Of a stretch of DNA of 35,552 nt, positions 1 through 35,552 are shown in pieces. Numbering within the stretch: the first letter of the stretch is position 1; each line of letters starts with the position of its first letter. The stretch is taken from positions 1 to 35,552 of the forward strand of contig JAUNPS010000042.1 in NCBI GenBank assembly GCA_030536575.1, in the 5' to 3' direction. The notes beneath the pieces are model-generated. The model made no database searches, had not been told where the DNA came from, and was given only the letters and a program-made list of their open reading frames with translations. Both the position numbers and the translations under genes were made by a program. The DNA is from Eubacteriales bacterium. GTDB lineage: Bacteria; Bacillota; Clostridia; Lachnospirales; Lachnospiraceae.

Positions 1-221
1 GCTTCCGTGGTCTCTTCCTCGGTTTCCGCCGCTTCCGTCGTTTCTTCCTCAGTCTCGGCTGCCTCAGTCGTTTCCGCTTCCGTCTCCGCTGCTGCCTCGT
101 TCGTCACCGCCTCGGTCTCCGGAGCCTCCGTCTCCTTCTTCGTGCTTCCGCAGCCGCTCATCGAAACGACAACGGCCGTCGCCAGCATCAGAGCTGACAG
201 TCTCTTCATTCTCATTTTCAT
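1..221 (-). CDS. Lipoprotein with acidic Thr/Glu/Ala repeats, N-terminal part only
   Basis: The gene starts at ATG 219-221 and runs off the left edge, so only about 73 codons are visible. The first residues are basic (MKMRMKR), followed by a hydrophobic stretch and a lipobox VSMSGC, so the protein should be exported, lipidated at Cys and anchored to the outer face of the membrane. After the Cys comes a low-complexity linker built from repeats of the type ETEEETTEAA, typical of spacers that hold a binding domain away from the membrane. A GGAG ribosome site lies about 8 nt before the ATG, and a consensus promoter is at 268-296. The C-terminal domain that would define function is outside the window; a substrate-binding lipoprotein is possible but unproven. 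Confidence 0.85.
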   Translation of the reverse strand, partial: MKMRMKRLSALMLATAVVVSMSGCGSTKKETEAPETEAVTNEAAAETEAETTEAAETEEETTEAAETEEETTE

Positions 222-267
222 AATAGCTCTCCTCTCCTCTATGGATCATGTCCAATAAAATAAAATT

Positions 268-296
268 ATTATAATTTTTTTGGCGCGGAATGTCAA
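268..296 (-). promoter_or_regulatory. Consensus sigma-A promoter for the lipoprotein gene
   Basis: On the minus strand TTGACA (291-296) and TATAAT (268-273) are separated by exactly 17 nt. Transcription should start near 261, giving a leader of about 40 nt before the ATG at 221. Both hexamers match the consensus perfectly, which predicts strong expression. It lies just after the stop of the AAA+ gene at 348. Confidence 0.85.
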
Positions 297-347
297 TACT
301 TGCGCCGCATTTACACGATTTTTCGGGAAGAAATTTCACTCCCGCGT

Positions 348-1859
348 CTACAGCCTCCGGATCCTCTCCAAAATCTCCCCGCTCCCCGCCTCAAACAACA
401 GCTCCCTGTTATACCTCAAATACCTCTCACACGCATACTCCTTCAAAAACCTCACACTATAAAACCCCGAATCCAACTCCGTCACAAACATCACCATCTC
501 CTGGCTCTCCCCAAACACCGCCTCCAAAAAATCAAACACATGCTCCAGCGTCTCCCCCGCCTCCTCATAAAGCCTGTCATACGCCTCCTGCTCCTTCCCA
601 AACATCTCCTTCACCAACGCAAAAGCCTTCTCTCCCTCAAGGCCCCCCGCCTTCTCCAACTCCCTCTCAAATCCCTCCAGCATCCGCTCCGCCATACAGT
701 ACGTCCGTTCTTCCTCCCTGGACAAAAGCTCCGCCAGTTTCTTCCCCTCATGTTCCTGCAAAAGCCCCTCCAAAAGCTCCTTGAAAAAAACCTCCGGCTG
801 CCCTTCCTGCGGCCCTCCAGCCACGCCATCCCGAAACTCCTTCACCACTCCATACGCCATCTCCAGACAGTCCTCCGCCCGCACCGCCTTCTGAAACGCC
901 GCCGTACACCCCGACAGCAGCAGCCCAATCACACTCACCCGCTCATCAAACGACGCATGCGCCACCTTCTTTTGCATTCCCGTCCAGTCGCCCCCCGCAA
1001 GCACCGCCTCAATCTGATAATCCTCCCGGTACTTCCTATAAAGCTCCAGATAATTTGCAAAATCCTTCGCCGCCTTCGGATGCTGGATATACTGCACCGC
1101 CACCTCCGCATCCACCGGCTTCCCCAGCTTCTCATAGACCTTCAGGACCGTGGACAAATCCTCCCACCCTCTGGGCGTCGCAAACAGCTTCCCGTCCACC
1201 GTCGTCTCCATCAGATAAAAATACTTCGGCCGCAGCGTCAGATACGCCAAAATCGCCGGATGAATCCCTTCCTTCCAGGCATACTCCTTCCACACCTGGA
1301 AATCCGGCTCCACCTCAATCTTCTTCACCCGGTCCATGGTCACCACGTCAAATTCCCGCACTGACTTATTGTACTCCGGCGGATTCCCAGCCGCCACAAT
1401 GATCCACCCGTCCGGAATCGCATGGCATCCAAAAGTCTTGCACTGCAAAAACTGCAGCATTGCCGGAGCCAGCGTCTCCGACACACAGTTAATCTCATCA
1501 ATAAACAAAATCCCTTCGGAAAGCCCCGTCTGCTCCATCTTGTCATACACCGAAGCTACGATTTCACTCATCGTATATTCCGTCACCGCATACGTTTTCC
1601 CACCATATTCTTTCTTGGAAATAAAGGGCAGGCCGATGGCGCTCTGCCTGGTGTGATGGGTAATCGTATAAGAAACCAGCCCGATCCCGCATTCCCGCGC
1701 AATCTGCTCCATAATCTGCGTCTTCCCGATTCCCGGCGCGCCAAGAAGCAGCACCGGCCTCTGCCGCACCCTGGGGATCTCATAATTTCCCAGCTCATCC
1801 TTGGCCAGATAGGCCTGGATCGCATCCTGAATCTCCTGTTTCGCCCGTTTGATATTCAT
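348..1859 (-). CDS. MoxR-like AAA+ ATPase
   Basis: A 503-residue AAA+ ATPase of the MoxR/AAA_5 type. Walker A is GAPGIGKT (residues 40-47), Walker B ends in FIDE (Asp121-Glu122), a sensor-1-like Asn sits in AAGNPP (about 159), and an Arg in ATPRGW (about 230) fits sensor 2. About 200 C-terminal residues are Glu/Lys-rich and helical, longer than a minimal MoxR core. MoxR ATPases are known to act as chaperones or remodelers with VWA-domain partners, and the gene directly upstream encodes such a protein, overlapping by 4 bp. The substrate is unknown. It is the last gene of a three-gene operon (LRR, VWA, AAA+). No clear terminator hairpin is visible after it. Confidence 0.88.
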   Translation of the reverse strand: MNIKRAKQEIQDAIQAYLAKDELGNYEIPRVRQRPVLLLGAPGIGKTQIMEQIARECGIGLVSYTITHHTRQSAIGLPFISKKEYGGKTYAVTEYTMSEIVASVYDKMEQTGLSEGILFIDEINCVSETLAPAMLQFLQCKTFGCHAIPDGWIIVAAGNPPEYNKSVREFDVVTMDRVKKIEVEPDFQVWKEYAWKEGIHPAILAYLTLRPKYFYLMETTVDGKLFATPRGWEDLSTVLKVYEKLGKPVDAEVAVQYIQHPKAAKDFANYLELYRKYREDYQIEAVLAGGDWTGMQKKVAHASFDERVSVIGLLLSGCTAAFQKAVRAEDCLEMAYGVVKEFRDGVAGGPQEGQPEVFFKELLEGLLQEHEGKKLAELLSREEERTYCMAERMLEGFERELEKAGGLEGEKAFALVKEMFGKEQEAYDRLYEEAGETLEHVFDFLEAVFGESQEMVMFVTELDSGFYSVRFLKEYACERYLRYNRELLFEAGSGEILERIRRL

Positions 1860-3202
1860 ACCCTAATCTCCTTTTGTCCGTATTCCTGCGCATCCAGAAT
1901 GACCTTCACCGCCCAGGGCGGCACATCCACATCCCGGTAATCTTCCTTCATAAAAATAAATGCCGTATCATAGGGCGGTTTCTTCACCGGAAACACCCCG
2001 TAGCCGTCCGTGAAATACAACAGCCCCCGAAGCTTCGTAAACGCCCGCCGCTTCCGAAGCTCCTCCACATAAAGGAACGCCGGGCGGAAATCCGTCCCTC
2101 CCTGCCCCTTCACCGTAAAATGCTCCAGATACTCCTTCATCTCCTCCGGCTTCGTGATGAGCTGATCCTCCTGCACCCGGTCGTCGCACTGGATGATATG
2201 AATATTCAGCCGCCGGAAAAAGCTCTCCGCCTGGGACAAAATGCTGTACGTCTCTTCCAGGAAATGCTTCACCAGCTCGCCCTTGCACGACATGGAGGTA
2301 TCGATCACGATCACGAAATCCTCCACCCGCTTCACTTCCTTTGTCTCCAACGGCTCGATCAGCGGCATATTGCCATAGGTTTCCATTCCAAAATGATAAT
2401 AAATATAGTCAAAGGTGTCCATATCCACCTTCATTTCTTCTTTCAGGACCGCGAACTTCCGCAGGAACTCCCGGTAATCATACCGCTGCCGGTTTGCGAT
2501 CTGAAGCTGATCCAGCAAGTCCCGCACATCCGAAGACGCTTCTTTCGAAACCGTCTCGATCTCCGTCTGCATCTTCTCCCGGCGGTCATCCCACTCCTGC
2601 TGCCGCCTAGGGCTCTCCTGGCCGCCGTTTGGCGTCTCCCACAGGGAATGGTTATCCACCGTAAATTCCGCGCTGTACGGGGCAAGGCTCCCCGTTCTCT
2701 GCCATTCCGTTTCCAGGAACCGATAGACACCCTCCGCCGTAATCACCTTCAGCTCCTGCTTCAGCCTCCGGTACGTTTCCCTGCGGAAACCCGAACTGTG
2801 CCGGTACACACATTTGACATACAGGCTGTCAAGAATCGCCTCCGCCGCGATATCACACGCCAGATTCCACAGTTCCTTCTTCCGTCCTTTCCGCTTCCAG
2901 GGATGGCAGAACAGGCAATGCAGAATCATATGCAAATACAAACGGTTCACCCCGGTGCGACCCTGTTTATACAGCTCGATCAAGGCATCCGGGCAAAAAT
3001 ACAGCTCCGTCCCGTCTGTCCCTGCCGGACGGACACTCCGATCCGGGCAGAACCGCAGAGCCGACAGAGAAACGTCCAGGAAACGCATCCCGAAATACAG
3101 TTCATTCCTGGCGTTCTTCAGGATATCCAGGCCAATCTCTTCTTTTTCCAGCTCCTTTTGCTGGTACTCATGGATGGGATTTCGAAACGGTTGATTTTTC
3201 AT
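1856..3202 (-). CDS. VWA-like protein with N-terminal putative metallopeptidase domain (DUF2201/COG3864 type)
   Basis: A 448-residue two-part protein. The N-terminal part has HMILH (residues 91-95), a further His at 100 and an Asp at 117 in CDIAAE, the arrangement of zinc metallopeptidase-like DUF2201 domains. The Glu expected in HExxH is Met here, so peptidase activity is doubtful. The C-terminal part is a VWA-like domain with an intact MIDAS: DTSMS (Asp301, Ser303, Ser305), Thr370 in GGTD and Asp399 in FTDG. The ATG overlaps the upstream gene's stop (ATGA), and its own 3' end overlaps the AAA+ start, implying coupled translation. By family precedent it should be the metal-binding partner of the MoxR ATPase. 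Family assignment is good; cellular role is unknown. Confidence 0.85.
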   Translation of the reverse strand: MKNQPFRNPIHEYQQKELEKEEIGLDILKNARNELYFGMRFLDVSLSALRFCPDRSVRPAGTDGTELYFCPDALIELYKQGRTGVNRLYLHMILHCLFCHPWKRKGRKKELWNLACDIAAEAILDSLYVKCVYRHSSGFRRETYRRLKQELKVITAEGVYRFLETEWQRTGSLAPYSAEFTVDNHSLWETPNGGQESPRRQQEWDDRREKMQTEIETVSKEASSDVRDLLDQLQIANRQRYDYREFLRKFAVLKEEMKVDMDTFDYIYYHFGMETYGNMPLIEPLETKEVKRVEDFVIVIDTSMSCKGELVKHFLEETYSILSQAESFFRRLNIHIIQCDDRVQEDQLITKPEEMKEYLEHFTVKGQGGTDFRPAFLYVEELRKRRAFTKLRGLLYFTDGYGVFPVKKPPYDTAFIFMKEDYRDVDVPPWAVKVILDAQEYGQKEIRV

Positions 3203-4179
3203 AGAGAAAAGCTCCTTTTCTTTGGGCGGAAGCGGCGGTGGCGCTCCTCCATCAGGCAGGCGACGCCTTCGGTAAATCCGGTTTTGGAAGCAATGTCCAG
3301 CAGGCGGTCCAGGACTTCTGCCCCGCAGGCCGACTGCCCCAGGGCAAACAGCAGCCTGTCCCCGTCTTTTTGTCGGATCAGATAGCCGCAGATTTCTTCG
3401 GACATTTCCTGAAGGTAGGCCTGATAGCGCTTCTTCGCCTCTTCCGAAAGCCCCAGCGGGTACTGAAGCCGATCCAGGACAAGGTCAGCCACCGTCTCCG
3501 GGCTTTCCCAGGCTTTCGCATAGGCGAAAAGGGAATCGTATTCCCGGATGTTCAGCGCCCTGGAGGAAAAACAGTTCCGGTAGCGCACGCCGCTTCCGTG
3601 CACATGGTTCTCCAAAATCCGTGCCGGGGTATTTTCCACCCCTTCCTCGAAAAATTCCGGGAACCAGAAGACGCCGGTTTCCGGCCCTTTCCGGTACGTC
3701 ACCCGGATTTTTTCCGGCAGTTCCGCCAGGATCTCCCGCAGGCAGGAAGTGCCGTCGGCTCCCGTTTCCACGAAAAGGCGTTCCACGTGGTGGCAGCCCG
3801 TAAAGGCCCCCGCCCCGATATCCTTCAAAGCCGCCCCAAAAGACAGTTCTTTTAGCCCGAAGCAGTTATAAAAGGCATAACGCCCGATTTTCGCAAGGCA
3901 TTTCGGGAGTACCGCGCCCTGCAGCCGCTCCCCGCAAAGGGCGTCCTGCCGCCCGCGAAGCTCCTCCCAGGCCGTCTCTTCACAACGCCCCGTCAGGGTA
4001 TCATAAAGGCTGCCCGTCTCCTCCCCGCGCTCCGGTTCGAACTGATCTGAAAAGAGATAGGGCGCCAGCTCCGTCACCGGCTCCTGCCCGATCTTCTCCG
4101 GCAGCTCCGCCAGCGTATCCGGGCTGAAGACGCGCAAAAGCCGGACGCCCTGTTTCGTATTTCGATAAAAGCACAGCAT
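3199..4179 (-). CDS. Leucine-rich-repeat (BspA/LRR_5-type) protein, first gene of the AAA+/VWA operon
   Basis: A 326-residue protein without a signal peptide, so probably cytoplasmic. Residues about 85-135 contain two LRR_5/BspA-like repeats (pattern LPKCLAKIGRYAFYNC and LKDIGAGAFTGC). The rest is mainly helical and the last 100 residues resemble no family I recognise. The start follows a GGAGGAG ribosome site. The stop overlaps the start of the VWA gene. LRR_5 repeats are protein-interaction modules, so a target or adaptor role for the AAA+/VWA pair is a reasonable inference. The upstream region is interrupted by a foldback repeat (4224-4365), which may have altered its promoter. Confidence 0.75.
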   Translation of the reverse strand: MLCFYRNTKQGVRLLRVFSPDTLAELPEKIGQEPVTELAPYLFSDQFEPERGEETGSLYDTLTGRCEETAWEELRGRQDALCGERLQGAVLPKCLAKIGRYAFYNCFGLKELSFGAALKDIGAGAFTGCHHVERLFVETGADGTSCLREILAELPEKIRVTYRKGPETGVFWFPEFFEEGVENTPARILENHVHGSGVRYRNCFSSRALNIREYDSLFAYAKAWESPETVADLVLDRLQYPLGLSEEAKKRYQAYLQEMSEEICGYLIRQKDGDRLLFALGQSACGAEVLDRLLDIASKTGFTEGVACLMEERHRRFRPKKRSFSL

Positions 4180-4223
4180 ATCTGCTCCTCCATCCGTTCC
4201 ATGATCTGTCTGTCCCAGTATAC

Positions 4224-4365
4224 GTTACTGTTCCCTCGTACCTCGTTCCAGTAACGATTCACAGTCTCATTTTAAGTTTTGCTTCGCAAAAGAGCCTGCT
4301 CACACCTGAATCACGTTCTTACGCACCTGAGCAGCTAAGTGCTCAGGTACTGTCTGAATCGTAAC
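4224..4365. mobile_element. 142-bp MITE-like foldback element, copy 1
   Basis: A non-coding 142-bp repeat that matches 12641-12782 in opposite orientation with 8 mismatches and no gaps (about 94% identity). Its ends form imperfect inverted repeats (GTTACTGTTC at the left; GTTACGATTC read inward from the right). Inside are several palindromes, including ACCTGAGCA/TGCTCAGGT and TTTTGC/GCAAAA. It is flanked by CAGTATAC (4216-4223) and AAGTATAC (4366-4373), a 7-of-8 match that looks like a target-site duplication. It has no ORF, so it would need a transposase in trans. It sits between the LRR gene start and the divergent gene at 4516. Confidence 0.85.
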
Positions 4366-4453
4366 AAGTATACCATATTTTCCACCCCTGCGGGCAGGAA
4401 ATTTCCGGCGGGCCGCCGCGCCCGACTCCCCAGATTTTTTCAAAATCCCAGCC

Positions 4454-4482
4454 TTGACGAATCCCCCCGCCCATCGTAAGAT
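4454..4482 (+). promoter_or_regulatory. Promoter for the plus-strand membrane protein gene
   Basis: TTGACG (4454-4459) and TAAGAT (4477-4482) are separated by 17 nt. The start codon at 4516 follows about 27 nt after the expected transcription start, with an AAAGGA ribosome site between. Each hexamer deviates at one position. Confidence 0.6.
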
Positions 4483-4515
4483 AGAAACCATCACGAACCC
4501 GAAAGGACGACCCCC

Positions 4516-5100
4516 ATGCTCTACTGGAAACAATATTTTAAATTCGCCTTCGTACTCCTCTGCGTCCTCGCCTCCTGGCTCCGCCTCCTTCGCCGCCAGG
4601 GCACTCCCTTCCTCCCCCTCGCCCTGACCCTGGCCCTGGCCGCCGACTACTGCTTCCTGTTCTCCAAAAACTACCTGACCGCCGTCAGCTTCTTCTGCGG
4701 CGTCCAGACCTGCTACTGCCTCGTCCTGAAGCGCTCCCTCCTTCGCTTCTGGCTCACAGGCCTCGCCGGAACCGCCCTCCTTTACCTGCTGCTTCACCTG
4801 GCCGGCGTCGCCCTGGACCCCCAGTCCCTCGTAGCCTTTTTCTACTTCGTCTGCCTGCTCCAGAACCTCTGCGCCTCCGTCCGGACGAAAAACTACTGGC
4901 TGCTCACCTGCCTGCTCCTCCTCTTCATCGGCGACATCCACGTCGGCGTCTACAACCTGCACCTGTACCTGCCCGTCGCCCATTACACTTGGTATCAGGT
5001 CTGGTGGGAACTCTCCACGCCCTTAATCTGGGGCTTCTACCTGCCGGGGCAGCTTCTGCAGGTACTAAAAATGCCGGAGATCTCTGTTCTCCGGCACTGA
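4516..5100 (+). CDS. Polytopic membrane protein of unknown function
   Basis: A 194-residue, very hydrophobic protein with about six predicted membrane segments, rich in Leu, Phe, Trp and Cys. I do not recognise a family. It has its own promoter (4454-4482) and an AAAGGA ribosome site ahead of ATG 4516. Its reading frame runs clean through a region where the opposite strand also stays open, but the regular spacing of hydrophobic segments and aromatic residues argues that this strand is the coding one. Its last codons contain the hairpin that terminates the convergent amidohydrolase gene, and only 10 nt separate the two stop codons. It is the only plus-strand gene in the first 18 kb. Confidence 0.7.
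   Translation: MLYWKQYFKFAFVLLCVLASWLRLLRRQGTPFLPLALTLALAADYCFLFSKNYLTAVSFFCGVQTCYCLVLKRSLLRFWLTGLAGTALLYLLLHLAGVALDPQSLVAFFYFVCLLQNLCASVRTKNYWLLTCLLLLFIGDIHVGVYNLHLYLPVAHYTWYQVWWELSTPLIWGFYLPGQLLQVLKMPEISVLRH
5067..5096 (-). terminator. Intrinsic terminator of the trkA-trkH-amidohydrolase unit
   Basis: On the minus strand TGCCGGAG (5089-5096) pairs perfectly with CTCCGGCA (5072-5079) and is followed by TTTTT. It ends the unit whose last stop codon is at 5111. The whole hairpin lies inside the 3' coding end of the convergent gene 4516-5100. Confidence 0.8.
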
Positions 5101-5110
5101 CTACCTCTCA

Positions 5111-5971
5111 CTAAAATTTCTCCCGTATCCTGGCCTCCCCCTTCGCAAGGTATCCATCCAGCGCCTCCCCCGCGCCCAGAATCTCCTGAAAAGCCCGATA
5201 CTCCTCCACAATTCCTTCTCCATGCCGCACCCGGTACGCCCCGGCATCGCTCCCCAGAGCCAGCGGCACCCCCATCTGATACGCCATCCGGATATTCGCC
5301 GCATCCCGCTCATAAATCTCCCGGACCGCCGTCTCCGAAAAGCGCCCGCTTCCCATCAGATTCTTCACCGTCACCACCGTCGGCACCCAAACCGTCTGCA
5401 TTTCGGCCATCACCTCCATGCATTCCCGGTCAATGTAAGCGCCGTGCTCCACACTGTCCGCGCCATATGCGGCCGCATACTTCACGGTCTCTTTCCCATT
5501 CACGTGGGCCATCAGGGCAAGCCCCTCCTCGTGCGCAATGCGGATCATTTCCCGGATCTCCTCCGGCTCCAGCGGCGTTCCAGTCACCACCCCCGGCCTG
5601 TCAAAATCCATAATCCCGGAAAACATCACCTTAATAAAATGGCCGCCCTCCCGGCGCACTTCTTTCACCAAAGCATGGTATTCCTTCATATTCGCAAAGC
5701 CTTTTCCCACAATGCTCCCATACCGATGATCCCGGTGAATGGCAAACAGCGGTGTCCGGTAAGTAATCCCATATTCCTCCGCCACGCTCCGCGCCCAGGC
5801 GGAGACGCCAAACCGGTCGCCTCCGTCCCGGATATAAGAAACGCCCCTTTTCTGATATTCCTGAAAATACGCCCGCACCGTTTCCCGGCACACCTGGCTC
5901 TCATGAAGGCGCACCGCCTCCTGGTAATTCACACCATTCATAAACAGATGCGCATGGCATTCCCCAAACAT
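5111..5971 (-). CDS. Amidohydrolase-superfamily metal-dependent hydrolase
   Basis: A 286-residue TIM-barrel amidohydrolase. Metal-binding features appear in the expected order: HAH near the N-terminus (ECHAHLF), a Lys in FIKVMFSG, His in LMAHVNG, His in VEHGAY and a late Asp in LGSDAG. This matches the imidazolonepropionase/prolidase-like branch, which hydrolyses cyclic amides or dipeptides; the actual substrate cannot be read from sequence. It is shorter than the usual 380-420 residues because the N-terminal beta-sandwich part is nearly absent. The ATG is 2 bp after the trkH stop, so it is transcribed with the potassium transporter, although no functional link is evident. Confidence 0.85.
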   Translation of the reverse strand: MFGECHAHLFMNGVNYQEAVRLHESQVCRETVRAYFQEYQKRGVSYIRDGGDRFGVSAWARSVAEEYGITYRTPLFAIHRDHRYGSIVGKGFANMKEYHALVKEVRREGGHFIKVMFSGIMDFDRPGVVTGTPLEPEEIREMIRIAHEEGLALMAHVNGKETVKYAAAYGADSVEHGAYIDRECMEVMAEMQTVWVPTVVTVKNLMGSGRFSETAVREIYERDAANIRMAYQMGVPLALGSDAGAYRVRHGEGIVEEYRAFQEILGAGEALDGYLAKGEARIREKF

Positions 5972-5973
5972 CG

Positions 5974-7440
5974 CTACGCCTTCTTTCTGCTGATCTTACC
6001 GCTCTTCTCGATCCAGGTCGTGGGCAGAATCAGCACCATCATCGGAAGCAGCTCCAGCCTTCCGGCCAGCATATCAAACATCAGCACAAACTTTGACAGC
6101 GTCGAAAACGAGGCAAAATTCCCGGTGGGGCCTACCACTTCCAGCCCCGGCCCGATGTTGTTCAGCGTCGCCGCAACCGCCGTGAAATTCGTCACCAGAT
6201 CCTTCTCATCCAGCGACACCAGCAGCACCGAAAGCGCAAAAATCATAATATAGATCGTAATAAACGAATTCACGGAACGCACCACGTCATGCTCCACCGT
6301 TCTTCCGTCCATCTTCACCTTCCGCACGCTCCTGGGGTGGGAAATCAGCCGCAGCTCCTTATGCGCGCCTTTTAACATGATCAGCACCCTGGAAACCTTG
6401 ATGCCGCCTCCGGTACTGCCCGCGCAGGCCCCGATAAACATCAGCGTCACCAGGATCGTCTTGGCCAGGGCCGGCCACTGGTTAAAGTCCGCGGTGGCAA
6501 ACCCTGTAGTGGTAATAATCGAGCTGACCTGGAAAAAGGACTGATGGAACGCCTGAAACCGGCTGCCGACCGAAGGATAAATGCAAAACGTGATCACGAT
6601 CGTAGAGGCTGCAATAAAAAACAGGTACGCCCACAATTCCAGCGAAGTCAGCGCCTGCCGGAATTTCCGCTTCAGGATCAGGTAATACAGGTTAAAGTTC
6701 ACGCCGAACAGCACCATAAACACCGCCACAACGCCCTGCTGATAGGTCGAATAACTGGTAAAGCTGTCATTGCGTATCCCGAATCCGCCGGTGCCCGCCG
6801 TTCCGAAGGCCGTACAGATCGTATCGAACAGCGGCATCCCGCCAATCAGTAAGAAAATGGCTTCCAGCACCGTCATTGCAAAATAAATACTGTACAGGAT
6901 CATGGCCGTGGTACGCATTCTGGGAACCAGCTTGCTCACGCTGGGGCCAGGGCTCTCCGCCCGCATCAGAAACAGGCTGCTCCCGCCCTTCAGCGGAAGG
7001 ATCGCCAGAATGAAGACCAGCACGCCCATCCCGCCGATCCAGTGGGTAAAGCTCCTCCAGAACAGGCTGGTATGGGAAAGTCCCTCCACATTCGACAAAA
7101 TGCTGGCTCCCGTGGTGGTAAAACCCGAAATCGTCTCAAACAGGGCGTCCACCATGGATGGTATCTCCCCGGAAAGGACAAAAGGAAGAGCCCCGAAAAA
7201 GCTGAGTACAATCCAGCACAGGGCTACAATCACCAGGCCGTCCTTGGCTGCCAGGTTTCTTTTTTTCGGTTTTCGGAAGACCAGCGCCGCTCCCAGCGTG
7301 CCGCACAGAACCGCCACGGCCAGAAACGCGTAGCCGCTGCCTTCCCGGTAGATCATGGAAACCAGGACGGGCATCAGCATGAAGATCCCCTCGATGCAGC
7401 ATACCCATCCCAACATATAGCGAATCATTGCATAATTCAT
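5974..7440 (-). CDS. trkH: TrkH-family potassium uptake channel subunit
   Basis: A 488-residue integral membrane protein of the TrkH/KtrB superfamily, which conducts potassium (and sometimes sodium) through a pore made of four M1-P-M2 repeats. Filter-type segments with conserved Gly are visible, for example TISGFTTTGAS, GTAGTGGFG and ITTTGFATADF. The Trk-specific loop GACAGSTGGGIKV is present. Length is normal for the family. It starts 6 bp after the stop of trkA, its regulatory partner, and is followed 2 bp later by the amidohydrolase. The pair should form a nucleotide-gated potassium uptake complex at the cytoplasmic membrane. Confidence 0.95.
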   Translation of the reverse strand: MNYAMIRYMLGWVCCIEGIFMLMPVLVSMIYREGSGYAFLAVAVLCGTLGAALVFRKPKKRNLAAKDGLVIVALCWIVLSFFGALPFVLSGEIPSMVDALFETISGFTTTGASILSNVEGLSHTSLFWRSFTHWIGGMGVLVFILAILPLKGGSSLFLMRAESPGPSVSKLVPRMRTTAMILYSIYFAMTVLEAIFLLIGGMPLFDTICTAFGTAGTGGFGIRNDSFTSYSTYQQGVVAVFMVLFGVNFNLYYLILKRKFRQALTSLELWAYLFFIAASTIVITFCIYPSVGSRFQAFHQSFFQVSSIITTTGFATADFNQWPALAKTILVTLMFIGACAGSTGGGIKVSRVLIMLKGAHKELRLISHPRSVRKVKMDGRTVEHDVVRSVNSFITIYIMIFALSVLLVSLDEKDLVTNFTAVAATLNNIGPGLEVVGPTGNFASFSTLSKFVLMFDMLAGRLELLPMMVLILPTTWIEKSGKISRKKA

Positions 7441-7446
7441 TGTCTT

Positions 7447-8817
7447 TTACCGCCCCTGCCGTTCGTCCAGAATGTCCATAATGTCGCCGAGTCCCCGGTG
7501 CGTGGTCACGACCACCACATAATCCCCGACCCGCATCGTATCCTGCCCGCGGGGGATGATCATCTTTCCGCCCCGGTAAATACTGGCGATCAGCAGGTTA
7601 TCCTTCAGCTTCAGCTTCTCCAGCGGGGTATCCAGGATCGGCTCATTCTTCACCAGCTTGAACTCCAGGGCTTCCACCCGGTCCCCGACCAGATGATACA
7701 GGGTTTCCACGTTGCTGCCGATGGAATTTTTCATTGCCCGGACAAATCCGATGATATATTCCGCGGTAATGTATTTCGGGTAAATGATGCTGTCCAGATC
7801 CAGGGTCTCGATCACCTCATCGAAGGCCATTCCGTTAATCTTCGTAATGATTTTGGCCTTGGTCTTTTTCTTGGCAAACAGAGAGAGGAGCACATTTTCC
7901 TCGTCCATATTTGTCAGCGCCACGAAGGAATCCGTGTTCAGAAGCCCTTCTTCAATAAGCATGTTCTGCTCCACCGCGTCGGCGCAGATGATCGTAGCCT
8001 TGGGAAGGCTTTCACTCAGCTCTTCGCACCGCTTCCGGTCTTTTTCAATGATTTTCACATCAATACCCATATGAAGGAGCATCTCGGTCAGATAATAGGT
8101 CAGTTTGCCGCCGCCTACGATCATCGTATCCCATACCTGGTTCGTCTGGACTTTAATCTTTTTGAAAAACTGCGCCGCCGTTTTTGGCATGGCAATGATG
8201 GAGATCACGTCCTTTTCCCGCAGCTCAAATGTACCGGTGGGGATCACGACCTCCTCCCCGCGCTCCACGGCGCAGACCAGCACATCGCTGTGCAGCTTCG
8301 TCATAATCTCCCGCACCTCCATCTGGTGAAGGATGGAGCCGGGCTGAATCTTAAATTTTAAAAGCTCTACCCGGCCTTTGGCGAAGGTTTCGATCTTGAT
8401 CGCGCTGGGGAAGCGTAAAAGCCGCGCCATCTCGGCCGCCGCGGCCAGTTCGGGATTGATCACCATGGCAAGCCCCAGCTCTTCTTTTATGTAATTGCTC
8501 TCCTTACTGTATTCCGGGTTCCGGACTCTGGCAATGGTCTGGCAGTTTCCGGCTTTTTTCGCGATCAGGCAGCATAAGAGGTTCAATTCGTCGGAGCCGG
8601 TCACTGCGATCATCAGGTCGGCTTTTTCAATCCCGGCCTCCTCTAAAATCTTGTGGCTGCTCCCGCTTCCCACCACGCCCATGATATCCAGCTCCGTGGA
8701 TAAATCCTGAACCAGTTCATACTTTGTATCAATGACGGTAATGTCATTATTTTCTTTGCTTAACTGCTCTGCCAGGGCGGAACCGACTTTTCCGCACCCC
8801 ACAATAATGATATCCAT
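7447..8817 (-). CDS. trkA: Trk system potassium transporter regulatory subunit TrkA
   Basis: A 456-residue peripheral membrane protein with two RCK units, each a Rossmann NAD-binding domain followed by a TrkA_C domain. The first begins with IIIVGCGKVGSALA and the second with MIVGGGKLTYYL near residue 230. Such proteins bind NAD(H) or adenine nucleotides and gate TrkH. Length fits full-size two-RCK TrkA. An AGGAG site lies 7-8 nt before the ATG. It leads the operon trkA-trkH-amidohydrolase. A hairpin at 8846-8861 separates it from the tcdA stop. Confidence 0.95.
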   Translation of the reverse strand: MDIIIVGCGKVGSALAEQLSKENNDITVIDTKYELVQDLSTELDIMGVVGSGSSHKILEEAGIEKADLMIAVTGSDELNLLCCLIAKKAGNCQTIARVRNPEYSKESNYIKEELGLAMVINPELAAAAEMARLLRFPSAIKIETFAKGRVELLKFKIQPGSILHQMEVREIMTKLHSDVLVCAVERGEEVVIPTGTFELREKDVISIIAMPKTAAQFFKKIKVQTNQVWDTMIVGGGKLTYYLTEMLLHMGIDVKIIEKDRKRCEELSESLPKATIICADAVEQNMLIEEGLLNTDSFVALTNMDEENVLLSLFAKKKTKAKIITKINGMAFDEVIETLDLDSIIYPKYITAEYIIGFVRAMKNSIGSNVETLYHLVGDRVEALEFKLVKNEPILDTPLEKLKLKDNLLIASIYRGGKMIIPRGQDTMRVGDYVVVVTTHRGLGDIMDILDERQGR

Positions 8818-8841
8818 CTTTTCTCTCCTGTAAATGTCAAA

Positions 8842-8861
8842 ACTTGGCGGAATCTCCCGCC
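8842..8861 (-). terminator. Weak terminator-like hairpin after tcdA
   Basis: On the minus strand GGCGG, a 6-nt loop and CCGCC (8861 down to 8846) are followed by AAGTTTTG. The stem is short and the U-run interrupted, so read-through into trkA is likely. Confidence 0.4.
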
Positions 8862-8884
8862 GCTTCTACAAAATTCAATCTGAA

Positions 8885-9607
8885 TCATCCATCATAACTC
8901 GCAGCGCACAAATCTTTCACCACTTCCCCGGCCAGAATCAGCCCGGCCACCGAGGGCACAAAGGCCGCGCTTCCGGGGAGCGCGCGTTTTCCATCCTCCG
9001 CAATGGTCACGGAGGGCTTCCTGGGCGGTTCCTTCGAATAGACCACCTTCAGGCTTTCGATCCCTCTGGCTTTCAGCTCTTTTCGCATGACCTTCGCCAG
9101 GGGACAGACCGAGGTCTCATAGATATCCGCCACCTCGAAGGCGGTGGGATCCAGCTTATTCCCGGCTCCCATGGAGCTGATCACCGGCGTATTTGTCCGT
9201 TTGGCGCGGACAGCCAGTTCCAGCTTCGCCGTCACGGTATCCACGGCGTCGATCACATAGTCGTATTTCTCCAGCGGATACTGATCCGCATTTTCCGGAA
9301 GGTAAAAACAGTTATGGACTTCCACCACCGCTTCCGGGTTAATGTCCAGAATCCGTTCTCTCATCACTTCCGTCTTCGGCCTTCCGACCGTACTGTGCAG
9401 GGCAATGATCTGCCGGTTCAGATTCGACAGGCTGACCACGTCCTTATCAAATAATTCCAGATGCCCGACTCCGCAGCGGGCCAGGGCTTCTGCCGCAAAC
9501 CCGCCCACGCCGCCGATGCCGAACACGGCGACCCGTGCCTTTGCCAGCGTTTCCAGGGCTTCCTCCCCCAGAAGGAGGCCAAGCCTGCTAAACTGCTCCT
9601 GTGCCAT
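8885..9607 (-). CDS. tcdA: tRNA threonylcarbamoyladenosine dehydratase
   Basis: A 240-residue E1-like ATP-dependent enzyme. It matches TcdA (CsdL), which cyclises t6A at position 37 of ANN-decoding tRNAs into ct6A. The nucleotide-binding motif FGIGGVGGFAAE, the FDKDVVSLSNLNRQ segment and the YDYVIDAVDTVTAK segment are all characteristic. Length is normal for the shorter bacterial form. The ATG follows a GGAGG site 8 nt upstream, which lies within the 15-nt gap after the preceding small gene's stop, so the two form an operon driven from 10059-10087. Confidence 0.93.
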   Translation of the reverse strand: MAQEQFSRLGLLLGEEALETLAKARVAVFGIGGVGGFAAEALARCGVGHLELFDKDVVSLSNLNRQIIALHSTVGRPKTEVMRERILDINPEAVVEVHNCFYLPENADQYPLEKYDYVIDAVDTVTAKLELAVRAKRTNTPVISSMGAGNKLDPTAFEVADIYETSVCPLAKVMRKELKARGIESLKVVYSKEPPRKPSVTIAEDGKRALPGSAAFVPSVAGLILAGEVVKDLCAASYDG

Positions 9608-9622
9608 CCCGTTTTCCTCCGT

Positions 9623-10027
9623 CTACAGGCCCAGAATGGCTTCCGCGATCTTCGCCGCGTCTTCGATGCAGCCGTCGCAGGTGCGCAGCACTTTTTTCGT
9701 TTCCACACCCTTTAATTCCCGGCAGATGACCGAGCCGTTCATCTTTTCGAAGGTGTTCGTGATCTCTTTGGAAAGCTGGTAGGTCCTGGCTTTCGTGGGG
9801 TTTTCCGGGGTGCCGCTGCTGTTCTTCAGCCCGGCGAGAAGGATCGCTCCGGAAACGGCTCCGCAGGTACATTTCATCCCGCCCATCCCGGCGCCAAAGC
9901 CCTCCGAAACCTTAAATAAAGTGGCTTCGTCCATCCCTACGGCGTCTGCGAAGGCGCAGGCCACCGCCTGGGCGCAGTTCATTCCTTTTTTATGATTTTC
10001 CAGCGCTTTTTGCACTCTTTCCGTCAT
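9623..10027 (-). CDS. C_GCAxxG_C_C family (putative redox) protein
   Basis: A 134-residue protein with the family signature: NCAQAV near residue 17, GFGAGMGGMKCTCGAVSGA in the middle, and Cys pairs in VICREL and RTCDGC. Members are small cytosolic proteins with conserved cysteines thought to be redox-active or metal-binding; no reaction is established. I start it at ATG 10025-10027 because an AGGAG site lies 7 nt before it and a promoter lies upstream at 10059-10087; the frame stays open further upstream but would run through the promoter. It precedes tcdA by 15 bp. Confidence 0.88.
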   Translation of the reverse strand: MTERVQKALENHKKGMNCAQAVACAFADAVGMDEATLFKVSEGFGAGMGGMKCTCGAVSGAILLAGLKNSSGTPENPTKARTYQLSKEITNTFEKMNGSVICRELKGVETKKVLRTCDGCIEDAAKIAEAILGL

Positions 10028-10058
10028 AATAGTCTCCTTTTCGCGTTTACTGTAAGCT

Positions 10059-10087
10059 ATTATATAGCGTTTCTTCTTAAAAGACAA
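10059..10087 (-). promoter_or_regulatory. Promoter of the C_GCAxxG_C_C-tcdA operon
   Basis: Minus-strand TTGTCT (10082-10087) and TATAAT (10059-10064) are 17 nt apart. The expected transcription start is about 25 nt before ATG 10027. Confidence 0.65.
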
Positions 10088-10124
10088 TCGCATTTTTTTG
10101 TCTTTTTCGACAATCCGGGAAATG

Positions 10125-10165
10125 AAAAAAGGAAAAGAAAACCCGCCGGGTCTTTTCCCTTTTTT
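10125..10165 (-). terminator. Terminator of the MATE gene
   Basis: A hairpin with a GACCC/GGGTT core, extended by A-rich and T-rich arms, ends in TTTTTT on the minus strand shortly after the MATE stop at 10176. The symmetrical A/T arms would also let it work from the other direction. Confidence 0.7.
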
Positions 10166-10175
10166 GATGCTCTTT

Positions 10176-11585
10176 TTATTTCTTTCCTGCAAATTTCGGA
10201 AGCCGCCGCGTGATCCGCGCCATAGTCTCCTGGGTGGAGCCCGTCGATGTTCCAAAGCGCCGGTCCTGCTGGCGCATCACATAAAAATACATACCGATCA
10301 GGAGCGACCCCGCCAGCACCCAGGCCATGGGACTTGCCATGCAGGCCCCCGCATAGCTGTGCATCCCGGCCGCAATGACGGCAGTCACGCCTCTTCCAAC
10401 CATCTCCGCGATACCCGCAGTCATCGGAAGGAGCCCATAGCCAAGGCCCTGAATACCATTCCGGTAAAGGTTCACGCATACCAGCGGAATGAAGAACGCG
10501 CTGACACATTTCAGATAGATATCCACGTAACCCATCACTTCCTCCAGCCCTTCGGAAATGAACAGCGGCGTCAGGTTCTTGCCAAAGGCGGCGATAAAAA
10601 GCCCGGTCACGACAGCGTAGGCGCAGCCCATCAGAAGGCCCGCGTTAAAGCCCTGCCGGATACGCTTCACCTTTCCGGCGCCTACATTCTGGGCCGCATA
10701 GGTGGCAATGGCAGTTCCCAGGGCCACATAAGCCTGGGTAACGATCTGCTCGATCTTGCTCGCCGCGGTAAAGGCCGCTACCGCCGTAGACCCCAGCAGG
10801 TTCAGCGCCCACTGTACCATCATGGAGCCAAGGGCCGTGATAGAATACTGGAAGGCCATCGGGAAGCCGATCTTCATCTGAATCTTCGCCACATGCCAGT
10901 CAAAACGCCAGTCGTCTCTCGTAAGCTTCAGGGCCGGCACCTTTTTCCAGATATAAACCAGGCACAAAAGCCCGGATATCCCCTGGGAGATCACGGTGGC
11001 ATAAGCGGCTCCGGCCGCACCCAGATGGAACACGATAATCAGGAGCAGATCCAGGGCAATGTTTAACAGCGCCGACAAAATCAGGAAATACAAGGGCGTC
11101 TTACTGTTCCCCAAGGCACGCAGGATACTGGAGAGCAGGTTATAAAGCACCTGAGCAAAAATCCCGGCGCAGATAATCATAATATAAGAATAAGCGTCCG
11201 CAAAAATGTCATCCGGCGTGTTCAGCAGATTCAGCAGGGAACGCATCCCGGCCATACTGATAATGGTCATAATCACAGACACAATCACAGACAGGATCGC
11301 CGCGGAACCTACGGTCTTTCGCATGCCGCGCATGTCGCCCGCCCCAAAGCGCTGGGAGGTCAGGACGGTAAAGCCCGTGGTCATCCCCATCAGAAAACCG
11401 ATGATCAGGAAACTGATGGTGCCCGTCGCGCCGACGCCTGCCAGGGCCTTTGTCCCGACAAATTTCCCGACGATTACGGTGTCCACCATGCTGTAAAACT
11501 GCTGGAATACATTGCCTATAAAGACCGGTATCGTAAAGTTCAGTAAAATTCTCCCCGGCCTGCCCGTTGTCATATCTCTTTCCAT
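10176..11585 (-). CDS. MATE-family multidrug/sodium-coupled efflux transporter
   Basis: A 469-residue membrane protein with 12 predicted helices in two related halves, each starting with a MATE-type segment (NFTIPVFIGNVFQQFYSMVDTV in the first, broken here only for description; FPMAFQYSITALGSMMVQ in the second). MATE proteins export cationic drugs or metabolites using sodium or proton gradients; the substrate is not predictable. It has its own promoter (11646-11673) and terminator (10125-10165), so it is monocistronic. No regulator gene is adjacent. Confidence 0.93.
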   Translation of the reverse strand: MERDMTTGRPGRILLNFTIPVFIGNVFQQFYSMVDTVIVGKFVGTKALAGVGATGTISFLIIGFLMGMTTGFTVLTSQRFGAGDMRGMRKTVGSAAILSVIVSVIMTIISMAGMRSLLNLLNTPDDIFADAYSYIMIICAGIFAQVLYNLLSSILRALGNSKTPLYFLILSALLNIALDLLLIIVFHLGAAGAAYATVISQGISGLLCLVYIWKKVPALKLTRDDWRFDWHVAKIQMKIGFPMAFQYSITALGSMMVQWALNLLGSTAVAAFTAASKIEQIVTQAYVALGTAIATYAAQNVGAGKVKRIRQGFNAGLLMGCAYAVVTGLFIAAFGKNLTPLFISEGLEEVMGYVDIYLKCVSAFFIPLVCVNLYRNGIQGLGYGLLPMTAGIAEMVGRGVTAVIAAGMHSYAGACMASPMAWVLAGSLLIGMYFYVMRQQDRRFGTSTGSTQETMARITRRLPKFAGKK

Positions 11586-11645
11586 CTGTCCTCTGCCTCT
11601 CGTCCTTTTTCTGTTCTTTGCTGATCACGAAAATTATCATAGCAC

Positions 11646-11673
11646 ATCATAGCACAACGGCAGTAGAAGTCAA
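11646..11673 (-). promoter_or_regulatory. Promoter of the MATE gene
   Basis: Minus-strand TTGACT (11668-11673) and TATGAT (11646-11651) are 16 nt apart, with an extended TG one base before the -10. The ten-base word GTGCTATGAT occurs twice in tandem here, so a second -10 could be used about 11 nt downstream. Confidence 0.55.
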
Positions 11674-11691
11674 TATGGCAAAAAAAGAAAA

Positions 11692-12537
11692 TTATTTCTC
11701 CAAAACGACGATTTTATTGTACGGAATTTCTATGCCCTCCCGCTCGAACGCTTTCTTGATCTCCAGGCGGGCGTCGCTGCATGCCCCGAAGTTTTCCGCA
11801 ATGGTTTTTGTCCACATACTGGCCCGCAGAACAATCCCGCTGTCCCCAAAATCCTCCACGAAAACCCGGACTTTTTCCACGCCTGCCGCTTTTTGCTCTT
11901 CGGTGCGGGTATCGTAAAACAGCGGGTGATCACCGATGGCGCGGGCCATGATTTTCATTGCCTTCTCCAGGTCGCTTTCATAGGCAACGCTGACGTTGAT
12001 CACCGCGGAAGCGCCGCTGTCAGAAAAATCTGCGTTTTCAATCTTCTCTTTGCTCATCTCGGAATTTGGGATGATGATACGGCTGTTCGTAAAGGTGCGG
12101 ATGATCGTGTGGCGCAAGGTAATGTCTTCGATCCAGCCGGTGATATCATTGTCCAGTAGGTGCACCCGGTCGCCCACCTGGAACGGATGGAAAATGGCGA
12201 TAATCATCCCGCTGATCAGGTTTCCGAAAGATTCCTGGGCCGCAAGACCAATGACGACCGCCACGATTCCGGAGCCTGCAAGGACGGTCTGGGTGAAGTT
12301 TGACATGCCTGGAATCAGGGCAATGATCTGGACAATGCCAATGACCCAGACAAGGCCTGTCAAAAAGCTTTTCAGAAATTTTAAATTCAGGTTCCGGGGA
12401 TTTTTCGTCCGGTCGAAGGCGCGGTTGATCAGGCGGACAGCCACGTAGGTCAGGGCCAAAAGGAAGGCGGCTTCAAAAATAATCACGAGCCATTTCATTT
12501 CAGACAGCCCGGAAAAAAAGTTCGTAATGGTTTTCAT
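11692..12537 (-). CDS. Small-conductance mechanosensitive channel (MscS family)
   Basis: A 281-residue MscS-type channel that opens under membrane tension to release solutes during osmotic downshock. Three N-terminal membrane segments are followed by the pore helix region (GSGIVAVVIGLAAQESFGN), then GMIIAIFHPFQVGDRV leading into the beta domain and the C-terminal alpha/beta domain. I start at ATG 12535-12537, which has AAAGGA 7 nt upstream; the frame extends 17 codons further but that part overlaps the TATAAT at 12577-12582. It has its own promoter. Confidence 0.92.
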   Translation of the reverse strand: MKTITNFFSGLSEMKWLVIIFEAAFLLALTYVAVRLINRAFDRTKNPRNLNLKFLKSFLTGLVWVIGIVQIIALIPGMSNFTQTVLAGSGIVAVVIGLAAQESFGNLISGMIIAIFHPFQVGDRVHLLDNDITGWIEDITLRHTIIRTFTNSRIIIPNSEMSKEKIENADFSDSGASAVINVSVAYESDLEKAMKIMARAIGDHPLFYDTRTEEQKAAGVEKVRVFVEDFGDSGIVLRASMWTKTIAENFGACSDARLEIKKAFEREGIEIPYNKIVVLEK

Positions 12538-12576
12538 TCTGGTTTCCTTTCTGAGGTTCTTCTTTCGCAGGCCTTT

Positions 12577-12605
12577 ATTATAGCTCATCTGACGAAAAAA
12601 CGGAA
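12577..12605 (-). promoter_or_regulatory. Likely promoter of the MscS gene
   Basis: A perfect TATAAT is at 12577-12582; the -35 candidate TTCCGT (12600-12605) at 17 nt is weak and overlaps the terminator of the upstream gene. The position excludes the longer upstream start for the channel. Confidence 0.5.
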
Positions 12606-12625
12606 GGAATTTTTCGTTCCTTCCG
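12594..12625 (-). terminator. Terminator of the BIG2 protein gene, displaced by a repeat insertion
   Basis: On the minus strand CGGAAGGAA (12617-12625) pairs perfectly with TTCCTTCCG (12601-12609), followed by TTTTTT. It is now about 160 nt from the stop at 12785 because the 142-bp element lies between; removing that element and one target copy puts it about 10 nt after the stop. Confidence 0.85.
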
Positions 12626-12640
12626 CTTTTCGGATTATTC

Positions 12641-12782
12641 GTTACTATTCAGGCAGTACCTGAGCACTTAGCTGCTCAGGTACGTAAGAGCGTGATTCAG
12701 GTGTGAACAGGCTCTTTTGCGAAGCAAAACTTAAAATGAGCCTGTGAATCGTTACTGGAACGAGGTACGAGTGAACAGTAGC
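12641..12782. mobile_element. 142-bp MITE-like foldback element, copy 2 (inverted relative to copy 1)
   Basis: Reverse complement of 4224-4365 with 8 differences and no indel. It is flanked by perfect 8-bp direct repeats GATTATTC (12633-12640 and 12783-12790), a clear target-site duplication. The right copy contains the stop codon (12785-12787) of the adjacent BIG2 gene, so the insertion left the protein intact but separated it from its terminator. In this copy ACAGGCTC/GAGCCTGT form a perfect stem around the TTTTGC/GCAAAA hairpin, and TACCTGAGCA/TGCTCAGGTA form another. No ORF. Confidence 0.9.
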
Positions 12783-12784
12783 GA

Positions 12785-13456
12785 TTATTCTGCGATGCAG
12801 AATTCTGTATTATACTTACTGTACAGCTTTGTCCCGGTTTTGGTAACCTGATATGCCCGCACGGAATAACCGCCCAGCCTTTCGCCTTCCAGAACGCAGG
12901 TTGTATTTTTCGCGCCCCGTATCCGCTTCACGAGTTTTTTCGTCCCTTTGGCGGAATCGGTATAATAGACATAATACCCATCCGCGCCGCGCACCTTGTC
13001 CCAGTACAGCGTTGTCTCTTCACCGGCTTTCACCGGCTGCGCCGGATCGGGCGGATCCTGATTCACTTCAAATGTGTAGGTGATTCCATACAGCATGCCC
13101 GGACTTCTTTTCTGGAAAGCGCTCTTCTCTACCTTCACCGCACATTTCAGAATCCTTCCGTCGGTTCTGGCCGTGATCACTGCGTTTCCAGCCTTCTCGC
13201 CGTAGACCATCACGCCGCCGCTTCCATTTTTCCCGATGGTTTCCAGCCGCACAACCTTCGATTTGTTTACCGACCACTTCACTTTTTTCGCATTCTTGAT
13301 CGTCAGCTTTTTCCGTGTGCCTGCCTCTAACGTCAACTGTTTTTTCGAAAGCGAAGGCGCCGTTTCCTTAGCGGACGCGCCGCTTAACAAACAAGCCCAG
13401 GTCAGACAGATCAGCAGCAGCGTCCAAATTCCTTTGATTCCTGTTTTCTTCTTCAT
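12785..13456 (-). CDS. Secreted BIG2-domain plus Fn3-like protein
   Basis: A 223-residue exported protein. The N-terminus is a signal peptide (basic KKK start, hydrophobic core, probable cleavage after SGASA). Residues about 35-110 form a bacterial Ig-like group 2 domain (KQLTLEAGTRKKLTI, then KAGNAVITARTD). Residues about 140-220 look like a fibronectin-III-type domain (LYWDKVRGADGYYVYYTD). Such proteins sit on the cell surface or are shed and usually bind other surface proteins or glycans. No anchor motif is visible. AAGGAGG lies before the ATG behind a strong leader stem-loop (13475-13532). The stop codon lies within the target duplication of the repeat insertion. Confidence 0.8.
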   Translation of the reverse strand: MKKKTGIKGIWTLLLICLTWACLLSGASAKETAPSLSKKQLTLEAGTRKKLTIKNAKKVKWSVNKSKVVRLETIGKNGSGGVMVYGEKAGNAVITARTDGRILKCAVKVEKSAFQKRSPGMLYGITYTFEVNQDPPDPAQPVKAGEETTLYWDKVRGADGYYVYYTDSAKGTKKLVKRIRGAKNTTCVLEGERLGGYSVRAYQVTKTGTKLYSKYNTEFCIAE

Positions 13457-13474
13457 CGCAGTTCCTCCTTTATT

Positions 13475-13532
13475 CCCGCGGTCAGCGAGCCAAGCCGCCG
13501 CATTCGTGCGGATATTTGGCGGCTGCCGCGGG
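13475..13532 (-). promoter_or_regulatory. Structured leader ahead of the BIG2 gene
   Basis: Read on the minus strand, CCCGCGG (13526-13532) pairs with CCGCGGG (13475-13481), and inside it AGCCGCC (13518-13524) pairs with GGCGGCT (13493-13499). The nested stem-loop ends 4 nt before the AAGGAGG site, so it may protect the mRNA end or modulate translation. It does not match a riboswitch class I know. Confidence 0.55.
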
Positions 13533-13600
13533 GTATTTGATTTATCTGATAACTTTAAAACGATTGGAACTGCCTGTTTGTTACATGATTGGAAAAATTT

Positions 13601-15733
13601 TTACATGGATTTCCGCTCTGCGATCTCTGCCATCTTCGCGGCGTTCAGACGGGTATCCCCGTGTACGCGGCTGTAGGACAGATAGCCGTTCATCCGGTCG
13701 ATCTTCGTCAGGTTGCGGGAACCGCATTTCGGGCACACATCCATTTCCAGCTCCTGATGGCCGCAGTCGTCGCAATAGGCCAGGGAGAGGTTTACGCCCT
13801 CGTAATAGCCCAGATCCATCGCTCTGCGGATCAGGCTCTTAATGGCCTCGATGTTATAGTCGATGGGGTAACGGACGTACTGGATCTTTCCGCCGTTGCA
13901 CAGTTCCCAGAAGCGTCCTTCCAGATCCTGTTTCTGGATCGGGGTCAGGTCTTCGGTCACATGACAGTGGAAGCTGTTGCTCACGTAGGGGCGGTCGGAG
14001 ACGTTCTCGACGATGCCGTACATTTTCCGGAACTGCTCCACCTGCAGGCCGCAGAGGCTTTCCGCCGGGGTGCCGTAGATGGCGTACAGCCAGCCGTCTT
14101 CTTCTTTAAAAGCATTGACCTTCTTGTTAATGTATTCCAGGACTTCCAGGGCGAACTGGCCGTCTTCCGCAATGGATTTTCCGTTATAAAGCTCCTGCAG
14201 TTCGTTCAGAGCCGTGATGCCGAAGGAAGCGGTCATGGGCTTTAAGAGCTTTTTAATGCGTTCCTGGGGTTTTAAATGGCCGCCATAGAAGCCGCCTTCG
14301 CAGTAGGCCAGCGGGTTCGTGGAGGCCTTCATGGCTCCCAGGTATTCATAGGTTCTCTTATGGAGTCCGCGGATCATTTCCAGGTAATAGTCCAGCACTT
14401 CATAGAAGTCCCGGCTCTCCGCGCGGGATTTCGCCAGGATCATCGGAAGATGGAGACTGACCGCGCCCACGTTAAAGCGGCCTACGAATACAGGCTTGTC
14501 GTCTTCGTCCGCCGGATACATGCCGCCGCGCTCGTACCAGGGACTCAGGAATGCCCGGCAGCCCATAGGGCTGATGACTTTGCCGTAGCGTTTGTACATG
14601 CTGGAAATGTAGCCTTTTCCGGTCATGGACAGCCAGTCCGGATACATGGTCTTGGCGGAGCAGGCAACCCCGGCTTCGAAGACGTCTTCGCTGGGTTTGC
14701 CGACGCCGTGCAGGTTTTCGTCATACAGAAAGACGATCTTGGGGAAGAGCACCGGCTTTTTATTCCCCGGTTTTCCCTGGCCGATGCGGTGCACGTTCAG
14801 CAGGGAGATGGAGGCCATCTTTTCGAAACGCGCAGTGCCCAGGCCGATGGTCACAGTTACGAAGGGATAATCGCCTCTGGAGGAGCCGACCGTATTCAGT
14901 TTGTATTCAATTCCCTGCCAGCCCTGTTCGAAGTCCCGCTGTACCTTGTCCATGGCGTATTTTTCGGCCATCTCGTCGGCTTTTTCCCAGTCGGGATCCA
15001 CGTATTTTTTGAATTCGGCTTTGTATTTCACGTAGCTTTTTTCGGCATAGGGCCCCAGGACTTTATCGACTTCCGGGACAGTGAAGCCGCCGTACTGCTG
15101 GGCGGCGGTGCTCAAGATGATATCGCCCATGACGTCGAATGCGGTGTCCAGGGTTTTCGGCTCATTGTACCAGACGTTTCCCATTTCAAAGCCGCCGCTT
15201 AAAACGTTTGCAACGTCGAAGAGACAGCAGTTCATCGTGTCCAGGCGGGCGGACTGGTCGTGGATGTAGATGTAGCCGTCCTTACAAGCCTGGAGCTCGC
15301 TGCGGTTCATGAAGAATTTCCGGTAGAGCTCTTTGTTCAGTTCGTTGAAGATCAGGCTGCGCTTGGTGGCGACGAGGGCGCTGTCGGTGTTGGCGTTGCT
15401 CTTGTCGCCGATGTAGCGGATGGACTGGCTTTTTGTGTAGACTTCGTCCATCATGTGGATGAAGTCGAGTTTGTAGTTGCGGTAGTCGCGGTAGCTTTTG
15501 GCTACGGCGGGGTTGACCTGCTCCAGGGCGCCTTCGACGATGTTGTGCATTTCCTGGATGGTGATGCCTTCGCGGCCCAGGGAGGCGGCGCGGTCTTTGG
15601 CGTACTGGCAGATGAAATCTATTTCCTGGTCGGAGAATTCGTAGAGGATGCGGGCGGCGGATTTGTTAATGGCCGCAATGATCTTCTCTACGTTAAATTC
15701 TTCCTGGGTGCCGTCTTTTTTGATTACGTACAT
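13601..15733 (-). CDS. nrdD: Anaerobic (class III) ribonucleoside-triphosphate reductase
   Basis: A 710-residue glycyl-radical enzyme that makes deoxyribonucleotides from NTPs without oxygen. An ATP-cone allosteric domain forms the start (VIKKDGTQEEFNVEKIIAAI). The body is the ten-stranded barrel, and the C-terminus has a CxxC...CxxC zinc site (CDDCG, CPKCG) followed by the glycyl-radical segment RMNGYLS. I start at ATG 15731-15733, since AAAGGAGG lies 10 nt before it; a start 8 codons upstream would place the ribosome site inside the gene. NrdD needs the radical-SAM activase NrdG, usually encoded next to it; none is visible here. A promoter overlaps an NrdR-like site at 15753-15764. Confidence 0.96.
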   Translation of the reverse strand: MYVIKKDGTQEEFNVEKIIAAINKSAARILYEFSDQEIDFICQYAKDRAASLGREGITIQEMHNIVEGALEQVNPAVAKSYRDYRNYKLDFIHMMDEVYTKSQSIRYIGDKSNANTDSALVATKRSLIFNELNKELYRKFFMNRSELQACKDGYIYIHDQSARLDTMNCCLFDVANVLSGGFEMGNVWYNEPKTLDTAFDVMGDIILSTAAQQYGGFTVPEVDKVLGPYAEKSYVKYKAEFKKYVDPDWEKADEMAEKYAMDKVQRDFEQGWQGIEYKLNTVGSSRGDYPFVTVTIGLGTARFEKMASISLLNVHRIGQGKPGNKKPVLFPKIVFLYDENLHGVGKPSEDVFEAGVACSAKTMYPDWLSMTGKGYISSMYKRYGKVISPMGCRAFLSPWYERGGMYPADEDDKPVFVGRFNVGAVSLHLPMILAKSRAESRDFYEVLDYYLEMIRGLHKRTYEYLGAMKASTNPLAYCEGGFYGGHLKPQERIKKLLKPMTASFGITALNELQELYNGKSIAEDGQFALEVLEYINKKVNAFKEEDGWLYAIYGTPAESLCGLQVEQFRKMYGIVENVSDRPYVSNSFHCHVTEDLTPIQKQDLEGRFWELCNGGKIQYVRYPIDYNIEAIKSLIRRAMDLGYYEGVNLSLAYCDDCGHQELEMDVCPKCGSRNLTKIDRMNGYLSYSRVHGDTRLNAAKMAEIAERKSM

Positions 15734-15752
15734 CTGTGGGAGTCCTCCTTTT

Positions 15753-15784
15753 ACCATATATAGTATGTGTCTTTATTATCTCAA
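15753..15784 (-). promoter_or_regulatory. nrdD promoter with possible NrdR box
   Basis: Minus-strand TTGAGA (15779-15784) and TATATA (15757-15762) are 16 nt apart. The -10 is embedded in ACTATATATGGT (15753-15764), which resembles the core of NrdR boxes (consensus near ACACTATATATAGTGT). NrdR normally uses two boxes; I do not see a convincing second one, so this remains tentative. Confidence 0.4.
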
Positions 15785-15813
15785 CCAGATGTTGTCACTC
15801 TAGTATATAACAA

Positions 15814-15840
15814 AACCCTCTTGCCGTAAAGAGGGTTTTT
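15814..15840 (-). terminator. Bidirectional terminator between GH31 gene and nrdD
   Basis: AACCCTCTT (15814-15822) and AAGAGGGTT (15829-15837) form a perfect 9-bp stem with a 6-nt loop. T-runs follow on both strands (TTTTTG on plus, TTTTGTT on minus). It most likely ends the GH31 transcript. Confidence 0.8.
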
Positions 15841-15925
15841 GTAATTTCCGGATTCTATTTTTGAGGCCGCTGGGGCGACGAAAAGTTTGGGGCAATGTTC
15901 TCGCAGGCTTGCTGCCGTCCCGGCG

Positions 15926-16032
15926 GCCGAATCCTCTCAAAGTGTCAGCGCTGGAAAGACACGTGTAACATTTCGAAAGGCTGGGTCAGCCTGTTGCCGA
16001 GTCTCTTTAAAGTGTCAGCGCCGGAAAGACAC
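15926..16032. repeat. Two direct repeats of about 37 bp, 70 bp apart, at the end of the GH31 gene
   Basis: The segments 15926-15962 and 15996-16032 share the core AAAGTGTCAGCGC, one variable base, then GGAAAGACAC, plus partial similarity upstream (GCCGA and TC.TCT). The period is exactly 70 bp. The second copy contains the last codons and stop (16015-16017) of the GH31 gene, so the first is a partial 3'-end duplication lying in the intergenic region. Each contains GTGTC...GACAC, which can fold back. Confidence 0.7.
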
Positions 16033-18462
16033 CGTGCTCTCAGCTCCATCGTAGGAAACGGTCTGGATGATGTCGCCGAGGGTGACGGTGAAGGTGCGCA
16101 TTGCAGGCATTCCGGGATAACTGCCTTCTGCTTCGTGGATGGTCAGGCATTTTTCGGAGTCATCCCAGGTGAGGGGGATGCGGCAGTATTCGCCCTGCTC
16201 GTAGCCGTAGCCGTCCCCGGCGTCTTCATAGAGCGTAAAGGCAGCATCCGCGCCCGGATAAATCCGCAGATTTACGGGTTTCGTCAAAGGCTGGGCGGCG
16301 TACTGGATTTTTTCTCCGTTCATCGGAAGGATGCTTCCGGCTTTTACGAAGAGGGGCAGATCGCCAAGTTCCGCTTTGACAGTTACGTACTGGCCGCCTT
16401 CGTATTTTTTCCCGCTCCAGTAATGATACCAGCCCGCGCCTTTCGGCAGATAGCAGCGCCAGGTCTTCTCCCGGTCAATGGGCTTGCTCCCGGCTTCGTA
16501 ATACATCGGCTCAGTCACGGGGCAGACCAGGAAAGACGGCCCAAACAGGTATTCGTCGCCGATTTCTTTCGCCTTCGGATCCTTGCCAAAATCGAACAGC
16601 AGGCTCCGCATAATCGTTGCATTGTCCAAGGTCACGCTTCCGGCCAGGGAGTAGATATAAGGCATGAGCTGATAGCGCAGTTCAATGTATTTTTTCAGCG
16701 CATCATAGAAGGGCGTTCCCGGTTCCCCGAAATTCCAGATTTCCCGCGGCGTATCGGTTCCGTGGGAACGGTGCATCGGCAGGAACGTCCCGAATTCGAA
16801 CCAGCGGGTGTACAGTTCCCGGTAGCCCAGATCCTCCACACCGTCGTTGTACTCACCTTTCCAGAACCACAGTGGGTCAGGGTTCGTATTGCAGCCGCAG
16901 CCACGCTTCTGCCAGGCGCTTCCCACCACGAAGAAGGCGCCGATGTCCAGTGTCCAGTAGGGCATGCCGCTCATTGCCATATTTAACCCCTCTGTGATCT
17001 GCCGTTTTAAGGTCTTCCAGGACGCGTAAATGTCTCCCGACCACAGCATCACACCGTATTTCTGCTGGGACGCGTAGCCGGAACGGGTCAGGTTCAGCAC
17101 GCGCTTATCGGGCGCGTCTTTCCGCTGGTTCTCGAAAATGCCCTTGGCATGCATCAGCGCGAAGGCATTCGCCTTGGCGGCATCCAGATATTTTTTATGC
17201 TCGCCGCCCACCAGCGCGTACCGCTCCCAGGGCTCCCGCTTCACCTGGCCGCCCCAGTCCGGGCCGGAGAATGGCTCCGTGGAGTCGCACCACCAGGAAT
17301 CAAAGCCTTCGTCGAACAGCCCTTCTTTCGCCTGCTTCCAGTAGACTTCCCGCGCCTTCTCGTCAAAGGCGTCATAGGTGGAAAAGTCGCCCAGAATCTG
17401 ATTGTTTTCCACAAATTCCCGATGGTTTTCCCCGCCTTCCGCCATGTTCGGCCAGACGGATACCATGGTGTGGATGTTCATTTCATGAAGCTTTTCGTTC
17501 ACTTCGCGGATATTGGCGTAGCGCGTCTTATCCACCGTTTTCTCGCCCCAGATGCCTGGCTCCCAGGTATTCCAGTCCTGGACAATGCAGTCCAGCGGCA
17601 CGCCGCTTTCCCGGTAGGCCTTTCCGATCTCCAAAAGCTCGTCCGCCGTGCGGTAAGCTTCTTTCGACTGCACGTAGCCATAGGCCCATTTCGGCAGCAG
17701 GGCGGCCTTTCCGGTCAGCCTGCGGTAGCCGTCGATCACATCGTCCAGCTTTTCTCCGGCAAGGAAATAGTAGTCCATCTGATCCACCGTGTCCAGAAAC
17801 AGGTAGGAACCATTCTCGTCATCCTGGAACGTCATCAGGGAACAGCAGTCTACCAGAATGCCATAATTTTTCGAAGAAACAAACATTGGCATCGGAATGC
17901 GCATATTATGCTGGTACAGATACTGGCTGTGATGGCGGTAATTATAAACGCCTTCCTCCGCCTGCCCCAGGCCGTAAATGCCTTCGTCCGCTTCCCAGTC
18001 GAAATACAGCTTTGCCCGGTAGGCTTTCCGGTCGGCAATCTGTTTTAAATTCTCGATAAAACTGCGCTCCCCGTCAACGGTCTTTACCCGTTTTACCACT
18101 GGAGGTTCTCCGCCGGTCGTATAGCGCACCACCTCTTCTTCGCACATTTCCCGTCCGGCTTCCCGCAGCCACACTTCGCCGCTGTCTGCGTCCGTCCAGG
18201 TAACTGCGCCGGTTTCCTTCGAAAATACGGCCTTGATGCGGCCGCCAAAGACTGTGATCTCCGCCTCGTCTTCTTCCATGTAAACGGGCTGGCGGCTCTC
18301 ATAGACCGACGGCTCGATCATCAGGGACTGATTTTCAATTTCTTCTTTTTTCGTAAAGACCAGGCGCATCACCGCATCCGAAATGCCGAAAAATCCATAG
18401 ATTCCTTCCGCTGTCCGGATCTGTACCCGGCCTTCCCCCTGGGTAATCTGTAAAATTTCCAT
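16015..18462 (-). CDS. Glycoside hydrolase family 31 (alpha-xylosidase/alpha-glucosidase-like)
   Basis: An 815-residue GH31 enzyme without a signal peptide, so probably cytoplasmic. An N-terminal beta-sandwich precedes the TIM barrel. The nucleophile motif is WWCDSTEPF (Asp393) and the acid/base is Asp477 in LWSGD, preceded by LTRSGYASQQKYG. The C-terminal part (from about residue 650) fits the proximal beta-domain and DUF5110. The DxTEP form of the nucleophile motif is found in several alpha-xylosidase-like GH31 branches, so release of alpha-linked xylose or glucose from oligosaccharides is likely, but I cannot fix the substrate. No transporter or sugar regulator is adjacent. A possible -10, TATACT, is at 18504-18509. 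Confidence 0.9.
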   Translation of the reverse strand: MEILQITQGEGRVQIRTAEGIYGFFGISDAVMRLVFTKKEEIENQSLMIEPSVYESRQPVYMEEDEAEITVFGGRIKAVFSKETGAVTWTDADSGEVWLREAGREMCEEEVVRYTTGGEPPVVKRVKTVDGERSFIENLKQIADRKAYRAKLYFDWEADEGIYGLGQAEEGVYNYRHHSQYLYQHNMRIPMPMFVSSKNYGILVDCCSLMTFQDDENGSYLFLDTVDQMDYYFLAGEKLDDVIDGYRRLTGKAALLPKWAYGYVQSKEAYRTADELLEIGKAYRESGVPLDCIVQDWNTWEPGIWGEKTVDKTRYANIREVNEKLHEMNIHTMVSVWPNMAEGGENHREFVENNQILGDFSTYDAFDEKAREVYWKQAKEGLFDEGFDSWWCDSTEPFSGPDWGGQVKREPWERYALVGGEHKKYLDAAKANAFALMHAKGIFENQRKDAPDKRVLNLTRSGYASQQKYGVMLWSGDIYASWKTLKRQITEGLNMAMSGMPYWTLDIGAFFVVGSAWQKRGCGCNTNPDPLWFWKGEYNDGVEDLGYRELYTRWFEFGTFLPMHRSHGTDTPREIWNFGEPGTPFYDALKKYIELRYQLMPYIYSLAGSVTLDNATIMRSLLFDFGKDPKAKEIGDEYLFGPSFLVCPVTEPMYYEAGSKPIDREKTWRCYLPKGAGWYHYWSGKKYEGGQYVTVKAELGDLPLFVKAGSILPMNGEKIQYAAQPLTKPVNLRIYPGADAAFTLYEDAGDGYGYEQGEYCRIPLTWDDSEKCLTIHEAEGSYPGMPAMRTFTVTLGDIIQTVSYDGAESTVSFRR

Positions 18463-18617
18463 AAGTACACCTCTCCTGTTTTCCTATGAATTGTGCTGTT
18501 TTCAGTATAGCGAAAAATTGGGGATTTGTATAGTCGTGAATCGGCCGGAAGGATTGGATTTTTTGGCTTTAAATTTGGACAAAATTTCGTGGTCTTGCAT
18601 TTCCGTTCCCGGATTAC

Positions 18618-18645
18618 TTGACTATTTTTCCAGACATGATACACT
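18618..18645 (+). promoter_or_regulatory. Promoter of the SDR gene
   Basis: TTGACT (18618-18623) and TACACT (18640-18645) are 16 nt apart. ATG 18679 follows with an AAGGAGG site 9 nt before it. Confidence 0.6.
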
Positions 18646-18678
18646 GATTGTACGAGACGAAAAAGGAGGCGTAAGCTT

Positions 18679-19707
18679 ATGAAAGCACTTTTTATCGGCG
18701 GAACCGGCACGATCAGCACCGCCATTTCCACACAGCTTCTGGAAGAAGGCCACGAATTATGGCTGATCAACCGCGGAAACCGGAATCACGAACTGCCGGA
18801 AGGCGCTCACATCATCCAGGCAGATATTAACGACGAGGAATACGTTGCCAAACAGTTGGAGGGCCAGACCTTCGACGTGGTAGCCGATTTCATTGCGTTT
18901 ACCCCAAAGCCCCTGGAACGGGACTACCGGCTGTTCCGCGGAAAAACCAGACAATTCATCTATATCAGCTCCGCTTCGGCCTATCAGAAACCCCTTTCCG
19001 ACTACCGGATCACGGAAGGGACGCCCCTGGCGAACCCCTACTGGGAATACTCCCGGAATAAAATTGCCGGGGAAGAATATCTGATGAAGCTTTACCGGGA
19101 AGAAGGCTTCCCCATTACCATTGTCCGTCCCAGCCACACCTACGGAAAACGCGGGCTCCCGCTGGGCGTCCAGGGCCAGAAAGGCTTCTATCAGGTTATA
19201 AAACGCATGAAGGAAGGCAAGCCCATCCTGATGCACGGCGACGGAAGCTCCCTGTGGACCGTGACCTTTAACCGGGATTTTGCCAAAGGCTTTATCGGCC
19301 TGATGGGAAATATTCACGCCATTGGCGAAGCCGTTCAGATTACCGGGGATGAAACCCTGACCTGGAACCAGATCCATCAGACGGTGGCGGACGCGCTGGG
19401 CGTTCCGTTTAAGCCCTATTATGTTTCCACAATGTTCCTGAAAGAGGCGGAATATTTTGATCTTGGAAGCGGGCTGATCGGAGATAAATCCTGCAGCGTT
19501 GTGTTTGACAATGCGAAGCTGAAACGGCTGGTGCCTGGCTTTACGGCGACGACACGGTTCGATCAGGGCGTGCGGGAGGCGCTGGCTTACATTGAAACGC
19601 ATCCGGAATGCCAGGTGGAAGACCCGGAGTTTGACGAGTGGTGCGACCGAGTGATCGCGGCTCAGGAAGAGGCACTTGAGAAAGTGCGAAGCGGGAATAA
19701 GCACTGA
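18679..19707 (+). CDS. NAD-dependent epimerase/dehydratase-like SDR protein
   Basis: A 342-residue extended short-chain dehydrogenase/reductase. The N-terminal nucleotide-binding motif is FIGGTGTIS, followed by YISSASAYQK and the active-site-type YSRNKIAGEE with Tyr and Lys spaced YxxxK. Family members act on nucleotide sugars or related substrates with NAD(P). Here the substrate is unknown; this subgroup also resembles plant and cyanobacterial RNA-binding-type SDRs. It is transcribed alone from 18618-18645. The hairpin downstream has a U-run only on the opposite strand, so I see no clear terminator of its own. Confidence 0.85.
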   Translation: MKALFIGGTGTISTAISTQLLEEGHELWLINRGNRNHELPEGAHIIQADINDEEYVAKQLEGQTFDVVADFIAFTPKPLERDYRLFRGKTRQFIYISSASAYQKPLSDYRITEGTPLANPYWEYSRNKIAGEEYLMKLYREEGFPITIVRPSHTYGKRGLPLGVQGQKGFYQVIKRMKEGKPILMHGDGSSLWTVTFNRDFAKGFIGLMGNIHAIGEAVQITGDETLTWNQIHQTVADALGVPFKPYYVSTMFLKEAEYFDLGSGLIGDKSCSVVFDNAKLKRLVPGFTATTRFDQGVREALAYIETHPECQVEDPEFDEWCDRVIAAQEEALEKVRSGNKH

Positions 19708-19715
19708 TTTTTCCC

Positions 19716-19756
19716 AAAAAAGTGGCTCACACGCCTGTTTTGCAGGTATGTGAGCC
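19716..19756 (-). terminator. Terminator of the deacetylase-like lipoprotein gene
   Basis: On the minus strand GGCTCACATACCTG (19743-19756) pairs with CAGGCGTGTGAGCC (19724-19737), 12 of 14 positions, followed by ACTTTTTT. It lies about 115 nt after the stop at 19871; the intervening stretch shows nothing I recognise. Confidence 0.75.
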
Positions 19757-19870
19757 AAAATTTGGGTGAACGTGCGGTCACGTGGACTTTGATGGCATTT
19801 CCAAACCGTGGCCGCCATGCACAGCCTTTGGGAGAATGCCGCAAACCGCCGACGCGGGCGCTGCCCACGC

Positions 19871-21205
19871 TCATCCCCACGCGGGCCTGTCCGGATCGAG
19901 CACCTCCGCCGGATCAAAAAATTGCGAAATATTGTCCCAATTATAATAAATCGTATAACCGTCAATGCTCCTGCGTGTCTCATGAATATAATTCGCCTGA
20001 ACGTCGATATAATCGGCCGTCGACCAGACTCCGCAGAAGAACCGAAAACCGCTTTCCAGCAAATATTCAAAACTATCGCCCGAAAATCCCACATCGTCCC
20101 CATACGGATAGAATAAAACGTCCGCTTCGCCCACATAGGCGCCGATTTCTTCCAGCCAGCGGTCGGTATCCGTCACCAGCTCGTCATAGGTCATTTCCGC
20201 AAGGGAACTGTACGCGTAGCTATTGCTCGCGAAACTCCAGCCGCTTTCCCGCAGGCGCTCTGCAATGGCCGTTACGCTCTCCCGGTCTTCGGCAAGCGTC
20301 TCGGACTCCAGGTTATTGATACGATAGCCAAACGCGCCCGCATAGCCGGTCAGCCCCACAATCCCTCTGGCATTTCGCAGGGAAAAATCCGGATGTTCCT
20401 CAATGAAAGTCTCCAAAATCGGAATCAGATCATAATCTCCCACCTGTTCTGCCCCGTTCGCGTCCACATACAAAGCCTTTACATCGCCGTTTTCGTCCAG
20501 TACCAGACGTTTTGCGAAACCGTCGCCTTCCAGATAGTCGTAATAGACGACCGCATCCTGGGAAATGATCAGGGGCGTCTTGTCTTCCGGGATCATCGGT
20601 GTGGTCCGGTAGTAGCTAATCGTGCCGTCGTCGTTTTTGGTTTCGCCGATGACTTCGTGAATGTCGATCAGGACATAGCCGTTCTTATAGAGTTCTTCCA
20701 GGATCTTCTGGAATTCTTCGGTGGTCATCATAGACCAGTTATAGGTAGAAGTCATGGAATCCCCGTCAAAGGCCAGATCCGGATCAGCGATCAGGGTCTG
20801 GAAATAGAGATGGGGAATGTCGCCATCGTAGGCAACCATTTTGCTGAGTTTCTGCTGGTAATCGATCTTGGCCTGTACAACCCGCTCGTCCTGCTGGAAT
20901 TCTTCTTCAATAGCGCCCAGGATTTTCAGGGCTTTTTCATAGTCGTAGACGTCGGCCTGGGCTTTCGCTTCTTCCAGGGATTTTTCCATTTCGGCTTCTT
21001 TGGCGTCCTGGATTTCCTGGAGTTCGCGTTCAGCTTTCATTTTTGGAGATTCGACGGGTTCGTTGTTGGCGTACATACCGGTGGTGCCAAGGCTCTCGGC
21101 AAGCTGGGCGTTCAGGGTTTCGCGGCTGCAGCCGGTGAGGGCGAGGGCGGCCGCGGCCAGAAGGGCACAGCCAAGCAGGCGTTTTCGCATGGTTCCTTTT
21201 ATCAA
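19871..21205 (-). CDS. Polysaccharide-deacetylase-like lipoprotein with degenerate active site
   Basis: A 444-residue exported lipoprotein (RKRLLGCALLAAAALALTGC, lipid on that Cys). A helical, Glu/Lys-rich segment covers about residues 50-120, and the rest looks like a NodB polysaccharide deacetylase. The usual catalytic motifs are altered: the TFDD position reads ISQDAVVYY, and the SHTxxH position reads SNSYAYSS; only the YPYG motif is kept. It may therefore bind rather than deacetylate glycans. I start at TTG 21203-21205, because GGAGG (21214-21218) lies exactly 8 nt upstream; the ATG at 21220 has no ribosome site, and that at 21190 has AAAGGA only 3 nt away. A good promoter lies at 21260-21288. 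Confidence 0.8.
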   Translation of the reverse strand: MIKGTMRKRLLGCALLAAAALALTGCSRETLNAQLAESLGTTGMYANNEPVESPKMKAERELQEIQDAKEAEMEKSLEEAKAQADVYDYEKALKILGAIEEEFQQDERVVQAKIDYQQKLSKMVAYDGDIPHLYFQTLIADPDLAFDGDSMTSTYNWSMMTTEEFQKILEELYKNGYVLIDIHEVIGETKNDDGTISYYRTTPMIPEDKTPLIISQDAVVYYDYLEGDGFAKRLVLDENGDVKALYVDANGAEQVGDYDLIPILETFIEEHPDFSLRNARGIVGLTGYAGAFGYRINNLESETLAEDRESVTAIAERLRESGWSFASNSYAYSSLAEMTYDELVTDTDRWLEEIGAYVGEADVLFYPYGDDVGFSGDSFEYLLESGFRFFCGVWSTADYIDVQANYIHETRRSIDGYTIYYNWDNISQFFDPAEVLDPDRPAWG

Positions 21206-21259
21206 AAGTTTTTCCTCCATTGTCGTTTCGTGTCAGTCTGTTTCCGATGCATTACAGCC

Positions 21260-21288
21260 ATTATAGCGAACCTTTCGGAAAAACTCAA
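21260..21288 (-). promoter_or_regulatory. Promoter of the deacetylase-like lipoprotein gene
   Basis: Minus-strand TTGAGT (21283-21288) and TATAAT (21260-21265) are 17 nt apart, just after the gatB stop at 21310. Confidence 0.75.
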
Positions 21289-21309
21289 TGGATTTTATGC
21301 GAAACCTTT

Positions 21310-22746
21310 CTACGCCTCCAGAAGCTCCTTCAGCATCTGATTCACCGCTCCCGGATCTGCCTTCCCCTTCATTGCCTTCATCGTCTGCCCCACCAGGAAC
21401 CCGATCGCCTTCTGCTTCCCGCCTTTATAGTCCGCCACAGACTGCGGATTCGCGGCGAGAACCTCCTCAACGACGGCCCGCAATGCGCCTTCGTCGTTTA
21501 CCGTTTTCAGGCCATGCTCTTCCACATAAACCTCCGGATCAACATTTTCCAGGAAAATTTTTTCAAACACTTCCTTCGCCACCGTGCTGTTAATGGTTCC
21601 CGCATCCGCCAGCTCCACCAGCTTCGCCAGATTCTCCGGCGAAAAAGCCAGCTCCTCCGGCTCCATATCATGTTCCTTCAGCAGGCGCAGAGTCTCCACC
21701 ATAATCCAGTTCGAAACCTTCTTCGGCTTCTTACAGATCGCCGTCGCCGCCTCAAACAAATCCGCCAGCGTCTTGGAACTGGTCAGGATTCCCGCGTCAT
21801 AATCCGGAATGTCAAATTCTTTCTTATAGCGCAGAAGCTTTTCCGAGCGAAGCTCCGGCTGCCGTTCCCGCACCGCCTGAATCCACTCATCATCAATCCA
21901 CACCGGCGTCAGATCCGGGTCCGGGAAATAACGGTAGTCCTGCGCGTCCTCCTTCGAACGCATTGCATACGAATATTCCTTATTATCGTCCCATCTGCGC
22001 GTCTCCTGGATCACCGCTTTCCCTTCCTCCAGAAGCTCGATCTGCCGCGCGCGCTCCCCCTCAATGGCCCGTGCAATGGCCTTAAAGGAGTTCAGGTTCT
22101 TCATTTCCGTCCGGGTGCCAAACTTCTCCGCCCCGACCTCCCGCACAGACAGGTTCACATCCGCGCGCATGGAGCCTTCCTGAAGCTTACAGTCCGAAGC
22201 GCCCAGATATTGAATGATCAGGCGCAGCTTATCCAGATACGCAATAACTTCTTCCGCGCTTCGCATATCCGGTTCCGACACAATCTCAATCAGCGGAACG
22301 CCGCTCCGGTTATAATCCACCAGCGAGCAGTCCTCCCACTCGTCATGTACCAGCTTCCCGGCATCCTCCTCCATATGGATCTCATGGATTCCCACCTTTT
22401 TCGTCCCGGCAGCCGTCTCAATTTCCACCCAACCGTCGTGGCAGATCGGCAGATAGAGCTGGGAAATCTGGTAGTTCTGCGGATTGTCCGGATAAAAATA
22501 ATTTTTCCGGTCGAATTTACAATACTGGTTAATCTCGCAGTTCGTCGCCAGCCCCACCGCCAGCGCATATTCCACCACCTGCTTATTCAGCACCGGAAGC
22601 GATCCCGGCATCCCGGTACAAACCGGACAGGTATGGCTGTTGGGCGCGCCCCCGAAAGCCGTGGAGCAGGAACAGAAAATTTTCGTCTTTGTGGCAAGCT
22701 CCACATGGACTTCCAGTCCGATCACCGTTTCATATTGTCTGCTCAT
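21310..22746 (-). CDS. gatB: Aspartyl/glutamyl-tRNA amidotransferase subunit B
   Basis: A 478-residue subunit that binds misacylated tRNA and activates its side-chain carboxylate with ATP, giving Asn-tRNA(Asn) or Gln-tRNA(Gln) with ammonia from GatA. The start VIGLEVHVELATKTKIFC, the zinc-type Cys residues (CSCST and CPVC) and the HEIHMEEDAGK motif are typical. The C-terminal helical and YqeY-like tail is complete. Its ATG overlaps the gatA stop by 4 bp (ATGA). It is the last gene of aspS-gatC-gatA-gatB. Confidence 0.98.
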   Translation of the reverse strand: MSRQYETVIGLEVHVELATKTKIFCSCSTAFGGAPNSHTCPVCTGMPGSLPVLNKQVVEYALAVGLATNCEINQYCKFDRKNYFYPDNPQNYQISQLYLPICHDGWVEIETAAGTKKVGIHEIHMEEDAGKLVHDEWEDCSLVDYNRSGVPLIEIVSEPDMRSAEEVIAYLDKLRLIIQYLGASDCKLQEGSMRADVNLSVREVGAEKFGTRTEMKNLNSFKAIARAIEGERARQIELLEEGKAVIQETRRWDDNKEYSYAMRSKEDAQDYRYFPDPDLTPVWIDDEWIQAVRERQPELRSEKLLRYKKEFDIPDYDAGILTSSKTLADLFEAATAICKKPKKVSNWIMVETLRLLKEHDMEPEELAFSPENLAKLVELADAGTINSTVAKEVFEKIFLENVDPEVYVEEHGLKTVNDEGALRAVVEEVLAANPQSVADYKGGKQKAIGFLVGQTMKAMKGKADPGAVNQMLKELLEA

Positions 22747-24218
22747 TTCCCTTCACTCCTTCCTGCCAGCGCCGGGCTTTCGTAGGTTCTGGTCTTCTCA
22801 AATGCATAGCCTGCCCGGATAATGTTCTTTTCTTTAAAGCAGTCCCCGATAAGCTGCATGCCGATCGGCAGCCCCGCCTTATCCTTTCCGCAGGGAACCG
22901 TCATGCCGGGCAATCCCGCCAGATTGACCGAAATCGTATAAATATCGCCCAGATACATTTTCAGCGGATCGCTTAAGGACTCGCCAAGGCGCGGCGCCGT
23001 AGTCGGCGCAGCAGGCCCCAGGATCACATCATATTTTTCAAACGCCTTGTCAAAAGCTTTTTTAATCAATGCTTTCGTCCGCAGCGCCTTCAGATAATAA
23101 GCGTCATAATAACCGGAACTTAACACGAAAGACCCCAGCATGATCCGGCGCTTGACCTCCGGCCCGAAGCCTTCGCTCCGGCTCTTTTTGTACATATTGT
23201 GGAGGCCTTCGTATTCTTCGGCGCGGTAGCCGTATTTTACGCCGTCGAACCGGGCAAGGTTCGAGCTGGCTTCCGCCGCCGCGATCACATAATAAGCCGG
23301 AATCGCATAATCCACCAGGCTCAGGTCAAATTCTTCCACAACCGCGCCCTTCGCTTCCAAGGCCTTCGCCGCATCCAACACGGCCTGACTCACTTCCGCG
23401 TCCAGGCCCTCTCCGAAATAATCCCGCGGAATTCCGATTTTCAGCCCCTTCACATCGTCCACAAGAGCGGAGGTGAAATCCGTGTCCTCCCGCTTGATGG
23501 AGGTGCTGTCCTTTCGGTCATAGGAAGAAATTGCTTCCAGAATCGTAGCGCAGTCGCTGACATCCTTCGCTACCGGCCCGATCTGATCCAGCGACGAACC
23601 ATACGCAATCAGCCCGTAACGCGATACTGTCCCATACGTCGGTTTGATTCCCGTCACCCCGCAGAACGAACTCGGCTGGCGGATGGAACCGCCCGTGTCG
23701 GAACCAAGCGCATAAAAGCATTCCTTTGCCGAAACTGCCGCGCAGGAACCGCCCGACGAACCGCCGGGAACATGCTCTGGGTTCCAGGGATTGCGCGTCA
23801 CGCCAAAGGCCGACGTTTCCGTGGTGCTTCCCATTGCGAATTCATCCATATTCGTTTTTCCAAGGATGACTGCTCCGGCTTTTTCCAGATTCAAAACGGC
23901 TTCGGCGCTGTAAGTCGGCTTGAAATTGTATAAAATTTTTGAACTGCAGGTCGTCAGCATGCCTTCGGTGCACATGTTGTCTTTTATTGCGGTCGGGACT
24001 CCGGCCAATGGGCCTGTCAGCGTCCCCGCTTCGATCTGCTGCTGTACTTCCTGCGCCCGTTTCAACGCTCCCTCTTCATCAACCGTCACATATGCGTGGA
24101 CCGACCCATCCAGTGCCCGGATCTGCGCAAGCGATTCCTGCACCGCTTCCACGGCTGTGATTTCTTTTTCTTTTATCTTTTTCCCCAGTTCCAGGGCTGT
24201 CAAATCTAAGATACTCAC
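22743..24218 (-). CDS. gatA: Aspartyl/glutamyl-tRNA amidotransferase subunit A
   Basis: A 491-residue amidase-signature protein that releases ammonia from glutamine or asparagine for the GatCAB complex. The catalytic Lys is in PTAIKDNM, the serines in GGSSGGSCAA and in the DTGGSIRQPSS segment. Length is normal. It begins with GTG (24216-24218) preceded by AGGAGG with 7 nt spacing, 11 bp after the gatC stop. Confidence 0.98.
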   Translation of the reverse strand: MSILDLTALELGKKIKEKEITAVEAVQESLAQIRALDGSVHAYVTVDEEGALKRAQEVQQQIEAGTLTGPLAGVPTAIKDNMCTEGMLTTCSSKILYNFKPTYSAEAVLNLEKAGAVILGKTNMDEFAMGSTTETSAFGVTRNPWNPEHVPGGSSGGSCAAVSAKECFYALGSDTGGSIRQPSSFCGVTGIKPTYGTVSRYGLIAYGSSLDQIGPVAKDVSDCATILEAISSYDRKDSTSIKREDTDFTSALVDDVKGLKIGIPRDYFGEGLDAEVSQAVLDAAKALEAKGAVVEEFDLSLVDYAIPAYYVIAAAEASSNLARFDGVKYGYRAEEYEGLHNMYKKSRSEGFGPEVKRRIMLGSFVLSSGYYDAYYLKALRTKALIKKAFDKAFEKYDVILGPAAPTTAPRLGESLSDPLKMYLGDIYTISVNLAGLPGMTVPCGKDKAGLPIGMQLIGDCFKEKNIIRAGYAFEKTRTYESPALAGRSEGK

Positions 24219-24229
24219 GGCGTTTCCTC

Positions 24230-24523
24230 CTATTCCACTGTCTTAGGCACCTTGAACGCGCTGTCTTTTCTGGCCGGCGCGTTCGCCAGGGTTTTCTCAT
24301 GCTCATCTCCGTTTGTGACCACATCCTCCCGGAAAACGTTCGTCACCAGGAAGACATGGGACATGGGTTCGACGCCTGTCGTGTCCAGTTCGTTCAGTTT
24401 ATCAATGTAATCCAGCATCCGCGCCATATCCTTTTTCGCCGCTTCTTTTTCTTCGGCGCTCAGTTCCAGTTTGGCCAGGATTCCTACATATTCAATCGTT
24501 TCATCGCTAATGATATTTGCCAT
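24230..24523 (-). CDS. gatC: Aspartyl/glutamyl-tRNA amidotransferase subunit C
   Basis: A 97-residue subunit that wraps around GatA and GatB and stabilises the complex. The segments [15 protein letters not shown] and [12 protein letters not shown], then VEPMSHV, are characteristic. An AGGAG site precedes ATG 24523, 14 bp after the aspS stop. Confidence 0.96.
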
Positions 24524-24537
24524 CTTTTTCTCCTTTT

Positions 24538-25869
24538 CTACGGCTCCAGCCTGCTTAAATCCCGCGGGAACAGGGTGGTTTCCCGCACATTTTCTTCCCC
24601 TAACAGCTTCATGGTCAGACGCTCCAGGCCGATTCCCAAGCCGCCGTGGGGCGGCATTCCGTGCTTGAAGGTATCCAGATATTGTTCCAGTCCCTCTTCG
24701 GTCATTCCTCTCGCTTTCAGTTTCGCAAGCAGCATGTTGTAATCATGAATGCGCTGCCCGCCGGTGGTGATTTCCAGGCCGTCGAAAAGCAGGTCGAAAC
24801 TCAGGGTGAAACGGCTGTCCGCCGGGTCGTCCATTGCATAGAAGGGACGTTTCTTCGAGGGATAATAGGTGATAAAGACGAAATCTGCGTCGTATTCTTC
24901 TTTAAAATAGCGGCCGATTAAGGCTTCTTCTTCCGGTTCCAGGTCGAAGGGGTTGCGGATTTTGCGGTTGTATTTTTCGGCAACCAGTTCTTTCGCCTTA
25001 TCGAAACGCACCGCCGGGATGTGGTCTGCCTTGGGAAGCGTTACTTTTAAAATGTCCAGTTCTTTTTTGTATTCTTTTTCCAGCAGGGCCAGCATGTATT
25101 GCAGGAAACCGGTTTCCATTGCCATCAAATCCTCAAAGCTGTCGATATAGCCCATCTCGAAATCCAGGCTGGTGTATTCGTTCAGATGGCGTTTGGTGTT
25201 GTGCTTCTCGGCGCGGAAGACCGGGCCGGTTTCAAAGACGCGTTCGAAAACGCCGACCATCATCTGTTTGTAGAGCTGCGGGCTTTGCTGCAGGACTGCC
25301 GGGCGGTGGAAATAATCCAGGCGGAACAGATTCGAGCCGCCCTCCGCGCTCTTGGCGCCGATCTTCGGGGTGTGGATTTCCGTGAAGCCCTGGCTGTAGA
25401 GGAAGTCCCGGAAGCCCCGTACAATGCCTTCCTGGATGCGGAATTTCGCGCGTTCCTGGAGGTTGCGCAGGGAGATTGGGCGCATATTCAGCTTCGCTTC
25501 CAGGGAGGTGTTCAGCTTCCATTTGGAAACGGCCAGCGGGAGCGGTTCGGCAGGCTCGCTTAACACGCGGATTTCTTCGATGCGGATTTCGATTCCCTGG
25601 GGGGCGCGTTCTTCTTTAAAAAGTTTTCCGGTGACTTCAATCGCGGATTCCTCTTTCAGGTCTTTGATATCAAATTTTGTCACGCCTTCTTCGTAGACGC
25701 ACTGGAGCAGGCCGTCGCGCTTGCGAAGCACCACAAAAGCGACTTCGCCCATGTCGCGGATGGTGTGGACTGTGCCATGCACCTTCACCTGCTCTCCTTC
25801 CTGGGCCATGGCCAGAAGGGCCGGGAGCTCCAGCGTTTCTTTTTGTTTTACACCTGTCATAAATTCCAT
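24538..25869 (-). CDS. aspS: Archaeal-type (probably non-discriminating) aspartyl-tRNA synthetase
   Basis: A 443-residue class II synthetase of the short archaeal/eukaryotic type, not the 580-residue bacterial form with a GAD insertion. An OB-fold anticodon-binding domain covers the first 110 residues; the catalytic domain follows with motif 2 ([17 protein letters not shown]) and motif 3 ([14 protein letters not shown]). Being co-transcribed with gatCAB suggests it charges both tRNA(Asp) and tRNA(Asn) with Asp, the latter then amidated. I start at ATG 25867-25869, with GAGGAG 9 nt upstream; a TTG 10 codons earlier lacks a ribosome site. Expression should be controlled by the T-box leader at 26120-26381. 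Confidence 0.94.
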
Positions 25870-26009
25870 TTTTTCATTCTCCTCACTTTGTTGGGGCAAT
25901 GCGATGGAATGCGCCTGGCGCGTTTTTCCTCGCTGCCGCGGTATCTGCGCTCTGCTTCGGGCTTGGCGAAGCGGAAAGACATAAAACAGTATTTCCTATA
26001 AAGTAACAA

Positions 26010-26109
26010 AACTGCCGCGAAAGGCATTTCGGACAGACTCCCGGCTGGAAGTCTCCCCGCACCTTTGCGGCAGTTCTGTTTGATTCCGGGGCCCAGGCCG
26101 TCGCCTGGG
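26010..26109 (-). other. Structured spacer between the T-box and aspS, with a second terminator-like hairpin
   Basis: About 250 nt separate the T-box terminator from aspS. On the minus strand this part holds CCCAGGC/GCCTGGG (26092-26109, 4-nt loop), then a long stem of AACTGCCGCAAAGG (26062-26075) with CCTTTCGCGGCAGTT (26010-26024), one bulge only, enclosing an AGACT/AGTCT hairpin and followed by TTGTTACTTT. Further on, GCTTCG/CGAAGC can pair. A frame is open across it but has no ribosome site. Confidence 0.6.
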
Positions 26110-26119
26110 AGTTTTTGCA

Positions 26120-26381
26120 TAAAAAACGTCCCGGAATATTTTACTATTCCGGGACGGATATCTCTTAGAAATCCGCGGTACCACCCGCTTTGCAAATGCA
26201 GAAACTGCATTTACCTCTCTGTCGCTTAACGCGCGCTACGTACTGCCCTACTGGTAGTTCAGACAGTCTGCTCCGGAGTGTTCCCCATTGTTTCCTTCCC
26301 CTAAGCGGCACTCTCAGTCGGTGATGCCGGATTCCTGTCAGGTTCCAAAAACGGAGTCTCTTTCTTCGCATTTTTGTTCTG
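26120..26381 (-). promoter_or_regulatory. T-box riboswitch controlling aspS-gatCAB, predicted Asn/Glu specifier
   Basis: The leader contains the T-box sequence TGGTACCGCG (26174-26183) within GGGTGGTACCGCGGAT, a Stem III hairpin AAATGCAG/CTGCATTT (26194-26212), and a terminator at 26121-26155. The antiterminator forms from CGGG with CCCG and CGGAT with ATCCG. Stem I closes with CTCCG and CGGAG; just before its 3' arm lies GGGGAACACTC. The predicted specifier is GAAC (26280-26283), readable as AAC (Asn) or GAA (Glu) by a one-base shift. Uncharged tRNA stabilises the antiterminator and switches on the operon. Which codon is read is an inference from the fold. Confidence 0.95.
26121..26155 (-). 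terminator. Regulated terminator of the T-box leader
   Basis: On the minus strand GTCCCGGAATA (26145-26155) pairs perfectly with TATTCCGGGAC (26128-26138), followed by GTTTTTT. Its 5' arm shares CCCGG with the antiterminator. Confidence 0.95.
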
Positions 26382-26387
26382 AGAAAT

Positions 26388-26416
26388 ATCATAGCATAGG
26401 TTTTCAAATTTTGCAA
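26388..26416 (-). promoter_or_regulatory. Promoter of the T-box/aspS operon
   Basis: Minus-strand TTGCAA (26411-26416) and TATGAT (26388-26393) are 17 nt apart, with an extended TGC before the -10. Start near 26381. Confidence 0.7.
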
Positions 26417-26476
26417 GAGGGAATTTCTGTCACTTCACGCAAAACGCATGACGGAAGCAGCTTCGGGGTGGAGAAC

Positions 26477-26662
26477 TCATTTATTCTTGGAAAGTTCCTC
26501 TAACAGCTTGCGCCTATAGGCTTCATCTTCTGTTGCCCTTTTCGCATCTTCCGTTCGGTTATTAGACAACAAATAATGCATCAGGGAAAGAATCGTACCT
26601 TCGCCCTGCGCAATTCCTTTTTGGATTCCTCTATCTTCTACACGATCTAATACTTCACACAT
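26477..26662 (-). CDS. Short Rpn-nuclease-like C-terminal fragment
   Basis: A 61-residue protein: MCEVLDRVEDRGIQKG, then a helical, charged tail ending LLEELSKNK. This resembles the C-terminal tail of Rpn/YhgA-type PD-(D/E)XK proteins, which are abundant in gut Clostridia; the nuclease domain is absent, so it is a remnant or an independent small protein. The frame is open further upstream, but ATG 26660-26662 has AAAGGAGG 9 nt before it. It follows the RloB stop by about 34 bp and may be co-transcribed with that pair. Confidence 0.55.
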   Translation of the reverse strand: MCEVLDRVEDRGIQKGIAQGEGTILSLMHYLLSNNRTEDAKRATEDEAYRRKLLEELSKNK

Positions 26663-26696
26663 TTTCGTCGTCCTCCTTTCCATCTCCGGACTAAAT

Positions 26697-27395
26697 TTAC
26701 GGAACATCATTCCGTATACCCTCAATAATCCTCCCAATATTACATGTCACTTTTCCCCTGCACTTATGAATATCCTCATTAATTTTTTTCTCCTGCTCTA
26801 TCGCAATTTCCACCTTTTTCGCCAATTCCCCAATTGCCGGATTCTTCTTCGAATTAATCCCCGTTCTTGCCAGCAGAAGCTTATAAATAAAAGTCTGGTT
26901 ACCGTCCTTTTCATTTCGGATAATCTGCTCTTCATTCGGTTGGATGTCCTCCGCATAGGCGTTTTCAAAATGAAGCAGTAAAAATAATTCAAATGCCGGG
27001 TTGCTCACGGCAAGTATATTCTCCGTCTCTCCAAATGTAATCAATTCTTCATAGTTTTGCACCTTTTCTTCAAAAATATCTGCATCAAACACAATAATCA
27101 TCTGGTCACGTTCTTTGTCAAATCCAATATCCGGATTCTCTTTCTGACTTGCCGCAAAGGCAATTAACTTCCTTGGGAAACTAATATCCCGATCTCCTTC
27201 TGTTTTTTCAAGCAAACAAATATCAATCAATGGATGAATACACAGTTCCTTTCGAATATCAATTAGTTTCCTGAAATACCATGTTTCTGTATTCGCTCCT
27301 TCGCAAATAAAAAAATATTTCCGATATGGCTCAATCTGTTCTGCCGCGTCGGTACTTCTGCTGTTCCAGTTCGTATAGCTTCTGACAGGAGCCAT
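26697..27395 (-). CDS. RloB-family protein (AbiLii-like), effector candidate of a defence pair
   Basis: A 232-residue RloB-domain protein. Family marks are CEGANTETWY (Glu32), VFDADIFE (Asp104, Asp106) and SNPAFELFLLLHF (131-143). The Glu and DxD pattern fits a Toprim-like nuclease fold. RloB proteins occur with AAA15 ATPases in the lactococcal AbiL system (AbiLi/AbiLii) and in restriction loci. The ATG lies 2 bp after the stop of the ATPase gene, with the ribosome site inside that gene, so they are strictly coupled. By analogy the ATPase senses phage and RloB acts as a nuclease-type effector; this is inference. AT-richer than the flanking genes. Confidence 0.88.
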   Translation of the reverse strand: MAPVRSYTNWNSRSTDAAEQIEPYRKYFFICEGANTETWYFRKLIDIRKELCIHPLIDICLLEKTEGDRDISFPRKLIAFAASQKENPDIGFDKERDQMIIVFDADIFEEKVQNYEELITFGETENILAVSNPAFELFLLLHFENAYAEDIQPNEEQIIRNEKDGNQTFIYKLLLARTGINSKKNPAIGELAKKVEIAIEQEKKINEDIHKCRGKVTCNIGRIIEGIRNDVP

Positions 27396-27397
27396 TC

Positions 27398-28753
27398 TTA
27401 CCCCTCCTCTCCATATTCAAAGGAACGAAATATCGGAATCGCACCATATCTTCCTTCCAAATATGCTTTACTCAGCACTTTATCATATCTTTCTTTAAAT
27501 CGGTCCAATGAATAAATGACACTGGCATTTTCCGCATTTCGCTCCACAAACCAGATTTCATCACGCCGGAAAAGGCTTTGATCCATGATCGCAGATTCAT
27601 GTGTCGTAAACAATAACTGCATACGTTCTTCATAATGTAACTGCATAAATAACTGTAAAAATCGCTCTGTCAGTTTTGGATGCAGACTCCTTTCCAGTTC
27701 ATCCACCACATACAACACATCCTCCTTTTTATTAAGCAGCATATCCATCAAATCAAATATGCGCCGTGTTCCATCTGATTCCTCTTCAAATCCAAAGTCA
27801 TAAAAAGATTTCTCGTGCTTTAAACGGATCGTCGTAACTTTTGGTTCTGAATGCCCTTCTGCCTCAATGCTAAAAAAGTTCTCACTTGATCTCATCGTCA
27901 TTTGGAAAGATGAATTTTCCTTCTCTTCGATCCGTTTTTTTACATGACGCATGACATTCTCAAACACGGCCTTTGGCATGGCATTTGCCAATTCATCAAG
28001 TGAAATTTCTACGATTTCCACCTTACGGATTCCCGTGTCAAACGTTTCAATCAGTTTATTAATTAATTCCAAAGAATCCATATCATAATAGTACGTAAAA
28101 TCAATGAACGGTGTATGCGGCGTAATCACTACAATGTGATTTTGTATCCAATCGTATACATCCCTAAAAAGCAATAGTTTTGAACGCTCCGAATATTTCT
28201 TCCCTCGATTCATCTCCGTCAAAAAAAGAGACGTTTCATTTCCTTCGAAATCATCCGCATAAATTTCAAATTTATTTTTCTCTGTATTTGTCAAAGTAAC
28301 TGTTTCATCCAAAATCGGACGTTTCTTACCCTCACGCTCAAAGAGCCGCCGTGAGGAACCATTCTGGTAGAGTTCGTATAACCATTCCGCTGTAATTTTT
28401 CTTTTACTCAAAACTGCCGAAAAACCATATGCATAAAACTTATCACCAAGCGTAAGTTGAATTTCAAAATTACTTTCTTTTTCTCTATTTTCTTTCCTGT
28501 TTTTACAGAACATAGATGCCGATTCCATAGGAATTCCTTTGTTTACACATTCTTTAAAAAAATGGAAAAATTCCGTTAAATTCGTTTTCCCAGCGGCATT
28601 CGCACCATATACCACTCCATATTTTAATAACGGCGTACTCTTTATTTTCAAACGATGGTCTGCATTTGTGCGAATCTTATTGGAAGAAATCATAGTTAAT
28701 TCTACCGTCTGATCAAAAGATTTAAAATTTTCTACGCTGATTTTCACTAACAT
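27398..28753 (-). CDS. AAA15-type ATPase (RloA/AbiLi-like), sensor candidate of a defence pair
   Basis: A 451-residue ABC/SMC-like ATPase of the AAA15 (OLD-related) group. Walker A is GANAAGKT (residues 50-57) after the usual ISVENFKSF start. A signature-like segment EEESDGTRR, Walker B VVDELERSLHP (Asp351, Glu352) and a switch His in TTHES follow. No Toprim domain is fused; the nuclease-like part is the RloB partner downstream. I start at ATG 28751-28753, with AAGGAGG 8 nt upstream, not at the GTG three codons earlier. A consensus promoter directly precedes it. Low GC relative to neighbours suggests acquisition by transfer. Confidence 0.88.
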   Translation of the reverse strand: MLVKISVENFKSFDQTVELTMISSNKIRTNADHRLKIKSTPLLKYGVVYGANAAGKTNLTEFFHFFKECVNKGIPMESASMFCKNRKENREKESNFEIQLTLGDKFYAYGFSAVLSKRKITAEWLYELYQNGSSRRLFEREGKKRPILDETVTLTNTEKNKFEIYADDFEGNETSLFLTEMNRGKKYSERSKLLLFRDVYDWIQNHIVVITPHTPFIDFTYYYDMDSLELINKLIETFDTGIRKVEIVEISLDELANAMPKAVFENVMRHVKKRIEEKENSSFQMTMRSSENFFSIEAEGHSEPKVTTIRLKHEKSFYDFGFEEESDGTRRIFDLMDMLLNKKEDVLYVVDELERSLHPKLTERFLQLFMQLHYEERMQLLFTTHESAIMDQSLFRRDEIWFVERNAENASVIYSLDRFKERYDKVLSKAYLEGRYGAIPIFRSFEYGEEG

Positions 28754-28771
28754 CCTTCTCACCTCCTTGCT

Positions 28772-28800
28772 ATTATAAATGTTTTTCGATCAGAAGTCAA
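28772..28800 (-). promoter_or_regulatory. Strong promoter of the AAA15-RloB pair
   Basis: Minus-strand TTGACT (28795-28800) and TATAAT (28772-28777) are 17 nt apart. The predicted start, about 7 nt downstream, falls in or beside the AAGGAGG site (28762-28768), so the leader would be only about 12 nt. Confidence 0.8.
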
Positions 28801-28865
28801 TTCAAATTGGATTTTTAGAGATTTTTCCGTTAAATATTCATTTTCGCTCCCCTTATAAAACAAAT

Positions 28866-28892
28866 CAGGCTGCCGCGCCCCGCGCAGCAGCC
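28866..28892 (-). terminator. Terminator of the SGNH esterase gene
   Basis: On the minus strand GGCTGC and GCAGCC (28868-28892) close a GC-rich hairpin with an inner GCGC pairing, followed by TGATTTGTTTT, just after the stop at 28906. Confidence 0.6.
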
Positions 28893-28905
28893 CTCTCTCA
28901 AACCC

Positions 28906-30510
28906 TTATTTCGTCTTTACCGTCACTTTCACCTTCACCGACTTCTTCCCGGCCTTCACCGTAATCGTCGCCGTACCCTTCTTCTTCGCCGTAATCTTTC
29001 CCTTACTGCTCACAGAGGCCACGCTCGTATCACTGGATTTATAAGTAACCTTCTGTATGGAAGTTACCGGTGACAACGTGGTTTTAAGCTGGAAGGTTTC
29101 TCCCTTTTTCAGGCTCACATTCTTGCTGTTGACCGCGACTTTTGTCGTTTCAACCGCATTTTTCTGCACCTTCACAGTGATGACCGCGCTCTTTCCGCTC
29201 TTTAACTTGACGGTAATCCTCGCGGTGCCCTTCTTTTTCGCCGTAATCGTGCCTGATTTATTAACCGTAGCGACCTTTGTGTTACTGGACTTCCAGGACG
29301 AGATGCTGTCTCCGGTGCCGTAGGTCACTTTCACAACTTTCGTAGACTGTTTCTCCGCCAGCGTCAGAGTCTTGTAGTTGACCTTAATAGTAGCGGTCAG
29401 CTTTTTGATGGACTTCGTCTGTTTTTTCCCGCACACCGAGCAGGTTTTCGTCTTCACGCCGGCCTTTAACACCGTCGCTTCCCGCGTGGTCTCCCAGGCG
29501 CCGTAGGTATGCTTTCCGGTAGCCGCAATCGACTCGGTTTTCGTCTCATCACAAAGAGTACAGGTATAAGTCTTAACGCCTTTTTTCGTGCAGGTCGCTT
29601 CCGTGGTCACTTCTCCGCTGTCCCAGATATGGGTGTGCGTTTCGAAAGCAGCCAGGACGCATTCCGCAATGACTTTATGGCCCGCCGCATTCGGATGGAA
29701 ATCCAGGTTCATCGTCGCAGCCGAAGCATTGCACAGGTTCTCCGACTGGCTTTCAAATGCCGTATAAACGTCAGCGACAAGATACCCGGCCGCAGACGCA
29801 TTCGCCTGAATCTGCTGGCTCAGAAGCTTCGCGCCGTTTCCGATTCCGGTATTCAGAGAGGTATACATCGTCCCTGCAAAAGCCTTGTACGGATTATACT
29901 GGGTGGTCACGATCACAACCGCCGTCGGATTCACGCTGCGGATCGCCGCCATCACCTGATTCAGCCCCTGGATAAAGCTCGTAAGTCCCTGCGTAAAGGC
30001 CGGGCTGTCCGCAAAAGCCGGAATCCCGTTCGCCGTATCTCCGACCAAGACGCTCTGCGCGCACGCAAGGAGCATCATCCAGTGCGCATCCGAAGAATTC
30101 GCCAGAATGGACGCTACATCCTGGGCCGTAATGTTCCCCTGGTAAGCCGTGTTATAGCTCGCTGCAATCTGCGTGTAAAGCAGGCCCATCAGATCGTTTC
30201 CGCCGCAGGTAATCGTAATCAGGTCTGCGGACTGCACCGCTGTAGTCAGGGTTCCGCCGGCAAGCTGGGTCAGAATGCCGGAAATGGTGTTTCCGTCTTT
30301 CGCCTGATTATTCAGGGTGTAGCCGCCGGATGCCGCCACCTGGCTTGCAAAGCTTTCCGTGCTGGCGTTCGTCAGTCCGTAGCCTGTGGAAATGCTGTCT
30401 CCCAAAGCCAGATAAGAACGGGATTTTTCGGCCAGCGCAGTCATCTGCAGAAGGCCTGTCAGCAGGCAAACCACAAGCAGCAGATTCAAAATGTTACGTA
30501 GTCTTTTCAT
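28906..30510 (-). CDS. Secreted SGNH/GDSL esterase with Cys-rich repeats and two BIG2 domains
   Basis: A 534-residue exported protein. The signal peptide ends near LQMTALA. The SGNH hydrolase domain follows: Ser39 in ALGDSIS, Asn in ITCGGNDL, and the Asp-His pair in DFHPNAAGH, so esterase or lipase activity on acylated surface glycans or lipids is likely. Next are two Cys-containing repeats (CTKKGVKTYTCTLCDETK and KAGVKTKTCSVCGKKQ) and then two BIG2 Ig-like domains, each ending in a KKKGTARITV or KKKGTATITV strand. The C-terminus is a basic Lys-rich tail; no sortase signal is visible. AAGGAGG lies 9 nt before ATG. It follows the surface cassette at 30611-35552 by 100 bp and may share its transcript. 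Confidence 0.9.
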   Translation of the reverse strand: MKRLRNILNLLLVVCLLTGLLQMTALAEKSRSYLALGDSISTGYGLTNASTESFASQVAASGGYTLNNQAKDGNTISGILTQLAGGTLTTAVQSADLITITCGGNDLMGLLYTQIAASYNTAYQGNITAQDVASILANSSDAHWMMLLACAQSVLVGDTANGIPAFADSPAFTQGLTSFIQGLNQVMAAIRSVNPTAVVIVTTQYNPYKAFAGTMYTSLNTGIGNGAKLLSQQIQANASAAGYLVADVYTAFESQSENLCNASAATMNLDFHPNAAGHKVIAECVLAAFETHTHIWDSGEVTTEATCTKKGVKTYTCTLCDETKTESIAATGKHTYGAWETTREATVLKAGVKTKTCSVCGKKQTKSIKKLTATIKVNYKTLTLAEKQSTKVVKVTYGTGDSISSWKSSNTKVATVNKSGTITAKKKGTARITVKLKSGKSAVITVKVQKNAVETTKVAVNSKNVSLKKGETFQLKTTLSPVTSIQKVTYKSSDTSVASVSSKGKITAKKKGTATITVKAGKKSVKVKVTVKTK

Positions 30511-30610
30511 TCTCTCTTTCCTCCTTAAAATTGGCTTTCTTCCACTTTACCGAATTTTCGCCCGCAATGCAAGCGAACCAGCACCAGCGTCAGGAAAACC
30601 AGCACCAACG

Positions 30611-31453
30611 TCATCCCCGCTTTCTTCGGTACGCCAGTGCGCCTCCAAGGAGTCCCGAAAGCAGCATTGCAAGCCACCAAAAGAGGAGCGGACTTTCATC
30701 GCTGGTCTTCGGGGAAGCGGATTCGGCTTCTGTAGGAGATTCCGTCGCAGAGGAACCTTGCTGCTTTGGCTGTTCGCTTTCCGTGGGTGATTCTGTGGGG
30801 TCTTCCTGCCCTGGCAATTCACTTTCGGTCGGCGGCTCTGTCGGCTCTTCTGTTCCCGGCAATTCACTTTCGGTCGACGGCTCCGTCGGCTCCTCCTTCT
30901 CGGACTGCCCGGCTTTTTCCACAAACACGTAATAGTCGCTCTCTCCCAGGGTAAAGGTAACCGCATTGCCCGCGGCCTGGGCGGACATTTCCTGCACCTC
31001 CTCATCTGTTCCAAGACCGTATAGAGACAACGACGGAACAGTCTCCGGCAGCGCAATCGTAACAACCGCTTTCGGAACACTGACGCGGTTTCCTTCCTGA
31101 TCGACAAAATAAATTTCAAATGGATAGCGCGTCGTTCCCCGGTCGCCCATACATTTCCGAATCCACTCCCAGGCTTCCCGGTCGCTCTCCGGAATCGGAT
31201 AGACGACCAACGTCAGAGAATCGTCGGCCAAATCCGTAATGTCGAGGCGTGTACCGTCCGGAAGCGTCATCTGGGCTTTTCCGTTTTCCACAGGCGCCGT
31301 ATAAAAATTTTTCTCTCCCGCCTGGTATGTGGCTAAAATGCCGAACGAGGTCTGGGTTTCTTGCTGAGTTCCTTCCGCTTCGCCTGCCTGGCAGGACGCT
31401 GCGGCGCCGCACAGAAGCAAAGCAGACAGGAAAATAGCCGCTGTCCGTTTCAT
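30611..31453 (-). CDS. Exported protein with TEP repeats and sortase-like C-terminus
   Basis: A 280-residue surface protein. The signal peptide ends in GAAASC, which could be a weak lipobox. Residues about 30-185 form a domain ending in ALPETVPSLSLYGLG...DYYVFVEKA, similar to a region of the large protein at 34090. A Pro/Glu/Ser/Thr linker follows, with a 45-bp tandem duplication (from 30813 and 30858; unit TEPPTESELPG). The C-terminus reads SPKTSD, a hydrophobic helix, then RRKRG, like a class of sortase sorting signals with Ser where Gly is usual. Its ATG overlaps the previous stop (ATGA). It is last in the six-gene run of exported proteins. Function unknown. Confidence 0.8.
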   Translation of the reverse strand: MKRTAAIFLSALLLCGAAASCQAGEAEGTQQETQTSFGILATYQAGEKNFYTAPVENGKAQMTLPDGTRLDITDLADDSLTLVVYPIPESDREAWEWIRKCMGDRGTTRYPFEIYFVDQEGNRVSVPKAVVTIALPETVPSLSLYGLGTDEEVQEMSAQAAGNAVTFTLGESDYYVFVEKAGQSEKEEPTEPSTESELPGTEEPTEPPTESELPGQEDPTESPTESEQPKQQGSSATESPTEAESASPKTSDESPLLFWWLAMLLSGLLGGALAYRRKRG

Positions 31454-31950
31454 GGCAGTTCTCCTTTGCTGATTGTCGTCTTCAGGCTGACGCTTCCGGC
31501 ACTGTAATACGTGTCCGGCTCGTAAGCCATAATTTTGAGTTTAATGGTTTCTCCATCCGTCACATCGGCTGTCAGCGCAACGGATTTCACATATTCGCCA
31601 GGCTTTAAAAGCCCCGTCTCACCAAGGATTTCGCCGTCTTCGTTCAAAATGCGCAGTTTCAGCCAGACGTCGAAGCCTTCGGCGTTCGTAAAGTAAACGA
31701 CAGCGGAACTGCCGTCTGTAATCACATTTCCGCAGACGCTGGCTTTAAATGCCATGCCTTCCTGATAGATTTCGGACCAGCCAAGGGAGGCGTCGACGGT
31801 GGGGGTTCCGGCGACGGCGGCTGGGTCGAAGGAGGGCGGGGTGAAGGTAGTCGTCTGCTGTTTTTGGTGGAAGGCCAGGGCCAGCGCCATGAAGATGAGG
31901 GAAAGGGCGCAGAGCGCGGCGGCGGCTGGCAGGAGCCATTTCTTTTTCAT
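31450..31950 (-). CDS. Single-TM exported protein, paralog of 33551-34087
   Basis: A 166-residue protein with an N-terminal membrane anchor or signal (residues 5-27) and an outside beta-rich domain. The segment GLLKPGEYVKSVAL...DGETIKLKIMAYEPDT aligns with GTLHPGYKVEQLAL...SEGTYTGKYIVLYYDPDT in the protein at 33551-34087, so the two are related. No family is known to me; the fold suggests an immunoglobulin-like or FixG-like accessory domain. An AGGAGG site lies 8 nt before ATG, after a 125-bp gap containing the hairpin at 32018-32044. The stop overlaps the next gene. Confidence 0.75.
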   Translation of the reverse strand: MKKKWLLPAAAALCALSLIFMALALAFHQKQQTTTFTPPSFDPAAVAGTPTVDASLGWSEIYQEGMAFKASVCGNVITDGSSAVVYFTNAEGFDVWLKLRILNEDGEILGETGLLKPGEYVKSVALTADVTDGETIKLKIMAYEPDTYYSAGSVSLKTTISKGELP

Positions 31951-32017
31951 GGGGATCTCCTCCTGTCATCTGTCAAATTTTTCCCAAAGGGGATTTGGGG
32001 AAAATGTCACAGGTGAG

Positions 32018-32044
32018 GCTGCCAGGCGAGGAGCGCCCGGCAGC
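32018..32044 (-). other. Strong hairpin inside the surface-protein operon
   Basis: On the minus strand GCTGCCGGGCG and CGCCTGGCAGC (32018-32044) pair at 10 of 11 positions around a 5-nt loop. There is no adjacent U-run. A second small stem, CCCAAA/TTTGGG, follows. It lies between the highly secreted-type genes and the anchor genes and may set differential mRNA stability. Confidence 0.5.
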
Positions 32045-32075
32045 TTTGGGTCGTCGTTTGAAACAGAGTGTTTGG

Positions 32076-32915
32076 TCAGGAAGTTATCGTAATAACTGAC
32101 CAGGTTGGATTCGTAGGATCACTTATATCAAAAGTAAACTCATACGTTTGTCCGTTCAAACACTTTATCGGAAAATTAGCCGTTACCGTTGAATCTAAAA
32201 CTCCTCCCGTAACTGTGCTATAGGTTACTCCATTAATTATAAAGTAAACTCTCATAGTTGTATTGGCAATTCCATTATAGACAGCAGTATAAATCCCTTC
32301 AGTCTCTGTTTCATATATTTCAATATCATTGCCTGATGGATTCTTCATAGTAGCTACCGTTCCTATAGCAGCTACTTTCCCCCCTTTAATACTCACCGTT
32401 ACTTCTCCTACAACCGTATTTGCGGATGTTTCATCCGATAAAGTACCATTTAACGAAAGCTGAACCTCGCCACTGGGCGCTTGTGCCTGCTCAGATCCCT
32501 CAACCGGGCTATCAAGAGAAAGTAGTGTCTTATCAAAGCTGCCGCTAATTCCACTGCCGTTTGTTTCTGTGTAAGTAAACGAAGCCGTAATTCCTGTATT
32601 CGAGTGATTTGTCACCGTAATTTTGTCTGCTCCCTCATCGCAGCTCCACTTGGCTTCCCCTGGCGTTTCTATAAAGATCAAATTCTCTGTATCCCAGGTT
32701 CTAGTTGCCCCTGAATGATAAAAATATTCAAGGCTTCCCCACGCCACATCTACATAGTAAACCGTATCCGTAGTCGTTGCTTCTTCGCTATAAGTCGCTT
32801 TAATCGCTACCGTATCCTCACTTGGAACAACACTCTCCTCAGCATATACCACAGAACTTACCGATAATGCTAAACTCAATGCAAACACTTCTATTATTCT
32901 TTTTTTCCTTTTCAT
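32076..32915 (-). CDS. Secreted protein with the shared AWGS-type domain (subunit B)
   Basis: A 279-residue secreted protein; the signal peptide ends in VVYA. Residues about 50-190 contain the domain shared with the two upstream genes: YYVDVAWGSLEYFYH, then a Trp-Asp step, KWSCDEGADKITVTNHSN, and later LSLNGTLSDE and VVGEVTVSI. The last 80 residues add a further beta-rich module (FPIKCLNGQTYEFTFDISDPTNPTWS, quoted in part). No lipobox or sorting signal. ATG overlaps the previous stop (ATGA), with GGAGG 10 nt upstream. Its base composition is AT-richer than the genes on both sides. I know no function. Confidence 0.75.
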   Translation of the reverse strand: MKRKKRIIEVFALSLALSVSSVVYAEESVVPSEDTVAIKATYSEEATTTDTVYYVDVAWGSLEYFYHSGATRTWDTENLIFIETPGEAKWSCDEGADKITVTNHSNTGITASFTYTETNGSGISGSFDKTLLSLDSPVEGSEQAQAPSGEVQLSLNGTLSDETSANTVVGEVTVSIKGGKVAAIGTVATMKNPSGNDIEIYETETEGIYTAVYNGIANTTMRVYFIINGVTYSTVTGGVLDSTVTANFPIKCLNGQTYEFTFDISDPTNPTWSVITITS

Positions 32916-33490
32916 TGTGTTACTACCTCCTCTGCATCCGTAATCGTTACCGTTACGCTACCAATCGGCGTGCTTTCCGCATCTTTATCCTCCAGCGCCC
33001 CAGCCAACGTAATGATAGTAGATGCCTCCGAAGCTGTCCCTTTTTCCGTTGTCGTTGCTCCCAAAGATGCATCTGCCAACTGCAACTCTTCTTCTTCCAC
33101 GCTCGCCTCTATCTTCATATAATCCGTCTCAGTGCTTATTTCTGCTTTAATCGTAGCTGTCAATGCCTTATTTGAGTAGTTCGTCAAACTCACTTTGTTT
33201 GCATTCTCCTCACATGACCACGTTCCTTTTTCAGCAGTGCTTTCCGTATAGGAATGCGTTTGCGGATTCCATACCTTTTCAACAGCAGGTGCATGATAAG
33301 TAAATTCCATACTTCCCCATGCAATATCAACCGCATATACTGTCGGCGCTTCCTCTACCGGAACATACGTAACAGATACATCATGACTGTCCCTTCCTCC
33401 ATTTGACTGTATCGTGGCCGCAAAAGCCGCTGTACTGAGGGATAGCACTAGCATCCCGGCTAATCCCAGGCTGAATAATCTTTTTTTCAT
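32912..33490 (-). CDS. Secreted protein with the shared AWGS-type domain (subunit A)
   Basis: A 192-residue secreted protein; the signal peptide ends in TAAFA. The mature part is essentially one copy of the shared domain: VYAVDIAWGSMEFTYH, VWNPQTHSYTE, TWSCEENANKVSLTNYSN, then a beta-rich end IITLAGALEDKD...IGSVTVTI. I start at ATG 33488-33490, with AAAGGA 8 nt before; an ATG 7 codons earlier has a ribosome site 13 nt away. Compact size, abundance-type signal and lack of anchor suggest a released or polymerising surface subunit, but that is inference. Confidence 0.78.
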   Translation of the reverse strand: MKKRLFSLGLAGMLVLSLSTAAFAATIQSNGGRDSHDVSVTYVPVEEAPTVYAVDIAWGSMEFTYHAPAVEKVWNPQTHSYTESTAEKGTWSCEENANKVSLTNYSNKALTATIKAEISTETDYMKIEASVEEEELQLADASLGATTTEKGTASEASTIITLAGALEDKDAESTPIGSVTVTITDAEEVVTQ

Positions 33491-33550
33491 CGTCTTCTTC
33501 CTTTCTTTCATTTTTTATCTGAAACCTCCTTCATCAGAAGTCTGTTTCCC

Positions 33551-34087
33551 CTACTCCGTAACCGTAATCTCAATCCCTTCAATGCTCCCGTTCAGAACCG
33601 CCTTCTCCGCCGTATCCGGATCATAATACAGAACAATGTATTTTCCGGTATAAGTCCCTTCGGAAAGCTTCGCCGCCCCTTCAATGAGCGCAAGCTGCTC
33701 CACCTTATACCCCGGATGCAGCGTGCCGGACTGCGCGATCACCGTCTCCTCCCCCTCCGCATCCACAATCACAATCTGCAATACAATGTCATTTACCGAC
33801 TTCGACGGATTCTGAAACAACAGGCTCGCCAGATTCTCCGAAAGGGAAATCTGCACATTTTTCTGATAGATCATACTGACCGCACCGCCGCCCTCAGCCG
33901 CTTCCATCTTTTCCTCTGACGCTCCTTCCGAAACCGCTTCGGCGTATTCCTCCGCCTCCTGCGGCGCGTAATCCGGAGCCAGCTCCGGCGCCGTATCCCG
34001 GAAAAACAGCGTCCATATCGTCACGCCCACAGCCGCCGCTGTGATGAGCAGCAAAATAACAATCAAAATCTTCGACTTTTTCGACAT
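33551..34087 (-). CDS. Single-TM exported protein, paralog of 31450-31950
   Basis: A 178-residue protein with an N-terminal anchor (residues 7-25), an acidic linker (about 35-65) and an extracellular beta domain from VSMIYQKNVQISLSENLA to the C-terminus. It shares the G-L-x-PG...PDT pattern with the protein at 31450-31950. The ATG lies 2 bp after the stop of the large protein gene at 34090, so the two are translated together. A membrane-anchored accessory or assembly role is plausible; no family recognised. Confidence 0.75.
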   Translation of the reverse strand: MSKKSKILIVILLLITAAAVGVTIWTLFFRDTAPELAPDYAPQEAEEYAEAVSEGASEEKMEAAEGGGAVSMIYQKNVQISLSENLASLLFQNPSKSVNDIVLQIVIVDAEGEETVIAQSGTLHPGYKVEQLALIEGAAKLSEGTYTGKYIVLYYDPDTAEKAVLNGSIEGIEITVTE

Positions 34088-34089
34088 TT

Positions 34090-35552
34090 TTACGCTTCCT
34101 CCTCGATCTGTTCGTAGGTTATCTCCCCGATGCTTTCGCTTAGAAGCGCGGTGTCCGGTTTTCCGTCAAGTACGACAAGAACCGTTACAGCCTCCCCCGC
34201 CGGAATGGTCACTTCACAAATTTCTTCTCCATTCAAATCCGTAAAACTTCCTGTGATTTCGCCATATTCCTGCAAGGACTGATAGGACAGGATGAGGGTC
34301 ACGTCCTGTTCACTGTGGTTGGTCAGGAGAACTTCATTGCTTCCGTCTGCATAAATCCAGCCGCCTGCGGTGCCGCCCTCATAACAATGCGTATGCGGAT
34401 TCCATGTGCCTGTAGTTCCGGGCTGGTATACGACAGCTTCGGCGGACACGCTGATTTCGATTTCAGCGCATGTGGATTCTGGCTCCAATTCTGGCTCCAA
34501 TTCAGTCTCCGACTCCGTTTCCGATTCGTTCAGTATTTCAGGCTCAGTTTCTGATTCTGGCTCTGGTTCGCTCGGCAGTTCAGGCTCGGTTCCTGCTTCA
34601 GATTCGCTCTCGCTCTGCAATTCGGACTCACTCTCCGCTTCCTGCCCGGACGCACCCTCGTCCTTCGTTTCGGACTCGCGTTCTATTGCGGCCCCGTTTT
34701 CCGTCTGGGAATCCTCCTGGCACAGCCGATATGCTACCGCATAGGTTCCGAATGTCCGTCCTTCAAAAGAAATGCGCGAGATTGCCGTATCTAAATCGGT
34801 ACAAATAATAATCTGGCCGTTCTGAACAAAAATAAGAATGGCTTCTTCTGCCTCCGCAGGCACATCCGACAGCTCCAAAATCATCCGCAGGCTCTCCGCG
34901 CTTTCATAAACTCGCGTCCACCCTTCCCCGTCAAGTCCTTTTTTCAAACGGAGCACAAACGACTGGCCCGCTGTATAACCGTTTTCCGCTATCCATTGTG
35001 TCAGGACTTCCTGTTCTGCCTCAATGGCGCTTCGTTCTTCCTGTGTCAGTTTCTGGTCATCGCTCTTTTCCGCTTCTTCCTTTAAAAGTTCCTCCGCAGA
35101 GTCCGCAGAAATCCGGACAGTTCCATGACCGCCCCGCATACGCTCTTCTTCCGAGAACAATGCTTCGGCAAAATCCTGCGAATCCTCTTCGATTTTTAAC
35201 TGATTTTGGCCAAGTTCGGATACGACTGCCAGTGTAATGGACAAGTCTTTCTTTTCAGAAGAGAGCTGGTCGGTGTTATCCTGAGATTCCGAGCTGCCCT
35301 CCGAAATCGACTCGGTAAATGGTTCCGACACGGCTTCCGTCGGGGGTTCTGTTGGTTCTTCCGTCACAGGTTCCGTCAGCGCTTCTGTTGTCGGTTCTTC
35401 TGTCCACGACTCGGTTGGCGTCTCCGTCGGTTCTTCCGACGCAGGTTCCGTAGGCGCTTCCGTTGTCAGTTCTTCCGCTACAGGTTCCGTCAGCGCTTCT
35501 GTCGAGACTTCTTCCACCACAGGTTCCGCCGGTGCTTCTATTGGCGCTTCTT
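34090..35552 (-). CDS. Large acidic surface protein with TEP repeats and AWGS-like domain, 5' end missing
   Basis: The frame is open to the right edge, giving 486 visible residues. The first 80 are repeats of the type EPTEAPTEP, then a central domain ending in a segment (LSDVPAEAEEAILIFV...GTYAVAY) that resembles one in the protein at 30611. Next is an acidic Glu/Ser/Pro repeat linker (about residues 290-360). The C-terminal 125 residues carry a divergent copy of the shared domain (TWNPHTHCYE, WIYADGSNEVLLTNHSE). No C-terminal anchor is seen. The signal peptide and any N-terminal domain lie outside the window, as does the operon promoter. Confidence 0.75.
   Translation of the reverse strand, partial: EAPIEAPAEPVVEEVSTEALTEPVAEELTTEAPTEPASEEPTETPTESWTEEPTTEALTEPVTEEPTEPPTEAVSEPFTESISEGSSESQDNTDQLSSEKKDLSITLAVVSELGQNQLKIEEDSQDFAEALFSEEERMRGGHGTVRISADSAEELLKEEAEKSDDQKLTQEERSAIEAEQEVLTQWIAENGYTAGQSFVLRLKKGLDGEGWTRVYESAESLRMILELSDVPAEAEEAILIFVQNGQIIICTDLDTAISRISFEGRTFGTYAVAYRLCQEDSQTENGAAIERESETKDEGASGQEAESESELQSESESEAGTEPELPSEPEPESETEPEILNESETESETELEPELEPESTCAEIEISVSAEAVVYQPGTTGTWNPHTHCYEGGTAGGWIYADGSNEVLLTNHSEQDVTLILSYQSLQEYGEITGSFTDLNGEEICEVTIPAGEAVTVLVVLDGKPDTALLSESIGEITYEQIEEEA

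What the first reader, a model, noticed from the sequence alone, without database searches (positions are those of the whole stretch)
30611..35552. Candidate undescribed surface-protein assembly: six co-transcribed exported proteins with shared domains
Seen: genes at 34090, 33551, 32912, 32076, 31450 and 30611 run in one direction with gaps of 2-125 bp or ATGA overlaps. The proteins at 34090, 32912 and 32076 share one domain (pattern W.P.TH.Y.E then W....N.V.LTN.S). Those at 33551 and 31450 share a different extracellular domain behind a single TM anchor, and the one at 30611 ends in a sortase-like SPKTS signal. Inference: small secreted subunits, anchored helpers and a wall-attached base could build a surface layer or fibre. 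I know no named family for the shared domain.
Basis: partly seen in the sequence, partly recalled or inferred. Interest (0 to 1): 0.75.

Follow-up and report, generated by a model that had tools for sequence, protein, structure and literature searches.

The report
Unnamed cell-surface protein assembly operon
Six neighbouring genes of a Gram-positive bacterium encode an undescribed kit of exported proteins, kept together in related bacteria, that probably holds a large protein at the cell surface by letting the small proteins lend each other beta-strands, as some bacterial pili do.

Summary
Six same-strand genes (30611-35552) encode three proteins sharing one domain ("W"; first gene cut by the contig end), two single-TM proteins sharing another ("H"), and one with a sortase-like tail (LP). 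Pfam and NCBIfam have no family for W or H. The order W-large, H, W(s), H, LP recurs in 6 loci of 5 genomes. Of 299 genomes of the window's family, 13 have W; 12 of these have H in the same stretch, and the 13th locus is cut by a contig end. W-large proteins carry varied front parts before a constant C-terminal W. LP keeps its place while its wall anchor changes. W1 models as an Ig-like sandwich with a conserved, unplaced N-terminal segment V-x-[A/G]-x-Y: 19 of 25 type I small subunits have it, 0 of 11 first-gene or lone large proteins do, as in donor-strand pili with a tip adhesin. Type II clusters break this rule. H also sits beside other small secreted proteins; two SCPU-like (pilin) domains were found, both next to H genes. 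Best reading: strand-complemented surface assembly, working like WxL clusters or donor-strand pili but a member of neither. Strand exchange and filaments are inferred, not shown.

The parts
34090..35552 (-). W-large: acidic repeat-rich protein with C-terminal W domain; 5' end missing (contig end)
   Evidence: open frame 34090-35550; W domain aa 356-478, E 3e-33
34117..34485 (-). W domain of W-large; no V-x-[A/G]-x-Y segment before it
33551..34087 (-). H-A: N-terminal TM helix, linker with PDYAP, Ig-like domain
32912..33511 (-). W1: small exported subunit, W domain aa 43-190
33365..33379 (-). W1 residues 45-49 (VSVTY), candidate donor-strand segment
   Evidence: conserved, not placed in the model
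32076..32915 (-). W2: small exported subunit, W domain aa 36-176 plus a C-terminal extension of about 100 aa
32790..32804 (-). W2 residues 38-42 (IKATY), candidate donor-strand segment (p 0.11 against shuffles)
31450..31950 (-). H-B: N-terminal TM helix, linker FTPPSFD, domain of the H family
30611..31453 (-). LP: exported protein with sortase-like C-terminal tail
30614..30715 (-). sortase-like tail SPKTS, hydrophobic stretch, RRKRG
   Evidence: LPXTG model sub-threshold

Best explanation
A surface-display and assembly module built on beta-strand complementation. The W domain is an Ig-like sandwich that needs a strand from a partner. Small W subunits carry a donor strand in their mature N-terminus (V-x-[A/G]-x-Y, about a dozen residues before the first core strand). 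W-large has a W domain but no such segment, so it sits at one end as cargo or tip, and W1 and W2 join head to tail behind it. The two membrane-anchored H proteins hold or cap W subunits as they leave the Sec channel (chaperone or anchor), and LP ties the assembly to the wall through one of the cell's sortases. Shown: shared domains, TM or signal-like N-termini, conserved order, varied front parts on a constant W domain, two kinds of wall anchor at the LP position, presence or absence pattern of the segment in type I clusters. Inferred: that W lacks a strand, that the segment donates it, that H binds W, that more than two subunits join.
For: Order W-large, H, W(s), H, LP in window, L011, L047, L049, L050, L051. 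H in the same fetched stretch in 12 of the 13 W-positive genomes out of 299. W1 model: core 57-192 mostly at block pLDDT 78-95, residues 1-50 at 47-55, although the segment at 45-49 is conserved. Segment at p<=0.05 in 19 of 25 type I small rows against 2 of 15 rows coded as type I large, Fisher 2.0e-4; 0 of 11 when only first-gene or lone large proteins are taken. Foldseek ranks 3 and 5-7 for W1 are donor-strand subunits: archaeal thread E 0.038, CfaB about 0.05. One of 19 W rows hits Fimbrial_CS1 at 0.0012. SCPU searched over 299 genomes gives two stop-free hits, both beside H genes. Front parts of W-large differ: metallophosphoesterase, Calx-beta, M26-like below cut-off. Four sortase matches over cut-off in the genome.
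Against: No structural match of W passes E 0.001; the best Z, 8.0, is a eukaryotic MSP domain, so the fold is common. W shows no profile homology to H or to the SCPU-like set once signal peptides are cut off. Type II large proteins carry the segment mid-chain: 10 of 10 by loose pattern, 5 of 10 at p<=0.05; both type II small rows fail. So it may be an ordinary first strand. Six of 25 type I small rows fail too, the window's own W2 among them (p 0.11). The loose pattern also occurs in 8 of 15 type I large rows. The matrix was trained on small subunits (leave-one-genome-out) and the rows are not independent. No complex was modelled.
Confidence: 0.5

Rival explanations
1. WxL-like display without a polymer: H is a membrane-held partner that binds each W domain and keeps W-large and the small W proteins at the wall; W subunits do not chain.
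For: Same cluster logic as WxL: small and large proteins sharing a C-terminal domain and a TM-anchored Ig-like partner predicted to insert a strand (PMC10599100). Two H genes per full cluster suit a holder role. Type II large proteins with the mid-chain segment fit display better than chaining.
Against: Does not predict the N-terminal segment on type I small subunits and its absence from first-gene large ones; no sequence match to WxL, DUF916 or DUF3324.
Confidence: 0.35
2. Co-expressed but separate surface proteins: W is a stand-alone Ig-like module spread by duplication, H and LP act apart, and no physical assembly exists.
For: W has a common Ig-like fold; no interaction was tested; H is found without W in 26 of the 38 H-positive genomes.
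Against: H present in 12 of 13 W-positive genomes with conserved order in several genera; H elsewhere again sits beside small secreted proteins.
Confidence: 0.1

Closest known systems
WxL gene clusters (WxL; WxLIP = DUF916-DUF3324)
   Same: Small and large exported proteins sharing a C-terminal domain, TM-anchored Ig-like partner, Gram-positive gene cluster (PMC10599100)
   Different: No sequence match to WxL, DUF916 or DUF3324; H has one Ig-like domain and an N-terminal TM helix; two H genes per full cluster; N-terminal segment on type I small subunits
Chaperone-usher pili, with CS1- and SCPU-type pilins
   Same: Ig-like subunits; N-terminal segment on shaft-like but not tip-like proteins in type I clusters; weak CS1 and SCPU matches
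   Different: H is membrane-anchored and not PapD-like by sequence; W not homologous by profile to the SCPU-like set; no outer membrane expected (recalled)
TasA-TapA fibres of Bacillus subtilis
   Same: Gram-positive, secreted beta subunits, donor strand at the N-terminus, accessory protein (PMC9674648, passages)
   Different: No TasA/camelysin match listed at E<=0.1; large proteins and LP present here; a SipW-like peptidase was not searched for
Archaeal thread filament (Saci_0406)
   Same: Donor-strand filament outside the usher pathway; third-ranked Foldseek match of W1, E 0.038 (PMC9715654, passages)
   Different: Match not significant; nothing like H or LP compared
Sortase-assembled pili
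   Same: Sortase-like tail on one component
   Different: W1 and W2 end without a sorting signal; the genome's four sortase matches are on other contigs

Membership tests
WxL cluster | WxL domain in small and large proteins | tested here: not met
   WxL not among the families matched by any of 19 W rows at E<=0.1
WxL cluster | WxLIP with DUF916 and DUF3324 and a C-terminal TM helix | tested here: not met
   neither listed for any of 14 H rows at E<=0.1; TM helix N-terminal, one Ig-like domain
WxL cluster | partner binds the shared domain by strand insertion | not testable with these tools
   no complex modelling or binding assay
Donor-strand (chaperone-usher-like) pilus | subunits with an incomplete Ig fold | tested here: inconclusive
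Donor-strand (chaperone-usher-like) pilus | N-terminal extension on shaft subunits, absent on the tip adhesin | tested here: inconclusive
   type I: 19 of 25 small, 2 of 15 large as coded, 0 of 11 first-gene or lone large; type II breaks the rule. The tip part of the definition is recalled
Chaperone-usher pathway | PapD-type chaperone | tested here: not met
Chaperone-usher pathway | usher gene | not tested
   no search for usher families was run
TasA/camelysin | sequence membership of the TasA/camelysin family | tested here: not met
   not listed for any W or H row at E<=0.1
Sortase-assembled pilus | sorting signal on the major subunit | tested here: not met
   W1 and W2 sequences end without one; only LP has such a tail
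Sortase-assembled pilus | dedicated sortase gene in the cluster | tested here: inconclusive
   sortase matches lie on contigs C89, C93 and C62, but the cluster is cut at its 5' end

The most novel reading that the evidence does not exclude
An unnamed class of Gram-positive pili: donor-strand filaments tipped by a large variable protein and assembled with membrane-anchored Ig-like chaperones (H), in which several diverged subunit families (W, SCPU-like and others) share one H family across gut Clostridia.
Probability: 0.25. Interest if true: 0.88.

Novelty: new variant of a known kind. Interest (0 to 1): 0.65.

Why it matters
It is a compact, conserved gene set with no named domains and a concrete, testable prediction: a donated strand at the N-terminus of W1 and W2. 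The partner family H, in 38 of 299 sampled genomes of the window's family, marks further clusters with other small secreted proteins. If true, it would add a route with membrane-anchored helpers and donated strands to the short list of ways Gram-positive bacteria build surface structures.

Tried and rejected
Known families: the six proteins (with two neighbours) against Pfam and NCBIfam and all rows of the W and H alignments against Pfam gave only sub-threshold hits for W and H. The Trypan_PARP and MSCRAMM hits of W-large fall in its acidic repeats.

Sequence search of solved structures: W best E 0.27; H best E 0.0062 to a designed Ig protein and 0.03 to CS6 subunit A; not taken as homology. 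H by Foldseek: one match below 0.001, a CTLA-4 chain at 8.7e-4, read as generic Ig. WxL, DUF916 and TasA were not among the listed VIA rows, which says nothing against them.

W against H and against the SCPU-like set: first comparisons matched signal peptides or N-termini; after trimming, W scored 13.9 and 14.2, close to the top of 40 column-shuffled controls each (12.0 and 15.3). H against the SCPU-like set gave P 0.0045 over 79 columns, without controls, not pursued.

SCPU is thin support: of ten neighbouring small proteins scanned, one (L078:6427-6921) hit it, just over the cut-off; the G024 hit is that same protein, and the two small proteins of L060 did not hit.

A helper-W fusion in L056 looked like interaction evidence, but the gene has an in-frame stop and runs into what looks like a W-large tail: a decayed locus.

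Viral contigs searched with H gave no relative. The GHKL protein before the L011 cluster has only distant matches in the window's genome, so the missing 5' part was not located. Promoter and terminator scan: chance level.

Literature: searches listed no paper that by title and start of abstract describes this cluster; the lists show 8-25 papers each. PMC10599100 was read in abstract and part 1 of its Results; PMC9715654 and PMC9674648 in passages only.

Motif test: classes were set by length and position. Of the two 'large' positives, L049:9189-9956 looks like a small subunit with an over-long frame and L013:12100-13179 is a third W gene; the 0 of 11 count is my regrouping after seeing the rows and also leaves out the two L013:10567-12057 domains (both negative). 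One row (L012:1630-2121, 5' truncated) was dropped, two anchors were set by hand, and only domain hits below 1e-10 were used. An earlier version failed to anchor most rows and was not used.

Full report
WHAT IS THERE. The window is the whole of contig G000:C77, so the first gene is cut. On the minus strand lie, in order of transcription, W-large (34090-35552), H-A (33551-34087), W1 (32912-33511), W2 (32076-32915), H-B (31450-31950) and LP (30611-31453), with gaps 2, 39, -4, 125 and -4. The three W proteins share a domain with two invariant Trp (alignments A3 and A6). H-A and H-B are one family in two subtypes with different linkers, around PDYAP and F-x-PP-x-F. Neither W nor H has a match over threshold in Pfam or NCBIfam. 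The next gene, a secreted GDSL hydrolase with Big_2 domains, starts 100 bp on; I saw no counterpart in the listings of the other loci and leave it out.

IT IS A CONSERVED SYSTEM. A scan of genome contigs found six loci in five organisms: an Eubacteriales MAG (two loci), a Clostridia MAG, Evtepia gabavorous, an Oscillospiraceae MAG and Ruminococcus bicirculans. Five of the six show an H gene; L015, on a 9.6-kb contig, does not. Of 299 genomes sampled from the window's own family (unnamed in the tool; probably Lachnospiraceae, an inference), 13 have W at E<=1e-5. In 12 of the 13, H lies in the same fetched stretch; in the 13th (G283) the contig ends 107 bases after W-large. In a phylum-wide sample of 398 genomes only the window's own has W, and the two other genomes of its genus that were searched lack it: the system is patchy. 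The order W-large, H, W(s), H, LP occurs in six loci of five genomes: window, L011, L047, L049 and L050 (both G220), L051. L048 lacks the second H; L012, L013, L014 and L016 hold shorter versions. A second layout (type II: L009, L010, L052, L058, L059 and the decayed L056) has H fused behind a GLUG-like region and W domains mostly on large proteins.

CLUES TO FUNCTION. (a) Type I W-large proteins of other genomes run from 467 to 2071 aa with W at or within 12 residues of the C-terminus. The three scanned differ in front: metallophosphoesterase plus Big_2 (L048), Calx-beta (L047), an M26-like N-terminal region below its cut-off (L051). W looks like a constant coupling domain. (b) LP keeps its place but changes its anchor: sortase-like tails in window, L011, L012, L016, L047, L048 and L051, choline-binding repeats in L049; L050 ends in the style of L049 but was not scanned. 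This supports wall attachment. The genome has four sortase matches over cut-off. (c) H proteins have one N-terminal TM helix and one Ig-like domain (model of H-A).

A WIDER HELPER FAMILY. H is found in 38 of the same 299 genomes, more often than W. I fetched 20 stretches around H genes outside the W loci, not all of them and some adjacent on one contig. By eye, 17 of 20 show a small secreted protein of another kind beside H; L063, L066 and L076 do not. Of ten such small proteins scanned, one, L078:6427-6921, hits SCPU at 22.7 bits against a cut-off of 22.4; SCPU as the pilin domain of archaic chaperone-usher pili is recalled. A search of the 299 genomes with SCPU alone gave four hits at E<=0.01 and none in 14 control genomes; the two without stop codons are that same protein (G024) and a domain in G000 on contig C88 (21.3 bits, below cut-off), and both lie beside H genes. 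The G000 domain ends a cut large protein in a second cluster of the window's own genome: large, H, small, small, protein with a TGDP-type tail (L060). It repeats the layout of the finding with another subunit family.

MECHANISM AND RIVALS. I favour strand-complemented assembly at the envelope (0.5) over WxL-like display without a polymer (0.35); both need H to hold W, and they differ in whether W subunits chain. WxL clusters are the nearest described layout (PMC10599100, abstract and part of Results); membership is not met on sequence or on the topology of H. Fibre formation, H-W binding and co-transcription were not tested.

VERDICT. A real, conserved, unnamed surface operon.

Noticed in passing
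window 26697-28762: RloB-like protein (PF13707, E 1.7e-23) next to an AAA_21 ATPase, in 2-kb windows of 38-42% GC against 50% or more in the windows before 26 kb: perhaps an acquired defence-like pair.
   Followed up: partly
L060 (G000:C88:22001-29998): Second cluster in the window's own genome with the same layout: cut large protein with an SCPU-like end, H, two small secreted proteins, sortase-tailed protein, two-component pair.
   Followed up: partly
L009, L010, L052, L058, L059 and decayed L056: H domain behind a TM helix, fused to a GLUG-like region whose frame starts without a visible signal peptide, so that region may face the cytoplasm; response-regulator genes near L009 (Pfam), L010 and L052 (by eye).
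   Followed up: partly
L016:8256-9188 and 16397-17329: Two nearly identical frames (931 of 933 bases), transposase-like by eye, in inverted orientation flank the R. bicirculans cluster, which may have moved as a unit.
   Followed up: partly
L056:611-2827: Decayed locus: helper with an in-frame stop, running into what looks like the tail of a W-large gene.
   Followed up: yes
L053-L055 (G127): Expanded set: 11 W matches in one genome, several small W genes in a row, and three large frames of about 1950-2070 aa, each with a W match.
   Followed up: no
window 28906-30510: Secreted GDSL hydrolase with two Big_2 domains, 100 bp after LP on the same strand.
   Followed up: no
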